A DNA stretch of 64,000 nucleotides from Reyranella humidisoli (GTDB lineage: Bacteria; Pseudomonadota; Alphaproteobacteria; Reyranellales; Reyranellaceae): contig NZ_JAHOPB010000001.1 of assembly GCF_019039055.1 (NCBI RefSeq), positions 1,240,001-1,304,000 of the forward strand, in the 5' to 3' direction. Shown piece by piece: positions 1 to 64,000 of the stretch; the stretch's first letter is position 1; each line of letters begins with the position of its first letter. The position numbers and the translations under genes were made by a program. The notes under the pieces were generated by a model. It saw only the letters and a list, made by a program, of their open reading frames with translations, did no database searches and was not told where the DNA came from.

Positions 1-582
1 CGCCTTCTTGAATTCCGGGAAATAGCTCTCGGTCGCGTCCTCGGCCAGCAGGCACTCGAAGCCGCGGTCGTTGGCCTCGCGCATGGTCGTCTGCACGCAG
101 ACTTCGGTGGTGACGCCAGCGAACACGAGATGCGTGATTTTTCTCTCGGCCAGGATCTCGCCGAGTGGCGTCGCGTAGAAGGCGCCCTTGCCGGGCTTGT
201 CGAGCACGATCTCGCCGGGCTTCGGGCCGAGTTCCGGCACGATGTCCGCGCCGGGCTCGCCCGCGATCAGGATGCGGCCCATCGTGCCCGGATCGCCAAT
301 CCGCATCGAGGGCTTGCCGCGCAGCCGCTTGGCCGGCGGGCAATCCGACAGGTCGGGCCTGTGGCACTCGCGCGTATGGACGATCGTCAGGCCTGCGGCG
401 CGGAACGCCTCGATCAGCCGCCCGACCGTCGGGACGATCGCCGACAACAGGCTCACATCGTTGCCTAGGGTCGCGCCGAACCCTCCCGGTTCGATGAAGT
501 CGCGCTGCATGTCGATCACGATCAGCGCCGTGTGCGCGGGATCGAAAGTGAAGTCGAACGGCTGTGCGGCAATGGTTTTCAC
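1..582 (-). CDS. Isochorismatase-family cysteine hydrolase, possible triuret hydrolase (3' end outside window)
   Basis: Cytoplasmic amidohydrolase of the isochorismatase fold, cut by the window edge after 194 codons. The three family catalytic residues are visible: D24 in IVIDMQRD, K132 in DKPGKGAF and C162 in TTEVCVQTT. It is a clear paralogue of the hydrolase at 2212-2895, sharing HTRE.HRPDLSD, GEPG and [14 protein letters not shown]. The start is the GTG at 582: an in-frame TGA lies just upstream and a G-rich SD-like run precedes the GTG. Biuret and triuret hydrolases are known sister enzymes in this family, so two paralogues beside one importer suggest a biuret/triuret pair. The exact substrate is inference. 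It lies last in the minus-strand operon, after a palindromic repeat. Confidence 0.85.
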
Positions 583-610
583 TAGCGCACCCCCGGTAGC
601 TCAAAAGCAG

Positions 611-684
611 GTGTCATCCCGAGCGTAGCGAGGGATCCTTGCGCAGAAGCAGTTAAGGATCCCTCGCTGCGCTCGGGATGACAC
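611..684. repeat. Palindromic intergenic repeat, family A
   Basis: Inverted repeat with 30-nt arms (611-640 and 655-684) around a 14-nt loop, with about one mismatch. The arm core GTCATCCCGA...GAGGGATCC is shared with the repeat at 4914-5012, where the arms are in the opposite order. It sits between the ATPase gene and the downstream cysteine hydrolase, and as RNA would fold into a long hairpin able to attenuate or protect the operon transcript. Confidence 0.85.
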
Positions 685-703
685 AAGGAGGTATCACTCG
701 TCA

Positions 704-2215
704 TCAATGCCCCGCCATGGCGCGGCCGATCGCGCCGACATCGGCGCTGGCGGCGTCGGTTTCGAGCGCAAGCTTGCCGTCGAACATGACGACGATGCGG
801 TCGGAGAGCTGCAGGATCTCGTCGAGATCCTCGCTGACCAGCAGTACGGCGGCGCCGCGATTGCGCGCCTGGACGATACGGGCGCGGATCTCGGCGACGG
901 CGGCGAAGTCGAGGCCGAAGCAGGGATTGGCCACGATCAGCAAATCGCCTTCGCTCGACAGTTCGCGCGCCAGCACGGCGCGCTGCACGTTGCCACCGGA
1001 CAGACCGCGGATGGCCGCGTCCGGTCCCGGCGTCTTCACCTTGTAGGCTTCGATCAGCTTGCGCGCGGTCTCGCGCATCGGACCGCGCTTGAGCCAGATA
1101 CCATTCGACGAGGAAGGCGGCTGGTCGAAAGAGCGCAGCGCGATGTTCTCGGCCACCGACATGTCGGCCACGCAGGCGTTGCGCAGCGGCTCCTCAGGCA
1201 GGCAGGCGATCCTGTGGCGGACCATCTCGGGGCGCGTGGCGGTGTAGACCTCGCCATGCACCAGCATCTCGCCGGCCTCGGCGTCGCGCTGGCCGGCCAG
1301 GGCTTCCACCAGTTCGCGCTGGCCGTTGCCCGACACGCCGGCGATGCCGACGATCTCGCCGGCCCGGATGTCGAGCTTCAGGTCTTCGACGGCGAGCTGG
1401 CCGACATTGTCGGCGACGGAAAGGCCTTCCAGCTTCAGCACCGCCTTGCCCGGAGCCCGCGCCTCGCGTTCGACCACGGTGCGCGTTTCGCGCCGGCCGA
1501 CCATCATCTCGGCCATCATGTCGTTGTCGAGTTCGCTGGTCGGCCTGGTGCCGATGAGCTGGCCGCGGCGCAGCACCGTGACGGCATCGCAATAAGTGTT
1601 CACCTCACGGAACTTGTGCGTGATGGTGACGATGGTGATCTTGCCATCGTTCGTCAGCTTCTTCAGCGTCGTTAGCACCTCGTCGGCCTCGTCCGGCGTC
1701 AGCACCGAGGTCGGTTCGTCGAGGATCAGCAGGTTTCGCTTGAGGTAGAGCTGGCGAAGGATCTCGCCCTTCTGCTTCTGGCCGGCCGCGAGATCGGCGA
1801 CGGGCGTGTCGATCGGCACGGTGAACGGCGTCGTCTCGAAGAACGACTTGAGCGCCCGCCGCTCCGCCGCCCAGTCGATCACGGCCGGCAGGTCGCCGCG
1901 CGACAGCACGAAATTCTCCAGCACGGTCATGTTCGGCACCAGGGTGAAGTGCTGATAGACCATGCCGAGTCCCAGCTCGTGTGCCTGGCGTGGATGGGCG
2001 ATTTCGACCTCGTGGTCGTTCAGCAGGATCTGGCCCAGGTCGGCGGCGTAGTAGCCCATCGCGCACTTCACGAGCGTGCTCTTGCCCGCGCCGTTCTCGC
2101 CCAGCAGCGCATGGAAGGCGCCGGCCTTGATCTTCACCGTAACGTCGTCGAGCGCGGCCATCGCGCCGAAGCGCTTGGTGAAGCCGATCAGCTCGAGGGA
2201 CGGCGCGGTCGTCAC
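704..2215 (-). CDS. BMP-type ABC importer, double ATPase subunit
   Basis: Cytoplasmic ATPase of 503 residues with two fused nucleotide-binding domains, as in simple-sugar and nucleoside (NupO/YufO-type) importers. The first domain has Walker [10 protein letters not shown] (residues 39-47), a signature LAAGQ and Walker [10 protein letters not shown]. The second has a looser Walker A (GVSGNGQ), signature LSGGN and Walker B LLIVANP, the usual asymmetry in this family. The GTG start at 2215 overlaps the stop of the upstream hydrolase gene by 4 nt (GTGA), so the two are translationally coupled. It would energise the permeases at 2904-3830 and 3833-4888. Substrate is not determined by the sequence; the neighbouring hydrolases suggest a ureide-like nitrogen compound. 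Confidence 0.92.
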
Positions 2216-2895
2216 GCGATTGCCTTCAGGACTGCAGCCGAATTGGCGACGGCGCCGAACACGCCACCCTGCATCTCGACCATCTTCAGGGCGGCGGCGT
2301 GGTTGCCGGGATCGGTGGCGCCGGTGCAGTCCTCCAGGATCAGGCACTCGAAGCCGCGGTCGTTGGCTTCCCGCATCGTGGTGTGGACGCAGACATCGGT
2401 GGTGATGCCGGTCAGCACCAGATTGTCGATGCCGCGCGTGCGCAGCATCAGTTCGAGGTCGGTGGCACAGAACGATCCCTTGCCCGGCTTGTCGATGATC
2501 GGCTCGCCGGCGATCGGCGCGAGATCGGGAATGATCTCCCAGCCCGGCTCGCCGCGCACCAGGATGCGACCGCAGGGTCCGGGATCGCCGATGCCGGCGC
2601 CGATCTGCTGCGACCGCCAGCGCTTGTTGGGCGGCAGGTCGGAAAGATCGGGCCGATGCCCTTCGCGCGTATGGATCACGGTCCAACCGGCCTTGCGCGC
2701 GGCGGCCAGCAGCGTCTTGATCGGCTCGATGGGCGCGCGGGTCAGCGACAGGTCGTAGCCCATCTTGTCGACATAGCCGCCGACGCCGCAGAAGTCGGTC
2801 TGCATGTCGATGATGACCAGCGCCGTGTTGTCGGCGCGCAGCGCGCCGTTCCATGGCCAGGCGTAGGGGCGGGACTCGATGTGGGTCTTGCTCAT
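2212..2895 (-). CDS. biuH: Isochorismatase-family hydrolase, biuret hydrolase-like
   Basis: A 227-residue cysteine hydrolase with catalytic D30 (IIDMQTD), K139 (DKPGKGSF) and C169 (TTDVCVHTT). The pattern of [36 protein letters not shown] and [12 protein letters not shown] closely resembles, from memory, rhizobial biuret hydrolase, which hydrolyses biuret to allophanate and ammonia. I could not run an alignment, so the symbol is tentative. It is embedded between permease and ATPase genes of a BMP-type importer, arguing that the imported compound is its substrate. Start ATG at 2895 follows the permease stop by 8 nt and has GGAG upstream. Allophanate hydrolase, the expected next enzyme, is not seen in this window. 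Confidence 0.8.
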
Positions 2896-2903
2896 GGCGG
2901 CTC

Positions 2904-3830
2904 CTACTTGACCGCGCCCAGCTCGGCCGGCGCGCCGCGGACGCTGCGCGCGGGCGAGCAGGTGGCGATCATCAGGGCGAGGGTAAGGACATAGGGCGCG
3001 GCGCTGAAAAGGTAGTAGCCCTGGGTCACGCCGACCGACTGCAGCGCGGGGCTGATCGCGCCCGCCGCACCGAACAGCAGCGAGGCCCACAGGCAGCGGA
3101 TCGGGTCCCAGCGCGCGAAGATCACCAGCGCCACGGCCATCAGGCCCTGGCCGCTCGACAGGCCTTCGTTCCAGCTTCCGGGATAGTAGAGCGACAGGAA
3201 GGCACCGCCGATGCCGGCGAAGGCGCCGCCGACCGCCGTCGCCAGCAGGCGGACGCGGGCCACCGAGGCGCCAATGGCGAGGGCGGCGTCGACGCTCTCG
3301 CCGGCGAGCCGGACGATCAGGCCCCAGCGCGTGTTCTTCAGCGCCCAGGCCAGAGCGAAGGCGAGCAGGATGCCGAAGATGAAGAGCGGATTGACCTGCA
3401 GCGCCTGCTGCACCTGCGGGATGCTGCTCCACCCGCCGAGGTCCAGCGCGCCGAGGTTGGGCGCCTTGGGCTGGATGTAAGGCTTGCCCAGGAAGAAGGC
3501 GAGGCCGGTGCCGAACAGCATCAGGCCGATGCCGGTGGCGATGTCGTTCACCTTGGGCAGCTGGCAAAGCACCGCATGCAGGGCACCCAGCATCAGGCCG
3601 ACACCGGCCGCGACCAGCACGCCGAGCCACGGCGAGCCGCTCAACAGTGCCGTGCCGTAGGCGCTCATCGCGCCCATCATCAGCGTGCCCTCGAGGCCGA
3701 GGTTGATGCGGCCGCTGCGCTCGGTCAGGCATTCGCCGAGGCTCACGAAGATGAAGGGCGTGCTGACGCGGATCGCGCCCGCCAGCATCGCCAGTGGCAC
3801 GCCCCAGAAGCCGATGTCGCTGCCGTCCAT
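2904..3830 (-). CDS. BMP-type ABC importer permease 2
   Basis: Inner-membrane permease of 308 residues of the branched-chain/simple-sugar/nucleoside type, with about eight to nine hydrophobic segments. The family pattern [23 protein letters not shown] near the N-terminus matches NupQ/YufQ-type subunits. The start ATG at 3830 lies 2 nt after the stop of the first permease, so they are coupled. With the 351-residue permease upstream it would form the heteromeric translocation pore fed by the binding protein at 5087-6199. Confidence 0.92.
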
Positions 3831-3832
3831 GC

Positions 3833-4888
3833 TCAGCGTCCCTCCACGGCCCGAAAGCGCCACAGCCAGTTCCACGAGCGGCCGTACAGCGTCTCGCTTG
3901 CCAGGATGCAGACGAAGATGATGCCCTGCAGCACGACCACCGCGGCGTCCGGCAGGTCGAGGCGGCGTTGCAGCAGGCCGCCGCTGGCGCCGATGCCGCC
4001 CAGCAGGATGGCGACCGGGATGATGGCCAGCGGATGATGACGCGCGAGGAAGGAGACCAGGATGCCGGTGAAGCCGTAGCCGACCGCCAGCGAGGCATTG
4101 GCCTTGCCGTGGACCGCCGCCACCTCGACCATGCCGGCAAGGCCTGCCGCCGCGCCGCCGGCGAAACAGGCGATCAGCACGTAGCGGCCGACATTGAGGC
4201 CCATCATGCGCGCGGTCTTCGGGTTGCCGCCGATCACCTGCATGGCGAAGCCGAAGGTGGTGAAGCGCTGCACGACGTAGCAGATCACGCAGGCCGCGAT
4301 GCCGAGCGCCAGGCCCCAGTGCACGTCGGAGCCGCCGATCGTTCCCAGCATGTTGGCGTCGCCGATCGGGTGGGTCGACGGCTTGTTGAGGCTCGACGGG
4401 TCGCGCAGCGGGCCTTCGACGAAGTGGTTCATCAGCGCGATGGCGATGTAGGTCAGCAGCAGGCTGGAGATCGTCTCGTTGACGCCACGGTACTGGCGCA
4501 GGCCGCCGGCCAGCGCGATCCATGCGCCGCCCGCGATCATCGCCGCCGCCGCCATGGTGAGCTGTGCCACGAGCGGACCGGAGCCCGAGACGGCGACACC
4601 CGCGGCCGCGGCCGCGACGCCGCCCAGAACCAGCGCGCCTTCGTTGCCGATGATGATCAGCCCCAGCCGCGCCGGCAGCGCCGTGCACAGCGCCGTCAGG
4701 ATCAAGGGTGCTGCGCGCGTGAGCGTGTTCTGGAAGGAGAACCAGCTCCCGAACGCACCCTGGTACATGAGAGCATAGGCCTCGAACGGATCGACGCCCG
4801 CATAGAGGATCAGCAGCAGGCCGAAGATCACCGCCGACGCCAGCAGGGCCAGCGCCGAGACGGCGATGCGTTCGAAGGCGGTGCCCAT
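3833..4888 (-). CDS. BMP-type ABC importer permease 1
   Basis: Inner-membrane permease of 351 residues, matching NupP/YufP-type subunits: an N-terminal transmembrane helix, the pattern [20 protein letters not shown], a long cytoplasmic-loop region, and later [14 protein letters not shown]. It is the larger of the two permeases and is transcribed first, separated from the binding-protein gene by 198 nt that contain a long palindrome (4914-5012). That palindrome could set the different expression levels usual for the binding protein and the membrane subunits. Confidence 0.92.
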
Positions 4889-4913
4889 GGTTACTCGCGG
4901 CTGACGTGAAGCG

Positions 4914-5012
4914 AAGGATCCCTCACTTCGTTCGGGATGACACTATTGTTGGGATTTGCGCAGTGCGCCGATGCAGCAAATGGTGTCATCCCGAACGAAG
5001 TGAGGGATCCTT
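4914..5012. repeat. Palindromic intergenic repeat, family A
   Basis: Perfect 30-nt inverted arms (4914-4943 and 4983-5012) separated by 39 nt. The arm core GGATCCCTCACTTCGTTCGG is the same family as the repeat at 611-684, there with GCTGCG/CGTAGC variants in the middle that keep pairing. It lies between the binding-protein gene and the permease genes, where an RNA hairpin could retard 3' decay of the binding-protein message. Confidence 0.9.
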
Positions 5013-5086
5013 GATTCATATGCGATGGCCCTGCCGTCATACGGGGGATGAGAAGAGTTGCTCGTCTCACGCGTGCGCGGCGTCCG

Positions 5087-6199
5087 TCAGGACGTCGCGC
5101 CGATCACACCCTCGACCAGGTAGTTCATGCCCTCGAGGACCGGCTCTGTCTGGGTGTAGGCGGTGCCGCCGGCGATGACGGTGTTGCCCTTGTTGTCCTT
5201 GAGCGGACCCTTGTAAATGGCGAAGCTGCCGTTGAGGATTCCGGTCTTCACCTCGTCGACCTTGGCCTTGGCGGCATCCGACACGGCCGGTCCGAACGGC
5301 GAGGTGCGGACATAGCCTTCCTTGAGGCTGCCGCGCACGAAGTTGCCCGGGACGCCGCCCTTCTTCATCGTCTCGACGAAGTCGACGTATATCTTCTCCC
5401 AGTTCCACTCCGCGCCGGTGAGGTAGCCCTTGGGCGCGAGCTTGGCCTGGTTGGTGTGATAGCCGCTGGTGTAGATGCCGGCACGCTCGGCGGTCTCGAT
5501 CACGACCTTCGGGCTGTCGACATGGCAGGTCACGACGTCGACGCCCTGCGCGATCATCGAGTTGGTCGCCTCGGCTTCCTTGACGGGCAGCGACCAGTCG
5601 CCGGTGAAGATCACCTGGGTGGTGGCCTTCGGGTTCACCGACCGCGCGCCCATGGTGAAGGCGTTGATGTTGCGCAGCACCTGGGGGATCGGCTTGGCGG
5701 CGACGAAGCCAAGCTTGCCGCTCTTGGTGGTCATGCCGGCGACGATGCCGGCGAGATACTGCGCCTCGTCGATGTAGCCGAAGTAGCTGCCGGTGTTCAT
5801 CGGGTTCTTGGCCTGGTTCCACAGGCCGCCGCAGTGACGGAACTGGATCTTCGGATACTTCGCCGCCATGCGCAGCATGTGCGGGTCGAAGTAGCCGAAC
5901 GAAGTCGGGAACAGGAGCGTGGCGCCGTCGAGGTTGATCATGCTCTCCATCGATTTCTCGACGGCGACCGTCTCGGGCACCTTCTCTTCCTCGACGACCT
6001 TCACGCCGGCCATCTTCTTCAGGACGGCCGCGCCCTCGGCGTGGGCCTGGTTGTAGCCGTAGTCGTCGCGCGGGCCGACATAGATGAAGCCCACGACCAG
6101 CGGCTTCTGCGCCATGGCGCCGCCTGCCAGCCCGAAGGCCGCCGCGCCCGCGGCGCCGCCGAGAAGCGCCCGCCGGCCGATATTGAACTTGTCGATCAT
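5087..6199 (-). CDS. BMP-family ABC transporter substrate-binding protein
   Basis: Exported binding protein of 370 residues, PnrA/BMP type. The N-terminus has a twin-arginine-like signal (GRRALLGGAAGAAAFGLAGG, cleavage likely after AMA), so Tat export is possible. The mature part has the family features VGFIYVGPRDDYGYNQAH, FPTSFGYFDPHML and GYHTNQAKLAPKG. I chose the ATG at 6199, preceded by AGGGGG, because longer starts would add about 40 residues before the signal peptide. First gene of the importer operon and divergent from a GntR regulator. Ligand unknown; the cysteine hydrolases in the operon point to a biuret-like compound rather than a nucleoside. Confidence 0.9.
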   Translation of the reverse strand: MIDKFNIGRRALLGGAAGAAAFGLAGGAMAQKPLVVGFIYVGPRDDYGYNQAHAEGAAVLKKMAGVKVVEEEKVPETVAVEKSMESMINLDGATLLFPTSFGYFDPHMLRMAAKYPKIQFRHCGGLWNQAKNPMNTGSYFGYIDEAQYLAGIVAGMTTKSGKLGFVAAKPIPQVLRNINAFTMGARSVNPKATTQVIFTGDWSLPVKEAEATNSMIAQGVDVVTCHVDSPKVVIETAERAGIYTSGYHTNQAKLAPKGYLTGAEWNWEKIYVDFVETMKKGGVPGNFVRGSLKEGYVRTSPFGPAVSDAAKAKVDEVKTGILNGSFAIYKGPLKDNKGNTVIAGGTAYTQTEPVLEGMNYLVEGVIGATS

Positions 6200-6320
6200 C
6201 GAACGTCCCCCTTGCTCGCTCGGGCGTCGCGGCCCGTAGGGGAAACAGCAAGTGGTGTGCCATGCCTCGGAGGCGCCAAAAGCAGGCAAATCCGGAAAGA
6301 AGAGGCACTTTGCCCACCTC

Positions 6321-6334
6321 AATTGTATGCAATT
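6321..6334. promoter_or_regulatory. Putative GntR/FCD operator 1
   Basis: AATTG-TATG-CAATT: 5-nt palindromic arms around TATG. The 10-mer TTGTATGCAA recurs exactly at 6394-6403. Known FCD-type GntR operators are similar short A/T-flanked palindromes. It lies between the importer operon and the divergent regulator gene, as expected for control of both. Binding is inferred. Confidence 0.55.
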
Positions 6335-6393
6335 TCATCGCCATGCATTCTTTTTGGGCATGACTGAGTGCACAATCCGCTTTGGCATCCATC

Positions 6394-6403
6394 TTGTATG
6401 CAA
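6394..6403. promoter_or_regulatory. Putative GntR/FCD operator 2
   Basis: Second exact copy of TTGTATGCAA, 71 nt from the first copy (about seven helical turns). It lies directly against the likely start codon of the regulator, so occupancy would block the regulator's own translation start or promoter, consistent with autorepression. Confidence 0.5.
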
Positions 6404-7069
6404 ATGGGCATGCGCACCGACCCCAACCCGACCCTGGCCGACAAGCTCGCCACCGCCATCGCCGACGGAATCCTGAACGGCACGCTGCCGCCCGGCGAAC
6501 GGCTCGACGAGGTGGGACTCGCCGAACAGCATGGCGTGTCCCGCACGCCGGTTCGGGAGGCGCTCCGACAGCTCGCAATGAGCGGCCTGATCGACATGCG
6601 GCCGCGCAAGGGCGCCATCGTTTCCAAGGCCACACCCGAGGAGATCGAGAGCCTGTTCGTCGCGATGGCCGAGATGGAGGCAACCTGCGCCCGCCTCGCC
6701 GCGATGAGCATGACACCGATCGAGCGGCGGCGTTTGCAGGCACGCCACGAATCGATGGTAGCGCTGGCCGCGGCCGGCGAGACCGAAGCCTATTCCGACG
6801 CCAACGTTGCCTTCCATTCGGCGATCTACGCCGGCGCCCACAATGCGCCGCTGGCGGAATATGCGATGAGCCTGCGCCGCCGGGTCGGCCCCTTCCGCCG
6901 CGCCCAGTTCCGGATGGACGGCCGCCTGCTGCGCTCGAACCAGGAGCACGACGCCGTGGTGCGCGCGATCCTCTCCGGCGACGCCACCGGCGCCCACGCC
7001 GCGATGATCCATCACGTCAGTCTGGTGGAGGATGCCTTCGAAGCCTTCGCGGCGATCAACGCGGCTTGA
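6404..7069 (+). CDS. GntR-family transcriptional regulator, FCD type
   Basis: DNA-binding regulator of about 221 residues. The winged helix runs through ADKLATAIADGILNG..PPGERLDE...GVSRTPVREALRQL, and the C-terminal all-helical FCD ligand-binding domain starts near MAEMEATCARLAA. Family FCD proteins bind small carboxylate-type effectors, often with a metal. Divergent from the BMP importer operon, which it probably controls. The start is uncertain: GTG 6368, ATG 6398, ATG 6404 and ATG 6410 are all in frame and none has a convincing SD. I chose 6404 because the operator-like site ends immediately before it. Confidence 0.85.
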   Translation: MGMRTDPNPTLADKLATAIADGILNGTLPPGERLDEVGLAEQHGVSRTPVREALRQLAMSGLIDMRPRKGAIVSKATPEEIESLFVAMAEMEATCARLAAMSMTPIERRRLQARHESMVALAAAGETEAYSDANVAFHSAIYAGAHNAPLAEYAMSLRRRVGPFRRAQFRMDGRLLRSNQEHDAVVRAILSGDATGAHAAMIHHVSLVEDAFEAFAAINAA

Positions 7070-7070
7070 T

Positions 7071-7104
7071 CAAAAAGCTCTCCTCCCCTTTCAAATGGGG
7101 AGGA
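7071..7104 (-). terminator. Rho-independent-like terminator
   Basis: Stem TCCTCCCC (7081-7088) / GGGGAGGA (7097-7104) with an 8-nt loop. Read on the minus strand it is followed by a run of five T residues (7072-7076), so it fits the end of the minus-strand gene at 7133-7999. It lies in the gap between two convergent genes. Confidence 0.65.
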
Positions 7105-7132
7105 AAGCTGAAACCAGAAGCGTGTCCGCCGC

Positions 7133-7999
7133 TCAGTTCAGCGCGAACGGGAAATACTTTTCGCTGAGCTTCTTGTAGGTGCCGTCGGTCATCATCTCGC
7201 CGAACGCCTTGTTCAGCGCCTCGCGCAGCTTGACGTCTTCCTTGCGCAGGCCGGCGGCGACGCCCACGCCCAGGGTCTGCGTGTCCTTGATGTCCTGGCC
7301 GACCAGCTCGCAGCACTTGCCTTCGGGCTTCTGGCTCCACAGCCAGAGCTGCGCCTTGTCGCCGAACACCGCGTCAACCTCATCGTTGGCCAGCGCGACC
7401 AGCGCCTGGGCCACCGAGTCGTAGCGCCTGAGCTGGGCGGAGCGGCGGAAGCTCTTGTCGGCCCAGTCGGCGTGCATGGAATCGCGCTGGATGCCGATGC
7501 GCTTGTTGCGCAGCAGCGACGGCGGTCCGTCGAACGGGGCGCCCTTGGCGGCGATGAAGGCGCCGGGCGAAAGGTAGTAGCGGCGCGACAGGCCCATCCG
7601 CTGGCGTCGCTCACGCGTCACTTCCATCGACGACATGATGATGTCGAACTTCTTGTCGATCAGCCCTGGGATCAGCTGATCCCACTTGAGCGCGATGAAC
7701 TCGCACTCCGCCTTGATGCGCTGGCAGGCTTCCTGCGCCAGCTCCATCTCGAAGCCCGCCGGCATGCCCTTGCGGTCGAGATAGTTGAAGGGCGGGAAGG
7801 CTCCCTCGGTGGCGATCGTGATCTTGAACGCCGGTGGCGTGAACGGGGATTTGGGGCCGGGCTTGCCGGCAGGCGCCGCCGGCTTGGCGGCCTGTGCGGG
7901 CGGTTTCGCCGGCGGCTTCTGCGGCGCCGGCTGTGTCTGCTGCGCGGACGCGATGCCCGTCATGGCCAGCAGCGCGATGAGACCGAACATGAGCCTCAT
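7133..7999 (-). CDS. Family-3 solute-binding protein (polar amino acid type)
   Basis: Exported protein of 288 residues: Sec signal peptide (cleavage likely after GIASA), a proline/alanine-rich linker to about residue 57, then a periplasmic binding domain with ATEGAFPPFNYLD, GFEMELA and the typical EGAFPPF start. It would bind a polar amino acid or similar small ligand, but no permease or ATPase gene is adjacent, so it is either an orphan binding protein or works with a distant transporter. The ATG overlaps the hemW stop (ATGA). The long Pro/Ala linker is unusual for a diffusible binding protein and might span cell-wall material. Confidence 0.85.
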   Translation of the reverse strand: MRLMFGLIALLAMTGIASAQQTQPAPQKPPAKPPAQAAKPAAPAGKPGPKSPFTPPAFKITIATEGAFPPFNYLDRKGMPAGFEMELAQEACQRIKAECEFIALKWDQLIPGLIDKKFDIIMSSMEVTRERRQRMGLSRRYYLSPGAFIAAKGAPFDGPPSLLRNKRIGIQRDSMHADWADKSFRRSAQLRRYDSVAQALVALANDEVDAVFGDKAQLWLWSQKPEGKCCELVGQDIKDTQTLGVGVAAGLRKEDVKLREALNKAFGEMMTDGTYKKLSEKYFPFALN

Positions 8000-9150
8000 G
8001 CGATCAGCCGCTCCAGCAGCGCGTTGAGGCGTTGCCGTCCGTCCAGCGTGGCGCGCAGGTGCGTGGCGTCGATCTCCAGGAAGCCCGCCCGAACGAGCGG
8101 TTCGAGCCGCGCCGCGTCGAGCGCGTCGACCGGATCGGCGCCGGCGACGGACGCAAAGGTGGCGCGGTCGATGCCGCCGGCCAGCCTCAGTCCCATCATC
8201 AGTGCCTCCTCCACCAGATCCCGTCCCTCGACCGTCGACGTCTCGGCCGTGCCGTGGCCCGTCCGCTCGACCGCTTCCAGCCAGGCTTCCGGGCCGCTCG
8301 ACCGCCGGGTCGCCTGCTTGGCGTTACCGACGGCGAAGCGGCCGTGCGCGCCCGGGCCGATTCCGACGTAATCCTGATACCGCCAATAGATCAAATTATG
8401 GCGGCAGGCAGCCCCCGGTCGCGCGTGGTTGGAAATCTCGTAGGCCGGCATGCCGGCACGTTCGAGTCGCGCCTGTGTCTGCTCGAACATCGCGGCGGAC
8501 GCTTCCTCATCCGGCAGCACGAAGTTTCCGCGCGCATGATCGGTGAAGAAGCGCGTCCCGCGCTCGATGGTGAGCTGATAGAGCGACAGATGCTCGCCGG
8601 CGAGCGCCAGCGCGCGCTCCAGCTCCTCCGCCCAAGCCTCCGGCGTCTGGCCGGGCCGCGTGTAGATGAGATCGAAGGAGTGGCGTGCGAAGTGGCGGCG
8701 CGCGGTGGCGAGCGCTTCCAGCGCCTCGTCGGTCGAGTGTTCGCGGCCGAGGAATTTCAGAGACGCTGTGTCGAGCGCCTGTACGCCCAGCGAGACGCGG
8801 TTGACGCCGGCCTCGGCCAGTGCGGCGAAGCGGCCGGCCTCGACCGAGGTCGGGTTGGCTTCCAGCGTGATCTCGATCTCGGGCGCGCTGTCCCAGAGCT
8901 CGCGCGTGCGCGCGATCAGCGCGGCGACGGTCTCGGGCTCCATCAGCGAGGGCGTCCCGCCGCCGAAGAACATGGTCTCGACCCGCCGGCCCGGCGCCTC
9001 GCGCGCGGCATGCTCGAGCTCGCGCAACAGCGCCGCGCGCCAGCGCGCCTGCTCGACGCCGTCGCGGACGTGGCTGTTGAAATCGCAGTAGGGGCACTTC
9101 GACTTGCAGAAGGGCCAGTGGACATAGACGCCCAGAGGCGCCGGGCTCAT
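7996..9150 (-). CDS. hemW: HemW, radical SAM haem chaperone
   Basis: Cytoplasmic radical SAM protein of 384 residues. The CxxxCxxC cluster motif is in CKSKCPYCDFNSH near residue 15, followed by FFGGGTPSL and EANP. HemW is known to bind haem and deliver it to respiratory enzymes; it is not the coproporphyrinogen oxidase HemN. The start ATG (9150) overlaps the rdgB stop by 4 nt (ATGA). The order rph-rdgB-hemW next to hrcA is conserved in alphaproteobacteria, which supports the call. A large ccm operon in the same window shows the cell makes haem proteins, but no direct functional link is implied. Confidence 0.95.
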   Translation of the reverse strand: MSPAPLGVYVHWPFCKSKCPYCDFNSHVRDGVEQARWRAALLRELEHAAREAPGRRVETMFFGGGTPSLMEPETVAALIARTRELWDSAPEIEITLEANPTSVEAGRFAALAEAGVNRVSLGVQALDTASLKFLGREHSTDEALEALATARRHFARHSFDLIYTRPGQTPEAWAEELERALALAGEHLSLYQLTIERGTRFFTDHARGNFVLPDEEASAAMFEQTQARLERAGMPAYEISNHARPGAACRHNLIYWRYQDYVGIGPGAHGRFAVGNAKQATRRSSGPEAWLEAVERTGHGTAETSTVEGRDLVEEALMMGLRLAGGIDRATFASVAGADPVDALDAARLEPLVRAGFLEIDATHLRATLDGRQRLNALLERLIA

Positions 9151-9761
9151 CCGAAGCAGGCCTCGACCATCATCCGGAAGGCGCGGCCGCGATGGCTGAT
9201 GGCGTTCTTCTCGGCGTCGGACATCTCCGCCGTCGTGCGCGTGTCGCCGGCGGGCTGGAAGCAGGGGTCGTAGCCGTGGCCGCCGCTGCCGCGCGGCGGC
9301 CAGACGATCGCGCCGTCGAGCGTGCCGTGGAACAGCTCGACATGCTCGTCGGGCCAGGCCAGCGCCAGCACGCAATGGAAGGTGGCGCCGCGCGCGGCGT
9401 CGGTCTTCGGCACGTTACGGGCGGCCAGCTCGTCCTGGATGCGGCGCATGCCGACCATGGCGTCGCGTGTCGGCCCTTCCCAGTCGGCCGTGTAGAGACC
9501 GGGCGCATGGTCGAGCGCGTGCACGCTGAGGCCGGAATCGTCGGCTAGGGCCGGCAGGCCGCTGCCGCGCGTCGCCGCCAGCGCCTTCAGCGTGGCGTTC
9601 TCCTCGAAAGTCGTGCCGGTCTCATCGGGGGCCGGCAGGCCGAGATCGGCCGCCGAGACGATCTCGACGCCGAACGGTGCCAGCATGGTGCGGATCTCGC
9701 CCGCCTTGCCGCGATTGTGGGTCGCCACAACGAGCTTCGGCAGGACGAAGCGGCGGGCCAT
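9147..9761 (-). CDS. rdgB: dITP/XTP pyrophosphatase (RdgB/HAM1)
   Basis: Cytoplasmic house-cleaning enzyme of 204 residues that hydrolyses dITP, ITP and XTP to monophosphates and pyrophosphate, keeping deaminated purines out of DNA and RNA. Family motifs: THNRGKAGEI at the N-terminus, TFEENATLKA, ALADDSGL and SGGHGYDPCF, and SHRGRAF at the C-terminus. Length is standard. The ATG shares its A with the rph stop (TGATG), indicating translational coupling. Confidence 0.97.
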   Translation of the reverse strand: MARRFVLPKLVVATHNRGKAGEIRTMLAPFGVEIVSAADLGLPAPDETGTTFEENATLKALAATRGSGLPALADDSGLSVHALDHAPGLYTADWEGPTRDAMVGMRRIQDELAARNVPKTDAARGATFHCVLALAWPDEHVELFHGTLDGAIVWPPRGSGGHGYDPCFQPAGDTRTTAEMSDAEKNAISHRGRAFRMMVEACFG

Positions 9762-10480
9762 CAGTCGAGCCCGACCGCGGCGCGCTGCAGCTTGCTCAGT
9801 TCGCCGATGCCCTTCTTGGCGAGCTTCAGAAGCTCGAGGAACTGATCTTCCGAGAACGGATCCTGCTCGGCCGTGCCCTGGATCTCGACGATGCCGCCCT
9901 TGCCGGTCAGCACGAAGTTGGCGTCCGCTTCGGCCTTCGAATCCTCCGGATAGTCGAGGTCGAGCACGGCCGTACCCTCCCACAGGCCGCACGAGACCGC
10001 CGCCACCTCGCCGCTCAGCGGATTGGCGGCCAGCTTGCCGTCCTTGATGAGACGCTGGAAGGCGAAGTGCAGCGCCACCCAGGCGCCGGTGATGCTGGCG
10101 GTGCGCGTGCCGCCGTCGGCCTGCAGCACGTCGCAGTCGATGTTGATCTGGCGCTCGCCCATGGCCTGCAGATTGACGACAGCGCGCAGCGAGCGTCCGA
10201 TCAGGCGCTGGATCTCCTGCGTGCGGCCCGATTGCTTGCCGCGCGCGGCCTCACGGTCCGTGCGCGTATGGGTCGAGCGCGGCAGCATGCCGTATTCGGC
10301 TGTCACCCAGCCCTTGCCGCTGTTGCGCATCCACGGCGGCACCTTCTCGTCGACCGAGGCGGTGCAGAGCACATGGGTGTCGCCGAACTTGACCAGGCAT
10401 GACCCTTCGGCGTGACGGGAAAAACCAGGTTCCAGGGAAACCGGGCGAAGCTGGTCGGGGGCGCGGCCTGAGGGGCGCAT
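9761..10480 (-). CDS. rph: Ribonuclease PH
   Basis: Phosphorolytic 3'-5' exoribonuclease that trims tRNA 3' ends; 239 residues, normal length. Motifs: [14 protein letters not shown] at the N-terminus, [28 protein letters not shown] and the phosphate-site region [18 protein letters not shown], then [20 protein letters not shown]. First gene of the rph-rdgB-hemW operon, divergent from hrcA across a 135-nt gap. The arrangement with hrcA is typical of alphaproteobacteria. Confidence 0.97.
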
Positions 10481-10580
10481 GGATTTCTCCTGAGGGATGA
10501 GCGGCCGGTGTGTAGCGCCCGGAAGAAGGCGAATCCAGCCGCCATCCGGTGTTTAGGGTCCGATTGATGGGCTGGCTTCA

Positions 10581-10609
10581 TTGACCCTGCTGTCTGCACT
10601 ACCTACATT
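10581..10609 (+). promoter_or_regulatory. Sigma-70-type promoter of hrcA
   Basis: TTGACC (10581-10586), a 17-nt spacer and TACATT (10604-10609). The -10 box ends 7 nt before the hrcA ATG at 10616, so transcription would begin at or within a base or two of the start codon. This predicts a leaderless mRNA. No CIRCE inverted repeat (TTAGCACTC-N9-GAGTGCTAA) is visible in the intergenic region, so autoregulation through CIRCE is not indicated here. Confidence 0.6.
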
Positions 10610-10615
10610 TTTTCC

Positions 10616-11719
10616 ATGGCGATCCACCGCATCGGCATTCCCGGGGGCGCCCTTGCCGATTCCCCGACAGGACAACGCGCCGCCTCCGTGGCGGAGCTGA
10701 ACGAGCGTGCGCGCGAGGTGCTGCGCCATGTCGTGGAAGCCTATGTCGAGACCGGCGAGCCGGTGGGCTCCCGCGCGCTCACCCGCAAACTCACCGAGAC
10801 GCTGTCGCCGGCGACCATCCGCAACATCATGGCCGACCTTCAGGATGCCGGGCTGCTCTACGCGCCGCATACCTCGGCTGGCCGCCTGCCGACCGATGCC
10901 GGGTTGAAGCTGTTCGTGAACGGCCTGCTCGAGGTCGGCAACGTCTCGGAGGAAGAGCGCGAATCGATCGAGGCGCGCTGCGCCCCGTCGGGCCGCAGCG
11001 TCACCGAGGCGCTGGAGCAGGCGACCACGATGCTGTCGGGCCTGTCGCGCTGCGCCGGCCTCGTGATGGCGCCGAAGACCGAGCAGCCGCTGAAGCATAT
11101 CGAGTTCGTCAACCTGGGCCCCGGTCGCGCGCTGGTCGTCACGGTGACGCAATCGGGCCATGTCGAGAATCGCGTGATCGACACGCCGCTCGGCATGCCG
11201 CCCTCGGCCCTGACCGAGGCCAGCAACTATCTCAACGCGCGCCTGAGCGGCCGCACCTTCGACGAGGCGCGGCGGCTCATCCTCGAGGACATCAAGCTGA
11301 AGCGGGCCGAGTTGAACGATCTGACCGCGCGCGTGATCGAGTCCGGTCTCGCGACATGGTCCGGCGAGCCGGGCGGCGGTGCGCTGATCGTGCGCGGCCA
11401 GGCGCGACTGCTCGAGGACATCACGGCGATCGAGGATCTGGAGCGCGTGCGCATCCTGTTCGATGCGCTGGAGCGCGGCGAGAGCTTCGTGCGCCTGCTC
11501 GAACTCGCCAACACCGCGTCGGGCGTGCAGATCTTCATCGGTGCCGACAATCCGCTGTTTGCCAACACCGGTTGCTCGATGGTGGTGGCGCCGTTCCGCG
11601 ATTCTCAGGAGCGCATCCTCGGCGCCATCGGCGTGATCGGCCCGACGCGCCTCAACTATGCGCGCATCATCCCGCTGGTCGATTACACCGCGCGTGCGAT
11701 CGGGCGGATGGTCGGCTGA
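10616..11719 (+). CDS. hrcA: Heat-inducible transcription repressor HrcA
   Basis: Repressor of chaperone operons that binds CIRCE elements; 367 residues. The N-terminal winged helix includes LNERAREVLRHVVEAYVETGEPVGSRAL and SPATIRNIMADLQDAGLL..PHTSAGRLPTD, and the C-terminal GAF-like dimerisation domain ends with GVIGPTRLNYARIIPLVDYTA. The ATG start has no SD, but the promoter upstream suggests a leaderless message. GrpE, the usual downstream partner in alphaproteobacteria, is absent: a convergent L,D-transpeptidase-like gene follows. Confidence 0.97.
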   Translation: MAIHRIGIPGGALADSPTGQRAASVAELNERAREVLRHVVEAYVETGEPVGSRALTRKLTETLSPATIRNIMADLQDAGLLYAPHTSAGRLPTDAGLKLFVNGLLEVGNVSEEERESIEARCAPSGRSVTEALEQATTMLSGLSRCAGLVMAPKTEQPLKHIEFVNLGPGRALVVTVTQSGHVENRVIDTPLGMPPSALTEASNYLNARLSGRTFDEARRLILEDIKLKRAELNDLTARVIESGLATWSGEPGGGALIVRGQARLLEDITAIEDLERVRILFDALERGESFVRLLELANTASGVQIFIGADNPLFANTGCSMVVAPFRDSQERILGAIGVIGPTRLNYARIIPLVDYTARAIGRMVG

Positions 11720-11727
11720 TTCATATT

Positions 11728-11751
11728 CCTCTCTCCCGCCAGGGGGAGAGG
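11728..11751. terminator. Palindromic repeat/terminator-like hairpin, family B
   Basis: CTCTCCC...GGGGGAGAG hairpin between the convergent hrcA and transpeptidase-like genes. It is one half-unit of the CCTCTCCCC repeat family found at 31082, 33171, 35800 and 45893. No clear T-run follows, so any terminator function is uncertain. Confidence 0.6.
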
Positions 11752-11760
11752 CGGAAGAGC

Positions 11761-12372
11761 TCACCAATCCTTGTCGTCGAAATCCTCGAACTGCTTCATG
11801 CGCTCATCTTCCTCCGGGCGCGGCGCGGCCTCCTCGTTGGCGGCGTGTGAGAGGACGCGCAGGCGGGTGTCGCGGGTGAGGAGCGGCAGCAGCTCCAGAA
11901 GATCGTCACGGGAGAAGGCGACGCAGCCTTGCGTGCCGGCGTAATCGTCGCGCGCGATGTGGAGGAAGATGGCGCTGCCCCATTCGCCCTCGGGCGGATC
12001 GTCGTTGTAGCCCACCACGACGACGAGATCGTAGAGCCCGTCCTCGCGCCACATCTTCTCGGCGCTCCACTCGTTGGGGATATTGACCAGCCGGTTGTAG
12101 GTCGGCGAACGCGGGTCGTCGCACCAGCCGTCATGCTCGCCGATCGGCCGCGCCGGCAGGGCGACTTTCGGCAGGACCACCAGGTCGTTGCGGTAATAGA
12201 TCCGGCGCAGCGGAAATTCGCCGACCGGGGTGGCGGAATCGCCCTCGACCTTGTCCTCGCGGATGCCGCCTGCACCCACGGTGCAACGCCAGCGCCGCTC
12301 GCCCAGAGTGGCCCATCCCAGGGAAGCGTCAGCCGAATCGGCCTGTACGATCAGCACATTCTCGTCGGTCAT
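11761..12372 (-). CDS. L,D-transpeptidase catalytic-domain (YkuD-like) protein
   Basis: Protein of 203 residues with the YkuD active-site arrangement: H138 in FLHIAR followed by C150 in GTQGCVAF. Such enzymes use the cysteine to make 3-3 cross-links in peptidoglycan or attach proteins to it. I see no signal peptide, so either the protein is exported without a classical signal or it acts elsewhere. The C-terminus is acidic ([17 protein letters not shown]). It stands alone, convergent with hrcA. Confidence 0.8.
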
Positions 12373-12424
12373 TGCCCAGTACTCCGGTGCCCTTCATAAA
12401 GGCACGCTCTTGAGGGAGAAAGCG

Positions 12425-13126
12425 ATGGCTTATGTCGTTACGCCGCCGGCCACCGTCGGCGTGCCGGTCCACGGAACCGGCGATCTGTTCCCGGTGCGCC
12501 GCATCTTCTGTGTCGGCCGCAACTACGCCGCCCATGCCCGCGAGATGGGACACGATCCCGACCGCGAGCCACCCTTCTTCTTCACCAAGCCGGCCGACGC
12601 GATCGTGATCTGCGCCGACCCGAAGAACCCGACCAAGGTGGCTTACCCGCCCGCCACCAAGAACCTGCATCACGAGATGGAGCTGGTCGTGGCGATGAAG
12701 TCGGGCGGCGCCGACATCCCGGTCGAGAAGGCGCTGGAGCATGTCTACGGCTACGGCGTCGGCCTCGACATGACTCGCCGCGACCTGCAGAACCAGGCCA
12801 AGGACATGGGCCGCCCGTGGGACATGGGCAAGGGCTTCGACCAGTCCGCCCCGATCGGCGAGATCTATCCGGCGGCCAAGATCGGCCATCCCGCCAAGGG
12901 CACCATCCAGCTCGATGTGAACGGCAAGACCCGCCAGAAGTCGGACCTCAATGCGCTCATCTGGAGCGTGCCCGAGACGATTTCCTACCTGTCCGGCCTC
13001 GTCGAACTCGCCGCCGGCGACCTGATCTACACCGGCACGCCCGATGGCGTGGCCGCGGTGGTGAAGGGCGACACGCTGTCCGGCTTTGTCGACGGCTGCG
13101 GCACGGTGACGTGCGTGCTGGTGTAG
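12425..13126 (+). CDS. Fumarylacetoacetate hydrolase (FAH) family protein
   Basis: Cytoplasmic metal-dependent hydrolase or decarboxylase of 233 residues. Family features: [26 protein letters not shown], the metal-binding run [10 protein letters not shown] and the ending [12 protein letters not shown]. This size and pattern fit the fumarylpyruvate hydrolase or acylpyruvase subgroup, but the substrate cannot be fixed from sequence. The ATG follows a good SD (GAGGGAGAAAGCG). It is monocistronic, divergent from the transpeptidase-like gene. Confidence 0.88.
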
Positions 13127-13145
13127 CGCTGGGGCGCGCGTTCTT

Positions 13146-13223
13146 ATCCGTTCTGCACGGTGCGGGCTCTCGCGCTTGTGAAAGCGCTGCCGCCCGCCAC
13201 AACTCTAGCGAAGCTAGAGTTGT
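13146..13223 (-). repeat. Structured repeat copy 1 (stop-codon-associated)
   Basis: About 78 nt, read on the minus strand as the 3' flank of the metalloprotease gene. It has a perfect 11-bp hairpin (13199-13209 / 13213-13223, loop 3 nt) whose arm contains the gene's TAG stop (13214-13216). An outer stem GCGGGC/GCCCGC (13162-13167 / 13192-13197) encloses an inner stem GCGCTT/AAGCGC (13172-13177 / 13182-13187). The conserved tail reads GTGCAGAACGGAT. It matches copies at 29997-30078 and 30111-30190. Confidence 0.8.
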
Positions 13224-14161
13224 TGGGCCCTGAACGTATCGCACTGGCGGGGATCACCCGTCTCCAGACCCTTGCGGAACCAGCGCGCGCGCTGCGCACT
13301 GGTGCCGTGGGTGAAGCTGTCGGGCACGACGCGGCCCTGGCTCTGCTTCTGTAGCGCGTCGTCGCCGATCGCGCTGGCGGCGGCCAGAGCCTGGTCCACG
13401 TCCTTGTCGTCGATCATCTTGCCGCCGCGCTGCTTGTCGGCGCGATTGGCCCAGACGCCGGCGAAGCAGTCGGCCTGGAGCTCGGTGCGCACCGACAGCG
13501 CGTTGCTGTCACGCTTGCTCATGCTCTGGCGCATCTGCTGAACCTTGCTCGAGATGCCGAGCAGGTTCTGCACGTGATGGCCGACTTCGTGCGCGATGAC
13601 ATAGGCCTGCGGAAACTGGCCGGGCACGCGGAAGCGGCGCGCCAGCTCGTCGAAGAACCCGAGGTCGAGATAGACCCGCTGGTCGGCCGGGCAATAGAAG
13701 GGGCCCATCGCCGCCTGTCCGACGCCGCACTCGGTGCGCGTGGCGTCGCGGAACAGGACCAGCTTGGGGTCGCGATACTGGCGGCCCATGTCGCGGAAGA
13801 TGTCCTGCCAGACATCCTCTGTGCTCTTGAGCACGCGCGACACGAACTGGCTCTCGGCGTCGCCGGCCGGCGCCTGCGTGCCCGGCGTGCGGCTGGCCGA
13901 GGAGGAGGGAGGCGCCGGCATGGAGCTCGAGGTGCCGCCCCCGCCGCCCGCGATGTCGCTCAGGATGGCGCCCGGATCGGCGCCCATGATCATGGCGATG
14001 ACGACGAAGGCCACCAGGCCGAAACCGCCCTTGAACAGCCCGCCCCCGCCGCCGCCCATCGGGATGGGAAAGCCGCCGCCGCCCAATCCCCCGCCGCCGA
14101 ACCCGCCGCCTTCGCCGCGGCGATCCTCAATGTTGTTGCTCTGGTCGCCATCCATCTGCAT
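13214..14161 (-). CDS. YpfJ/KPN_02809-family neutral zinc metallopeptidase
   Basis: Membrane-anchored protein of 315 residues. A glycine-rich N-terminus is followed by one transmembrane helix (GLVAFVVIAMIMG), a low-complexity linker, and a zinc metalloprotease domain with HEVGHH (H191, E192, H195) and a downstream ELQADCFAGVWA that supplies further conserved acidic residues. The domain probably faces the periplasm. Physiological substrate unknown. The first of two in-frame ATGs (14161) was chosen because AGGAGA lies 6 nt upstream. The stop codon is built into a hairpin of a dispersed repeat. Confidence 0.9.
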   Translation of the reverse strand: MQMDGDQSNNIEDRRGEGGGFGGGGLGGGGFPIPMGGGGGGLFKGGFGLVAFVVIAMIMGADPGAILSDIAGGGGGTSSSMPAPPSSSASRTPGTQAPAGDAESQFVSRVLKSTEDVWQDIFRDMGRQYRDPKLVLFRDATRTECGVGQAAMGPFYCPADQRVYLDLGFFDELARRFRVPGQFPQAYVIAHEVGHHVQNLLGISSKVQQMRQSMSKRDSNALSVRTELQADCFAGVWANRADKQRGGKMIDDKDVDQALAAASAIGDDALQKQSQGRVVPDSFTHGTSAQRARWFRKGLETGDPRQCDTFRAQQL

Positions 14162-14226
14162 GGCAGGTCTCCTTGGTCGAGATGTTCCCGACGAGATCGT
14201 CTCCGGATCGTCTATAGTGCCCGGCG

Positions 14227-15048
14227 ATGAGTCTCACCATTGCGACCTGGAACATAAACTCGGTCCGGCTGCGGATCGAAAACGTCGAACGGTTCGTGAA
14301 GTTGCGCAAGCCCGACGTGCTGTGCCTTCAGGAGACCAAGTGCCCGGACGAGTTCTTCCCGCACGAGGCCTTCGAACGGATGGGCTACACCCACCGCTTC
14401 GTGCAGGGGATGAAGGCCTATAACGGCGTGGCGATCCTCTCCAGGGTGCCGTTTGCCGCCGGCAACATCCACCACCGGTGCGGCAAGGAGGATTGCCGGC
14501 ATGTCGAGGTCGCCCTGGACGTCGGGGGCGATCCGATCCTGCTCGACAATCTCTACATCCCGGCCGGCGGCGACATTCCCGACCCCGACCTCAACGTGAA
14601 GTTCGCGCACAAGCTGGATTTCTACCGCGAGATGGCGGCCTGGTATGCCGAGCGCAAACCCGGTCCGCGCGCCCGCAAGGGCCTGCGCCGCATCACCGTG
14701 GGCGACCTCAACGTGGCGCCCCTGGAGCACGACGTGTGGAGCCACAAGCAGCTCCTCAAGATCGTCTCACACACGCCCATTGAGGTTGAGCTGTTCGGCA
14801 AGCTCCAGGCGTCGCTCGACTGGATCGACGTGCCGCGCAAGTTCGTACCCGAGAACGAGAAGCTCTATTCATGGTGGAGCTACCGCAACAACGACTGGCG
14901 TGTGTCCAATCGCGGGCGCCGGCTCGACCATATCCTGGCGAGCCCCGCTCTTGCCGGGGCGATCCGCAGCCACCACATCGACGCGGACTTGCGCGACTGG
15001 GAGAAGGCATCGGACCATGTGCCGGTGTCGGCGACGTTCGAGGTCTAG
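14227..15048 (+). CDS. xthA: Exodeoxyribonuclease III
   Basis: AP endonuclease/3'-5' exonuclease of base-excision repair, 273 residues, acting on abasic sites and blocked 3' ends. Motifs of the exonuclease/endonuclease/phosphatase fold: IATWNINSVR, LCLQETK (metal-binding Glu), VGDLNVAP, and C-terminal RRLDHILAS and SDHVPV with the catalytic Asp-His pair. Length is typical. Divergent from the metalloprotease gene. Confidence 0.95.
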   Translation: MSLTIATWNINSVRLRIENVERFVKLRKPDVLCLQETKCPDEFFPHEAFERMGYTHRFVQGMKAYNGVAILSRVPFAAGNIHHRCGKEDCRHVEVALDVGGDPILLDNLYIPAGGDIPDPDLNVKFAHKLDFYREMAAWYAERKPGPRARKGLRRITVGDLNVAPLEHDVWSHKQLLKIVSHTPIEVELFGKLQASLDWIDVPRKFVPENEKLYSWWSYRNNDWRVSNRGRRLDHILASPALAGAIRSHHIDADLRDWEKASDHVPVSATFEV

Positions 15049-15060
15049 GGGGAGCCCGCC

Positions 15061-15306
15061 ATGCTGCAGATAATCTTTACCATCCTGATCGGCTTCGTCG
15101 TCGGTCTTCTCGCCCGCTGGATTGGTCCCGGCGGAATGATCCAGGGCTTCTGGGTCACCGTTCTGATCGGCGTCGCGGGCTCGGTGATCGCCACCTATGG
15201 CGGTCAGGCGCTCGGCCTCTATCGCGCCGGCCAGCCAGCTGGGTTCATCGGCTCCGTCGTCGGCGCCATCGTGCTGCTGGCACTGGTCCAGCTCTTCGGC
15301 CGCTAA
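15061..15306 (+). CDS. GlsB/YeaQ/YmgE-family small membrane protein
   Basis: An 81-residue inner-membrane protein with three hydrophobic segments and the family pattern IGFVVGLLARWI, GFWVTVLIGVAGSVIATYGG and IGSVVGAIVLL. Members are called transglycosylase-associated or stress-induced, but the function is unknown. It starts 12 nt after xthA with GGGGGAG upstream, so it is probably cotranscribed with it. Confidence 0.88.
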   Translation: MLQIIFTILIGFVVGLLARWIGPGGMIQGFWVTVLIGVAGSVIATYGGQALGLYRAGQPAGFIGSVVGAIVLLALVQLFGR

Positions 15307-15791
15307 CGCACGCGGTAAAGAAAGTACCGGTCCTTCGGCACGCCCGGAGGCTCGGGCAGACGCTGCCAGCGCGCGACGTCGAGCGACTGGTTCGCCAGCA
15401 CGTAGCCGCCCGAGGCTGCCAGACGGTCGAGCGCCGGCCCCAGCCACCTGCCCATCGCGACGTTCGCTTCGTGGTCGCCGGTGCCGAGATCGGTGTGGAT
15501 CAGCGCGGCCGTTGCGCCGAGCTTTCGCGCTGCTTCGTCGATCGTCCGGTCGGCATCGCCGAGGAACAACCGGTCGTCGGGCGGGATGCAATCGGGATGG
15601 GCGGCGACCTTGCGCTCGAACACATAGATGTCCCGAGCCGGAAAGAGCTCGCGGAGATGGTCGTAGGTGCGGCCGTTGCCCAGTCCGACTTCGAGGATCG
15701 GGCCGGGCACGGCATCGACCATGGGCTTGAGGAAATTCAAGGCATCGCGCTGTGCCTGCATGCGCGCGATGAAACTGTCGAGACGGCTCAT
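15303..15791 (-). CDS. Class I SAM-dependent methyltransferase
   Basis: A 162-residue Rossmann-fold methyltransferase: ILEVGLGNGRTYDHL is the SAM-binding motif I, and DIYVFERKVAAHPD provides the acidic residue of strand 2. The lengths of the later strands fit a minimal domain with no added substrate-recognition region. Substrate unknown. It is convergent with the GlsB-like gene (4-nt overlap of ends) and lies 25 nt downstream of the cyclic-nucleotide-binding gene. Confidence 0.75.
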   Translation of the reverse strand: MSRLDSFIARMQAQRDALNFLKPMVDAVPGPILEVGLGNGRTYDHLRELFPARDIYVFERKVAAHPDCIPPDDRLFLGDADRTIDEAARKLGATAALIHTDLGTGDHEANVAMGRWLGPALDRLAASGGYVLANQSLDVARWQRLPEPPGVPKDRYFLYRVR

Positions 15792-15816
15792 GACGATACG
15801 ATGACTCTTCGAACGC

Positions 15817-16266
15817 TCAGGCGGCCCTGGTGGCGGCGCGCAGCTTCTGGTTGGTGTCTTCCAGGCGGTGGGCCAGCTCGCGCATGATCTCGATCGCCAT
15901 CTCGGGGAATTCCGCGACCAGGCGATAGAACATGTCCTTGGTGATCTTGAGCGTGGCGAGCGGTTCCTTGGCCTTGATCGTCGCGGTGCGTGGAACGTCG
16001 CACAGGATGGCGATCTCGCCGAAGAAGCTGTTGCGCTTCATCTCGGCCACCGCGATCTGGCCGCTCGGCGTATCGATCAGCACGTCGGCGGTCCCGCCCA
16101 GGATGACGTACATCGTGTCACCCGGATCACCCTGGTGACAGACTTCCTGGCCGACGGCGAAATTCACCCTCTCGCTGGTGAAGGCCAGAAGTTTCAGTCT
16201 CGCCTGCTCGACCTTCGAGAAGATCGGCACGCCCTTCAGCAGCTCTACTTCTTCGTTGAGGTTCAT
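15817..16266 (-). CDS. Cyclic-nucleotide-binding domain protein
   Basis: A single-domain protein of 149 residues in the CAP/CRP sensor fold without a DNA-binding helix-turn-helix. The beta-roll pattern includes VGQEVCHQGDPGDTMYVILGG and the phosphate-binding cassette FFGEIAILCDVPRTATIKA. It ends with a helical tail (LAHRLEDTNQKLRAATRAA). Start ATG 16266 has a strong SD (GAGGAGG). It lies 19 nt downstream of the large ABC gene, so it is likely a regulatory partner of that protein. A cNMP ligand is inferred from the fold only. Confidence 0.88.
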   Translation of the reverse strand: MNLNEEVELLKGVPIFSKVEQARLKLLAFTSERVNFAVGQEVCHQGDPGDTMYVILGGTADVLIDTPSGQIAVAEMKRNSFFGEIAILCDVPRTATIKAKEPLATLKITKDMFYRLVAEFPEMAIEIMRELAHRLEDTNQKLRAATRAA

Positions 16267-16285
16267 CGTGTCCTCCTCGGTGCGC

Positions 16286-19006
16286 TTACGCCGATGCCAT
16301 GAGCTCGGCGTAGAGCCCGCCTTTAGCCGCCAGCTCCGACGGCGATCCCTGGGCAACCACGCGGCCGCCCTGCATGACGACAATCGTTTCAAACGGTTCG
16401 GCCTGGTTGGGCCGGTTGGCGATCCAGACCACACCGCGATTGCTCTCGGTCGCGCAGGCCAGGACGTTGTCGCGGATGCGGTCCTGGGTGCGGCCGTCGA
16501 ACATGGCGACCGCCTCGTTGACCACCATCAATTCGGGACGCTTGATCATCGCCCGGGCGATGCCGAGCTTCTGGCGCTGCGTCGAGGGCAGTCGCTTGCC
16601 GCCGACGCCCACATTGTATTCCAGGCCGACCTCGATCACCGAATCGCGGAGGCCAAGCTCGTTGAACACCTGGGCGATCAGGGTCCCGATGCGCGCCTCC
16701 GCCTGTGCCTGCCCATAGACCAGGCGGCCGAACAGGATGTTGTCCTGCAGGGTGGCGGCACTGTTGTACCGTTCGAAATCGTAGAACTCGACGGCGTCCC
16801 GCAGGTTGGCGGGCAGGTCGTCGGCAAAGGCACGCCGGGCACCGAGGATGCGCTCCTCCATCGCCGCGTCGATCAGGCCGAGGCGATGGCGCGCCTCGAT
16901 GTAGCGGAACGGCAGGGTCATCAGCCGGATGCGGTCCGCTTCGGGCACCGCCTCAATGCCCTTGCCGCCGAGACGTTGCAGCAGCAGGCGGACGTTGGGC
17001 AACTCGTCCGCGGAGATGAAGCTGTACTGCTCGAACAGTGGATTGTCGGGCGACAGGCCCGAGAAGAGTTCGACCATGGTCTCGGCGATGCTGAGGCCCA
17101 TCCGCTGCAGGTCGAGGTCGAGCCCGGTCTTCTTCAGCACCGACATCACGTAGGGATCGGTCGCGAGGTTGTCGCCGTCGAACTGCTTGCCGAGCGCGGT
17201 GCCGAACAGCAGGTTCTCGGCCACCGACAGGTTCTTGTTGTAGTGGTCGTCGTTGAACGGCTCGACGAGGCCGGCATAGGTGCCGTCCTGCAGGTGTTCG
17301 TGCAGCGTATGACGGGCCTTCAGGATCTTCCCGGCGAGGTCGGGCCGTGCCGCCGCGTCGATCGTGCCGCGCAGGCCCAGCGAGTAGATGTCCTCGTCCA
17401 GCTCGACCTGCTTCAGCACCCGCACCATGCAGGGCAGCAGGTCGGCCGGGCCGGTGGCGCCCGCCAGCTCGTAGTCGACCCAGTCGGCATTGGGATCGAA
17501 TGCCGGATTCCCGGCCCGCTCCGACTCCTTCCAGAAGGATTCGCGCAACGCCCTGGTCGCCTCGTCGTAGGTGGCTGGCAGTACCGGCCGGATCTTGAGG
17601 CCGAACAGCAGGTTGTCGCGGACCGACAGCGGGAACAGGTAGGTGTCCTGGCCGACATAGGCCAGGCGCGAGCCGATGACGTACTCCGGCAGCTGGAAGA
17701 AATCCTTGCCGTCGATGCGGATCGAGCCGCTGCTGGGCAGCGTCTGGCGCGCCAGCACATAACCCAGGACTTCCTTGCCCGAGCCCGAGCCGCCGATCAC
17801 CGCCACGCGGCTCGTGGTCGGCAGGGTGAGCGAGACGCTGTCGAGCTGCTTGACCCGGCCGTCCTCGGAAACCACCACGCCGACCAGCGCCAGCTCCTTG
17901 CCGAGCGGCGGCGGCGGCCCATCGGGGATCGCCTGCAACTCGGGCGGCATCATGCCTTCGGGCTGGAACTGGTCGATCACCTGCTCGTACTTGATCTGCA
18001 CGTCCTGGCGCTGCTGGTCCCAGTCGATCAGCTCCTTGATCGGCGACGGCAGGTCCTTGTAGGCGAGCAGCACGCCGACCACGGCACCGACGTCCATCTG
18101 GCCAGTGATCGCGAAGTAGCCGCCCACCAGGTAGATCGCGAACGGCGTCGCCTGCGACAGGATGTTGTTCCAGAACTTGGCGACGAACTTCTTCTGGTAG
18201 AGGTCGAAGCGGATCTTGAAGATGCGGCCGAGCCGCTCGGAAATGTCGGCGCGCTCGTAGTTGGCGGCGCCGTGGACGTGGATCTCGTGCACGCCGTCGG
18301 CGGTCTCGGCGATGCGCCCGGCAAGCTGGCGAGCCGAGATCTGGCGCTGGCGGCCCAGCACCAGCACGGGCTTCCGAAGGCGCGGGATAATCGCCATCTG
18401 GACCGCCAGCAGCACGATCACGATGATCCCGAGCAGCCAGTTCTGCATCATGATGAAGATGATCGCCGTCAGCGCCTGGCCGCCCAGGAACATCGGCTGC
18501 ACGAAGGCGTCGCCAATGAAGCCTCCCAGGGGCTCGACCTCGTCCTTCACCATGGTCGCCAGTTCGGCCTGCTTGACCTTGCGGAAGTGGGCCGGCGGGA
18601 AGCGCAGGATGCGGTCGTAGAGTTCGTAACGCAGGCGGCGCAGCATGCGCTCGCCCATACGGCCCTTCTGGGTGTTGATCGTCTTCTTGAACAGGCCGTT
18701 CACAACGACTGCACCCAGGAAGACGAAGCTCATGACCACGAGGTACTGGAGCTGGTCGACCTGGAAGCCGTCGAAGAAGCGGATGACCTTGCCCGGGAGG
18801 ATGGCGCTCAGGTCGAGTTCCCAGACCAGGAACGGTATGGTCTTGCTGTCCTTGAACGCGTTGCCCTGGATGCCGTTGTTGATGACGGATTTCGGCACCG
18901 TCAACGACATGAAGTAGAAAACCTGGGCCAGGACCACCAGCAGCAGGATCACGACCTGTTCGGGCCGGCTGTGCCGCCAGATGTAGGAGAAGAGGCTGCG
19001 TTCCAT
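16286..19006 (-). CDS. Large ABC transporter-like protein with degenerate ATPase motifs
   Basis: Fused membrane/ATPase half-transporter of 906 residues. The N-terminal part (about 1-330) has exporter-like transmembrane helices and intracellular coupling sequence (LRRLRYELYDRILRFP). The ATPase part is abnormal: Walker A is GGSGSGKE (E412 where Ser/Thr is expected), the Q-loop region is YVGQDTYLF, the signature is PSTQ (807-810) instead of SGGQ, Walker B is MVVNEA (N830 for Asp, E831 retained), and the H-loop is ANRP (N864 for His). About 400 residues separate Walker A from the signature, against about 110 normally. I chose ATG 19006 (MERSLFSYIWRHSRP) over 19105 because homologues I recall begin this way and the extra stretch is AT-rich and promoter-like. 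Confidence 0.85.
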   Translation of the reverse strand: MERSLFSYIWRHSRPEQVVILLLVVLAQVFYFMSLTVPKSVINNGIQGNAFKDSKTIPFLVWELDLSAILPGKVIRFFDGFQVDQLQYLVVMSFVFLGAVVVNGLFKKTINTQKGRMGERMLRRLRYELYDRILRFPPAHFRKVKQAELATMVKDEVEPLGGFIGDAFVQPMFLGGQALTAIIFIMMQNWLLGIIVIVLLAVQMAIIPRLRKPVLVLGRQRQISARQLAGRIAETADGVHEIHVHGAANYERADISERLGRIFKIRFDLYQKKFVAKFWNNILSQATPFAIYLVGGYFAITGQMDVGAVVGVLLAYKDLPSPIKELIDWDQQRQDVQIKYEQVIDQFQPEGMMPPELQAIPDGPPPPLGKELALVGVVVSEDGRVKQLDSVSLTLPTTSRVAVIGGSGSGKEVLGYVLARQTLPSSGSIRIDGKDFFQLPEYVIGSRLAYVGQDTYLFPLSVRDNLLFGLKIRPVLPATYDEATRALRESFWKESERAGNPAFDPNADWVDYELAGATGPADLLPCMVRVLKQVELDEDIYSLGLRGTIDAAARPDLAGKILKARHTLHEHLQDGTYAGLVEPFNDDHYNKNLSVAENLLFGTALGKQFDGDNLATDPYVMSVLKKTGLDLDLQRMGLSIAETMVELFSGLSPDNPLFEQYSFISADELPNVRLLLQRLGGKGIEAVPEADRIRLMTLPFRYIEARHRLGLIDAAMEERILGARRAFADDLPANLRDAVEFYDFERYNSAATLQDNILFGRLVYGQAQAEARIGTLIAQVFNELGLRDSVIEVGLEYNVGVGGKRLPSTQRQKLGIARAMIKRPELMVVNEAVAMFDGRTQDRIRDNVLACATESNRGVVWIANRPNQAEPFETIVVMQGGRVVAQGSPSELAAKGGLYAELMASA

Positions 19007-19177
19007 GAATCCTGCGTCGCCGCGATCGCGACTCTCCCTATAGGCGATCAGTCCCTTGATTACATTAGATATTTTCCCGGTTGTCGCACCGGGGGTTCGC
19101 GCCATCGCCGGCTTGTGGCATAGTCGCGCCGTCGTTCACCGGTCGGGGCAATAGCCGCTTCGGCGAGGGAGAGGCCA

Positions 19178-20449
19178 ATGCCCGCCAGCACCCGGTCCAA
19201 GCGTGTGCTTCTCTACAGCCACGATTCGTTCGGCCTCGGCCATGTAAGTCGCTGCCGCACGATCGCCAATGCTATCGTCGAAGCCGACCAGTCGGTTTCG
19301 GTGCTGATCCTGTCCGGCTCGCCGGTCGTGGGCTCCTACGAATTCCGTTCGGGCGTCGATTTCGTGCGCATCCCCGGCGTGGTGAAGATCGAAACCGGCG
19401 AGTACGATTCGGCGAACCTGCGCATGAACGTCGAGCATACGCTCGAGATGCGCACCCGCATCATCCGCGACACCGCCGACATCTACCGGCCGGATCTCTT
19501 CATCGTCGACAAGGAGCCGCTCGGGCTGCGCGGCGAGGTCGGCCCGGCGCTGCGGCTGCTGAAGGACCGCGGCACGCCGCTGGTACTCGGCCTGCGCGAC
19601 GTGATGGACGATCCCGCCCAGCTTGCCAAGGAATGGGAGCGCAAGAACGTCGTGCCGGCGTTGCGTGATCTCTACGACGAGATCTGGGTGTACGGCCTGC
19701 CGCAGATCAACAAACCGCTGACCGGCATCGACGTGCCGCCGTCGGTTCGGCACAAGATGGTCTACACCGGCTATCTGCGACGCGAACTGCCGCTGCACGG
19801 CGACGTGCCGCACGAGATGGAGGAGATCGACGGTCCCTTCATCCTGGTCACGCCCGGCGGCGGTGGCGACGGCGACGAACTGGTCGACTGGGTGCTGGCC
19901 GCCTACGAGACCGATCCGAACATTCCCTACGGTGCCGTCATCGTGTTCGGCCCGTTCATGTCGGCCACTGCGCGCGAGGCCTTCAAGGAACGCGCCGCGA
20001 AGTTTCCGAACATCCGCACGCTCACCTTCACCAACAATCTCGGCGCCCTGATGCAGAAGGCGGCCGGTGTCGTCGCCATGGGCGGCTACAACACCTTCTG
20101 CGAGATCCTGTCGTTCGACAAACGGGCGATCATCGTGCCGCGCACCCGGCCGCGCCTCGAGCAGTTCATCCGCGCCCGCGCCGCCCGAAACATCGGTCTG
20201 ATCGAAATGCTCGACGCAGGCCGCGGCCGCGCGCCCCAGGCCATGGCGACCGCCCTGCGTCACCTGCCGCAGCAGGGCTTGCCCAGCGACGTCGTGGTCC
20301 CAGGCCTGCTCGATGGCCTCGGCAACGTCTGGCGGCTCGTGTCCAAGCAGCTTTCCCATCCGCATCGGGGCCCTGCGTCGCTCGAAAGCGCCGTACAAGG
20401 CGGCGAACTCGCCTCCGCCGACCCGGTGCCGGGACGCGCGCGGACCTGA
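19178..20449 (+). CDS. GT-B fold glycosyltransferase (MurG-like)
   Basis: A 423-residue glycosyltransferase-like protein of the UDP-glycosyltransferase/MurG fold: N-terminal HDSFGLGHVSRCRTIANA, the interdomain loop VTPGGGGDG, and a C-terminal donor-site segment GGYNTFCEILSFDKRAIIVPRTRPRLEQ. It shares the layout 'GxGHxxR...GGYNT' with the protein at 23433-24581, so the two are likely paralogues. Acceptor and donor unknown. First gene of the plus-strand glycan cluster, divergent from the ABC gene (171 nt), with GAGGGAGAGG before the ATG. Confidence 0.85.
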   Translation: MPASTRSKRVLLYSHDSFGLGHVSRCRTIANAIVEADQSVSVLILSGSPVVGSYEFRSGVDFVRIPGVVKIETGEYDSANLRMNVEHTLEMRTRIIRDTADIYRPDLFIVDKEPLGLRGEVGPALRLLKDRGTPLVLGLRDVMDDPAQLAKEWERKNVVPALRDLYDEIWVYGLPQINKPLTGIDVPPSVRHKMVYTGYLRRELPLHGDVPHEMEEIDGPFILVTPGGGGDGDELVDWVLAAYETDPNIPYGAVIVFGPFMSATAREAFKERAAKFPNIRTLTFTNNLGALMQKAAGVVAMGGYNTFCEILSFDKRAIIVPRTRPRLEQFIRARAARNIGLIEMLDAGRGRAPQAMATALRHLPQQGLPSDVVVPGLLDGLGNVWRLVSKQLSHPHRGPASLESAVQGGELASADPVPGRART

Positions 20450-20462
20450 TCTTCGGCCATCG

Positions 20463-21737
20463 ATGTCGCAAACGGTCGGGGCAAAAGTCGCGGTCATCCT
20501 CAAGGGCTGGCCGCGTCTCTCTGAGACTTTCATCGCGCAGGAGATCGCCGGACTAGAGGCGCGCGGCATCGCGCTCGAACTCTGGTCGATGCGCCGGCCG
20601 ACCGACAAGGCGCGCCATCCCGTCCACGATCGGGTGCGCGGCCGGGTCACCTACCTGCCGGAGTATCTGAAGGACGAGCCGGGTCGCGTCTTCGCCGCCT
20701 GGCTGAAGGCGCGTCGTCTGCCGGGTTATGCCGCGGCGCGTGCCAAATTCCACGCCGACCTGGAACGCGACCGCACGTCGAACCGTGTCCGCCGCTGGGG
20801 CCAGGCGCTGGTGCTGGCCGCCGAATTGCCGCCCACGGTCGAGCGGCTCTATGCCCATTTTCTCCATACGCCGGCGTCCGTCACGCGCTATGCCGCCGCG
20901 ATGCGCGGCCTGCCGTGGAGCGTGTCGGCGCATGCCAAGGACATCTGGACCAGCGAGGACTGGGATGTCCGCGAGAAGCTGGACGACTGTGCCTGGCTGG
21001 TGACCTGCACCAACGTCGGGCTGCAGCGGCTGAAGGAACTGGCGCCGAATCCGGAGAAGCTGCGGCTCGTCTATCACGGGCTCGACTTCGCCCATCTGCC
21101 GGCGCCCCCGCCCGCGCGTCCGCCGCGCGACGGCTCCGATCCCCGCGATCCGGTCGTGGTCCTGTCGGTCGGGCGCAAGGTCGAGAAGAAGGGCTACGAC
21201 GATCTGCTGAACGCGCTGGCCTCGCTGCCGGCCAACCTGCACTGGCGCTTCGAGCATATTGGCGCCGGTAGCCTGTCCGATACGCTGAAGGCGCAAGCGT
21301 CGTCGCTCGGCATCGCCGATCGCTGCGTCTGGCACGGCGGCCAGCCGCAGAAGGCGGTGTTCGCGGCACTGGCCGCCGCCGACCTGTTCGTGCTGGCGAG
21401 CAAGAAGGCCGCCGACGGCGACCAGGACGGCCTGCCCAACGTGCTGATGGAAGCTGCCCATCAGGGCCTGCCGCTGGTATCGACACAGGCGGCGGCCATC
21501 GGCGAGTTCGTCGAGGACGGCAGGACGGGCCTGCTCGTGCCACCGGCCGCCCCGCGCGAACTCGGCCTCGCGCTTGGCCGCATGATCGCCGATCCGGCCC
21601 TGCGGCAGCTTATGGCGCAACGCGCCGGCGAAGTCGTGCGCACGCGCTTTTCCTACGAAGCCGGCGTCGACTGGATCGCCTCGGCGCTGCAGGGCAAGCG
21701 GAGCGAGGGCACCGTCACCGCGCGCGCCGCGGAGTAG
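20463..21737 (+). CDS. Family-4 glycosyltransferase
   Basis: A 424-residue GT4-type glycosyltransferase. N-terminal LSETFIAQEIAGLEARG is the pattern of colanic-acid-type and other exopolysaccharide transferases. The donor site is marked by LSVGRKVEKKGYDDLLNAL and DGLPNVLMEAAHQGLPLVST. It would transfer a nucleotide-activated sugar to a growing lipid-linked or free glycan at the membrane. Start ATG at 20463, 13 nt after the previous gene. Confidence 0.88.
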   Translation: MSQTVGAKVAVILKGWPRLSETFIAQEIAGLEARGIALELWSMRRPTDKARHPVHDRVRGRVTYLPEYLKDEPGRVFAAWLKARRLPGYAAARAKFHADLERDRTSNRVRRWGQALVLAAELPPTVERLYAHFLHTPASVTRYAAAMRGLPWSVSAHAKDIWTSEDWDVREKLDDCAWLVTCTNVGLQRLKELAPNPEKLRLVYHGLDFAHLPAPPPARPPRDGSDPRDPVVVLSVGRKVEKKGYDDLLNALASLPANLHWRFEHIGAGSLSDTLKAQASSLGIADRCVWHGGQPQKAVFAALAAADLFVLASKKAADGDQDGLPNVLMEAAHQGLPLVSTQAAAIGEFVEDGRTGLLVPPAAPRELGLALGRMIADPALRQLMAQRAGEVVRTRFSYEAGVDWIASALQGKRSEGTVTARAAE

Positions 21738-21739
21738 TC

Positions 21740-22846
21740 ATGCGCGTGCTGCTGCACACGCCGCTGAAGGCGCCCGACAATCCTCTGCCTTCGGGCGACC
21801 GCGAGATGGCGCGCGGACTGGTGCGACTCCTCGAACGTCTCGGCCACAAGGTTCTGATGCCGGAAGCGAGCCGGGTCGCTCCCGGCGCACCGCCGGTCGC
21901 CACGCATCTCGGATTGGAGCGACGGGCAAGGGCACAGGCCGCACGGCTGATCGATCGTTGGCGTGCATTGCCGGCCCATCATCCCGAGCGCTTCGATCTC
22001 TGGTTCACCTACCATTGCTATTACCGGAAGCCCGACTGGCTGGGCCCCGTCGTGTCGCAGGCGCTGGGTATTCCCTACGTGATCGCCGAGGCCTCGCATG
22101 CGCCGCGGCGTGCCCAGGGGCCGACGCGGATCGGCCATCGCGCCGTCGAACGCGCACTGGCGGCAGCGGATCTGGTGCTGACCGTCAATCCGCGCGACGT
22201 GGCCGGCGTCAAGGCGAGGTTGCGTCCCGGTGCACGTCAGCTCTGGCTGCCGCCATTCATCGACGTCGCACCGTTCCGTGTTCCCTCGCGCCGCGATCCG
22301 GGACAGCCGCCCTTGCTGCTGAGCGTCGGCATGATGCGCACGCGTGACAAGCTCGAGTCCTACCGCGTGCTGGCGCGCGCCTTCGCCCTGTTGAAGGACC
22401 GTGCGTGGCGGGCGCTGCTGGTGGGCGACGGCCCGGCGCGCGCCGAAATCGAGGCGCTGATGGCGCCGTTCGGCACGCGTGTGCGCTTCGCCGGTGCCGT
22501 GCCGCATGCGGAACTGCCGGCGCTTTACGCGGCGGCGGACCTTTACCTTTGGCCTGCGATCAACGAAGCCTACGGCATGGCCTTTCTCGAAGCCCAGGCG
22601 ACCGGCCTGCCCGTCGTCGCCGGCCGCACCGGCGGCGTGCCCGCGGTCGTGGCCGACGGCGTGAGCGGCTTGCTGACGCCGATCGGCGATGCAGCCTCCT
22701 TTGCGGCTGCCATATCGCGCCTGCTGGATTCACCGGACGAGCGTGCGCGTCTGGGTGCCGCTGCGGCCGCGCGCGTTGCCTCTCGGCACGACGAACGGGC
22801 CGCCGCCCAGGCACTTGCCGCCGCCCTGGCGACCTTGCGGCGATGA
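21740..22846 (+). CDS. Family-4 glycosyltransferase
   Basis: A 368-residue GT-B glycosyltransferase: SGDREMARGLVRLLERLGHKV near the N-terminus, LSVGMMRTRDKLESYRVL for donor-site strand one, and PAINEAYGMAFLEAQATGLPVVAG with the conserved E-x7-E glutamates. Acceptor unknown. It begins 2 nt after the previous stop and overlaps the next start (ATGA at 22843-22846), so its expression is locked to its neighbours. Confidence 0.88.
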   Translation: MRVLLHTPLKAPDNPLPSGDREMARGLVRLLERLGHKVLMPEASRVAPGAPPVATHLGLERRARAQAARLIDRWRALPAHHPERFDLWFTYHCYYRKPDWLGPVVSQALGIPYVIAEASHAPRRAQGPTRIGHRAVERALAAADLVLTVNPRDVAGVKARLRPGARQLWLPPFIDVAPFRVPSRRDPGQPPLLLSVGMMRTRDKLESYRVLARAFALLKDRAWRALLVGDGPARAEIEALMAPFGTRVRFAGAVPHAELPALYAAADLYLWPAINEAYGMAFLEAQATGLPVVAGRTGGVPAVVADGVSGLLTPIGDAASFAAAISRLLDSPDERARLGAAAAARVASRHDERAAAQALAAALATLRR

Positions 22847-23436
22847 GGGCGATACCATTCGCCCTCCTGCGTCATGCCCCCACGGTCTGGAACGGCCACG
22901 GCCGGCTGCAGGGCCTCACCGACACCTGTCTCAGCCCCGAGGGCGAAGCGGCAGCCCGGAACTGGCGCCTGCCGGCGCCTGCCGCCGGCTGGAAGCGCGT
23001 GAGCAGCCCGCTGCAGCGTGCGCGCCGCACCGCCGAGCTCGTGCAGCCTCCGACGCCGATCGTTCTCGACTCCCGCTTGCGCGAGATGAGCTTCGGCATC
23101 TGGGAAGGCTTTACGGTGAAGGAACTGCGCGCGACCGGCGGCGAACGGTTCGCGGCGGCGGAAGCGGCGGGGCTCGACTTCCACCCACCGGGCGGCGAGT
23201 CGCCCCGCATGGCGATGATGCGCCTGTCGCAATGGAGTTCGACCCTGACCGAGCCTGTCGTTGCCGTATCGCACAAGGCCGCGATCCGGGCGCTGCTGGC
23301 GCTGGCGACCGACTGGAACATGCTGGGCCGGCCGCCGCACAAGCTCGACTGGAAATGCGCGCACTTCTTCGTCGCCCAGGATGAGGGGCGCGTGGCAATC
23401 GAGCGACTGAACGTGCCGCTCGAAGGCGTGCCATGA
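22843..23436 (+). CDS. Histidine phosphatase superfamily protein
   Basis: A 197-residue phosphoglycerate-mutase-fold enzyme with the catalytic LLRHAPTVWNGHGRLQG (RH motif, His about 10), SSPLQRARRTAE, EMSFGIWEG (general acid Glu) and VSHKAAIRAL with the second His. In this cluster it most plausibly dephosphorylates a sugar phosphate or a phosphorylated glycan intermediate, but the sequence does not fix this. Overlaps both neighbours by 4 nt (ATGA each). Confidence 0.88.
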   Translation: MRAIPFALLRHAPTVWNGHGRLQGLTDTCLSPEGEAAARNWRLPAPAAGWKRVSSPLQRARRTAELVQPPTPIVLDSRLREMSFGIWEGFTVKELRATGGERFAAAEAAGLDFHPPGGESPRMAMMRLSQWSSTLTEPVVAVSHKAAIRALLALATDWNMLGRPPHKLDWKCAHFFVAQDEGRVAIERLNVPLEGVP

Positions 23437-24581
23437 CGGCGCGTGTCTTCTTCTATGTGCAGCACCTGCTCGGCATCGGCCATCTGCGCCGCGCCGCGGC
23501 CCTGGCGCGCGCGATCTCCGCCGGTGGTTTCGACGTGCTGCTGGTCTCGGGCGGCGCGCCGGTCGACGGGTTGGCGCTGGGCGGGGCGCGGTTCCATCAG
23601 TTGCCGCCGCTGCGCGCGGCCGATGCGCGGCTGAAGGAACTGGCGCAGCTCGACGGCACGCCGGTCGACGAAGCCTTCAAGGCGAAGCGGATCCGGCAAT
23701 TGCTCGACCTGTTCGAGGCCGAGCAGCCCGACATCCTGCTGACCGAGCAGTTTCCGTTCGGCCGCACGCAGCTCCGCTTCGAGCTGATGCCGCTGCTCGA
23801 CGCGGCGCAGGACCGGCCGTCGGCGCCGTGGATCGTCTCGTCGATCCGCGACGTACTGCGCCGCACCGCCTCGCCCGCGCGCGTCGACGAGATGGTGCAG
23901 ACCTTCGAGGCCTTCGATGCCGTGCTGGTCCATGCCGACCCTGCGCTGGTGCGGATGGACGACAGTTTTCCCGCCTGGCCCGACATTCGGGACCGCGCGC
24001 TCTATACCGGCTACGTCGCCGATGCGGGCGCGGAACTTCCGCCGAAGACCGACGTGGGCAAGGGCGAGGTGATCGTGTCGGCCGGCGGCGGCGCCGTCGG
24101 TGCGCCGTTGTTGCATGCGGCCATCGCCGCCCGACCGCTCTCCCCACTGGCCGATCGCCGCTGGCGCCTCCTGGTCGGGCCGAACATGCCGGATAACGAC
24201 GTCGCCGCGCTGCACGCTTCGGCCGGAGAGACCGTCATCGTCGAACCGGTGCGCTCGGATTTTCCGTCGTTGCTGCGCAACGCAGCTCTTTCCATTTCAC
24301 AGGCGGGCTACAACACCGTGGTCGAGACGCTCTGTCATGGCGATCGCGCCGTGCTGGTGCCGTTCGGCACGGCGCGCGAAACCGAGCAGGCCGACCGTGC
24401 AAGGGTGCTCGTCGAGCGCGGCATGGTCGCCGCCGTCGCTCCCGACGCTCTGACGCCGGCGAGCCTCGCGGCGGCAATCGCCAGGGCGTGGGCCGGTCCA
24501 TCGATCCGCAGCTTTCCGCCGGTCGATGCCAGCGGCGCCGCCGCCACGGTCGCGGCGCTGAAACAGATGGTGTCGCCATGA
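23433..24581 (+). CDS. GT-B fold glycosyltransferase (MurG-like), paralogue of 19178 gene
   Basis: A 382-residue protein with the same arrangement as the first gene of the cluster: HLLGIGHLRRAAALARAI at the N-terminus, VSAGGGAVGAPLL as interdomain loop and SQAGYNTVVETLCHGDRAVLVPF at the donor site. Shared context and motifs suggest both act on related acceptors. The acidic pair in the donor loop is conserved (VVETL). ATGA overlaps at both ends bind it into the operon. Precise sugar unknown. Confidence 0.85.
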   Translation: MTARVFFYVQHLLGIGHLRRAAALARAISAGGFDVLLVSGGAPVDGLALGGARFHQLPPLRAADARLKELAQLDGTPVDEAFKAKRIRQLLDLFEAEQPDILLTEQFPFGRTQLRFELMPLLDAAQDRPSAPWIVSSIRDVLRRTASPARVDEMVQTFEAFDAVLVHADPALVRMDDSFPAWPDIRDRALYTGYVADAGAELPPKTDVGKGEVIVSAGGGAVGAPLLHAAIAARPLSPLADRRWRLLVGPNMPDNDVAALHASAGETVIVEPVRSDFPSLLRNAALSISQAGYNTVVETLCHGDRAVLVPFGTARETEQADRARVLVERGMVAAVAPDALTPASLAAAIARAWAGPSIRSFPPVDASGAAATVAALKQMVSP

Positions 24582-25357
24582 GCCGTTGGCAGGCGCTTGC
24601 CGACGAGGACGCGCGTTGGGGCGAGGCGGGCCGCACGGCCACGCTCTGGTGGCGTGACGACGATGCTGTCGATGTCGGTGAGCCCCTCGACAGGCTGCTC
24701 GCCATTGCGCGTGACACCGCCACGCCGCTCGCGCTCGCGGTCGTGCCGGCCAGGGCCACGTCGGCCCTGGCGAGCCGCCTCGCCGGCGAGGCGGGTGTCG
24801 ACGTGCTGCAGCATGGCTATGCCCACACCAACCATGCGGTCGCGCCCGAAAAGAAGATCGAGATCGGCCTGCAGCGGCCGGCAATGCTCACCCTTGGGGA
24901 ATTGGGTACCGGCTGGATGGCGCTGGAGCAGCGCTTCGGATCGCAGGCGCTCGCCGTCATGGTCCCGCCCTGGAACCGCATTGCGCCGGTCCTCGTGCCG
25001 ACCCTGCCGGAGATCGGCTATCGCGGCCTCTCGACCTTCGGACCGCGTCCCCGCGTCCATCCGGTGCGCGGCCTGTTGCAGGTCAACACGCATGTCGACC
25101 TGATCGACTGGAAGGGCGGCCGCCGGTTCGCCGGCGAGGAGACGGTGGTCGATGCACTGGTCGCATCGCTTTCGCGCGCACGCGCGGGCGACGGCGAACC
25201 GGTCGGCGTGCTCAGTCATCATCTTGCGATGGACGCCGGGGCATGGGATTTCCTAAGGTCGTTGTGGGAAATAACAAAGACACTGGAGAACGTCCGTGTG
25301 CTCGGCGCGCGCGAGCTGTTCGGTGCTGAGGTCAGGGGTCAGGGAGGGCGCGGGTGA
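24578..25357 (+). CDS. Polysaccharide deacetylase-like protein
   Basis: A 259-residue protein resembling carbohydrate esterase family 4. LWWRDDDAV gives the paired aspartates of motif 1, LQHGYAHTNH resembles the H-x3-H metal motif 2, and VMVPPWNRIAP resembles motif 3 (RPPY/W). These suggest a metal-dependent N-deacetylase acting on GlcNAc-type residues of the cluster's glycan, although motif 1 is not textbook and there is no signal peptide, which would put it in the cytoplasm. It overlaps the previous gene (ATGA) and the next (GTGA). Confidence 0.75.
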   Translation: MSRWQALADEDARWGEAGRTATLWWRDDDAVDVGEPLDRLLAIARDTATPLALAVVPARATSALASRLAGEAGVDVLQHGYAHTNHAVAPEKKIEIGLQRPAMLTLGELGTGWMALEQRFGSQALAVMVPPWNRIAPVLVPTLPEIGYRGLSTFGPRPRVHPVRGLLQVNTHVDLIDWKGGRRFAGEETVVDALVASLSRARAGDGEPVGVLSHHLAMDAGAWDFLRSLWEITKTLENVRVLGARELFGAEVRGQGGRG

Positions 25358-25860
25358 ATTCCGCCGATCTGCGCTATCCGCAGAAGACGCTGGTTGCAGA
25401 CTATACGCGTGCGGCGACGGGCGTCGCCCTGTGCGGCGCGCCTCTGCTGCTGCTCGACGTGAACCGCTGGCTGGCTGCCATCCTGCTGGCGGGCCTGGCG
25501 CTGTTTGCGCTGTTTCTCGTCCGTACGGCGCTGCGTCACCGGACGCGCTACGTGCTCAGTCCGGACACGCTCTGCGCGGACGGGCCGGGGGGCACGCTGG
25601 TGGAATGGAACCGTCTCGACCGGCTGAAGCTCAGTTATTTCTCGACCAAGAGAGACCGGTCTGATGGCTGGATGCAGCTCAGTGTCGGCTCGACAGGCGG
25701 CAGGTTGATAAAGGTCGATTCCGCCCTTGAGGGCTTTCACGATATCGTGGAGCGGGCGGCGCAGGCGGCCGAGGCCACCGGCGCGCCGCTCAGCGACGCG
25801 ACGCGGGCGAATCTGAGGTCGATGGGCATCGTGGTCGTGGGTCAGGAAGAAACCGTATGA
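25354..25860 (+). CDS. Small membrane protein of unknown function
   Basis: A 168-residue protein with one hydrophobic hairpin (about residues 22-58, including WLAAILLAGLALFALFLV) followed by a soluble domain of beta-rich character (RYVLSPDTLCADGPGGTLVEWNRLDRLKLSYF). The arrangement resembles PH-like membrane-associated domains, but I do not recognise a family with confidence. The GTG start overlaps the deacetylase-like gene (GTGA) and its end overlaps the ATPase gene (ATGA), so it links the glycan operon to the importer genes. Confidence 0.7.
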   Translation: MNSADLRYPQKTLVADYTRAATGVALCGAPLLLLDVNRWLAAILLAGLALFALFLVRTALRHRTRYVLSPDTLCADGPGGTLVEWNRLDRLKLSYFSTKRDRSDGWMQLSVGSTGGRLIKVDSALEGFHDIVERAAQAAEATGAPLSDATRANLRSMGIVVVGQEETV

Positions 25861-27809
25861 AGGATCTGCTGCGCGTCGAGGACCTGACCGTCGAGTTCGG
25901 TGTGCACGAAGGCGTGCTGCGCGCCGTCGACAAGGTCTCCTTCTCAATCCCGCCCGGCGGCACGGTGGCGCTGGTCGGCGAATCGGGCTCCGGCAAGTCG
26001 GTGTGCAGCCAGGCCATCATGGGCCTGCTGCCCCGCACCGCCACCATCGCTTCCGGCTCGATCCTCTTCCAGGATCCGCGCGTCAACGAAGGCGTCGTCG
26101 ACATCGCCCGGATCGACCGCTCCGGCCCGGCCATGCGGCGCATCCGGGGCGGCCAGATTTCCATCATCTTCCAGGAGCCGATGACCTCGCTGTCGGCACT
26201 GCACACGGTGGGCGACCAGATCGGCGAGGCGGTCGAGCTGCACGGCGCCCGGCCGGGCGGCCCGCTCGGCGGCAAGAACGGGCGCAAGCTCAGCCGCGCC
26301 GAGATCGATGCGCTCACGGTCGACATGCTGCGCATGGTCGGCTTCCCCGATCCCAAGCGGGCACTGCGCACCTATCCGTTCGAGCTGTCGGGCGGCCTGC
26401 GCCAGCGCGCGATGATCGCGATGGCGCTGGTCTGCCGGCCGGCGCTGCTGATCGCCGACGAGCCGACCACCGCGCTCGACGTCACCATCCAGGCCCAGAT
26501 CCTGCGCCTCATGAAGGACCTGCAGTCCGAGCTGGGCATGGCGCTGCTGATGATCACCCACGATCTCGGGGTGGTCGCCAACGTCGCCGACGACGTGGTG
26601 GTGATGTATCGCGGCAAGGTCGTCGAATCGGGCGACCTGCACGACATCTTCCGCGATCCTCAGCATCCCTATCTCCGCGCGCTGCTGCACGCGGTGCCGC
26701 GCTTCGACATGAAGCCCGGCGAGCGCCTGCAGCCGATCCGCGAGATCAAGGGTACGACAGGGCATCTGTTGAAGGAGAAGCCGGTCTCGTCACCGACCGC
26801 GACCTTCAATCCCGACGCACCGGTGCTCAAGGTGCGTCACGTCACCAAGACTTTTCGTATCCGCAAGGCCGACACGCTGATGGAACAGCTGATGGGCAGC
26901 GGCACGACGCGCGCCATCCGCGCCGTCAACGACGTGAGCTTCGACGTCATGCGGGGCGAATGCCTGGGCCTCGTCGGCGAATCGGGCTGCGGCAAGACCA
27001 CGCTCAGCAAGATGCTGATGCGCGGCATATCGGCGGACGCCGGCCAGGGCGGCCGGGTGATCTTCGACGACTGGGGCCGCAAGATCGACGTGATGAGCCT
27101 CGAGGGCGAGGAGCTGAACCGCTTCCGCACCAAGCTGCAGTTCATCTTCCAGGATCCATTCGGCTCCTTGAACCCGCGCATGACGGTGTACGACATCCTG
27201 GTCGAGCCGCTGGTCATCCATAAGATCGGCGACGATGCCTATCGCCGCGAGATGGTCGCCGAGCTGATGGAAATGGTCGGCCTCGACCGCCGCCATCTCA
27301 GCCGCTATCCGCACTCCTTCTCCGGTGGCCAGCGCCAGCGCATCGGCATCGCCCGCGCGCTCGCGCTGCGCCCCGACATGGTGATCTGCGATGAACCGGT
27401 CTCGGCGCTCGACGTCTCGATCCAGGCGCAGATCCTGAACCTGCTGAAGGACCTGCAGAAGCAGCTGGGCCTCACCTATTTGTTCATCAGCCACAATCTT
27501 GCGGTGGTCGACTACATCGCCGACCGCATCGCCGTGATGTGCGCCGGCCGGCTGGTCGAACTGGCGCCGGCGGGCGAGCTGTTCCGCAATCCCATGCATC
27601 CCTACACCAAGGCCCTGCTCTCGGCGGTGCCGATGCCCGATCCCGATTCCCGCCTGGATCTCGGCGCGCTGATGGAAGGCAAGGCGTCGGACCCGACGGT
27701 CTGGCCCGAGCCGTTCCGCGACGACGGCGGGACGCCGCTTTTCTGGACCGAGGCCGAGCCCGGCCACTATGTCCGCGTCTCGCGGCCCAACGGGCGAGAG
27801 GTGGTCTGA
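25857..27809 (+). CDS. Peptide/oligosaccharide-type ABC importer, fused double ATPase (DppD-DppF type)
   Basis: A 650-residue fusion of two nucleotide-binding domains. Domain 1: Walker A GESGSGKS (41-48), signature [10 protein letters not shown], Walker [13 protein letters not shown]. Domain 2: Walker A GESGCGKT (from residue 374), signature [10 protein letters not shown], Walker [13 protein letters not shown]. Each domain ends with the oligopeptide-family P-loop tail ([24 protein letters not shown]). Both ATPases are intact. It overlaps the upstream membrane-protein gene (ATGA), so it is translationally linked to the glycan cluster. A fused DppDF is known but less common than two genes. Confidence 0.93.
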
Positions 27810-27810
27810 C

Positions 27811-28806
27811 ATGCTGCAGTTCATTGTCCGCCGCGTTCTTCTGATGATCCCGACGCTGTTCGTGATCAGCGCGCTCGTCTATTTCATCATCGACCTGCCT
27901 CCTGGCGACTGCGTGACCTCGCAGATCGAGGAGCTGCTGGCGCGCGGCGATCCCGATGCCCACGCCCGGGCCGCCGAGTTGCGCGATCTATACGGCCTCA
28001 ATCATCCGCTCTGGCTGCGCTACTTCGAATGGGTGGGTGGAATCTTCTACTGGGATTTCGGTCTTTCCTGCCAGGATACGGTGCCGGTCGCCGACCTGAT
28101 CAGCGAAAGGATGATGCTCACCATCATCATGGAAACCTGCACGATCGCCTTCATCTGGATCGTGTCCTTCGTGATCGGCGTCTATGCCGCGACGCATCAG
28201 TACAAATGGGGCGACTACGTCGCGTCGTTCATCGGCTTTATCGGCCTGTCGATCCCGAACTTCCTGCTGGCGCTGGTGCTGCTCTATGTCGGCAAGGTCT
28301 ATTTCGGCCTGTCGATCGGCGGCCTGATGGACCCCGAGTACATCGACAAGCCCCTGAGCTGGGGCAAGGTCGTGTCGGTGATGCAGCACCTCATCATTCC
28401 GGTCATCGTGATCGGCATGTCGGGCACCGCCGGCATGATCCGCCGGCTCCGCGCCAACCTGCTCGACGAGCTGCAGAAGCAGTATGTCGTCACCGGCCGG
28501 GCCAAGGGCCTGCCGCCGATGAGGCTGCTGGTGAAGTATCCGCTGCGGCACGCGATCAATCCGTTCGTCGCCGACATCGGCGGCCTGCTGCCCGATGTCA
28601 TCTCGGGCTCGGTCATCGTCTCGGTGGTTCTGTCGCTGCCGACCACGGGCCCGATGCTGCTGAGCGCGCTCAAGACACAGGACGTGAATCTCGCCGCCAC
28701 CTTCCTGCTGTTCGTGGCCGTCCTCACCGTCATCGGCATGCTGATCTCGGACCTTGCGCTCGCCGCGCTCGATCCGCGCATCCGCTTCGGCAGTTCGGAA
28801 AAGTGA
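27811..28806 (+). CDS. ABC importer permease, DppB/OppB type
   Basis: A 331-residue inner-membrane permease: N-terminal FIVRRVLLMIPTLFVIS, a periplasmic loop typical of the family, and the coupling-helix segment DELQKQYVVTGRAKGLPPMRLLVKYPLRHAINP. The region LLPDVISGSVIVSVVLSLPTTGPMLLSAL is conserved in DppB proteins. Starts 1 nt after the fused ATPase gene. Confidence 0.93.
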   Translation: MLQFIVRRVLLMIPTLFVISALVYFIIDLPPGDCVTSQIEELLARGDPDAHARAAELRDLYGLNHPLWLRYFEWVGGIFYWDFGLSCQDTVPVADLISERMMLTIIMETCTIAFIWIVSFVIGVYAATHQYKWGDYVASFIGFIGLSIPNFLLALVLLYVGKVYFGLSIGGLMDPEYIDKPLSWGKVVSVMQHLIIPVIVIGMSGTAGMIRRLRANLLDELQKQYVVTGRAKGLPPMRLLVKYPLRHAINPFVADIGGLLPDVISGSVIVSVVLSLPTTGPMLLSALKTQDVNLAATFLLFVAVLTVIGMLISDLALAALDPRIRFGSSEK

Positions 28807-28813
28807 GGGTGCC

Positions 28814-30004
28814 ATGACCGACACGACACCCACCGGCACCACACCCGATCCCAACCGCCGCGCGCCGCACTTCGTCTCGCAGGAGCCGTGGGACCCCTAC
28901 GTCGCCGACAAGCTGACCGCCGAACAGGAACGCTACTATATGGCGGGCCAGTGGAAGCTCATGTGGTGGCGCTTCCGCCGCCACAAGCCGGCCGTCGTCT
29001 CGATGGCCTTCCTGCTGCTGATGTATTTCTCGACGCTTATCAGCGAGTTCATCGCGCCCTACGATTTGCACACGCGGCACTCGCGCTACATCTTCGCGGC
29101 CCCCCAGTCGGTCCATCTCTTCCACGAGGGCTCGTTCCTCGGGCCGTTCGTCTATGGCCTCAAGATGGAACGCGATCCGGCGACGCTGCAGCGCATCTAT
29201 TCGCCCGACAAGACCAAGCCGCAGCCGCTGCGCTTCTTCTGCCTGGGCGAGAGCTACGAGTTCTGGGGCCTGATCGAGGGAAGCTTCCATTTCGTCTGCC
29301 CGCCCAAGGATGGCACCTTCTTCCTGCTGGGGACCGATCGATTGGGACGCGACATGTTCAGTCGCATCGTCTATGCCGCGCGAATATCCCTCACCATTGG
29401 CATCATCGGCATCGCGCTGTCGTTCGTGCTCGCCTTGGTGCTGGGTGGGCTCGCGGGCTATTACGGCGGCTGGATCGACAGCGTGGTCCAGCGACTGACC
29501 GAGATCATCAAGAGCTTCCCGCATTTGCCCTTGTGGCTCGCATTGTCCGCCGCGCTCCCCGTCACCTGGTCGCCGCTGCTGGTCTATTTCGGCATCACCA
29601 TCATCCTGGCGCTGCTCGACTGGCCGGGCCTCGGGCGCGCCGTCCGCTCCAAGCTCCTGTCGCTGCGCGAGGAGGATTATGCGGCGGCCGCCCAGATGAT
29701 GGGCGCCAAGCCTGCCCGCATCATCGGCCGTCACCTGCTGCCGGGCTTCATGAGCCATCTGATCGCCTCGGCCACGCTGTCGATTCCGTCGATGATCCTG
29801 GCCGAAACGGCGCTGTCGTTCCTCGGCCTGGGGCTGCGGCCGCCGATCACCTCGTGGGGCGTGCTGCTGAACGAGGCGACGGACATCAACGTCGTCGCCG
29901 TGAACTGGTGGCTGATGTTGCCGGTCGTGCCGGTCATTCTCGTGATTCTCGCCTACCAGTTCATGGGTGACGGAATGAGAGACGCTGCGGACCCCTACGC
30001 CTAA
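28814..30004 (+). CDS. ABC importer permease, DppC/OppC type
   Basis: A 396-residue inner-membrane permease, partner of the previous protein. Family pattern GTDRLGRDMFSRIVYAARISL and the coupling segment REEDYAAAAQMMGAKPARIIGRHLLPG, then AETALSFLGLGLRPP. It has a long first periplasmic insertion (about 130 residues after the first helix), larger than in typical DppC. No substrate-binding protein follows or precedes it, which is unusual. Its stop codon is contained in a perfect 12-bp hairpin of a dispersed repeat. Confidence 0.93.
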   Translation: MTDTTPTGTTPDPNRRAPHFVSQEPWDPYVADKLTAEQERYYMAGQWKLMWWRFRRHKPAVVSMAFLLLMYFSTLISEFIAPYDLHTRHSRYIFAAPQSVHLFHEGSFLGPFVYGLKMERDPATLQRIYSPDKTKPQPLRFFCLGESYEFWGLIEGSFHFVCPPKDGTFFLLGTDRLGRDMFSRIVYAARISLTIGIIGIALSFVLALVLGGLAGYYGGWIDSVVQRLTEIIKSFPHLPLWLALSAALPVTWSPLLVYFGITIILALLDWPGLGRAVRSKLLSLREEDYAAAAQMMGAKPARIIGRHLLPGFMSHLIASATLSIPSMILAETALSFLGLGLRPPITSWGVLLNEATDINVVAVNWWLMLPVVPVILVILAYQFMGDGMRDAADPYA

Positions 30005-30078
30005 GCGCGAAGCGCTTAGGCGTGGCGGGCGTCAGGGCCTGTAACCAGGCCCGGGAGCCCGCGCGGTTCAGAACGGAT
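29997..30078 (+). repeat. Structured repeat copy 2 (stop-codon-associated)
   Basis: Perfect 12-bp hairpin (29997-30008 / 30012-30023, loop GAA) whose 5' arm contains the TAA of the upstream permease gene. Then an outer stem GCGGGC/GCCCGC (30025-30030 / 30057-30062) encloses an inner stem GGGCCTG/CAGGCCC (30035-30041 / 30046-30052), followed by the conserved tail TTCAGAACGGAT. Same architecture as 13146-13223; the inner stem differs in sequence but keeps pairing. Confidence 0.82.
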
Positions 30079-30110
30079 GGGGGTGTTGCGACACCTTCAA
30101 GTCCTTGAAA

Positions 30111-30190
30111 TCCTTATCTATTCTGCACGGTGCCGGCTCCCGGGCCTCAGAAGGCCCTGCCGCCGGCCAGTGCGCCGCAAGCGGCGCACT
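30111..30190 (-). repeat. Structured repeat copy 3
   Basis: Read on the minus strand: hairpin AGTGCGCCGC/GCGGCGCACT (30169-30178 / 30181-30190), outer stem GCCGGC/GCCGGC (30132-30137 / 30162-30167), inner stem GGGCCT/AGGCCC (30142-30147 / 30152-30157), and tail GTGCAGAATAGAT. The outer stem shows a compensatory pair change relative to copies 1 and 2 (G-C to C-G). It is inverted with respect to copy 2, 33 nt away. Confidence 0.8.
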
Positions 30191-30257
30191 TTGCTCCTGC
30201 AGGCCCTGCCGCTCGCCGGGGTTACACGCCCAGCGCTCCGCGCCGGGCGTGTAACCC
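30191..30257 (-). repeat. Structured repeat copy 4, partial
   Basis: Read on the minus strand: a 13-bp hairpin GGGTTACACGCCC (30219-30231) / GGGCGTGTAACCC (30245-30257), followed by CGGCGAGCGGCAGGGCCTGCAGGAGC, which resembles the left half of the other copies (GGCGGGCG.CAG.GCC). The right half is missing and copy 3 begins instead. Looks like a decayed or tandemly truncated copy. Confidence 0.5.
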
Positions 30258-30419
30258 AAATACCCCGATTTTGCCCCATTTGGGTCTAGCGGAGGCCACC
30301 CGGGACTTCCATCTAGGTTGGGTATCTCCCCCGAACGTGGTCCCCCCAAAGCCACGTTCTAGCCTCCTCGGAGGCGCTCAGGCCGTCATCTCACTCTCCC
30401 CCGAGATGACGGCCTTTTT
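30255..30419 (+). ncRNA. Candidate structured small RNA or leader upstream of ccmA
   Basis: A gene-free stretch with a succession of hairpins: CCCAAAT/ATTTGGG (30255-30261 / 30278-30284), GAACGTGG/CCACGTTC (30333-30340 / 30352-30359) and GCCTCC/GGAGGC (30362-30367 / 30370-30375), ending in a strong intrinsic terminator at 30381-30419. The terminator needs an upstream plus-strand transcript, yet the closest gene ends at 30004. No known RNA family was recognised (not the SRP RNA, and not convincingly 6S). It could instead be the 3' UTR of the importer operon. Confidence 0.3.
30381..30419 (+). terminator. Rho-independent terminator before ccmA
   Basis: Perfect 12-bp stem GGCCGTCATCTC (30381-30392) / GAGATGACGGCC (30403-30414), 10-nt loop, then five T residues (30415-30419). 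It ends plus-strand transcription 35 nt before the ccmA start, so the ccm operon needs its own promoter in or after this region, or the terminator acts as an attenuator. Confidence 0.85.
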
Positions 30420-30453
30420 CTTTGCCTGCTTCCGGCGTGCTAGGACGGCGCCC

Positions 30454-31113
30454 ATGGCGCCTCCGCTTCTCGAAGTGACCGGCCTGTCGTGCCGCCGCGG
30501 CGGCCGGCTGGTATTCGACCGTCTTTCCTTCGCCCTGGGCGAAGGCGAGCTCCTGGCGCTGACCGGGCGCAACGGCAGCGGCAAGACCAGCCTGCTGCGC
30601 GCATTGGCCGGGCTGACGCCGCCTCATGCCGGCACGATCGCCTGGCAGGGCGCCGACATCAGCCTCGACCCTGAGACCTGGCGGGGGCGGCTGGCCTGGC
30701 TCGGCCATCTCGAGGGGCTGAAGGGCGACCTCACGGTGATGGAGAACCTCGTCTTCGCTGAACGGCTGCGGGGTGGGGAGGCGGGGGACCGGCTGGAATG
30801 GGCCCTCGTCGCGTTGGACCTGATCGGTCTTTCCGCACGCGAGGTGCGGACCCTGTCGGCCGGCCAGCGTCGTCGCACCGCGCTCGCCCGCATCGTCCTG
30901 TCGCAGGCGCCGCTCTGGCTGCTCGACGAGCCGCTGAACGCGCTCGACGTGCCCGCCCAGGCCGCTTTCCGCACAGCGCTCCAGAGGCATCTCGCGGCCG
31001 GCGGTCTCGCCATTGCCGCGACGCATGCCGAACTCGGCATCGAGGGACGCTCGCTCGAGCTCGGGCCAGCCCTTTCAAGCACCTCTCCCCCGCTAGGGGG
31101 AGAGGCAGGGTGA
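30454..31113 (+). CDS. ccmA: Haem exporter ATPase CcmA
   Basis: Cytoplasmic ABC ATPase of 219 residues for cytochrome c maturation System I; with CcmB, CcmC and CcmD it releases holo-CcmE. Walker A GRNGSGKTSLLRALAGL, signature LSAGQRRRTALAR and Walker B LWLLDEPLNALD are intact, and FVLSRNG-type Walker surroundings match CcmA. The last residues ([12 protein letters not shown]) are read from a palindromic repeat that overlaps the 3' end of the gene, so the native C-terminus has been replaced or extended. First gene of the ccm operon. Confidence 0.93.
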   Translation: MAPPLLEVTGLSCRRGGRLVFDRLSFALGEGELLALTGRNGSGKTSLLRALAGLTPPHAGTIAWQGADISLDPETWRGRLAWLGHLEGLKGDLTVMENLVFAERLRGGEAGDRLEWALVALDLIGLSAREVRTLSAGQRRRTALARIVLSQAPLWLLDEPLNALDVPAQAAFRTALQRHLAAGGLAIAATHAELGIEGRSLELGPALSSTSPPLGGEAG

Positions 31114-31170
31114 GGGGGATGCGCACCGTGTTATCCCCTCACCTAACCTCTCCCCCTAGCGGGGGAGAGG
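31082..31170. repeat. Palindromic repeat pair, family B
   Basis: Two CCTCTCCCC..GGGGAGAGG hairpins in inverted orientation (31082-31105 and about 31147-31170) joined by GTGAGGGGG...CCCCTCAC arms. The left half lies inside the ccmA reading frame and encodes its last residues; the right half ends 19 nt before the ccmB start. Same family as 33171, 35800 and 45893. Confidence 0.85.
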
Positions 31171-31189
31171 AATATGAAGGTCGAGCAGC

Positions 31190-31855
31190 ATGAGCGGCTT
31201 CCTCGCCCTGCTGCGGCGCGACCTGCATCTCGTCTGGCGGCGGCCGGGCGATGTCGGCGTCGTGCTCGCCTTCTTCGTCGTGGCGACGGTGCTGTTTCCG
31301 TTGGGCATCGGTCCCGAGACCAACGTGCTGGCGCGCATCGCCGCGGGCGTCCTGTGGTGCGCCGCGCTGTTCGCGGCGCTGCTGTCGCTGGAGCGGCTGT
31401 TCGCCGCCGATTATGAGGACGGCACGCTCGACCTGCTGCTGCTGGCGCCGTGGCCGCTCGAGCTGGCGGCGCTGGCCAAATGCCTCGCTCACTGGATCGT
31501 GACCGGCCTGCCGCTCAGCCTGCTGGCGCCGGTGCTGGGCGTCGCCTTCGGCCTCGACGGGCAGAGCCTGCTGGCGCTGGGCGCGACGCTTCTGGTCGGC
31601 ACGCCCACTTTGTCGTTGATCGGCGGGCTCGCGGCGGCACTGACGCTCGGGGCACGCAAATCCGGCGCGCTGCTGGCGCTGCTCGCGCTGCCGCTCTGCG
31701 TGCCGACGCTGATCTTCGGCGCCGGCGCGATCGAGACGCTGGCGGCGGGCGAAGGCATCGTGACGCATGTCGCAATCCTCGCCGCTCTTGCATTGGTCGC
31801 CCTGGCCACGACGCCATGGGCGATTGCCGCAGCCTTGCGGCAAGCCGGCGAATAG
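31190..31855 (+). CDS. ccmB: Haem exporter permease CcmB
   Basis: Inner-membrane protein of 221 residues with six predicted helices, partner of the CcmA ATPase. Typical pattern: FLALLRRDLHLVWRRPGDV at the N-terminus, ERLFAADYEDGTLDLLLLAP in the conserved loop, and LALPLCVPTLIFGAGAIE. Separated from ccmA by a repeat, though the two are certainly in one operon. Confidence 0.95.
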   Translation: MSGFLALLRRDLHLVWRRPGDVGVVLAFFVVATVLFPLGIGPETNVLARIAAGVLWCAALFAALLSLERLFAADYEDGTLDLLLLAPWPLELAALAKCLAHWIVTGLPLSLLAPVLGVAFGLDGQSLLALGATLLVGTPTLSLIGGLAAALTLGARKSGALLALLALPLCVPTLIFGAGAIETLAAGEGIVTHVAILAALALVALATTPWAIAAALRQAGE

Positions 31856-31869
31856 GGAGGATGGGGCCG

Positions 31870-32589
31870 ATGGCCGACCTGCATTTTCTCGCCAATCCTG
31901 CGCGGTTCCGGCGCTTCTCCCAGCGCGTGCTGCCGGGCCTCGGCTTCGCCACGGTGCTGATGCTGGCGGTCGGCGTCTACTTGGCGTTCTTCGTGGCGCC
32001 GGAGGACTACCAGCAGGGCCAGACCGTGCGGATCATGTTCGTGCACGTACCGTCCGCCTGGCTGTCGATGGGCGGCTACGCGATGCTGGCCGCGCTCGGC
32101 GCTTCGCTGCTGGTGTGGCGCCATCCGCTGGCGGCGCTGATGGCGCGCGCGGCCGCACCCGTAGGCGCGAGCTTCGCGGCTGTATGTCTGCTCACCGGCT
32201 CGCTGTGGGGCCGGCCGATGTGGGGCACCTACTGGGTGTGGGACGCGCGCCTCACCTCGATGCTGCTGCTGTTCTTCCTCTATCTCGGCCACATCGCGCT
32301 CAGCCGCGCGTACGATTCGCCCGAGCGCGGCGACCGCGCCGCGGCGATCCTGGCGCTGATCGGCGTGATCAACCTGCCGATTATCAAGTTCTCGGTCGAC
32401 TGGTGGAACACGCTGCACCAGCCGGCCTCGATCACGCGGCTCGACGCGCCGGCGATCCACAATTCGATCCTAGTGCCGCTGCTCTGGATGGCGGTCTCGC
32501 TGCTGTTCCTGTTCGTCTACCTGGTGCTGCTGCGGACCGAGACCGAGATCGACCGCCGCCGCCTCGAGAATGCCGAGGCCGCGGCATGA
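31870..32589 (+). CDS. ccmC: Haem lyase/export protein CcmC
   Basis: Inner-membrane haem-handling protein of 239 residues with six helices. It carries the tryptophan-rich WWD segment ([19 protein letters not shown]) and flanking conserved histidines (MFVHVPSAW and the NTLHQPASI loop) that bind haem for loading onto CcmE. Two ATGs are in frame; the second (31870) has GGGAGG nine nt upstream, while at 31861 the SD would touch the start codon. Confidence 0.95.
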
Positions 32590-32726
32590 GCAACCACGCG
32601 GCCTATATCCTCGCCTCCTATCTCGCCGCCGCACTCATCCTGGGCGGGCTGGTGATCGCCTCGCTCGGTGCGCGCAAGCGGGTGCGGCGCGAGCTGGCCG
32701 CGCGCGGTCTGGACAAGCGCCGATGA
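32586..32726 (+). CDS. ccmD: CcmD, small haem exporter subunit
   Basis: A 46-residue single-helix protein: a short N-terminus ([19 protein letters not shown]), one transmembrane helix, and a basic cytoplasmic tail ([17 protein letters not shown]). CcmD stabilises the CcmABCD complex needed to free holo-CcmE. It overlaps ccmC (ATGA at 32586) and ccmE (ATGA at 32723), the usual position for this easily missed gene. Confidence 0.9.
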
Positions 32727-33157
32727 CTCCGAAACGCCGCCGCCTCTGGTTGCTGCTGGGCTCGCTGGCCACGCTCGGCGTCGCGGCCACGCTCGTGCTC
32801 ACGGCGCTGAACGACAATCTCGTCTTCTTCTATTCGCCGACGCAGGTGGCGGAGAAGAGCATCGGCCCGGACCGCCGCTTCCGCCTGGGCGGTCTGGTCG
32901 AGCAGGGCAGCGTGCAGAAAGAAGGGCAGGTCGTGCGCTTCACGGTGACCGATACGAACAAGACGGTGAAGGTCACGTATCGCGGCATCCTGCCGGACCT
33001 GTTCCGCGAGGGACAGGGCGTGATCGCCGAGGGCTCGATCGGCCCGGACGGCGTGTTCACCGCGCGCGAGATCCTGGCGAAGCATGATGAAAATTATATG
33101 CCTCCCGAAGTCGCGAAGGCGCTCAAAGAGTCGGGGCAATGGAAAGACAAGAAGTGA
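32723..33157 (+). CDS. ccmE: Cytochrome c-type biogenesis haem chaperone CcmE
   Basis: Periplasmic, membrane-anchored haem chaperone of 144 residues: basic N-terminus (MTPKRRRLW), one anchor helix, then an OB-fold with [12 protein letters not shown] and [17 protein letters not shown]. The covalent haem-binding His is H120 in HDENYMPPE with Y124 following, so this is the common H-type CcmE. Receives haem from CcmC and passes it to CcmF/H. Confidence 0.96.
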
Positions 33158-33170
33158 CCGGTGGTGCGAA

Positions 33171-33271
33171 CCCCCTCACCCAGCCTCTCCCCCAAGGGGG
33201 AGAGGAGCATGAGGAGAGGCGCCTCTTTCTTCCTCCTCTCCCCCGTGAGGGGGAGAGGCTGGGTGAGGGGG
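33171..33271. repeat. Palindromic repeat pair, family B
   Basis: Large inverted repeat CCCCCTCACCCAGCCTCTCC...GGAGAGGCTGGGTGAGGGGG with each arm carrying its own CTCTCCCC..GGGGAGAG hairpin. It fills the gap between ccmE and ccmF and ends 4 nt before the ccmF start, so it lies in the ccmF translation-initiation region. Confidence 0.88.
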
Positions 33272-33275
33272 CGTC

Positions 33276-35237
33276 TTGATACCGGAGCTTGGTCATTTTG
33301 CGCTGATCCTCGCGCTCGCGGTCGCGCTCGTTCAGGGCACGCTGCCGTTGATCGGGGCGTCGCGCGGTGATCTCAGACTCATGGCCCTCGGCCGCACCGC
33401 GGCGCTGACTCAGGCGTTCCTCGTGCTGCTGGCGTTCGGCGCGCTGACGCAGGCCTATGTGACGTCCGACTTCTCCGTCCTCAACGTCGTCGACAATTCG
33501 CATTCGGCCAAGCCGCTGCTCTACAAGATCAGCGGCGTGTGGGGGAATCACGAAGGGTCGATGCTGCTGTGGGCATTGATCCTCGCGCTGTTCGGCGCCG
33601 CGGTCGCGGTCTTCGGCAACAACCTGCCCGACACGTTGCGCAGTCGGGTGCTCGCCATCCAGGCGCTGATCGGCGTCGGCTTTCTGGCCTTCCTGCTTTT
33701 CACCTCCAACCCGTTCGCGCGCGTGTTCCCGGCGCCGCCCGACGGCAACGGGCTGAACCCGCTGCTGCAGGATCCCGGCCTCGCCTTCCATCCGCCACTG
33801 CTCTATCTCGGCTATGTCGGTTACTCGGTGACTTATGCCTTCGCGGTCGCCGCGCTGCTCGAAGGCCGGGTCGATGCCGCGTGGGCGCGCTGGGTGCGGC
33901 CGTGGGCGCTGGCGGCCTGGTGCTTCCTCACCCTCGGCATCGCGCTGGGTTCGTGGTGGGCCTATTACATCCTGGGCTGGGGCGGCTTCTGGTTCTGGGA
34001 TCCCGTCGAGAACGCCTCGCTGATGCCGTGGCTCGCCGGCACCGCGCTGCTGCACTCGGCCATCGTGGTGGAGAAGCGCGACGCGCTGAAGAGCTGGACG
34101 GTGCTGCTGGCTCTGCTGGCCTTTTCGCTGTCGCTGCTGGGCACCTTCCTGGTGCGCTCGGGCGTGCTCACCTCGGTGCACGCCTTCGCGCAGGACCCGT
34201 CGCGCGGCATGTTCATCCTGGCGTTCCTGCTGTTCGTCACCGGCGGCGGCCTCGCGCTCTACGCCTGGCGCGCGCCGCAGCTGCAGGGCGGCGGGCTGTT
34301 CCAGCCGGTCAGCCGCGAGGGCGCGCTGATCCTGAATAATCTCCTGCTGTGCACGCTCGCGGCCACCGTGCTGCTGGGCACGCTCTACCCGTTGTTCCTC
34401 GACCTGCTGACCGGCAACAAGGTCTCGGTCGGTCCTCCGTTCTTCAACGCGACCTTCGTGCCGCTCTGTGCGCCGCTGTTCGCCGCGCTCTGCGTCGGCC
34501 CGTTCCTCGGCTGGAAGCGCGCCGAGCTGTGGCCGGCGCTGATGCGGCTGCGGATCGCGCTGGTCGTGTCGCTGGCCGCCATCGTCGTCACCATGACGAC
34601 GATCGACAGCCGCTCGACCTTGGCGGCGCTCGCCTTCGGCTTCGGCGTCTGGCTGATCGTCGGCAGCCTCGCGTCGCTCAGCGACCGCGTCCGCAGCGGC
34701 ACGCTCCGAACCATCCCGCGCTCGACCCTGGGCATGGTGATCGCCCACGCCTCGCTGGGCGTCGTCGTGCTGGGCTCGGTCGCGACCTCGTCGTGGAACA
34801 CCGAGCTGATGCAGACGATGAAGCCCGGCGACCGCATCGCCTTCGCCGGCTACAGCGTGCTGCTCGAGCGCATGGACGAGGTACGCGGCCCCAACTACAT
34901 CGCCGAGCGCGCGACGCTTAACGTCAGCGTCGGCGGCAAGCCCTACACGGTGCTGCAGCCCGAGCGCCGGCTGTTCACCGTGCAGCGCCGCCAGGTCGCC
35001 GAGACCGCCATCCAGACCAACCTGCTGCGCGACTTCTACGCCACCCTGGGCGAGGGCGATCCGAAGCAGGGCTGGGTGATCCGCCTCTATCTCAACCCGC
35101 TGGCGCCGTGGATCTGGCTGGGCGCGGCGCTGTGCGCGCTGGGCGGCTTCGTCTCGCTGTCGGACCGGCGGCTGCGCATCGGCGCGCCGTCGCGGAGGCC
35201 CGCCCCTCAGGCGCCGCCCCTGCAGCCGGCCGAATAG
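33276..35237 (+). CDS. ccmF: Haem lyase subunit CcmF
   Basis: Large inner-membrane protein of 653 residues with about 15 helices. It has the WWD haem-handling segment (LGWGGFWFWDPVENASLMPWL) and conserved periplasmic His residues (NNSHSAKP-like DNSHSAKPLLYKI and GNHEGSMLLW). With CcmH and CcmI it attaches haem to apocytochrome CxxCH motifs. The start is a TTG (33276) giving MIPELGHFALILAL, the typical CcmF N-terminus; it lies directly after a palindromic repeat whose GGGGAGAG-rich arm may serve as the SD. Confidence 0.95.
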   Translation: MIPELGHFALILALAVALVQGTLPLIGASRGDLRLMALGRTAALTQAFLVLLAFGALTQAYVTSDFSVLNVVDNSHSAKPLLYKISGVWGNHEGSMLLWALILALFGAAVAVFGNNLPDTLRSRVLAIQALIGVGFLAFLLFTSNPFARVFPAPPDGNGLNPLLQDPGLAFHPPLLYLGYVGYSVTYAFAVAALLEGRVDAAWARWVRPWALAAWCFLTLGIALGSWWAYYILGWGGFWFWDPVENASLMPWLAGTALLHSAIVVEKRDALKSWTVLLALLAFSLSLLGTFLVRSGVLTSVHAFAQDPSRGMFILAFLLFVTGGGLALYAWRAPQLQGGGLFQPVSREGALILNNLLLCTLAATVLLGTLYPLFLDLLTGNKVSVGPPFFNATFVPLCAPLFAALCVGPFLGWKRAELWPALMRLRIALVVSLAAIVVTMTTIDSRSTLAALAFGFGVWLIVGSLASLSDRVRSGTLRTIPRSTLGMVIAHASLGVVVLGSVATSSWNTELMQTMKPGDRIAFAGYSVLLERMDEVRGPNYIAERATLNVSVGGKPYTVLQPERRLFTVQRRQVAETAIQTNLLRDFYATLGEGDPKQGWVIRLYLNPLAPWIWLGAALCALGGFVSLSDRRLRIGAPSRRPAPQAPPLQPAE

Positions 35238-35777
35238 ATGCGCCGGCTCCTCTTCATCCTGCCGCTGCTGACGCTCGCGCTGATGGCGGGCTTCTTCGCC
35301 TGGTCGCTGACCAGCGGCCGCGACCCCGCCTCGATCGGCTCGGTGGTGGTGGGACGGCCGGCGCCGAAGCTCGACCTGCCGGCGCTGCGGCCGGGCGAGG
35401 CGCCGCTCACCGACGAATCCCTGCGCACCGGCAAGCCGGTGATCGTGAATTTCTTTGCAAGCTGGTGCACGCCGTGCCTGGCCGAGCATCCGCTGTTCAC
35501 GCGGCTCGCCGAGCGCGACGGCGCGACGATCGTTGGCATCGCGTGGAAGAACAAGCGCGACGACGCGCTGCCCTGGCTGAAGCGGCTGGGCGATCCCTAC
35601 CGGCTCGCGGGCCTCGACCTCGACGGCAAGACCGGCCTCGACTGGGGCCTCTCCGGCGTGCCCGAGACCTACCTGATCGACGGCGCCGGCATCGTGCGCC
35701 GCCACTATCGCGGACCGATCACCGAGCGGGATCTGAACGAGACGATCCTGCCGTTCCTCAAGGGGGCGGTGAAGTGA
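35238..35777 (+). CDS. ccmG: Thiol:disulfide interchange protein CcmG/DsbE
   Basis: Periplasmic, membrane-anchored thioredoxin-like reductant of 179 residues: N-terminal anchor helix (to about residue 24), then a thioredoxin fold with active-site WCTPC (C77 and C80) and cis-proline region GVPETYLID. It keeps apocytochrome or CcmH thiols reduced for haem attachment. It starts immediately after the ccmF stop and its stop is overlapped by a GTGA. Confidence 0.95.
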   Translation: MRRLLFILPLLTLALMAGFFAWSLTSGRDPASIGSVVVGRPAPKLDLPALRPGEAPLTDESLRTGKPVIVNFFASWCTPCLAEHPLFTRLAERDGATIVGIAWKNKRDDALPWLKRLGDPYRLAGLDLDGKTGLDWGLSGVPETYLIDGAGIVRRHYRGPITERDLNETILPFLKGAVK

Positions 35778-35799
35778 TCGGCGCCCGTCTTTTCATGTT

Positions 35800-35880
35800 C
35801 CTCTCCCCCTTGGGGGAGAGGTTAGGTGAGGGGGTGCGCCGCCCCCTCACCCAGCCTCTCCCCCTGGCGGGGGAGAGGAG
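35800..35880. repeat. Palindromic repeat pair, family B
   Basis: Two hairpins CCTCTCCCCCTTGGGGGAGAGG and CCTCTCCCCCTGGCGGGGGAGAGG in inverted arrangement joined by GTGAGGGGG..CCCCCTCAC. It lies between the GTG that overlaps the ccmG stop and the hydrophobic signal of CcmH, and is open in the ccmH frame. Confidence 0.88.
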
Positions 35881-35881
35881 C

Positions 35882-36343
35882 TTGAGTTGGAGAGCGCTGC
35901 TCTGCCTCCTCGCGCTGCTATTCACCCTGCCCGCCCTCGCCGTCGAGCCGTCGGAAGTCCTGCCCGATCCCGCGCTCGAAGCCCGCGCCCGCGAGATCGG
36001 CCGGGCATTGCGCTGCGTCGTCTGCCAGAACCAGGCGATCGACGATTCCTCGGCCGAGGTGGCGCGCGACATGCGCCGCGCCGTGCGCGAGCGGCTGACG
36101 GCCGGCGACAGCGACGCCGACGTCTTCGCCTTCATGGTCGCGCGCTACGGCGACTACGTGCTGCTGAAGCCGCCCTTCAAGGCCGGCACGCTGGTCCTGT
36201 GGCTGGGCGCGCCGCTCCTGCTGCTGGTGGCCGGCGCCGCGCTCCTCCTCGCCGCGCGCCGCCGCCGGCACACACCGATCGTGGCGCCCAAACCGCTCGA
36301 CGAGGAGGAGCGCCGCCGCCTCGATGCGCTCCTGAAAGGCTGA
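35882..36343 (+). CDS. ccmH: Cytochrome c maturation thiol oxidoreductase CcmH (CycL type)
   Basis: Membrane-bound periplasmic protein with signal sequence (WRALLCLLALLFTLPALA), the redox motif LRCVVCQNQ (C45 and C48) and a C-terminal anchor helix (LVLWLGAPLLLLVAGAALLLA). It reduces the apocytochrome disulfide before haem ligation. Start choice matters: TTG 35882 gives a clean signal peptide (153 residues), while GTG 35774, which overlaps the ccmG stop (GTGA), would add 36 residues encoded by the palindromic repeat. The second was probably the ancestral start before the repeat inserted. Confidence 0.9.
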   Translation: MSWRALLCLLALLFTLPALAVEPSEVLPDPALEARAREIGRALRCVVCQNQAIDDSSAEVARDMRRAVRERLTAGDSDADVFAFMVARYGDYVLLKPPFKAGTLVLWLGAPLLLLVAGAALLLAARRRRHTPIVAPKPLDEEERRRLDALLKG

Positions 36344-36349
36344 CGGGCC

Positions 36350-37621
36350 ATGCTCGAATTCCTGCTGGCCCTGCTCACCACCGCGACCGTCGCCGCTTTG
36401 CTCTGGCCGCTCCTGCGGATGCGCCTGCCCGCACGCGACCGGCTCTCCGGCGAACTGGCGATCTACCGCGACCAGCTCGCCGAACTCGACCGCGAACGCG
36501 ACGCCGGCAGGCTGAAGCCCGCCGAGGCCGCCGCCGCCCGCACCGAGATCGAGCGCCGCATGCTGGCCGCCGGCGACGCCGCCGCGGCCACCGTCAAGAC
36601 AAGGACCGCCACCGACGCGGCACAGAAGTGGCTGCCGCCCGCACTCTCGCTCTTCGTCCCGCTGCTGGCGCTGGGCCTCTATTTGCAGACCGGCCGCCCC
36701 GGCCTGCCCGCCGCGCCCTTCGCAGATCGCGGCACCGAACACGCGCCCGCCCCGCAACAGCTCGACGTCGCCGGCCTGCTCAAGGAAGCGCGCGCCCGCC
36801 TCGCGCAGGACCCCAACGACGCCGACGCGCTGGCAGCACTGGGCGAGGGCCTGACCCTGGAGGCCGGCGGCACCGTCACCCCGCCCGCGCTCGACGCACT
36901 GCGCCGCGCGCTGCTGGCGCGGCCCGACGATGCGCGCATCCTCTACTATCTCGGCCTGCACGAGGCGCAGAGCGGCGATTCGAAGGCCGCGATCGCCCGC
37001 TGGCGCGACCTCGAGGCCAAGAGCCCACCCGACGCGCCCTATCTCGGCCTGCTGCGCGCCGAGATCGCGCGGGTGGCCAGGGCCGCCGGGATCGAGATGC
37101 CACAAACCCAGACACCGCAATCCACCATGCCGACGCCCAGCCGCGAGCAGCAGGAGGCGATGGCCCAGCTCCCGCCGGAGCAGCGCCAGCAGGCGATCCG
37201 CTCCATGGTCGAGGGGCTGGCCGCGCGCCTCGCCGACGCGCCGCAGGACCGCGCCGGCTGGCTGCGCCTGGCCAATGCCTGGAAGGTGCTGGGCGAGAAC
37301 GCCAACGCCGCCGACGCCTACGGCCGCGCCGACACGCTGGCCCCCGTCGACGCGCGCATCCTGGCCGACTGGGCCGAGGCGCATGTGCGCCAGCTCGCGC
37401 CCGGCGCCGCGCCCTCGGCCCAGGCCGTGGCCGTGCTGGAGCGGCTGGAGAAGGCCGAGCCGCGCAACGCGCTGGCCCTGTTCTACCTGGGCGTCGCCGC
37501 CGAAGCCGCGGGCAACAAGCCGGCGGCGCTGCAGCGCTGGAAGACGCTGCTGGCGCTGTTGCCGGCGGATGCGCCGATCCGCGGGATGCTGGAGGAGCGG
37601 ATCAAGGCGGCGGGGGGGTGA
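36350..37621 (+). CDS. ccmI: Cytochrome c biogenesis protein CcmI (CycH)
   Basis: A 423-residue apocytochrome chaperone: N-terminal membrane helix (EFLLALLTTATVAALLWPLL), the leucine-zipper-like loop (GELAIYRDQLAELDRERDAGRLKPAEA), a second helix (ALSLFVPLLALGLYL), and a periplasmic TPR region with repeats near 150-260 and 300-410. The periplasmic TPRs bind apocytochrome c C-termini. Last gene of the ccm operon, 6 nt after ccmH. Confidence 0.94.
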   Translation: MLEFLLALLTTATVAALLWPLLRMRLPARDRLSGELAIYRDQLAELDRERDAGRLKPAEAAAARTEIERRMLAAGDAAAATVKTRTATDAAQKWLPPALSLFVPLLALGLYLQTGRPGLPAAPFADRGTEHAPAPQQLDVAGLLKEARARLAQDPNDADALAALGEGLTLEAGGTVTPPALDALRRALLARPDDARILYYLGLHEAQSGDSKAAIARWRDLEAKSPPDAPYLGLLRAEIARVARAAGIEMPQTQTPQSTMPTPSREQQEAMAQLPPEQRQQAIRSMVEGLAARLADAPQDRAGWLRLANAWKVLGENANAADAYGRADTLAPVDARILADWAEAHVRQLAPGAAPSAQAVAVLERLEKAEPRNALALFYLGVAAEAAGNKPAALQRWKTLLALLPADAPIRGMLEERIKAAGG

Positions 37622-37972
37622 GCTAAGTTGAGGGTGGGACCTAGCAAAGTTCACGAACTTGAATGTAACCCTGTCGGCCAGCGAGGCGTACTTAGCTCGG
37701 CATTTCCGGCCTTTTTGACCCAATCGAGCTGCGCCGTACCACAAAACCTCCCACATATTAGTTGGGATGCGTAGGCATGGATGCCTACCGTTGCATACCC
37801 TTCGATATCAGTCGCGCGACAGCTGAATAAGCAGGGAGCGCTGGATGAACAACCGGTTGCACCGCGTCCCAGCACATTGCAATCATGTGGCGTCGCATAG
37901 TCGACCAGTGTTGAACTAAGCCTGCATGATAGGCGAGTGGAAGAAGAAAACTGAGAAACGGGATCATCGCCT
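37622..37972. other. Intergenic region at left edge of low-GC island
   Basis: 351 nt with no supported gene. Base composition falls from the strongly GC-rich ccm operon to a near-balanced composition, marking the island edge. It holds a palindrome at 37771-37788 and no clear SD before the methylase ATG. I see no tRNA, integrase or attachment-site repeat here. Confidence 0.6.
37771..37788. promoter_or_regulatory. Palindrome upstream of the restriction-modification genes
   Basis: GTAGGCAT-GG-ATGCCTAC, a perfect 8-bp inverted repeat about 185 nt before the methylase start. It may be an operator for controlled expression of the restriction-modification genes, but no regulator gene is seen alongside. 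Confidence 0.35.
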
Positions 37973-40198
37973 ATGAGTCATTTGCATAAATTTTCTGAAG
38001 CGAAGGCGACATTCGATGCCGACCATGCGAATGCAGCAACATCAATCTGCATTGTACCGGTTCGCGGCAAGGCTCGCCCTAATGATTCAATTCGCAATGT
38101 GAGGGGCGAGCCCAATGAACAATATTACAAATGGCAGTTTGTTTATGGACTCGTGCACAGCGGCCTATATCCAAAAGATTACATCGGAGTGGAGGTCCAT
38201 TTCCCAAAGGGAAATAAAGGTTCGGCCGCCCTGCAGCTAGATGGGGCGATTTTCGATGATGCGGCTTGGCTGGACCGCTACAACGCCTACTGGAACGACA
38301 GGAAGAGCAGTGATCTCGAATGGTTAAACGACCACTTGCTTGCAACTATCGAGTTCAAGAAAAATGACAAAGAAATTGAGAAGGTTTTCGCCGGCCAGAT
38401 AAGGCCGGCTATGCGAGAAAAGGAGCCATCGGACGCTTACGTACTAGGCATGTACTACGACGCCGAGCGGCTCTATATGTTTCACCGCCGTTCGGGCTTG
38501 TATCTTCGATACGATGAATCCAAGAATCAAAAGGGGTTGGCCAGCAAGGTGGGGGATTTGTCCCTTCATTTGCCAGATCCCTACGCCTTCATTCCCTCAT
38601 TTGAGGAGTTGAAGGCCAAGGTTCACAAGCCATCGACTCTCAATCGCGCCGCACGGGGGATTTCTGACCTCGACGTAATCACAACGATTTCCTCGGTGCA
38701 AATTCAGACCGCTCTGTCCGATGTACTGCGGGCAATGGACAAGGCAGGTCTGGTAAATCAACGGGGATATCAAATCCTCGTTCAAACCCTTGCCCTCAAG
38801 ATTTTCGACGAGAAAAGAAATGAGGTTCGAAAGGACCGCCACCTGCAGTTCTTTGTGACGGACGAAGAAGCCTCCTTTAGCAATCTCGGGGAACCCAAGG
38901 TCCAAGGTTTTGTAGATCGCATGACTGCGCTGCGAACTGACGCATCTGCGAAGTATCAAAAAATTCTGCGAAACAACGAGATCGACTGGAGAAATCCAAG
39001 TCACGTTCGAGTTGTGGTCGCCATCAGCCAGGCGTTCCAAGATTACTCATTTGCACGGTCTGCGAGGAGTGATCTTTACCAGCTTGTTTTTTACAACTTT
39101 GCAAACTCGTTTAAGCGCGATGAAGCCGCTCAATTTCTTACGCCGCTGCCCGTTATCGATTTCGTAGTTAAACTGGTCAATCCCCGCGATGGCGAAACTG
39201 TTCTTGATCCCTGTTGCGGTATCGGAGACTTCTTGTCGCTTTCCTTTGTAAACGCATCGACGAAAGCGTCCGGCTGGCAATTGGATGATGCGAATATTTA
39301 CGGCATCGATCTAGACGAAAACATGATCACGCTCGCGACACTGAATATGCTGTTGAACGGGGACGGTGAAGCTAAGCTATTCGACAAGCCAGACAAGGGA
39401 TCGATCCTCTACAAGATCGCCCAGGGAAGCCCCCCGGCTTTAGTTTCATTGCTTCCTGACCATCACCAGCGAGGGAACTGGGATAACTGGCCAGATCAAA
39501 CGAAGCTGCAGAAATTTGATGTGGTCCTAACTAATCCCCCCTTTGGGGAAGATCGCGCTTACAGGGTTAAGTCGGACACCGACCGGCGCATCATAGAGAT
39601 GTATGAAACTTGGCACATCACCCGCGACAGAAGTACCTCGGATGAAAATGGCGGGTCTCCGGGAGCGAAGGTTCCTGCAAGGAAGTCGCCCAAAGGGAGC
39701 GACAACATCGATCTTGGAATCGTATTCCTTGAGAATGCATATCGAATGCTCAAGGACGATGGACGGCTTGGCATCGTGTTGTCCAACTCCATCGCTTCGA
39801 TCAATCGTTGGACCAAAATTCGCGAATGGCTTGCGACCAAACTGCGTTTAGTGGCGTTTTTCGATTTGCCGTCGAACGTATTCGCAGAAACCGGCGTGAA
39901 TACAAGTATTTTGGTAGCCTACAAGCCAAAGGCCGACGAGTTAAGGCGGTTGAGCGAGAGCGGCTACAGCATTTACGCCCGAGACATTGAACGCGTCGGA
40001 TACGAGAAGCGCACGCTTAAGAGAAATGTTTTTTTCAATCCGCTTTTTCAAATGGATGAGACGACATTTGACATTCGAGTTGACGTCGAAGGGCGACCAC
40101 TTCTCGACGAAGAGTTTACTGAAACACTCTCGGACTTCCGCACATGGGCCTTGGGTCAGGAGGAAACGCTGCAGCGCCTCTTTCTAAAGGAAGGCTAA
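37973..40198 (+). CDS. Fused restriction endonuclease/N6-adenine methyltransferase (BcgI-like RM subunit)
   Basis: A 741-residue protein with two domains. The N-terminal part (about 40-200) carries the type I HsdR-N nuclease pattern: E74 (VEVHF), D90 (LDGAIFD), E127-x-K129 (IEFKK) and a following Gln (GQIRP), i.e. a PD-(D/E)xK site. From about 390 comes an N6-adenine methylase: SAM motif DPCCGIGDFL (from D412) and catalytic NPPF (521-524). This is the organisation of BcgI-type RM subunits that pair with a separate specificity protein. Base composition is much lower in GC than the flanks, suggesting horizontal acquisition. Confidence 0.85.
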   Translation: MSHLHKFSEAKATFDADHANAATSICIVPVRGKARPNDSIRNVRGEPNEQYYKWQFVYGLVHSGLYPKDYIGVEVHFPKGNKGSAALQLDGAIFDDAAWLDRYNAYWNDRKSSDLEWLNDHLLATIEFKKNDKEIEKVFAGQIRPAMREKEPSDAYVLGMYYDAERLYMFHRRSGLYLRYDESKNQKGLASKVGDLSLHLPDPYAFIPSFEELKAKVHKPSTLNRAARGISDLDVITTISSVQIQTALSDVLRAMDKAGLVNQRGYQILVQTLALKIFDEKRNEVRKDRHLQFFVTDEEASFSNLGEPKVQGFVDRMTALRTDASAKYQKILRNNEIDWRNPSHVRVVVAISQAFQDYSFARSARSDLYQLVFYNFANSFKRDEAAQFLTPLPVIDFVVKLVNPRDGETVLDPCCGIGDFLSLSFVNASTKASGWQLDDANIYGIDLDENMITLATLNMLLNGDGEAKLFDKPDKGSILYKIAQGSPPALVSLLPDHHQRGNWDNWPDQTKLQKFDVVLTNPPFGEDRAYRVKSDTDRRIIEMYETWHITRDRSTSDENGGSPGAKVPARKSPKGSDNIDLGIVFLENAYRMLKDDGRLGIVLSNSIASINRWTKIREWLATKLRLVAFFDLPSNVFAETGVNTSILVAYKPKADELRRLSESGYSIYARDIERVGYEKRTLKRNVFFNPLFQMDETTFDIRVDVEGRPLLDEEFTETLSDFRTWALGQEETLQRLFLKEG

Positions 40199-41700
40199 TG
40201 TCCTACCTACATGTACCCAAAGAGATATCGCTTGCGACCCTGAAGGCCGCCAACAGTTCCCTTTCCGCGGGAATGTACAAGCGAGTCGAAATCCCTACGT
40301 CTTCGACCAAACCCGTTCGCGACTTAATTGAAGGTTACGACAAGGGATCTGACCCAGGCTCCATGTATTACCTGCGTCACTCAACCCACCATTTCATTCG
40401 CACCAAAGCCCTTCAGGACCATAGCTGTTTAATATACCCCAAGGGCGGCGCTATTGCTCCAATCAGCCCTCGCGTTTTCGAAGACCTTCAGCTTTCCGAT
40501 GGCGATATAATTATGTCGAAAGACTCGAACGTCGGAGAGTGTGCAATCATTAACGGCTCCGGCTGGAAAAACCACATGCTTAGCGGCGGTGTGGTTCGTA
40601 TTAGGCCGCGAATCAATCGCTATTATTTTTTCTCATTCCTAAAGCACAACCTCTTCCGGGAGGATCTCACGGCGCGAGTGCCTCGGGGAGCCACGATCAA
40701 GCATGCAAATGAACTCTGGCTTGATTGTGCAATTCCGTTTCCGGCAGGCGCTAATTCAGAGCGTGTGACCAAATATGTTTCGGCTCTGATGCAAAGCATT
40801 GTCGAAAAGGAAATTGCGATACGCGCTAAAAACGACTCAATAAATAGCAAGATTGAGAACGAGTTGCTCTCGGGTCAAGTCGGCAGCCCGTACGCGTTCT
40901 CGCATCCCACCCTCGCGGAAATTCGGTCGCAAAAGCGTTTCGATGCTGCCATTTACTCCGAGTCTTACAAGAGGGAAGCCTTCCTAATAAGCAACTATAA
41001 GTTTGGAGCCGCGAACTACGACGACATGGGCTTTGACATTGGTCGAGGCCAAAACCTCCAAATTACTAGCATTGGCCAAAGCATTTACTCAGATCATCCG
41101 CGGTCCGACTTCTATCGGCTAGTCGCTCCCACTGATATTTCGGAGTTCAGGACGGTCGAATCTTTTCGATACTTGGGCAACAAGCGTAAGCTTGAGGTAG
41201 TAAAGAAGGGTGATGTGATCTTCGGCGCGGAGGGCTTTGGAAAAGGCCGTTGCATCATCCTGGTGGACGAGCAACATCGTACAATCTCAAATATTCATGG
41301 CGTGATTTTTCATCCGCGCGATGGCTCGATGACCAAAGGCATTTTCCTTGGATGTTTCCTGGGATACCTGCGGCGGAAGGGCATTGTCGACGCCGTCGGC
41401 GCAGGCGGGTCCGGAGGCAGTTTGGCGATTGGCTACCTAAATAAGGTGCTTATTCCTAATTTCTCGGAAGAGATCCAAGAAGAGATTTCGACGCTGTATC
41501 ACTTTGAAGAGCCATGCCCGAATGGATCTCCAACACTGGCAACATTTGTGAGTTGGCACCGGGAGTGGAACGAAAAGCTGGGCATTTGGGAACTAGATCG
41601 TGAGATGAAGGTGCTTCAACGAACACTGCGCGATGTCCAGGACAAGATAATTGAGGGGAGCGACGTCGCCTTGCCAAGCTGGGCCGTCGATGACTTATAG
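40198..41700 (+). CDS. Type I-like specificity subunit (HsdS/BcgB-like)
   Basis: A 500-residue protein with two-part target-recognition layout. The N-terminal half contains PVRDLIEGYDKG..MYYLRHSTHH and ends in a coiled-coil-like helix (VEKEIAIRAKNDSINSKIENELLSGQ); the second half repeats the plan and ends in helix EWNEKLGIWELDREMKVLQRTLRDVQDKI. Two recognition domains joined by helical spacers would read a bipartite DNA sequence and set the target for the fused RM subunit. It shares one base with the previous stop (TAATG), so both are made together. Confidence 0.8.
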   Translation: MSYLHVPKEISLATLKAANSSLSAGMYKRVEIPTSSTKPVRDLIEGYDKGSDPGSMYYLRHSTHHFIRTKALQDHSCLIYPKGGAIAPISPRVFEDLQLSDGDIIMSKDSNVGECAIINGSGWKNHMLSGGVVRIRPRINRYYFFSFLKHNLFREDLTARVPRGATIKHANELWLDCAIPFPAGANSERVTKYVSALMQSIVEKEIAIRAKNDSINSKIENELLSGQVGSPYAFSHPTLAEIRSQKRFDAAIYSESYKREAFLISNYKFGAANYDDMGFDIGRGQNLQITSIGQSIYSDHPRSDFYRLVAPTDISEFRTVESFRYLGNKRKLEVVKKGDVIFGAEGFGKGRCIILVDEQHRTISNIHGVIFHPRDGSMTKGIFLGCFLGYLRRKGIVDAVGAGGSGGSLAIGYLNKVLIPNFSEEIQEEISTLYHFEEPCPNGSPTLATFVSWHREWNEKLGIWELDREMKVLQRTLRDVQDKIIEGSDVALPSWAVDDL

Positions 41701-41717
41701 GCCACCGTGTTTTCCGA

Positions 41718-42665
41718 TCAAGATAGCGTCCTGACGATTGGCCGGAAGACAGTAGACAAGCGTAAGGCGGCATCTTCGAGCCAAGCAAAATAGATGGGCC
41801 AGCTCACTTCATCTTCAAGTGGGGAATCGGGGCGCAAATGCACAATGCGGCAGGCATGTCCGTCTGGAAGTTCGTTCCACTGTAACTGCATGCCTAACTG
41901 GTTTTCGAGTGCCTGCTGCTGCGCTTGCAATTGCTTAAACATCGACTTCGAATTTGGGTGATCGATGTAAACTTCCACGCTCACTCGTCGGTCCCTCGAA
42001 ACGACAGAAGCAGCGAGGTGGATGCCAGCGCGGCCCAATGCCAGATTTGTCCAGTGTTGAGGCAGCGGTTTTTGCGGCCTCAAGGTAGATGCTTTCGCTT
42101 TCAGCCAAGCTGACCATTCAGTCCAGAACTTTAGCTGACGTTGCTTCGTGGGCGTAGTGGTTGTGGCCACCTTGGCACTTTCGCGGCTTGTCTTCGTCCA
42201 GTCGTTAGGTTTGACCAAGACGTTAAAACTCGGGGCCATCGGGGAGTCGCCAATTCGCCAAAGTTCAACTTCAGCAGCAAAGAAGTTCAGCCCTGCAGTC
42301 GTGCTTTGGTTAAGGAAGTCCAATGCGGCCACATGCTCAGGGCGAAAAGACTCCGCCAGCCAAATGACTTTTTTGGCACCTACCCCAGCTGCATAAGTGA
42401 TTATCTGTCCCAAGTGAGAATGGTTCGTTTTCTCCAACTGGTTTTCGATAATGACTTGGCCGTCATCGTCGGAACAAAGCACATCAAGTTTGAAATCTCC
42501 GACCCAATGCTCAGTTCCCACCAGCTCCAGTTCCACTAGTCCTAGCGCCTCAGCTAATAGCTCCAGGTTCTCTTCCTGCGCCAACCAAGGCGTAAACTCT
42601 GCTGCCTCGTGCTTCCAGGCTTCTCGTAGATTGATTCGCTCTAGTTTGCCGAGCGGGGTTTTCAT
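41718..42665 (-). CDS. DUF4268-type protein with nuclease-like N-terminal domain
   Basis: A 315-residue protein, convergent with the specificity gene. The N-terminal half has the pattern VGDFKLDVLCSDDDGQVIIENQLEKTNHSHLGQIITYAAG, similar to PD-(D/E)xK-like folds (D-x-LD...E-x-Q), and the C-terminal half (from about 180, WTEWSAWLKA...HWTNLALGRAGIHL) resembles DUF4268. It is often found in defence islands, so a role connected with the restriction system is plausible but unproved. Start ATG 42665 has AAGGGA upstream. Confidence 0.65.
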   Translation of the reverse strand: MKTPLGKLERINLREAWKHEAAEFTPWLAQEENLELLAEALGLVELELVGTEHWVGDFKLDVLCSDDDGQVIIENQLEKTNHSHLGQIITYAAGVGAKKVIWLAESFRPEHVAALDFLNQSTTAGLNFFAAEVELWRIGDSPMAPSFNVLVKPNDWTKTSRESAKVATTTTPTKQRQLKFWTEWSAWLKAKASTLRPQKPLPQHWTNLALGRAGIHLAASVVSRDRRVSVEVYIDHPNSKSMFKQLQAQQQALENQLGMQLQWNELPDGHACRIVHLRPDSPLEDEVSWPIYFAWLEDAALRLSTVFRPIVRTLS

Positions 42666-43059
42666 GGTGGTCCCTTCAGAATGGCAAGCAGCTTGACAGC
42701 ATAGAGCGTGAAGAAACACAAGGCGGCTTCAATCCGACCTAGCTTGATTGTAAAGATTCTCCGGATTGTTGTGCCGCGATTAATCGCACCACTTAGTAGT
42801 TAGGCCTTTGGCCGAGCGGTGTGCTCCGGGTCTGGTGGTAGAATGCTGGCCGTGCGACGTCCGCCCTTGCTCGACGATGACGATTTGTTTTGGAGGCATG
42901 GTTGTGTGCCGACAGCGTGCATGCGCCTGTCTCGCAGCCAGCAATGCTAGGAAGCCTCGCTCCAGCGTGACGAGAGAGCCTCATTACCTCCCAGACAATC
43001 GCCGCCTCGCCTGTGCTGGCCTATCTCCCGCGTGGATCAACCATCCGCAGGAGGAAGCC
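42666..43059. other. Intergenic region at right edge of low-GC island
   Basis: 394 nt without a supported gene. GC content rises from island-like to genome-like within it. Small open frames exist but have no SD, composition bias or recognisable motif. No tRNA or direct repeat matching the left edge was seen. Confidence 0.55.
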
Positions 43060-43458
43060 ATGTCCCATCCCACCGCCACGCCCGACGCCGTCGTCGAGGC
43101 CTACGTCGCTACCTGGAACGAGACCGATCCCGTGCGCCGCCGCGTCGGCCTTGCGGCGGCCTGGACCGGGACGGGGATCTACCGCGATCCGGTGATGGCG
43201 AGCGACGGGCCTGCCGGGATCGACGCCATGCTGGCGGGCGTGCAGGCGAAGTTCCCGGGCTTCGTGCTCAAGCGCACCTCGAAGGTCGACGCCCATGGCG
43301 GCCTGTCCGGTAGCCCAGTGGGGCTCTATCTGCGCTTCACCTGGTCGCTGGGTCCAGTCGACGGGCCCTCGGTCGTCGAGGGTGTCGATTTCTGCACCCT
43401 GGCGCCGGACGGGCGGCTGGCGTCCGTGGTGGGCTTTATCGACAAGATGCCGGGTTAA
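43060..43458 (+). CDS. NTF2-like (SnoaL-type) protein
   Basis: A 132-residue small cone-shaped-fold protein: VVEAYVATWNETDPVRRRVGLAAAWTGTGIYRDPVMAS at the N-terminus, then GVDFCTLAPDGRLASVVGFIDKMPG. Such proteins are either small-molecule isomerases/hydrolases or ligand-binding domains; the sequence does not say which. The ATG has a strong SD (CAGGAGGAAGCC). Confidence 0.75.
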   Translation: MSHPTATPDAVVEAYVATWNETDPVRRRVGLAAAWTGTGIYRDPVMASDGPAGIDAMLAGVQAKFPGFVLKRTSKVDAHGGLSGSPVGLYLRFTWSLGPVDGPSVVEGVDFCTLAPDGRLASVVGFIDKMPG

Positions 43459-43515
43459 GAAAGCACGCGACGGTTGCTGTACCAATCTGTACGGCAATCT
43501 ATCATCCCGTCTGAT

Positions 43516-43548
43516 GGGTTATTGGAATAACCCGTCAGATGGGTTATT
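43516..43548. promoter_or_regulatory. Iterated palindromic operator before the DUF4160/DUF2442 pair
   Basis: Three half-sites: GGGTTATT (43516-43523), its complement AATAACCC (43526-43533), and GGGTTATT again (43541-43548). The first two form an inverted repeat and the third is a direct repeat spaced by 25 nt, ending 3 nt before the ATG at 43552. This is the layout of an autoregulated toxin-antitoxin or DUF-pair operator. Confidence 0.6.
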
Positions 43549-43551
43549 CTC

Positions 43552-43803
43552 ATGCCGACCGTCCATCGCGCTGGAAATCTGCGCTTCGTGATCTTCCTCG
43601 ACGATCATGGGCCGCCCCATGTCCACGTCTTCTCGGGGCGTGCCGAGGCGAAGATTCTCCTCGGATCGGACGGTGAGGGGCCGGAGCTGGAGTGGGCGCG
43701 TGGCTTCGATCGCGCCGGCCTGCGCCGGGTGCTCGTCGAAGCCATGGCGAGTCGGGCGAAGCTGCGGGCTGCATGGCGGCGGGTTCACGGCGCCGAAGGA
43801 TGA
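43552..43803 (+). CDS. DUF4160-family protein, putative toxin-antitoxin component
   Basis: An 83-residue protein with the DUF4160 pattern FVIFLDDHGPPHVHVFSGRAEAKI. It is usually encoded next to a DUF2442 protein, as here, and the pair is predicted as a type II toxin-antitoxin-like module. I infer this from known pairing, not from activity. The overlap with the next gene and the operator upstream fit such a module. Confidence 0.8.
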   Translation: MPTVHRAGNLRFVIFLDDHGPPHVHVFSGRAEAKILLGSDGEGPELEWARGFDRAGLRRVLVEAMASRAKLRAAWRRVHGAEG

Positions 43804-43814
43804 GGAAGGTCGAG

Positions 43815-44243
43815 ATGGCTGGGGATCGGTCGAAGGCTGAGTTGGATCGCGAAATCGACCGCGCCCTGGCGCGCGGCCGTCGCCGTGCCGTGACCGAGCC
43901 GCAGGCCGAGCGCGCGCACTATGAACGCCGGACCGGCCGGGTCGTGGTCGATCTGACCAACGGCTGCAGCTTCGTCTTTCCGGCGCGCTCGCTGCAGGGG
44001 CTGGCGCAGGCGACCGACGCGGAGCTGGCCGACATCGAGATCCTCGGCGCCGGCCATGGGCTGCACTGGCCCGCGCTCGATGCCGATTTCACCGTGCCCG
44101 GCCTGCTGATGGGCGTGTTCGGGACCCGCGCCTGGATGATGTCGGAGCTGGCCCGCCGCGCCGGCCAGACGAAATCCAAGGCCAAGGCCGCCGCCGCCCG
44201 CGCCAACGGCCGCAAGGGCGGCCGTCCGCGACGCGTGGCTTAG
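43815..44243 (+). CDS. DUF2442-family protein, partner of DUF4160 gene
   Basis: About 142 residues: RAVTEPQAERAHYERRTGRVVVDLTNGCSFVFPARSLQGL is the DUF2442 domain, followed by a basic, low-complexity C-terminal tail (KSKAKAAAARANGRKGGRPRRVA) that may bind nucleic acid. Two starts are possible: 43800, overlapping the previous stop, or 43815, which has GAGGAAGG five nt upstream; I prefer the latter. It ends where the convergent ahpF gene ends. Confidence 0.78.
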   Translation: MAGDRSKAELDREIDRALARGRRRAVTEPQAERAHYERRTGRVVVDLTNGCSFVFPARSLQGLAQATDAELADIEILGAGHGLHWPALDADFTVPGLLMGVFGTRAWMMSELARRAGQTKSKAKAAAARANGRKGGRPRRVA

Positions 44244-45848
44244 TTAAGCCGCTTCCCGGCCTTCTGAGGCCGGCACTTCCTTCACCTCGACCGGCGCACT
44301 CCGGATCAGGTGGTCGAAGGCCGACAGCGCGGCCTTGGCGCCCTCGCCCATGGCGATGACGATCTGCTTGTAGGGCACGGTCGTGGCGTCGCCGGCGGCG
44401 AAGATGCCGGGGACCGAGGTCTGGCCCCTGGCGTCGATCTCGATCTCGCCGCGCGGACTGAGTTCGATCGCGCCCTTCAGCCACTCGGTGTTGGGCACCA
44501 GGCCGATCTGCACGAAGATGCCCTCGAGCTCGATCGTCTTCTGCTCGCCCGACGTGCGGTCCTTGTAGGCGAGGCCCGTCACTTTGGCGCCGTCGCCGTG
44601 CACCTCGGTCGACTGCGCCGAGACGATCACCGTGGCGTTGGGCAGCGACCTGAGCTTGGCCTGCAGCACCGCGTCGGCGCGCAGCTGGCCGTCGAACTCG
44701 ATCAGCGTGACGTGGCTCACCAGGCCCGCGAGGTCGATCGCCGCCTCGACGCCGGAATTGCCGCCGCCGATCACCGCCACCCGCTTGCCCTTGAACAGCG
44801 GGCCGTCGCAGTGCGGGCAGTAGGCCACGCCCTTGTTGCGATACTCGGCCTCGCCGGGGACGTTCATCTGCCGCCAGCGCGCGCCGGGCGAGAGCACGAT
44901 CGTCCTGGCCTTCAAGGTCGCGCCGTTCTGCAGTTCGACCGTGGCCAGGCCGCCCGGCTGCGTCGCCGGCACGAGCCTGGTGGCGGTCTGCAGGTCCATC
45001 ACGTCGACCTCGTAGTCCTTCACGTGCGCGGCCAGCTCGGCGGCCATCTTCGGGCCCTCGGTGTGGGAGACCGAGATGAAGTTCTCGATGCCCATCGTGT
45101 CCAGCACCTGGCCGCCGAAGCGCTCGGCGGCGATGCCGGTGCGGATGCCCTTGCGCGCCGCGTAGATCGCCGCGGCCGCGCCGGCGGGGCCGCCGCCGAC
45201 CACCAGCACGTCGTAGGGCTTCTTCGCGGCGATCTCCTCGGCCGCGCGTTCGCTCGCACCGGTGTCGAGCTTGGCCAGGATCTGCTCCAGGCTCATGCGG
45301 CCCTGGCCGAACGGCAGGCTGTTGAGGAAGATCGAGGGCACGGCCATCACGCCGCGCTTCTCGACCTCGTCCTGGAACAGGGCGCCGTCGATCGCGGTGT
45401 GGCGGATGCGCGGGTTCAGCACGCTCATCAGGTTCAGCGCCTGCACCACGTCGGGGCAGTTCTGGCACGAGAGCGAGAAATAGGTCTCGAACGTGTAGTC
45501 GCCGTCGAGGTTCTTCACGCGCTCGATCGTGTCCTGCGCTTCCTTGCTCGGGTGGCCGCCGACTTGCAGCAGCGCCAGCACCAGCGAGGTGAATTCATGG
45601 CCCATCGGGATGCCGGCGAAGCGGACCGAGATGTCGGTGCCGGCGCGCACGATGGCGAAGGAGGGCTTGCGCATGTCCTCGTCGGCCTCGGCGAAGCTCA
45701 CCTTGTCCGAGAGGGTCGCGATCTCCTGCAGCAGCTCCTTCAGCTCGGCCGACTTCGCGGAGTCGTCGAGCGAGGCCACCAGCTCCACCGGCATGGTCAG
45801 GCGCTCGAGATAGCCCTTCAACTGCGTCTTGAGGTTGGCGTCCAACAT
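44244..45848 (-). CDS. ahpF: Alkyl hydroperoxide reductase subunit F
   Basis: A 534-residue flavoprotein disulfide reductase that recycles AhpC. N-terminal tandem thioredoxin-fold domain with redox motif SCQNC (C128, C131), then a FAD domain ([16 protein letters not shown]), the reductase centre YCPHCDGP (C344, C347) and an NAD(P)H-binding domain ([15 protein letters not shown]). C-terminal FAD motif [10 protein letters not shown]. Transcribed from the same strand as ahpC, but separated from it by 245 nt filled with repeats. Confidence 0.96.
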
Positions 45849-45892
45849 GGGAGGTACTCCTTGGAAAACTCTCGCCCCGCTTTCTTCAAGTT

Positions 45893-46064
45893 CCTCTCCC
45901 CCGCTAGGGGGAGAGGCTAGGTGAGGGGGCTTCCACCGGTGTTTCCCCCCTCACCCAACCTCTCCCCCCAAGAGGCGGCGTGAATACACGCCGCGGGGGA
46001 GAGGAGAATGAAAGAGGTCTTCATGTTCCTCTCCCCCGCTAGGGGGAGAGGTTAGGTGAGGGGG
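45893..46064. repeat. Cluster of palindromic repeats, family B
   Basis: Three CCTCTCCCC..GGGGAGAGG-type hairpins: 45893-45916, one from about 45959 to 46013 with an enlarged loop (including GGCGGCGTGAATACACGCCG), and 46027-46051. They are joined by GTGAGGGGG or CCCCTCACC segments. It occupies most of the ahpC-ahpF gap and could uncouple the two messages. Confidence 0.85.
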
Positions 46065-46093
46065 GGTCTCGCGATGCTTCCCCACCCAGCTCC

Positions 46094-46663
46094 TTAGATC
46101 TTGCCGACCAGGTCGAGGCTGGGGGCCAGCGTCTTCTCGCCTTCCTTCCAGGCGGCCGGGCAGACTTCGCCCGGATGAGCGGCGACGTACTGGGCCGCCT
46201 TGACCTTGCGCAGCAGCTCCGAGGCGTCGCGGCCGATGCCGCCAGCGGTGATCTCGACGATCTGGATCTTGCCATCGGGGTCGACCACGAAGGTGCCGCG
46301 ATCGGCCAGGCCCGCTTCCTCAATCATCACGCCGAAGTTGCGGGTGATGGTGCCGGTCGGGTCGCCGACCATCACGTAGTCGATCTTCTTGATGGCTTCC
46401 GACGTGTCGTGCCACGCCTTGTGGCTGAAGTGCGTGTCGGTCGAGACGCTGTAGATCTCGACGCCCAGCTTCTTGAACTCGGCGTAGCTGTTGGCCAGGT
46501 CCTCGAGCTCGGTCGGGCACACGAAGGTGAAGTCGGCCGGGTAGAAGAACACGACCGACCACTTGCCTTTGCCCTTGAGGTCGGCGTCGGTCACGTCGAT
46601 GAACTTGCCCTTCTGGAAGGCGGTGGCCTTGAACGGCTTGATCTCGGTGTTGATGAGGGACAC
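46094..46663 (-). CDS. ahpC: Alkyl hydroperoxide reductase subunit C (peroxiredoxin)
   Basis: A 189-residue typical 2-Cys peroxiredoxin that reduces peroxides using AhpF electrons. Peroxidatic C49 in FVCPTE and resolving C168 in EVCPAAW are present; the motif GRGTFVVDP-type helix ([14 protein letters not shown]) is typical. The start is GTG (46663) with an AGGAG SD nine nt upstream; the N-terminus [11 protein letters not shown] matches AhpC proteins. Divergent from oxyR, with a possible OxyR site between. Confidence 0.97.
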
Positions 46664-46746
46664 GCTTGAAACTCCTTGGTTAACTCTTCGCAACGGTTAC
46701 TTAGGTTCGTTCTAAGATCGTTTAAAGCGAAAAATACCGAATTGAA

Positions 46747-46765
46747 TAATCGCTTAAGACGATTA
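46747..46765. promoter_or_regulatory. Putative OxyR/LysR-type site between ahpC and oxyR
   Basis: AATCG-N7-CGATT (46748-46752 / 46760-46764), a LysR-type interrupted palindrome with the T-N11-A spacing, 11 nt before the oxyR start. Its position fits OxyR control of both ahpC and oxyR. Confidence 0.45.
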
Positions 46766-46775
46766 CATAGGGTGC

Positions 46776-47660
46776 ATGAAACCCGTCCCCACCCTGCGCC
46801 AGTTGCGGTACCTGGAAGCCGTGGTCGAGCGCTGCCACTTCGGGCAGGCCGCCTCCGCCTGCAACGTCAGCCAGTCCACCCTGAGCGCCTCGATCCAGGA
46901 GCTGGAGGGGTTGCTGGGCGCCCCGCTCCTGGAGCGCACCAAGCGGTCGGTCGTGCCCACGGCGCTGGGCCGCCTCGTGGCCGAGCGGGCGCGCGGCCTG
47001 CTGAAGGGCGCGGAGGATCTGGTCGACCTGGCACACGCGTCGCGCGATCCGCTGTCGGGGCCGCTGCATCTCGGCGTGATCCCGACCATCGGCCCGTTCC
47101 TGCTGCCGCGAACGCTGCCGACCCTGCGCAAGGCCTTTCCCAAGCTGCAGCTCTACCTGCGCGAGGACCAGACGGCGCGCCTGCTCGACCGCCTCGACAG
47201 CGGCGAACTCGACGCCGTGCTGCTGGCGCTGCCCTATGCGCTGCGCGATCTGGAGGTCATGGAACTCGGCGAGGACCCGTTCTCGATCGTCCAGCCGGCG
47301 GGCCACCGGCCGGCCGCCAACATCGCCGACGAGAACCTGCTGCTGCTGGAGGACGGCCACTGCCTGCGCGACCAGGCGCTGGCGGCCTGCGAGCTGGAGG
47401 GCGCGCGGCGCAATGCCGGCTTCAACGGCACCAGCCTGCATACGCTGGCGCAGATGGTGGCCAACGGCCTGGGCGTGACGCTGATGCCGCAGATGGCCAT
47501 CGACGCCGGCATCCTGCGCGGCCTCGACGTCACGGTGAGGCCGCTCGCCGGGGCGGTGCCCCATCGGCGCATCGGCCTCGTGTGGCGTCGTTCTTCCGCG
47601 CGCACGGAAACCTTCCGCGCGCTCGGCGAGGCGCTGACGGCCGAACTCGCGAAGTCATGA
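46776..47660 (+). CDS. oxyR: Hydrogen-peroxide-sensing LysR-family regulator OxyR
   Basis: A 294-residue LysR-type regulator: helix-turn-helix LRQLRYLEAVVERCHFGQAASACNVSQSTLSASIQELE, then a peroxide-sensing domain. C196 and C205 (DGHCLRDQALAAC) are nine residues apart, as the redox pair C199/C208 of E. coli OxyR, so disulfide-based sensing is expected. It faces ahpC and likely activates ahpC/ahpF under peroxide stress. Confidence 0.93.
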   Translation: MKPVPTLRQLRYLEAVVERCHFGQAASACNVSQSTLSASIQELEGLLGAPLLERTKRSVVPTALGRLVAERARGLLKGAEDLVDLAHASRDPLSGPLHLGVIPTIGPFLLPRTLPTLRKAFPKLQLYLREDQTARLLDRLDSGELDAVLLALPYALRDLEVMELGEDPFSIVQPAGHRPAANIADENLLLLEDGHCLRDQALAACELEGARRNAGFNGTSLHTLAQMVANGLGVTLMPQMAIDAGILRGLDVTVRPLAGAVPHRRIGLVWRRSSARTETFRALGEALTAELAKS

Positions 47661-47749
47661 AGAAGTGCAGGTCAGCTCTGCAGGATTGAGTCGACGGGTC
47701 CCACAGGCGCCCGTGCTAGGTCGGGAGTGCAGAGAATAAAGGCCTGTGC

Positions 47750-47783
47750 GCCCGACCGCGGATCTCGCGGTCGGGCTCTTTTT
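47750..47783 (+). terminator. Rho-independent terminator
   Basis: Perfect 11-bp stem GCCCGACCGCG (47750-47760) / CGCGGTCGGGC (47766-47776), 5-nt loop, then TCTTTTTTT (47777-47785). It lies 90 nt after the oxyR stop and can serve oxyR or an intervening small transcript. Confidence 0.88.
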
Positions 47784-47804
47784 TTGTCTCACAGGCCGGC
47801 AGCG

Positions 47805-48104
47805 TTACTGCTGCTGTCCGGGCGCCGGAACCGGTTCCGGAGTCGGCGTCGCGGGGATCGGCGTGATCCGCGGCACCTCGGGTGTCCGGGGCGCGTTGGT
47901 CGTCGCGCCGATCCCGGCCGGATCGGGGCTGCGGGCCATATCGTTCCGGTCCGCCGTGTTGCCCGAGAAGAACATCAGGCCCGCGGCGGCCACGATGGCC
48001 GCCACCACGCCGACCACGAGGTAGAGCCCGCGGCTTGGCGCCTTGGGTGTCATGACGACGTCGTCGTAGACGGGTTTGTCGAGCCTCGGATCGTAGTCGG
48101 TCAT
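47805..48104 (-). CDS. Small membrane-anchored proline-rich protein
   Basis: A 99-residue protein: N-terminal cytoplasmic segment (TDYDPRLDKP), one transmembrane helix (GLYLVVGVVAAIVAAAGLMFF), and a proline/threonine-rich periplasmic tail (TPIPATPTPEPVPAPGQQQ). A paralogue of the next gene upstream (shared TDYDP/SDYDP start, helix and PTP tail). Function unknown. Confidence 0.7.
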   Translation of the reverse strand: MTDYDPRLDKPVYDDVVMTPKAPSRGLYLVVGVVAAIVAAAGLMFFSGNTADRNDMARSPDPAGIGATTNAPRTPEVPRITPIPATPTPEPVPAPGQQQ

Positions 48105-48108
48105 GGCG

Positions 48109-48444
48109 CTACTCCTGTGGGGTGGCCTGGGGGGCTGCCGGAGTCGGGGCCGCCGGGTTCGCCGGCATCGGAATCGCGGCCGGGCGATCCGGATTGGTGG
48201 CGCCCGGCGTGGCCGGGGTTTCCGTCACGGTCCGCTCGATCGGCGCCTGCGCCTGCTCGGGACCCATGCTGTTCTGCGGATTGCCGAAGTACAGGAAGCC
48301 ACCCACCAGGGCGACGCCCGCAAGCACGGCGAGCAGCACATACCCCGGGCGTCCGTCATCCGGCGCACGATAGGGGTCGGCCTGGCGGTTCAGGGGGGTG
48401 TAGCCGGGACGGCCGGGACCCAGGTTGGGATCGTAGTCGCTCAT
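48109..48444 (-). CDS. Small membrane-anchored proline-rich protein, paralogue
   Basis: A 111-residue protein with the same plan as its neighbour: SDYDPNLGPGRPGYTPLNRQ N-terminus, one transmembrane helix (YVLLAVLAGVALVGGFLYFG), and a Pro/Ala/Thr-rich tail (PAIPMPANPAAPTP). It starts with a good SD (GAGGAGGAC) and is followed after 4 nt by the paralogue. Tandem duplication is likely. Function unknown. Confidence 0.7.
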   Translation of the reverse strand: MSDYDPNLGPGRPGYTPLNRQADPYRAPDDGRPGYVLLAVLAGVALVGGFLYFGNPQNSMGPEQAQAPIERTVTETPATPGATNPDRPAAIPMPANPAAPTPAAPQATPQE

Positions 48445-48555
48445 CTGGTCCTCCTCTTGCTGTGTGTCTGCGCGTCCAACGACTCCCCGCAGCCAATGGT
48501 TTCCCCGCGAGGGGGTGGCTGCTACCCTGCCCTGCAGATTCCGGAGGTCTCATAA

Positions 48556-49230
48556 ATGCCCGATTCGCTGCCTTTTTCCGCTGGTGCGACGCAACCGGCG
48601 CTGCTCGATGCGGCGGGCGCGGCCGCCCTCGTGGCGTCCTACGCGCCGGTCAGCGTGACCGCTGCCGTCAAGGATATCGGGCGTATCGATGCGCACATGG
48701 GCCGCTTCATTGCGCTTTCGCCGATCTGCCTGATCTCGACGGCCGACGCCTCGGGCAAGCAGGACGTGACCCCGCGCGGCGATCCGCCGGGCTCCTTCAA
48801 GGTGCTCGACGAGAAGACCATCGCGCTGGCCGACCGCCCCGGGAACAACCGGCTCGATACGCTGCGCAATCTGCTGGAGAACCCCGAGGTCGCGCTGATC
48901 TTCCTGCTGCCGGGCGTCAACGAGACGGTGCGCGTCGCCGGCACCGCGCGCCTCTCGGTCGATCCGGCGCTGCTCGACTCGATGGCGGTGCAGGGCAAGG
49001 CGCCGAAATGCGCCATCGTGATCTCGGTGCGCCAGGCCTATCTGCACTGCGCCAAGGCGCTGCTGCGTTCGCGCCTGTGGTCGCCGGACTATGTCCAGCC
49101 CAAGGGCGCTTTCCCGTCCATCTCGCGCATGGTGGGCGACCAGATCGGCCTCAGCGAGGAGGAGAAGAAGAAGCGCGAGGCGGCCACCGAGCACGCCTAC
49201 AAGGAAGGCCTATGGGCACCTATACAGTAA
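48556..49230 (+). CDS. Pyridoxamine 5'-phosphate oxidase-family (split-barrel FMN-binding) protein
   Basis: A 224-residue flavin/F420-binding split-barrel protein: ISTADASGKQDVTPRGDPPGSF and RLDTLRNLLENPEVALIFLLPGVNETVRVAGTARL match the subgroup of about 200 residues annotated as MSMEG_1061-like. Cofactor and substrate unresolved. It overlaps the desaturase gene by 19 nt, suggesting coupling and an electron-transfer connection, though that link is inference. Confidence 0.82.
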   Translation: MPDSLPFSAGATQPALLDAAGAAALVASYAPVSVTAAVKDIGRIDAHMGRFIALSPICLISTADASGKQDVTPRGDPPGSFKVLDEKTIALADRPGNNRLDTLRNLLENPEVALIFLLPGVNETVRVAGTARLSVDPALLDSMAVQGKAPKCAIVISVRQAYLHCAKALLRSRLWSPDYVQPKGAFPSISRMVGDQIGLSEEEKKKREAATEHAYKEGLWAPIQ

Positions 49231-50135
49231 CGGGACAGCGCGCCCGCCAGATGCGGGTGGTGCCGGCCGACGTGTTGAAGCGGCTCTATGCGCGTGACGA
49301 TACCAAGGGCCTGGTCCAGACGGGCGCGCATCTCGCGCTGCTCGTTCTCGGCGGCTGGCTGGTGCTCGAGACGCGCGGTACCTGGTGGGTGCTGCCGGCG
49401 CTGCTGCTGCAGGGCGTGTTCGTGAATTCGCTGTTCGGGGCGATGCACGAGTCGGTGCATTACGGATCGTTCAAGACGCGCTGGATGGCCGACGTGCTGG
49501 CCTTCTTCTCGGGTGCGGCGATCCTGAACAATGCCGGCTTCTACCGGCACTATCATCTTGCCCATCATCGCTACACCCAGGATCCCGATCGCGACCCCGA
49601 GCTGATCACGTCGGGCACCCCGCGGACCTGGGGCGCCTATCTTTTCCGAGTGAGTTCGATCCCCTTCCTGATGATTCGCGCGCGCGACATCTTCCTGTTT
49701 CCCTTCGGCTTCCGCGGCGACGTCACCTACATCCACGAGGCGGCCTGGCCCGAGGTGCGGCGCTGGGGCCGCTGGCTGCTCGCCTTCTATGCCGTGCTGA
49801 TCGTGGGCTCGATCCTGCTCAAGACCGATGCCGTGCTCTGGGTCTGGTTCATCCCGCTGCTGGTCGGCCTGCCCTTGCTGCGTCTCTATCTCCTGACCGA
49901 GCACACGCTCTGCCCCAACAGCGACGACGGCTTCGCCAACACGCGCACGACGATCTCAAATCCCATCGTGCGGTTCCTGATGTGGAACCTGCCCTATCAC
50001 GCCGAGCATCACCTGCTGCCGAACATTCCGTTCCATCACCTGCCCGAGGCGCACAAGCATCTGCGGCCGCACCTCAAGTATATAGCCAGGAGCTATACCC
50101 AGACACACGGTGAGATCATCCGCAGCTTCGGCTGA
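49212..50135 (+). CDS. Fatty acid desaturase-family membrane protein
   Basis: A 307-residue inner-membrane diiron enzyme with the three His-box motifs: HESVH, HLAHHRYTQDP and AEHHLLP (with a further H.LC). Several hydrophobic segments flank them. It would introduce a double bond, hydroxyl or related modification into an acyl chain or a hydrophobic molecule. Start ATG 49212 has SD AAGGAAGG and overlaps the previous gene by 19 nt. Confidence 0.9.
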   Translation: MGTYTVTGQRARQMRVVPADVLKRLYARDDTKGLVQTGAHLALLVLGGWLVLETRGTWWVLPALLLQGVFVNSLFGAMHESVHYGSFKTRWMADVLAFFSGAAILNNAGFYRHYHLAHHRYTQDPDRDPELITSGTPRTWGAYLFRVSSIPFLMIRARDIFLFPFGFRGDVTYIHEAAWPEVRRWGRWLLAFYAVLIVGSILLKTDAVLWVWFIPLLVGLPLLRLYLLTEHTLCPNSDDGFANTRTTISNPIVRFLMWNLPYHAEHHLLPNIPFHHLPEAHKHLRPHLKYIARSYTQTHGEIIRSFG

Positions 50136-50153
50136 ACGAAACGGGGCGAGGAT

Positions 50154-51125
50154 ATGAGGACAAGCGAAGGCATCTGGTCGGCGGATCATGTCCGGCTGCA
50201 GCGCGGCGGCACGCTGAAACAGGCCCGGATCGTCTGGAAGACCTACGGCACGCTGTCGCCCAAGCGCGACAACGTCATCCTCTATCCCACCAGCTACGGC
50301 GCCCATCACACCGACATCGAATGGCTGGTCGACGTGCGCCACTGCCTCGATCCCAGTCGCTACTTCATCGTCATCCCCAACATGATGACCAACGGCCTCT
50401 CCTCCTCGCCGTCGAACACGCCCGATTTCCCCGAGGTGACGACCTTCGACAACGTCATGCTGCAGCGGCAGATGCTGGTGGAACTGTTCGGCATCGACCG
50501 GCTGAAGCTGGTCTATGGCTGGTCGATGGGCGCGCAGCAGGCCTATCACTGGGGCGCGCTGTTCGGCGAGGCGGTCGAGCGCATCGTGGTCAACTGCGGC
50601 TCGGCGAAGACCGCGCCGCACAACTTCGTCTTCCTCGAAGGCATCCGCACCACCTTGCAGTCCGCCGCCACGCCGCAGCAGGGCCTGCGCGCCATGGGCC
50701 GGATCTATGCCGGCTGGGCACTCAGCCAGACCTTCTATCGCCGCGAGATGTGGCGCGGCCTGGGCTTCAGCAGTCTCGAGGATTTCCTCGTGCGGTCGTG
50801 GGAAGCCAATTTTCTGCGCCGCGATATGAACGACCTGCTGGCCCAGCTTTTCACCTGGCAGCACGGCGACATCTCCGCCAACGATCTCTATCGTGGCGAC
50901 CTGCAGATGGCTTTGGCCGGTATCAAGGCCAAGGTGCTGCTGATGCCGTCGGCGACCGATCTCTACTTCCAGACGGACGACAACAGGGAAGAGTTGCCGT
51001 ATCTCAAATATGGAAAGCTGGTGGAGATCCCGTCGGTCTGGGGTCATCGCGCCGGCAATCCGCGCGACAATCCCGAGGATGCCGCGTTCATCGATGCCCA
51101 GGTGGAGGCTCTGCTGAATGATTGA
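50154..51125 (+). CDS. Alpha/beta hydrolase, homoserine O-acetyltransferase-like
   Basis: A 323-residue alpha/beta hydrolase with nucleophile S124 in GWSMGAQQ, catalytic Asp region (SATDLYFQTD) and His in GHRAGNP. The layout NVILYPTSYGAHHTD and SPSNTPDFPEVTTFDNV is that of homoserine O-acetyltransferase-like proteins, but the usual operon context of methionine synthesis is absent, so its acyl substrate is unknown. It starts 18 nt after the desaturase and overlaps the next gene by 8 nt. Confidence 0.8.
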   Translation: MRTSEGIWSADHVRLQRGGTLKQARIVWKTYGTLSPKRDNVILYPTSYGAHHTDIEWLVDVRHCLDPSRYFIVIPNMMTNGLSSSPSNTPDFPEVTTFDNVMLQRQMLVELFGIDRLKLVYGWSMGAQQAYHWGALFGEAVERIVVNCGSAKTAPHNFVFLEGIRTTLQSAATPQQGLRAMGRIYAGWALSQTFYRREMWRGLGFSSLEDFLVRSWEANFLRRDMNDLLAQLFTWQHGDISANDLYRGDLQMALAGIKAKVLLMPSATDLYFQTDDNREELPYLKYGKLVEIPSVWGHRAGNPRDNPEDAAFIDAQVEALLND

Positions 51126-52560
51126 GATGCTGCCCGCGGACGGGCTGGTGATCGTCGCCAAGCACGAATGCCATACCTGCGTGCTGGTCGAGCCGGTGAT
51201 GCGGAGCCTCGACAGAGCGGGTGCGCTCACGGTCATTACCCAGGACGATCCGGCCTTTCCCTCCGGCGTCGGCCGCGTGCTCGACGACCAGCAGCTCGAA
51301 CGTTCGTTCCATCTCAGGATCGAGGCCGTGCCGACGCTGATCCGCTACGAGGGCGGCCGCGAAGTCGGCCGCACCGTCGGCTGGGATCGAGCCGAGTGGA
51401 CCCGCCTCGCCGGCAGCGCAGCCGAGGGCAAGGGCCTGCCGGCCTGGCAGCCGGGCTGCGGCTCGCGCAGCGTCGAGCCCGGCGTCCAGGAAGCGCTGAT
51501 CGCGCGCTACGGCGATCCCGGGCTCGCGTCGCGAGAGATCCCGGTCGGCGAATGGGACGATCCCATCGAGGCCTGCTTCGAGCGCGGCTGGAGCGACGGC
51601 CTGCCCGTCGTGCCGCCGACCGACGAGCGCATCCTGCGCATGCTGGGCGGCACCGACCGCAAGCCAGACGAGGTGGTGGGCCTGGTGCCGCCGAATCTGG
51701 CGCCCTGCACGGTCGAGAAGGTGGCGATCAATGCGGTGATGGCCGGCTGCAAGCCGGAATACCTGCCTGTCGTGCTGGGCGTGCTGGAGGCGGCGCTCGA
51801 TCCGCTGTTCGTGCTGCACGGGCTGCTCTGCACCACGCACTTCTCTGGGCCGCTCGTCATCATCAATGGACCGGCGGCGAAGGCCGTCGGGATGAATTCC
51901 GGCGTCAATGCGCTGGGCCAGGGCAATCGCGCCAACGCCACGATCGGCCGCGCGCTTCAACTCATCGTGCGCAACGTGGGCGGCGGGCTGCCGGGCGGCA
52001 TGGACCGCGCGACCCTGGGCAATCCCGGCAAGTACACGTTCTGCTTCGCCGAGGACGAATCCGATCCGGACTGGGAGCCGCTGGCGCAACGCCGCGGCAT
52101 CGAAGCCGGCAAGAGCGCCGTCACGCTGTTTCACGCCGAGGGCGTCCACGGCTTCATCGACCAGAAGTCTCGCACGCCGGAGGAGCTCACGCGCTCGCTG
52201 GCGATGGGCCTGTTCGGGGTCGGCCATCCCAAGCTCTGCGACTCGGGCAACGCCGTGCTGGTGCTCTCGCCCGAGCACTATCGCATCTTCAAGGACGGCG
52301 GCTGGAATCGCCGCCGCATCGAGGACGAGCTTTACCAGGCGCTGAAGCGGCCCGGCCGCGACCTCATCCACGGCGCGCAGAACGTGCCGGAGGGACTGCC
52401 GGCGTCGATGGCCGACAAGATCGTCGACAAGTTCCAGCCCGACGGGCTGCTGATCGTTCGCGCTGGCGGTCCTGCCGGTCTATTCTCCGCCATCATCGGC
52501 GGCTGGCCCGGTCAGCGTGTGCGCGAGGAATGCCAGGCCGTCACCCACGAGATTCGCTGA
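51118..52560 (+). CDS. Thioredoxin-domain protein with large uncharacterised C-terminal domain
   Basis: A 480-residue protein. The N-terminal 110 residues are thioredoxin-like: active-site CHTC (C18, C21) and cis-proline AVPTLIRYEGG. The C-terminal 350 residues contain PNLAPCTVEKVAINAVMAGCKPEYLPVVLGVLEAALDPL and GPAAKAVGMNSGVNALGQGNRANATIGR, with several conserved cysteines and glycine-rich stretches that I cannot assign to a known enzyme. It overlaps the hydrolase gene by 8 nt and is followed after 11 nt by the UGSC selenoprotein gene, so it is the likely redox partner. Confidence 0.75.
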   Translation: MIEMLPADGLVIVAKHECHTCVLVEPVMRSLDRAGALTVITQDDPAFPSGVGRVLDDQQLERSFHLRIEAVPTLIRYEGGREVGRTVGWDRAEWTRLAGSAAEGKGLPAWQPGCGSRSVEPGVQEALIARYGDPGLASREIPVGEWDDPIEACFERGWSDGLPVVPPTDERILRMLGGTDRKPDEVVGLVPPNLAPCTVEKVAINAVMAGCKPEYLPVVLGVLEAALDPLFVLHGLLCTTHFSGPLVIINGPAAKAVGMNSGVNALGQGNRANATIGRALQLIVRNVGGGLPGGMDRATLGNPGKYTFCFAEDESDPDWEPLAQRRGIEAGKSAVTLFHAEGVHGFIDQKSRTPEELTRSLAMGLFGVGHPKLCDSGNAVLVLSPEHYRIFKDGGWNRRRIEDELYQALKRPGRDLIHGAQNVPEGLPASMADKIVDKFQPDGLLIVRAGGPAGLFSAIIGGWPGQRVREECQAVTHEIR

Positions 52561-52571
52561 AGGAATTTCCC

Positions 52572-53096
52572 ATGAGTTATTCGAGCAAGCTGCGCGATCC
52601 CACCGCCGAGACCTCACCGACCCGCCGCGCCCGCCTGGCGCCGCCGGCCTCGCTCGACGGCAAGGTCGTCGCGCTGATGGATATCGGCAAGTCGCGCGGC
52701 GCGGAGTTTCTCGACCGGCTCGAGGGCCACTTCAAGTCGGCCGGCGTGACCACGAAGCGATATCGCAAGCCGACCAATACCAAGGTGGCGCCCGCCGCGG
52801 TGATGCAGACCATCGCCGCCGAAGCGCAGCTCGCGGTAATCGCCTTAAGCGATTGAGGCTCATGCACATCGTGCAGTCTGCACGACCTTCATAATCTCGA
52901 CGGACGCGGGCTCCCCGGCGTCAACATCGTGACCACCGAATTCGTGGACGGCGTCACCGCGCAAAGCGATGCGCTGGGCTTCGAGCCGGCTGTCGTCTAC
53001 GTCCCGCATCCCATCCAGAACCGCACGAAGGCCGAGGTCGAGGAAATCGCCGACCGCGCCTTCGCCCAGGTCATGGCGATGTTGAAGAGCGCCTAG
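52572..53096 (+). CDS. UGSC-family selenoprotein (in-frame UGA read as selenocysteine)
   Basis: One protein of 174 residues if the TGA at 52854-52856 is read as selenocysteine (Sec95). Before it: LAVIALSD; at it: U-G-S-C-T-S-C-S-L-H-D-L; after it the same frame stays open for 80 codons to TAG at 53094-53096, with normal codon use and VTTEFVDGV. UGSC is the hallmark of a selenoprotein family first noted in marine metagenomes whose members carry Sec or Cys at this place. A hairpin suited to a bacterial SECIS follows the UGA. Ordinary callers would truncate it at residue 94. Function unknown; the Sec/Cys-x2-Cys site and thioredoxin-headed neighbour suggest redox chemistry. Confidence 0.85.
52869..52885 (+). 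promoter_or_regulatory. Bacterial SECIS-like hairpin
   Basis: Seven-bp stem TCGTGCA (52869-52875) / TGCACGA (52879-52885) with loop GTC. The loop begins with the conserved G and lies 19 nt after the UGA, inside the usual 16-37 nt window for bacterial SECIS. The apex TGCAGTCTGCAC closely resembles the E. coli fdhF SECIS apex (TGCAGGTCTGCAC). It lies in coding sequence, as bacterial SECIS elements do. Confidence 0.75.
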
Positions 53097-53120
53097 AGTC
53101 TTTCCGTCTCACATTGACCG

Positions 53121-53230
53121 ACCTCATCCTGAGGAGGCGCGAAGCGCCGTCTCGAAGGATGGGCAATAAACTCGGTGCGCGTGCCCACCCTTCGAGACGC
53201 GCTCCTGCGGAGCGCTCCTCAGGGTGAGGT
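53121..53230. repeat. Palindromic intergenic repeat, family C
   Basis: Inverted arms 53121-53165 and 53182-53230 (ACCTCATCCTGAGGAG... / ...CTCCTCAGGGTGAGGT), imperfect, each containing its own hairpin: GGCGC-GAA-GCGCC in the left, GCGCTCC-TGC-GGAGCGC in the right. It lies between the UGSC gene and a convergent hydrolase gene. Confidence 0.85.
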
Positions 53231-53269
53231 GGTCTTTGCAGTGGTGATTCTTCCTCGACCGGAAAGGCC

Positions 53270-54328
53270 CTAATCCTTCTCCGGCACCACGGCCGGCTGC
53301 ACGGAATTGTCGTTGGCCGAATCGGCATCGGTTTCGACAGGTGCCGACGATTGCGGCGGCAGCGGTGCGTTGGCGATGAAGGCCGCGACGACGGCGGCGG
53401 TGGCGCGCGGCGCTTCTTCCATCGGGTTATGGCCGAGGTTCTCGAAGATCTCGAGCTTGGCGCCCTTGATGTCCTCCTGGAAGCGGAACGCGTCGGCGAC
53501 CGGCACCCAGCGGTCCTTGGCGCCCCAGATGATCAGCGTCGGCACGTCCATGCGCCTGAGCGGCGTGGGATCGAGCGGTTCCTGCGTGCGGGCGCGCTGC
53601 AGGGTCGCCTCGCGATTGCCGGGGAAGCGCTGAAGTTCGGAATAGCGCCGGATGCGCTCGGGCGTCACCATTGCAGGGTCGGCATAGACCTCGGTGAGAG
53701 ATCGGCGGACCAGCCCCTCCGGCTTGAAGTAGATGCCGATGTCGCCGACGACCGGCGTGCGGGCGAGGCGGGTCGGCAGCGGCGCCTCGCCGCCCTTGCG
53801 CGGATAGCCCGCGGCGTCGACGAGGATGAGCTGGATGACGCGATCGGGCCGGGTCGCGGCGAAGGTCCAGGCAACGGCCCCGCCCAGCGAATGTCCCGCC
53901 ACGACGACCTTTTCCAGGCGGAGCGTGTCGATCAGCACCTCGATGAAGTCGGCATAGGCTTCCACCGTATACTCGTCGCGCGGCCAGGCACCGGTCAGGC
54001 CGTGTCCCGGCAGGTCGACGGAAATGACCCGCGCCTCCTTGCCGAGTTCGCGCGCCCAGCCTTCCCACGTGTGCAGCGAGCCGTTCGAGCCATGGATCAG
54101 CAGGATCGGCACGCCGTCGGGATTGCCCTGCTCGCGGACATGGGCGCTCACGCCGCCGACATCGACGAAGCGGGAGCGGTCGTTCGTGTAGCGGGCGATC
54201 AGCGTCTCGGGCCGCAGCGAGGGCGCATAGGCCCACATCGCCACGCCGGCCAGCACGGCGACGCCGAACAGCGCATAGAGCGGCCAGCGCCGCCGTGGGG
54301 CCTCGTCCCTACGGCGCCGGGGTGGCAT
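53270..54328 (-). CDS. Membrane-anchored alpha/beta hydrolase
   Basis: A 352-residue hydrolase: basic N-terminus (PPRRRRDEAPRRRWPL), one signal-anchor helix (YALFGVAVLAGVAMWAYAP), then an alpha/beta hydrolase domain with LIHGSNGSLHTW, nucleophile S147 in GHSLGG, and a terminal His in LGHNPMEEAP. Substrate unknown. Its start overlaps the end of the upstream MscS gene by 20 nt, so the two are probably expressed together. Confidence 0.88.
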   Translation of the reverse strand: MPPRRRRDEAPRRRWPLYALFGVAVLAGVAMWAYAPSLRPETLIARYTNDRSRFVDVGGVSAHVREQGNPDGVPILLIHGSNGSLHTWEGWARELGKEARVISVDLPGHGLTGAWPRDEYTVEAYADFIEVLIDTLRLEKVVVAGHSLGGAVAWTFAATRPDRVIQLILVDAAGYPRKGGEAPLPTRLARTPVVGDIGIYFKPEGLVRRSLTEVYADPAMVTPERIRRYSELQRFPGNREATLQRARTQEPLDPTPLRRMDVPTLIIWGAKDRWVPVADAFRFQEDIKGAKLEIFENLGHNPMEEAPRATAAVVAAFIANAPLPPQSSAPVETDADSANDNSVQPAVVPEKD

Positions 54329-56750
54329 CGCCCGGTCTTTCGGTGGAGGTCTCCTTCGTTTCCGGCGAAGGGTCGGCGTGCAGCGAGAAGTTGAGCTTGT
54401 CGAGGCCCCGAACCTTGAACTCCGGGACGGGGCTGGGGTCGATGATCTTGTTCTCGATCAGCTTCTGCAGGAGCGCGCGGTTGAGATCGTTGGTGACGAT
54501 CAGCCGGTCCTCGAGGCGGGCAACGAACACGAACAGCTCGAAGTCGAGGCCGCTGGAGGCGACCTTCACGAAGCGCACGATCGGCGCCGGCACGCGCAGC
54601 ACGCGGGCGTGGCCCAGCGCGGCTTCGCGCAGTATCGCTTCCATCGCATTCACGTCCGTTCCGATCGGCACCGTCAGCTTGATCTCGATGCGGCTCGACG
54701 TGTCGGAATAGGTGCGGTTCACGACCGGATTCTGCAGGAACAGGCTGTTGGGAACGATGACGTGGGTGCGCTGGAAGGTCTCGATCTCGGTCGCCCGGAT
54801 GTTGATGCGGCGCACGAAGCCTTCGTGGCCGTTCACGGTCACCCAGTCACCCGCCTTGATCGGCCGCTCGACCAGGAGGATCACGCCCGAGATGACGTTG
54901 TTGGCGATGTTCTGGAGGCCCAAGCCGATGCCGACCGACAAGGCGCCCAGCACGATGGCGAGGTTGGTGAAGTCGACGCCCAGCGCGCCGATGCCCACCA
55001 GGATGGCGATCATCACGCCGGCATAGTTGAGGCCGGCATCGATCGACTGGCGCAACGGCAACGGCGCATCGACCGTCGGCAGCACGCGATCGCGTACGAT
55101 GCCGCGCACCAGCCGCGCCAGCAGCATGCAGACGAAGAAGGCAACGATCGCCATGCCCACGTTGCCCAGCGAGATCGTGACGCCGCCCACCTTGACGCCG
55201 CGCAGGAGCTGGCCGAACCCGTCCATGATCGCGTCGGTGTCGACGTTCCAGGTCGCGGGGATGGCGATCGACAGCAGCAGGATCAGGGCCGCGTCGAACA
55301 CCAGCAGCACCAGATACTGGCCGCGCAAGCTGGTGTCGGGCGCCAGCCCGAGGCTGCGACGAACCCACTTGCCCGATGGCGAGTTGGGGGACGCCGCCGC
55401 TTCCAGCAGGTCGGCGACGAGCCGGTGCAGCAGCAGGGCGATGCCGATCAGCAGGCAGGTCGTCGAGATCGCCGAATGGAGGTGCGAGCCGAGGGTCGCG
55501 TAGCCGATGAGCGAGAAGACGATCGACGAGAAGACCGCGACCACGAGCGCGAGCCGCGCCACGGTCCACCAGGTGCCGCCGATCATCGGTGGCAACTCCG
55601 AGCCTTCGGGACGGGCCGCCCGCCAGGCGCGGTTTGAGAGGGCAGGCAGGCTGAGGACAGCCACGACGCTGGTCAGCACGACGGCGCCGACCGCGGCCAC
55701 GGCGTCGCGCCCGTCGCCGCGCGTCAGCGCCAGGTAGATGAATTCCAGAGGCAGGCTCACCGAGAACAGGCGGCGCAGGGCTTGCGACAGATAGTGTGCG
55801 GCATCGTCGGTCAAGGGCAGCACGCGCCACTCGGGGCGCTGCGGCGACAGGCCGGCGGAGGTCATCCCGAAGACCAGCAGCAGCAGCACGAGGCGCAGCA
55901 CGGCATCGGGAATCAGCGTGTCGATCGGAGCGGGTGGATGGCTGGCCAGCAGCAGCTTGCCGATCAGCCACACCGCCAGGATGGGTACGAGGACGAGACC
56001 GAGCCCGTCGATGGCCGTCACGATGGTCTGGTCGCTGTGGGCGTCGATATGCGTGCCGCCCCGTCCGAATCGGCGACGCAGCCATCGCCCGACCCACCAC
56101 AGGAGGATCGTGATGACGGCCCACAGGCCGAGGGGCACCAGGTCCGGGCTGGCGGAGCCCAGCGACAGGAAACCGTCGCGGCTCCAGGTCGCCATGGCGG
56201 TGGTGAGGCCCTTCACCGACGCCACAAGCTGCGGCCCGATCTTGTGCCAGACGCCGGGCGACAGGGGCGAGGGATCGCGACGCAGCAGGGTCTGCAGCAC
56301 CAGTTCGCCGCGCAGCCTGGTCATGCGTTCCAGAAGCTGGTCGGCACGGGCGATCACGACCTCGCACTGCTTGTAGCGGCTCTCCGCGACCGTGGCCTGT
56401 TCGGTCAGCCGTTCGCGCTCGGCCTTCACCGCATCGGTCTCGGGGGGCGCGTCGGTGCCGGGCTTCAGTTCGAGTGGCGCCAGGAGCTTCTTGGTGTCGG
56501 CCAGGTCGTTGCGGGCCAGGGCGGCCGCGGCGAGCGCCGCCGCCCGCACATCGGTTGTCTGCTCGCGCAGCCCATCGATCTCGACCGGCAGCAGGTCGGC
56601 CTGCTCCGTGCGCGCGGCGATGCGGTCGAGCTGCCGCCCCCACAATTCGATGAGCTGGCCGAACGGTCGCTGCGGCACGACGGTCTGGGCCGAGGCCGCG
56701 ACACTGGCGAACAGCAGCACGAGCCATGTGAGGCGGGCTAAAGATCGCAT
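54309..56750 (-). CDS. Mechanosensitive ion channel family protein (DUF3772-MscS)
   Basis: An 813-residue inner-membrane protein: signal peptide ([14 protein letters not shown]), a helical periplasmic DUF3772-type domain (to about 270), several transmembrane helices, and the C-terminal MscS pore and beta domain with [34 protein letters not shown] and the [19 protein letters not shown] region. It would open on membrane tension to release solutes. The long periplasmic domain puts it in the large KefA-like group rather than minimal MscS. Confidence 0.9.
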   Translation of the reverse strand: [813 protein letters not shown]

Positions 56751-56955
56751 TCGCTGAGCGATTCCCGGAAACGACGAAAGGATTTCGTGGTCCCTACCAC
56801 GGGCGGCCCGGATCGGGCCATGCCGACGGCCTTCTGGCCCCGCGAGAGGGCGAAATCAGGGCGCATTTCGCTGCGCTCCCGTCACGGCCGCTTCGCCGTT
56901 GACAGGGCCGGGACGACGCGGAACCTTGCCGCCCGAAACGAAAAGGGAGACAGGC

Positions 56956-58059
56956 ATGGCCGAGGGCCAAGGTTCCGTTGGCGAAGTCCGCATCAAGCCC
57001 GACCGCCTGCACGACTTCACGATGGCGATCTGCCGGGCCGATGGCAGCTCCGCCGAGGAAGCGAAACTCGTCGCCGACCATCTCGTGCTGGCCAACCTGT
57101 TCGGCCACGACAGCCACGGCGTCGGCATGATGCCGCACTACATCCAGAACACGATCAACGGCGCCTGCAAGCGCAACCACCACGCCAAGATCGATCGCGA
57201 CAACGGCGCGGTGATCGTGGTCGACGGCGGCGCCGGCTACGGCCAGGTCATCGCCAAGGAGGCGATGGACATCGGCATCGAGCGGGCGAAGAAGCACGGT
57301 GTCTGCGTGGTCGGCCTGAAGAACTCCCACCATATCGGCCGCATCGGCCACTGGGGCGAGCAGTGCGCGCGCGCCGGCATGGTCAGCACCCATTGGGTGA
57401 ACGTGCATGGCCACAAGTCGCTGGTCGCCCCGTTCGGCGGCGCCGAGGCGCGCTTCACGACCAACCCGTACTGCACGGCCATCCCGCGCAAGGGCCAGGA
57501 GCCGATCGTGCTCGACTTCGCCACGAGCCAGGTCGCGATGGGCAAGGTCCGCGTCGCCAACAACAAGAAGATCCAGATGGAGGAAGGCCTGCTGATCGAC
57601 GCGGCGGGCAATGCCACCACCGAGCCCGGCGTGATGTACAACGCGCCCTACGGCGCCATCCTGCCGTTCGGCCTGCACAAGGGCGGCGGCCTCGCCGTGA
57701 TCTGCGACCTGCTGGCCGGCGCGCTGACCGGCGGCCGCACGCACAGCCCGCGCACGATCAAGAAGGACGGCACCGACATTATCAACAACATGCTGTCGAT
57801 CATCATCGATCCCGATTCGATGGGCGGCACCGCCTTCTTCGAGGACGAGGTCGACAATTTCATCGGCTGGGTGAAGTCGGCCAGGCCGCAGCCCGGCGTC
57901 GCCGAGGTGCTCGTGCCGGGCGAGCCCGAGCGCGCGCGCAAGCTCGATCGCGAGAAGAACGGCGTGCCGATCGACACCACCACCTGGCAGCAGCTCGTGG
58001 ACACGGCGCGCACGGTGCGCCTGAACGACACCGACATTCCCCAGATGTCCGGCGCCTGA
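56956..58059 (+). CDS. Ldh-family (malate/L-lactate/ureidoglycolate-type) dehydrogenase
   Basis: A 367-residue NAD(P)-dependent oxidoreductase of the Ldh_2 family: FGHDSHGVGMMPHYI, GYGQVIAKEAMDIGIERAKKHGV, NSHHIGRIGHWGEQCA and LDFATSQVAMGKV are typical. Such enzymes oxidise 2-hydroxyacids or imino/ureido compounds; which one is not fixed by sequence. SD AAGGGAGA precedes the ATG at 56956. It is followed by a GST gene after 28 nt. Confidence 0.88.
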   Translation: MAEGQGSVGEVRIKPDRLHDFTMAICRADGSSAEEAKLVADHLVLANLFGHDSHGVGMMPHYIQNTINGACKRNHHAKIDRDNGAVIVVDGGAGYGQVIAKEAMDIGIERAKKHGVCVVGLKNSHHIGRIGHWGEQCARAGMVSTHWVNVHGHKSLVAPFGGAEARFTTNPYCTAIPRKGQEPIVLDFATSQVAMGKVRVANNKKIQMEEGLLIDAAGNATTEPGVMYNAPYGAILPFGLHKGGGLAVICDLLAGALTGGRTHSPRTIKKDGTDIINNMLSIIIDPDSMGGTAFFEDEVDNFIGWVKSARPQPGVAEVLVPGEPERARKLDREKNGVPIDTTTWQQLVDTARTVRLNDTDIPQMSGA

Positions 58060-58087
58060 CGCGACCGGAAGACAGGAGAGACCGAGC

Positions 58088-58708
58088 ATGGCCAAGATGA
58101 AGCTCTACTACGCGCCCTCGTCGCCCTATGCGCGCAAGGTCAGGGTGCTGGCCATCGAGACCGGGCTCGACAAGAAGCTGGACCTGGTCAACGTCGCGCT
58201 GACGCCGGTGGCGCCCAATGCCGACGTCGACAAGCACAATCCGGTCGGCAAGATCCCGGCGCTGTCGATCAAGAACATGGACCTCTTCGACTCGCCGGTG
58301 ATCTGCGAGTATCTCGACAGCCATCACAAGGGTCGCAAGCTGTTTCCGCGCAAGGGCCGCGAGCGCTGGATGGCGCTGCGCCAGCAGGCGATGGCCGACG
58401 GTCTGCTCGATGCCGCGCTGCTCGCCCGCTACGAGAGCTTCCTGCGGCCCGAGGAGAAGCGCTGGCCCGACTGGTCGAAGGGCCAGATGAAGAAGATCGA
58501 CGGCGTGCTCGACCAGCTCGAAGCCGAATCGAAGGTGCTTAAGGGCAAGCCGACGATCGGCACCATCTCGATCGGCTGCGCGCTGGGCTATCTCGACTTC
58601 CGGTTCGCCAACCACGACTGGCGCCACAAGCGGCCCAAGCTCGCCAAGTGGTTCACCGCCTTCTCGAAGACGCCGTCGATGAAGGCCACCGTCCCGCCGC
58701 CGGCCTGA
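58088..58708 (+). CDS. Glutathione S-transferase family protein
   Basis: A 206-residue two-domain GST: N-terminal thioredoxin-like domain with YYAPSSPYARKVRVLAIETGL (Ser/Cys-less catalytic stretch, Ser in SSPY likely) and VICEYLDSHHKG; C-terminal helical domain with GTISIGCALGYLDFRFANHDW. Normal length. Probably cotranscribed with the dehydrogenase (28 nt gap) and the cupin gene (5 nt gap). Confidence 0.9.
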   Translation: MAKMKLYYAPSSPYARKVRVLAIETGLDKKLDLVNVALTPVAPNADVDKHNPVGKIPALSIKNMDLFDSPVICEYLDSHHKGRKLFPRKGRERWMALRQQAMADGLLDAALLARYESFLRPEEKRWPDWSKGQMKKIDGVLDQLEAESKVLKGKPTIGTISIGCALGYLDFRFANHDWRHKRPKLAKWFTAFSKTPSMKATVPPPA

Positions 58709-58713
58709 TCGAC

Positions 58714-59142
58714 ATGACCGCCGACGAAATCATCGCCCGCCTCGGGTTGCAGCCGCACCCCGAGGGCGGGCATTTCCGCGAGACCTTCCGGGCGGCCGAT
58801 CCATTGGGCAAAGGTGGACGCGGCGCCAGTACGGCGATCTTCTTCCTGCTGAAGGCGCGCGAGCGTTCGCATTGGCACAAGGTCGATGCCGACGAGGTCT
58901 GGCACCATTACGCGGGCGCGCCGCTCGAACTGTCGATGAGCGACGATGGCCACGCCACGCGCCACCTGCGTCTCGGAAGCGATTTCGGCCTCGGCGAGAC
59001 GCCGCAGATCGTGGTGCCGCGCGGCGTCTGGCAGGCCGCGCGCTCACTCGGCAACTGGACCCTGGTCGGCTGCACCGTGGCGCCGGCCTTCGACTTCGCG
59101 GGCTTCGAACTCGCCCCGCCCGGCTGGCAGCCGGGCGCCTAG
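58714..59142 (+). CDS. Cupin domain protein (DUF985 type)
   Basis: A 142-residue cupin: PHPEGGHFRETFRA, FFLLKARERSHWHKVDADEVWHHYAGAPLEL with the cupin metal-ligand pattern H-x-H...E...H, and GVWQAARSLGNWTLVGCTVAPAFDFAGFEL. The DUF985 layout is well matched. Function unknown. Its end overlaps the convergent EamA gene by 4 nt. Confidence 0.85.
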   Translation: MTADEIIARLGLQPHPEGGHFRETFRAADPLGKGGRGASTAIFFLLKARERSHWHKVDADEVWHHYAGAPLELSMSDDGHATRHLRLGSDFGLGETPQIVVPRGVWQAARSLGNWTLVGCTVAPAFDFAGFELAPPGWQPGA

Positions 59143-60020
59143 CGCTTCCAGAGTTCGCGCGAAGCCAGCACCGCGCCGACCGTGACCAGAAGGGCGGCGG
59201 CGATCAGCGTCCCGGTTGGTTCGGCGAGGCCGCAGGCGACCAGGATCGCGGTCGACAGGATCGGCGTGGCGTAGGAGATGGCGCCCAGCGCGCGAATGTC
59301 GCCGCGCTTCACCGCATGATCCCAGAAATAGAAGGCCGAACCCGCCGGCCCGAGGCCCAGCGCCAGTACGGCCAGCCAGGCCGTCCCACTCGCCGGCCAG
59401 ACGGTGCGCTCGAAGGCCAGATGGCAGGCGAGCGAGAGCAGGGCCGACGCGGCGCAGAAGGCGGCGATCGCATCGGTCGGCGTCTCGCCGAAGCGGCGCG
59501 ACAGAACGGAGTAGATCGACCAGGCGAAGGCGCAGCCCAGCGCCAGCAGGTAGCCCAGCGCGTGGCTGTCGGCGAAGTTCAGCCCGCGGCCAAAGGCCAG
59601 CAGCGCCACGCCCGCGAAGCCCAGGGCGGCGCCGGCCAGATGCGGCCAGCCCAGACGTTCGCCCGCCAGCGGCGCGGAGAGCAGGACGATCAGCAACGGC
59701 CAGAGATAGTTGATGAGGTTGGCCTCGGCCGGTGGCGCGAGCTGCAGGGCCGCAAAATAGAGGGCGTGGTAGCCGAACAGGCCGCCGATCCCCAGCAACC
59801 AGACGCGCGCCGGCCAGCCGACCAGTCCGGCCCACCCCACGCCGCGCGAAAGCGCGCGCACGATGCCGATCGCGGCACCGACCGAGAAGGTCATGGCGAC
59901 CATCTGGAAGGGCGGGATCGGGCCGGCCAGCACCGAGAGGAGGGCGAGCGAACTCCACAGGGCAATGGAGATCAGGCCCGCCGCCATGGCCTGGCGCCGG
60001 ATACTGGGGTCGGTCGTCAT
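59139..60020 (-). CDS. EamA-family (DMT superfamily) transporter
   Basis: A 293-residue inner-membrane protein with about ten helices and two EamA halves (ALWSSLALLSVLAG, GLFGYHALYFAALQLAPPAEANLINYLWPLLIVLLSAPLAGERLGW, and GCAFAWSIYSVLSRRFGETPTDA). Probably exports amino acids or metabolites. Start ATG 60020 (MTTDPSIRRQ) was chosen; longer in-frame starts would overlap the divergent DUF1499 gene. Confidence 0.88.
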   Translation of the reverse strand: MTTDPSIRRQAMAAGLISIALWSSLALLSVLAGPIPPFQMVAMTFSVGAAIGIVRALSRGVGWAGLVGWPARVWLLGIGGLFGYHALYFAALQLAPPAEANLINYLWPLLIVLLSAPLAGERLGWPHLAGAALGFAGVALLAFGRGLNFADSHALGYLLALGCAFAWSIYSVLSRRFGETPTDAIAAFCAASALLSLACHLAFERTVWPASGTAWLAVLALGLGPAGSAFYFWDHAVKRGDIRALGAISYATPILSTAILVACGLAEPTGTLIAAALLVTVGAVLASRELWKR

Positions 60021-60108
60021 CGACGCCGCATAGAGAATGAAGCGGAGATTGTCGAGCGGATGCGCAGAACGCTTTTCGCGAGTACGATGCGGCTGCAGCG
60101 GAGCCTGG

Positions 60109-60858
60109 ATGTTCGTTAGGCCGACCAATCCGATCAGTCATCGACTGGCGCGTATCGCCTTCATCTTAGCGACCGTGGGGTCGCTGATCGTAGCCGTCTC
60201 CGGCCCGCTGCATCGTTACCTCGGCCTCGACATCGAGGCGGCCATCGCCGTCTTCCGCTATGGCTTCTATCTCACGGTCGCGGGCATTGCGCTCGGGCTC
60301 GGCACCATGCTGCCTGCACGGCCCGGCGACCGGCGGCGCGGCTTCGTGGCGGCCTTCCTGGCCATCGTGATCGGTGCTGCCGGCGCCTGGGTGCCTCTGC
60401 ACTGGTTTCTGGAGGCGCAGCACCGGCCGGCGATCAACGACATCACCACCGACACCGCCAGCCCGCCGCCGCTGGTCGCCACCGCGCAATTGCGGCGCGG
60501 GGCGCCCAATCCGCCCGCCTATCCGAAAGACAATGCCGCGATCCAGCGCGCCGCTTTTCCCGACATCGAGCCGGTAATACTGGCCGTGCCGCCGGCGGAG
60601 GCCTTCAAGCGCGTCGACCGCGTGGCCACGGCACTGGGCTGGGAAATCGTGGCGCGCGTGCCGGCCGACGGTCGCCTCGAGGCGATCGCGACCAGCCCAT
60701 GGTTCGGCTTTCGCGACGACATCGTCGTGCGCATCCGGCCGCAGGGACCGGGCAGCCGCATCGACATCCGCTCCAAGAGCCGCATCGGCGAAGCCGATCT
60801 CGGCGGCAATGCCGAGCGCGTACGCACCTTCATCGCGCGCCTCAAGGCCGAGATCTGA
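60109..60858 (+). CDS. DUF1499-family membrane protein
   Basis: A 249-residue protein: three hydrophobic segments in the first 125 residues (RIAFILATVGSLIVAVSGP, YGFYLTVAGIALGLGTML, FVAAFLAIVIGAAGAWVPL), then a periplasmic DUF1499 domain (PDIEPVILAVPPAEAFKRVDRVATALGWEIVARVPADGRLEAIATSPWFGFRDDIVVRI). Function unknown. Start ATG 60109 has GGAG upstream. Confidence 0.83.
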   Translation: MFVRPTNPISHRLARIAFILATVGSLIVAVSGPLHRYLGLDIEAAIAVFRYGFYLTVAGIALGLGTMLPARPGDRRRGFVAAFLAIVIGAAGAWVPLHWFLEAQHRPAINDITTDTASPPPLVATAQLRRGAPNPPAYPKDNAAIQRAAFPDIEPVILAVPPAEAFKRVDRVATALGWEIVARVPADGRLEAIATSPWFGFRDDIVVRIRPQGPGSRIDIRSKSRIGEADLGGNAERVRTFIARLKAEI

Positions 60859-60862
60859 CGCT

Positions 60863-62293
60863 CTACGCGAGCGGCAGCGTGAAGCAGAAAAGCGTGCCCT
60901 GGCCGTTGGATTCAATGAGCGCGATGTCGCCGCCGTGCAGGCGCACCAGGTCGCGGGCGATGGCCAGCCCGAGGCCCGTGCCACCCGGCCGTCCGCCGGA
61001 CGTGAACGGCTGGAAGAGCTGCCTTGCCACCGCGGGCGGGATGCCGGGTCCGTTGTCGGACACTTCGAGCAGCAGGTATCCGCCGTTGCGGCGGGCGCGG
61101 ACGGTGACGCAGGTGGCGCCGGCCTCGAAGGCGTTGCGGCCAAGATTGATGAAGACACGATAGAGCACGTCGCGGTCGCACCGCGCCGCGCCGCCGCGCC
61201 CGATCTCGTTGATCCAGGTGCGCAGCGCATTGGGATCGTGGTCCTCGCCCTGCTCCTGAAGCGCCACGCCGACCTCGTCGACCAGATCGGCGAGATCCAC
61301 GTCGGCCAGCCGGGGGGACGGCTTGTCGCGCACATATTCGATCGCGTCGCTGGCCAGCCGCGCGGCGCGGTCGATCGTGTTGAGGATGGTCGGCGCCAGC
61401 GCGCGGGTACGCTCGTCGTTGCTGCGCGCCAGCCGGTCCGACAACAGGCGTGCCGTCGAGAGCATGTTGCGCAGGTCGTGGTTGATCTTGTTGGTCGCGG
61501 CGCCGACCTCGGCCAGCCGCGACTTCCGGCGCAGCGACGCGCGCAATTCGCGCTGGAGGATCTGGAACTCGCGGTCGACCACGCCGATCTCGTCGTTGCG
61601 TCGCGGCGGCGCGCGATCGGTGTTCGCCTCTTCCGGCGCGCGCCGGAAAGCCGTCATGGCGGCCGACAGGTCCTGGAGCGGACGGACGACCAGCCAGCGC
61701 AGGGCGAGGTAGAGAAGCGACGCCGTGAACAGGGCGATGATGACCGACAGGACAAGGATACGGCTGGCATAGGCGTACATCGCCTCGCGCATCGGCGGTT
61801 CGTCGGCGACGATCCAGACCATGGCGCCGGGCATGCGCATCGATTCGCCGCCGACCCGGATATAGTGTGAACCGTTGCGTGCCATCGCCTCCAGCGCATC
61901 CCAGATCATGCCGAGGGCGCCGCGGTCCTTCAGATTGAAGCCCTGCATCTCCGGCCGCGGCTCGATGTTCATGAGCGCGCGCTTGGGCTTGTTCGGCTCG
62001 ACCAGCACGACGGCTTCGACGCGGGCATGCGCCAGCAGCGAGCGCTTCACCTCTTCCGTCACCATGTTGTCGGGCGTGGCGTCGAGTGCGAGCGCCGCCA
62101 GCGTGCCGCTCTCGATCAGCTGTTCGAGATAGACCAGCCGGAAGCGCGCGATCGAGGGCAGGAAGATCGCGACCTCGGCCGTCATCACGGCGACGACGAC
62201 CAGCCCCAGGATTCGCCACGACAGGCCGAAGGCAGGACTGCGCCGCCGCGCGGGGCGGACGGATTGTTCCGTCAGGGTGGCGTCGGCGGTCAT
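60863..62293 (-). CDS. Sensor histidine kinase
   Basis: A 476-residue two-helix sensor kinase: N-terminal helix (RILGLVVVAVMTAEVAIFLPSI), a periplasmic sensor region (about 55-180), a second helix (ILVLSVIIALFTASLLYLALRWL), HAMP-like linker, then a histidine kinase with H272 in NHDLRNML, NLGRNAFEAG (N-box) and DNGPGIPPAVARQLFQPFTSGGRPGGTGLGLAIARDLV (G-boxes). No response-regulator gene is next to it in this window. Confidence 0.9.
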   Translation of the reverse strand: MTADATLTEQSVRPARRRSPAFGLSWRILGLVVVAVMTAEVAIFLPSIARFRLVYLEQLIESGTLAALALDATPDNMVTEEVKRSLLAHARVEAVVLVEPNKPKRALMNIEPRPEMQGFNLKDRGALGMIWDALEAMARNGSHYIRVGGESMRMPGAMVWIVADEPPMREAMYAYASRILVLSVIIALFTASLLYLALRWLVVRPLQDLSAAMTAFRRAPEEANTDRAPPRRNDEIGVVDREFQILQRELRASLRRKSRLAEVGAATNKINHDLRNMLSTARLLSDRLARSNDERTRALAPTILNTIDRAARLASDAIEYVRDKPSPRLADVDLADLVDEVGVALQEQGEDHDPNALRTWINEIGRGGAARCDRDVLYRVFINLGRNAFEAGATCVTVRARRNGGYLLLEVSDNGPGIPPAVARQLFQPFTSGGRPGGTGLGLAIARDLVRLHGGDIALIESNGQGTLFCFTLPLA

Positions 62294-62302
62294 CGCGCCA
62301 CT

Positions 62303-63727
62303 TTACCAGACCGGCAATCGGGCGAGGAAGCGGACCAGCCCGCGCGTGCGCGGCCCGAACAGCGTTTCGGTATAATAGCTGCCCGCCGCCCGTTTGGCGG
62401 TTTCGCCGAGCGTCGGATAGGGCGGCACGAACCCGGCCAGGGTCGAGATCTTCAGCCGGCCGGCCATGGCCAGGCACCAGGTCTGGATCAGTTCGCCGGC
62501 CTGCGGGCCGGCGATGCCGGCGCCCAGGACGCGACCGCGACGGTCGGTGATGGCCTTCACGAGGCCATCGGTTTCGTGCTCGGTCTGCGCGCGGTCGTTC
62601 TCGGAGAATTTCCAGCGCAGGACCCTGATGCCGTCGCCGTGCTTCGCGCGCGCCTCGCGTTCGCCGAGGCCGACCTGTGCCAGTTCGGGGTCGGTGTAGG
62701 TCGCCCAGGGCACGATGCCAGGATTGAGCTTCGCCGGCGCCCGGAACAGCGCGCCGCGGATGAAGAGAGAGGCCTCGTGACCGGCCATGTGGGTGAAGGC
62801 GTAGAGGCCGTTGCAGTCGCCGATCGCCCAGACGTTGCGGTTGGAGGTCCTGAGCGAATCGTCGACGGTGATGCCGCGCCTGTCGTGGGCAATGTCGGCC
62901 TTGTCGAGATCGAGTACCTCGACGTTGGGAATCCGTCCGGCCGCGACCAGAAGATGCGACCCCTCGATCCTCTCGCCGCCTTCGAGCACGGTCGCGATGC
63001 TGCCGCCGGTGCGCTCGACCGACGCGACCCGCGTCCCCTCGCGAATGTCGATTCCCTCGGCGCGCAGCCGGGTCACCACGATCGCCGACAGTTCGGGATC
63101 GTCCTTGGCCAGGCAGGTCGCCGCTTCCAGCACGGTGACGCGCGCGCCCAGCCGCCGGAAGGCCTGCGCCATCTCCACGCCGATCGGCCCGCCGCCCAGC
63201 ACCATCAGGTGCGAGGGCAGCGTGCGGTTGGCGAAGATCGTCTCGTTGGTGAAGTGCGGGACCTCGGCTAGGCCCGGCACGGGCGGCAGTGCGGGGCGCG
63301 AGCCCGTCGCCAGCACGATGCGCTTGCTGCGGATGCGGTGGCTTCCCGCCAGCAACTCGTTGCGGCCGACGAAGCGGGCTTCGTCCTGCAGCACCCGCAC
63401 GCCGAGCGCCTCGAACCGTTCGACGGAATCGTTGGGCGCGATCGCGGCGATCACGCCCGCGACGTGATCCATCACCTTGCTGAAATCCACCGTGGGCTCG
63501 ACCGGCGCGATGCCGAAGGCCGCGCCGCTGCGCTGCGCCTGGGCCGCGCGGGCGGCGGCGATCAGCGCCTTCGACGGCACGCATCCGAAGTTGAGGCAGT
63601 CGCCCCCCATCGGCCCACGCTCGACCAGCACGACGTCGAGGCCGAGCTGGGCGGCGCCGGAGGCCACGACCAGACCGGCCGAGCCGCCGCCGACGATGCA
63701 GACATCGGGCGTGAGCAGGCCGCTCAT
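62303..63727 (-). CDS. Pyridine nucleotide-disulfide oxidoreductase, mercuric reductase/dihydrolipoyl dehydrogenase-like
   Basis: A 474-residue flavoprotein: FAD motif CIVGGGSAGLVVASGAAQLG, redox-active GGDCLNFGCVPSK (C44, C49), NAD motif VLGGGPIGVEMAQAFRRLGARVTVLE, second FAD motif AIGDCNGLYAFTHMAGHEA. The C-terminal end has PPYPTLGE where lipoamide dehydrogenases have HAHPTLSE, so the catalytic His of the His-Glu pair is replaced by Tyr, as in some mercuric-reductase-like proteins. No N-terminal metal-binding domain. Substrate unknown. Confidence 0.88.
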   Translation of the reverse strand: MSGLLTPDVCIVGGGSAGLVVASGAAQLGLDVVLVERGPMGGDCLNFGCVPSKALIAAARAAQAQRSGAAFGIAPVEPTVDFSKVMDHVAGVIAAIAPNDSVERFEALGVRVLQDEARFVGRNELLAGSHRIRSKRIVLATGSRPALPPVPGLAEVPHFTNETIFANRTLPSHLMVLGGGPIGVEMAQAFRRLGARVTVLEAATCLAKDDPELSAIVVTRLRAEGIDIREGTRVASVERTGGSIATVLEGGERIEGSHLLVAAGRIPNVEVLDLDKADIAHDRRGITVDDSLRTSNRNVWAIGDCNGLYAFTHMAGHEASLFIRGALFRAPAKLNPGIVPWATYTDPELAQVGLGEREARAKHGDGIRVLRWKFSENDRAQTEHETDGLVKAITDRRGRVLGAGIAGPQAGELIQTWCLAMAGRLKISTLAGFVPPYPTLGETAKRAAGSYYTETLFGPRTRGLVRFLARLPVW

Positions 63728-63728
63728 C

Positions 63729-64000
63729 TCAGGCCCCGCGCTTGCGGCGCAGGCGACCGTAGATCACGGGGACCAGCGACAGGGCGGCGAGGCCCAGCAG
63801 CGGCACCAGAATGCGTCCTTCGAAGATGATCCCGAGATCGGGCTGTTCGCCTCTCTTCAGCACCATGCCGAGTCCGGAGCCAACGCTGGCATAAACCACG
63901 GCCGCCGGCGCGATGCCGAGCATCGTCGCGGGCACGTATCGCCGCAGCCGCATGCCGAGCAGGGCCGGGACGATGTTGATCAGCCAGAAGGGAAACACCG
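63729..64000 (-). CDS. TVP38/TMEM64 (VTT)-family membrane protein, C-terminal part
   Basis: Carboxy-terminal 90 residues of a gene that begins beyond the window edge. The pattern FPFWLINIVPALLGMRLRRYVPATMLGIAPAAVVYASVGSGLG is the VTT (SNARE-associated/TVP38) domain signature, followed by a final helix (LLGLAALSLVPVIYGRL) and a basic tail. It is 1 nt before the disulfide oxidoreductase gene; TVP38 and mercuric-reductase-like genes are commonly neighbours in bacteria. Confidence 0.75.
   Translation of the reverse strand, partial: VFPFWLINIVPALLGMRLRRYVPATMLGIAPAAVVYASVGSGLGMVLKRGEQPDLGIIFEGRILVPLLGLAALSLVPVIYGRLRRKRGA

Follow-up and report, generated by a model that had tools for sequence, protein, structure and literature searches.

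Reyranella humidisoli encodes, within the 64,000-nucleotide stretch of DNA analyzed here (the window), an ABC exporter chain of the pseudo-ATPase kind (positions 16286 to 19006, reverse strand, 906 amino acids from M34 of the longest frame) that belongs to an old and widespread proteobacterial family. The family itself, the loss of the catalytic motifs throughout it, and the pairing of its members with a cyclic-nucleotide (cNMP) sensor are all well supported. The reading that we prefer, to which we give a probability of about 0.5, is that of an ATP-independent membrane protein that is under cyclic-nucleotide control and serves an envelope glycan. It starts from computed evidence: the family itself, its motif loss, the triplication of a coupling unit, purifying selection, the pairing with a cNMP domain, and a neighborhood of glycan genes. 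The pseudo-ABC protein thus probably takes part, without ATP, in the synthesis or export of a surface sugar coat.

The longest open frame runs from an ATG at 19105 to the stop at 16286 (939 amino acids). Since the alignments of relatives mostly begin at residue 33/34 of this frame and M34 is nearly invariant in an alignment of 64 sequences (A2, the window protein plus 63 of the 80 matches listed among 578 relatives), the start at 19006, giving 906 amino acids, is likely the true one. The 578 relatives were collected at an E value of ≤1e-3, a cutoff permissive enough that other ABC proteins may be among them. Residues are numbered here by the 939-amino-acid frame, so that E412, N830, and N864 of the initial annotation correspond to E445, N863, and N897. 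Pfam matched ABC_membrane (PF00664) at residues 52 to 345 and, for ABC_tran (PF00005), just its first part, at residues 421 to 518. A six-helix type IV transmembrane domain (TMD; 17966 to 19006, reverse strand, residues 34 to 380 by Pfam ABC_membrane and the AF2 model) and an ABC nucleotide-binding domain (NBD) fold are both present according to Pfam, the AF2 model, and VIA (Z of 26 to 28), and the NBD core of the model superposed on the NBD of ComA with a Z of 27.7 and 1.9 Å over 239 of 239 residues. The protein thereby resembles type IV exporters of the MsbA/PCAT1 type, whose full-length chains share the TMD and NBD core fold over ca. 410 to 450 residues at those VIA scores; MsbA was the best NCBIfam match (183 bits versus a cutoff of 602). 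Unlike these exporters, the family has degenerate motifs, a triplicating insertion of ca. 280 residues, and a cNMP-binding partner.

All the altered motifs listed in the initial annotation were recovered in the full-length frame, always on the reverse strand. Walker A reads GGSGSGKE (residues 438 to 445, positions 17771 to 17794) and does not meet GxxGxGK[ST], the signature is LPSTQ (residues 839 to 843, 16577 to 16591) and not LSGGQ, Walker B (LMVVNE, residues 859 to 864, 16514 to 16531) retains the Glu and has lost the Asp, and N897 (16415 to 16417) replaces the H-loop His, while the Q-loop Gln (Q486) is present. The distance of ca. 400 residues from Walker A to the signature was likewise correct. 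Within an alignment of 110 relatives, K-S/T was found in Walker A of 3 members, SGG in none, DE in 3, and the H-loop His in 19, and the Q-loop Gln was retained in 45; no member had more than two of the five canonical features. Canonical motifs in most close homologues, which would have refuted the initial annotation, are therefore not what the family displays. A canonical exporter served as a control: a search of 51 of the same genomes located it in 13, and all five features were present in 13 of 13. Of the 123 loci from which the 110 sequences were drawn, 7 gave no match to the family and were left out, as were 2 copies of the window and 5 duplicate sequences; the resulting set is weighted toward the genus of the window.

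At the three positions highlighted by the initial annotation, degeneracy extends over the whole family, but the exact residues do not form a fixed new consensus: E445 is D or E in 90 of the 110 members, N863 is N in 70, and N897 is N in only 33. Because these substitutes drift, what happened seems to be a loss of catalysis and not the adoption of another fixed site. Given that Walker A, Walker B, the signature, and the H-loop have been lost within one chain, ATP hydrolysis is not expected in either composite site. In 103 of the 110 members, the position of the Walker A Lys holds K or R, and both outer Gly residues are mostly retained, so nucleotide may still bind to family proteins; the Lys is absent from those of Sinorhizobium meliloti, R. 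leguminosarum, Shinella, and Mesorhizobium.

The large insertion, put at ca. 270 residues in the initial annotation, measures ca. 280 and lies in the helical subdomain (residues 505 to 785, 16751 to 17593, reverse strand). Together with its surroundings, it carries the Q-loop/coupling unit three times on the same strand: the Q-loop strand with DNLLFG (N498; residues 481 to 578, 17372 to 17665), ENLLFG (N631; residues 614 to 674, 17084 to 17266), and DNILFG (N789; residues 772 to 836, 16598 to 16792). These limits come from hhalign and from DSSP elements (E481-484/H495-503, E614/H628/E635, and E772/H786/E793, respectively). Alignment of the repeat profiles with hhalign gave E values of 3e-14 (repeats 2 and 3), 6e-7, and 4e-5, and the secondary-structure offsets of repeat 3 were identical to those of repeat 2 in the AF2 model. 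In ABC exporters, the N-x-x-F/Y-G unit that follows the Q-loop touches the transmembrane coupling helices. The Asn of all three units is invariant (110/110), and these residues fall in the 1st entropy percentile, versus the 59th to 89th for the catalytic S/T, Q, S-G-G, D, E, and H positions.

The three-unit region modeled alone (381 residues) reached a pLDDT of 90. Foldseek returned no match to this model with an E value of <0.08, and among the matches listed by VIA there was only the split ABC helical subdomain (best Z of 8.5 over 78 residues); a known fold for the insertion is not excluded by this outcome. Used as a query, the insertion matched 131 of 385 genomes, only in family members among those examined. 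Compared by eye, all the matches lay in frames already found, except for one further family member (G228:C1:3341721), itself degenerate and with a fused cNMP-type C terminus. We also looked for an ancestor having the insertion and intact motifs, and none was seen in the 385 genomes searched with the insertion.

Beside the ABC gene lies a stand-alone cNMP-binding protein of 149 amino acids (15817 to 16266, reverse strand) that matches PF00027 only. It resembles CRP and other cyclic-nucleotide-binding proteins in this domain and in the G-E and R of the phosphate-binding cassette, but, unlike in CRP proteins, no helix-turn-helix (HTH) domain was found by Pfam, which did detect HTH_Crp_2 in a CRP-type regulator of the same genome. 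As no HTH was found, the S. meliloti record, which calls its protein a "Crp/Fnr family transcriptional regulator," is probably mislabeled. Among 139 loci (a set that includes the window itself and some redundant records), 130 had a cNMP match that lay downstream on the strand of the ABC gene or was fused to the ABC chain, of which it is the C-terminal domain in some members; the gap was ≤500 bases in 129 of the 130, with a median of 37. The ligand residues were kept in nearly all matched partners (G83 in 131/131, E84 in 125/131, and R93 in 131/131). Four of the nine loci without a hit (L066 to L069) have a fused divergent domain, and the other five had none in the stretch covered. These four domains, left out of the residue count and only one of them (L066) run through Pfam, all retain the Arg, while Asp replaces the cassette Glu in three. 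One more locus, L077, is doubtful as a fused member, as no C-terminal extension was seen. Adenylate cyclase was considered as a constant neighbor and rejected, with matches near only 18 of 146 loci; given that the R. humidisoli genome has 23 cyclase domains, this proximity is a modest excess at best.

The genes around the pair point to glycans. Downstream on the reverse strand is an S-adenosylmethionine methyltransferase (15303 to 15791, PF12692), and 69 of the 139 loci have it likewise downstream on the strand of the ABC gene. Divergent from the ABC gene, on the forward strand, come a GT28-type glycosyltransferase (GT28a, 19178 to 20449, PF04101, 85 loci), two glycosyltransferases of family 4 (GT4a, 20313 to 21737, PF00534, 79 loci; GT4b, 21740 to 22846, PF13692, 78 loci), a histidine phosphatase (22843 to 23436, PF00300, 54 loci), a second GT28-type enzyme (GT28b, 23433 to 24581, PF04101, 83 loci), and a polysaccharide-deacetylase-like protein (24488 to 25357) without a Pfam match and 43% identical to an annotated deacetylase of Mesorhizobium, which sits in the same kind of locus. 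The counts for GT28a and GT28b, and for GT4a and GT4b, overlap, as these are paralogous pairs. Farther along are genes of a peptide importer (25857 to 30004, forward strand), which we take to be YejF/YejB/YejE-like although the source records say only ABC transporter; they are 57%, 58%, and 62% identical to importer genes adjoining the family orthologue of R. leguminosarum. Glycosyltransferases flank ca. 60% of the loci (about 80 of 139), and no matches to them were found near the remaining ca. 40% (flanks of ca. 4 to 6 kb); the deep branches of the family have other neighbors.

A homologous arrangement, with GT28, GT4, GT28, pseudo-ABC, and cNMP genes and a Yej-like importer in one neighborhood, is found in S. 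meliloti, where tblastn of the window genes gave 46% identity for the pseudo-ABC protein and 57% for the cNMP protein; there the glycosyltransferases are on the strand of the ABC gene, whereas in the window they are on the opposite one. This locus (smb21252 to smb21271) is described, in the passages available from one study, as that of the uncharacterized phazolicin-protecting polysaccharide (PPP), with nine genes in the range reported to be necessary for PPP, their loss altering sensitivity to phazolicin, and the locus needed for fitness with phazolicin (PMC10128002). From gene order, we infer that the family orthologue is SMb21269 and the cNMP gene SMb21270; neither is named in that paper's text on PPP necessity, and the passages available do not describe them (PMC10128002). 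The adenylate cyclase gene cyaA was also recovered in the same phazolicin screen, with the sensitivity of the cyaA mutant itself little changed (PMC10128002); CyaA may act via transcription instead. The portion available of a study of Clr places cAMP-linked polysaccharide genes in a nearby cluster, nodP2 to smb21248, and not in the PPP cluster (PMC5498481). The S. meliloti gene numbers were not found in PMC7268258 or PMC5929573, and the literature search, judged from titles and abstract openings, gave no paper describing the pseudo-ABC protein. The link to an envelope glycan, suggested in the initial annotation, gains support from the gene neighborhood and the PPP locus. That annotation's proposal of a regulated or non-hydrolytic transporter is supported by motif degeneracy across a family of conserved layout, the absence of ATP binding and hydrolysis being inferred, and the conserved cNMP-binding partner strengthens its "regulated" part.

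In the mechanism that we propose, each chain retains a six-helix exporter domain and a cytoplasmic ABC-fold domain, and it is the coupling machinery that has been kept, as three copies of the N-x-x-F/Y-G unit with their invariant Asn. A cyclic nucleotide (cAMP or cGMP, its identity being inferred), and not ATP, would bind the small partner subunit, and the ligand-bound partner, in a physical complex that is also an inference, may dictate which conformation the dead ABC domain takes and thereby that of the TMD. This complex could act as a regulated, ATP-independent component of the inner membrane (a flippase or scramblase, a conduit, or an export gate), gating and transport both being conjectural. 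Its putative substrate would be an envelope glycan made by the neighboring glycosyltransferases, the counterpart of PPP. The more specific version, a cAMP- or cGMP-gated bacterial ABC exporter, of a class of ABC-fold transporters or channels in which the whole family has dropped ATP hydrolysis and the cNMP subunit exerts control via the triplicated coupling unit, we offer only tentatively, as a possibility that is less likely than not. An ATP motor is what defines ABC exporters; a large, conserved, and constrained family that has lost it but has retained and multiplied the coupling unit would be a natural experiment on the ABC fold without ATP, in which transmission from NBD to TMD would become testable apart from catalysis. 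SMb21269 and SMb21270, as inferred, are candidate genes for a possible cyclic-nucleotide control of an unexplained surface polysaccharide, one that protects a nitrogen-fixing model symbiont against an antimicrobial peptide.

Loss of catalytic residues, taken alone, is also what a decaying exporter gene would display. However, relatives occur in every one of the 76 genomes of the order Reyranellales (in most cases as open frames of full length, some being truncated at the end of a contig), in 131 of 385 genomes sampled from the class, in 29 of 398 at the phylum level, and in 262 plasmid records, with S. meliloti pSymB and R. leguminosarum pRL11 among them. The dN/dS ratio (four regions, 10 comparisons) ranged from 0.04 to 0.63, below 1 throughout, indicating purifying selection; invariant positions persist across relatives of 27 to 100% identity, and the layout, the TMD, and parts of the insertion are conserved across the 110 relatives. 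Decay of a lone gene or a pseudogene is rejected on the occurrence in order and class and on dN/dS, leaving it practically no chance, and the intact frame was rightly read at the outset as no pseudogene. A chain that is still driven by ATP through an unorthodox site, or that forms the inactive part of a heterodimer whose canonical half-transporter is encoded elsewhere, is harder to dismiss but remains quite improbable. The K or R mostly kept in Walker A would suit it, and in TM287/288, TmrAB, and BmrCD, one chain has degenerate NBD motifs and one consensus site is kept across the pair; TM287/288 and TmrAB are among the structural matches. Nevertheless, the family chain has itself lost both halves of a site, signature and Walker motifs alike, which would damage both composite sites in any pairing, the substitute residues drift, and the Lys is gone in the four proteins named above. 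Moreover, no canonical full-length exporter (at least 400 aligned columns to two canonical exporters) was found beside the family gene in the 139 loci, although one elsewhere is not excluded.

The stronger rival, doubtful as we consider it, is a protein without transport. In this reading, a regulatory or scaffold ABC protein like SUR would form a membrane platform with its cNMP partner and, when the cyclic nucleotide signals, recruit or gate either the glycosyltransferases or some other exporter. SUR (ABCC8/9) and CFTR are ABC exporter folds that serve regulation or gating and not pumping, and F508 of CFTR falls in the same NxxFG unit; both retain one working ATP site, whereas the family would have lost both, and what it binds is likely a cyclic nucleotide, on a domain of its own. 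A scaffold would fit the dead motor and the sensor pairing equally well, SUR chains are among the structural matches (though any ABC exporter would match), and no outer-membrane or periplasmic export partner was found among the annotated neighbors in six annotated records. What favors an ATP-independent transporter is the TMD, which a scaffold could conserve too. Among the four regions compared, its mean entropy was the lowest, with dN/dS values of 0.04 to 0.32, and a TMD-only offshoot persists in 21 of 25 sampled genomes of the genus, scoring 153 bits against the family TMD profile versus 61 for the best canonical exporter tested; the membrane part itself therefore seems to do work. For 57 representatives with <62% identity, less weighted toward the genus of the window, entropy was 1.57 bits in the TMD versus 2.03 to 2.17 bits in the NBD. 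In 13 matched genomes, the values were 1.40 (TMD) versus 1.58 (NBD) for the family and 1.13 versus 0.88 for the canonical control, the two sets being unequal in divergence (mean identity of 42% versus 59%). The contrast between TMD and NBD was clearer in the 57 representatives than in the 13 matched genomes.

The computed evidence indicates that the gene at 16286-19006 (minus strand) encodes a pseudo-ATPase ABC exporter, here called pseudo-ABC. The chain has 906 residues (939 in the longest frame, used for numbering), and Pfam recognized an exporter membrane domain (52-345) and, of the ABC ATPase domain, only the front (421-518). The altered motifs listed in the initial annotation were exact (Walker A GGSGSGKE, Walker B LMVVNE, N in the H-loop, and signature LPSTQ), as was the distance of about 400 residues from Walker A to the signature. 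Among 110 non-identical aligned family members, Walker A K-S/T and Walker B D-E were each found in 3, the H-loop His in 19, the Q-loop Gln in 45, and the signature S-G-G in none. Forty-nine members had none of these five features, and no member had more than two. As a control, we used a canonical exporter from the same genome, sought in 51 family-carrying genomes and found in 13, and all five features were present in 13/13. Judging from the sequences, the motor is worn away in every one of the 110 aligned members.

Entropy was computed on 57 family representatives (<62% identity). The S/T, Q, S-G-G, D, E, and H positions fell between the 59th and 89th percentiles within the protein, a sign of drift. 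Better kept were the Walker A Lys (35th percentile; 31 K and 20 R) and the signature Gln (28th percentile), so that some phosphate binding by the family, as far as can be predicted, is not excluded. The Lys was absent from the S. meliloti, R. leguminosarum, Shinella, and Mesorhizobium proteins inspected. Given that the signature and Walker motifs are lost within one chain, an intact composite site would be missing both from a homodimer and from a heterodimer formed with a canonical chain, an argument that rests on the established ABC mechanism. No canonical full-length exporter was found beside the family gene in 139 loci.

We compared the pseudo-ABC gene with ten relatives over four regions, obtaining dN/dS values of 0.04 to 0.32 for the membrane domain, 0.06 to 0.42 for the insertion, 0.13 to 0.25 for the C-terminal core, and 0.17 to 0.63 for the Walker A part. 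Mean entropy in the 57 representatives was lowest in the membrane domain (1.57 bits versus 2.03 to 2.17 elsewhere), while the canonical control showed the opposite (1.13 in the membrane domain and 0.88 in the NBD). When pseudo-ABC was restricted to the 13 matched genomes, the contrast was smaller (1.40 versus 1.58), but its direction was unchanged.

Residues N498, N631, N789, G793, and G836 were invariant in 110/110 aligned members. The three Asn residues fall one per copy of a unit present three times (strand, turn, helix with (E/D)NLLFG, strand, and then a VL..xGL segment), and the insertion is a triplication of this unit. Profile-profile comparison gave E values of 3e-14 for units 2 and 3, 6e-7 for 1 and 2, and 4e-5 for 1 and 3. 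In the AlphaFold2 model (pLDDT 81, pTM 0.74; NBD and insertion mostly 85 to 95, with dips to 72), the offsets of the elements were identical in unit 2 (614/628/635) and unit 3 (772/786/793) and close to these in unit 1 (481/495/504). The modelled core NBD superposed on that of ComA over 239/239 residues (Z 27.7, 1.9 Å). Canonical exporters have a single copy of the Asn-bearing unit, through which F508 of CFTR contacts a coupling helix; in the canonical control, the N and G of the unit were invariant. An insertion-only query matched 131/385 genomes, always in frames already found with the whole protein (compared by eye), with one exception that proved on inspection of its sequence to be a further degenerate member.

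The next gene (15817-16266, minus strand) encodes a cyclic-nucleotide-binding (cNMP) protein of 149 residues, in which an HTH was sought and not found. A relative lay downstream of the family gene on the same strand in 130/139 loci, at ≤500 bases in 129 of these 130 (median, 37), and in 12 family members a cNMP-type domain formed a C-terminal extension, confirmed by Pfam in both members tested (L085 and L066). Among 131 matched cNMP sequences, the ligand residues were largely intact (Gly in 131, Glu in 125, and Arg in 131). This count does not include the four fused domains that had diverged most; Asp replaced Glu in three of them, and all four kept the Arg. On the whole, the nucleotide site has decayed in the ABC protein and been retained in its partner. 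The record for the S. meliloti cNMP protein (L232:11830-12294) labels it a Crp/Fnr family transcriptional regulator, although its length is only 154 aa and the window orthologue yielded no DNA-binding domain.

On the favoured reading, a cyclic nucleotide controls pseudo-ABC through the cNMP partner and the multiplied coupling unit, with both ligand and gating being inferred. The main rival is that pseudo-ABC is a non-transporting, SUR-like scaffold. Bearing on the membrane domain, the same genome encodes a stand-alone ABC exporter transmembrane domain without an NBD (G000:C1:796150-797166, or L210:6151-7170; 340 residues), which is closest to the pseudo-ABC family and scored 153 bits against the family membrane-domain profile versus 61 for the best canonical exporter tested. 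The existence of this offshoot suggests that the membrane domain can function without an ABC ATPase of its own. As a query, it matched 22/41 genomes; it was present in 21/25 genomes of the genus, sometimes in two copies, and in the one other genome matched, the hit was that genome's pseudo-ABC gene itself. In the window's genome, its gene adjoins a CRP-type regulator.

As an exporter, pseudo-ABC may serve an envelope glycan, although transport is inferred. On the opposite strand lie two GT28-type and two GT4 glycosyltransferase genes, a histidine phosphatase, a deacetylase-like protein, and, beside the glycosyltransferases, YejF/YejB/YejE-like importer genes (25857-30004). Glycosyltransferase matches occurred in about 80/139 loci, mostly upstream and on the opposite strand. 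The substrate-binding protein of the R. leguminosarum importer had no match in the window; such a gene accompanies the importer in R. leguminosarum, S. meliloti, and Azospirillum. R. leguminosarum 3841 carries one uninterrupted run of genes that comprises a cyclase-domain gene, the importer, three glycosyltransferases, pseudo-ABC, and the cNMP gene. Cyclase matches near family genes were exceptional (18/146 loci); of the 23 adenylate/guanylate cyclase domains in the window's genome, one lies about 20 kb from pseudo-ABC (C1:1236425-1236856).

The S. meliloti locus matched the window in one neighbourhood, at 46% for pseudo-ABC, 57% for the cNMP protein, 52% for GT4a, and, in two pieces each, 51/45% for GT28a and 46/38% for GT28b, but its glycosyltransferases lie on the same strand as the ABC gene. 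In strain ml46 (L232:4460-8070), the two split genes are missing from the annotation table; their R. leguminosarum counterparts are in one piece each. A LacI-family gene follows the S. meliloti pseudo-ABC/cNMP locus. The published text available provides two anchors: SM_b21272, described as a LacI-family regulator (PMC11387232), and smb21265, described as a “glycosyltransferase family protein” (PMC10128002). From the gene count between the two, we infer that pseudo-ABC is SMb21269 and the cNMP protein SMb21270. Neither was found named in the available passages of PMC10128002, where Travin et al. report that an uncharacterised surface polysaccharide, PPP, requires nine genes between smb21252 and smb21271, that insertions there strongly lowered fitness with phazolicin, and that the same screen showed depletion of the adenylate cyclase gene cyaA, although the cyaA mutant itself showed only a small change. 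A Clr transcriptome study, also available in part, located the polysaccharide genes that it links to cAMP outside the PPP locus, in the nearby cluster nodP2-smb21248 (PMC5498481).

The family protein, whole or as a contig-end fragment, was found in 76/76 genomes of the order, 131/385 sampled from the class, and 29/398 sampled from the phylum, all 29 within the one class. A scan of named genomes gave 578 stretches encoding relatives (E up to 1e-3); the best 80 of the 578, which were examined, included several metagenome bins labelled Betaproteobacteria, although bin labels may be wrong. Many of the top-scoring relatives with a name were Reyranella. The family was carried by 262 plasmid records, including S. 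meliloti pSymB and R. leguminosarum pRL11, and identity within it ranged from 95% down to about 27%. Diverged copies (L066-L069 and L259) with fused cNMP-type C termini and very degraded Walker motifs occurred in two deep-branch genomes, two copies in G403 and three in G228.
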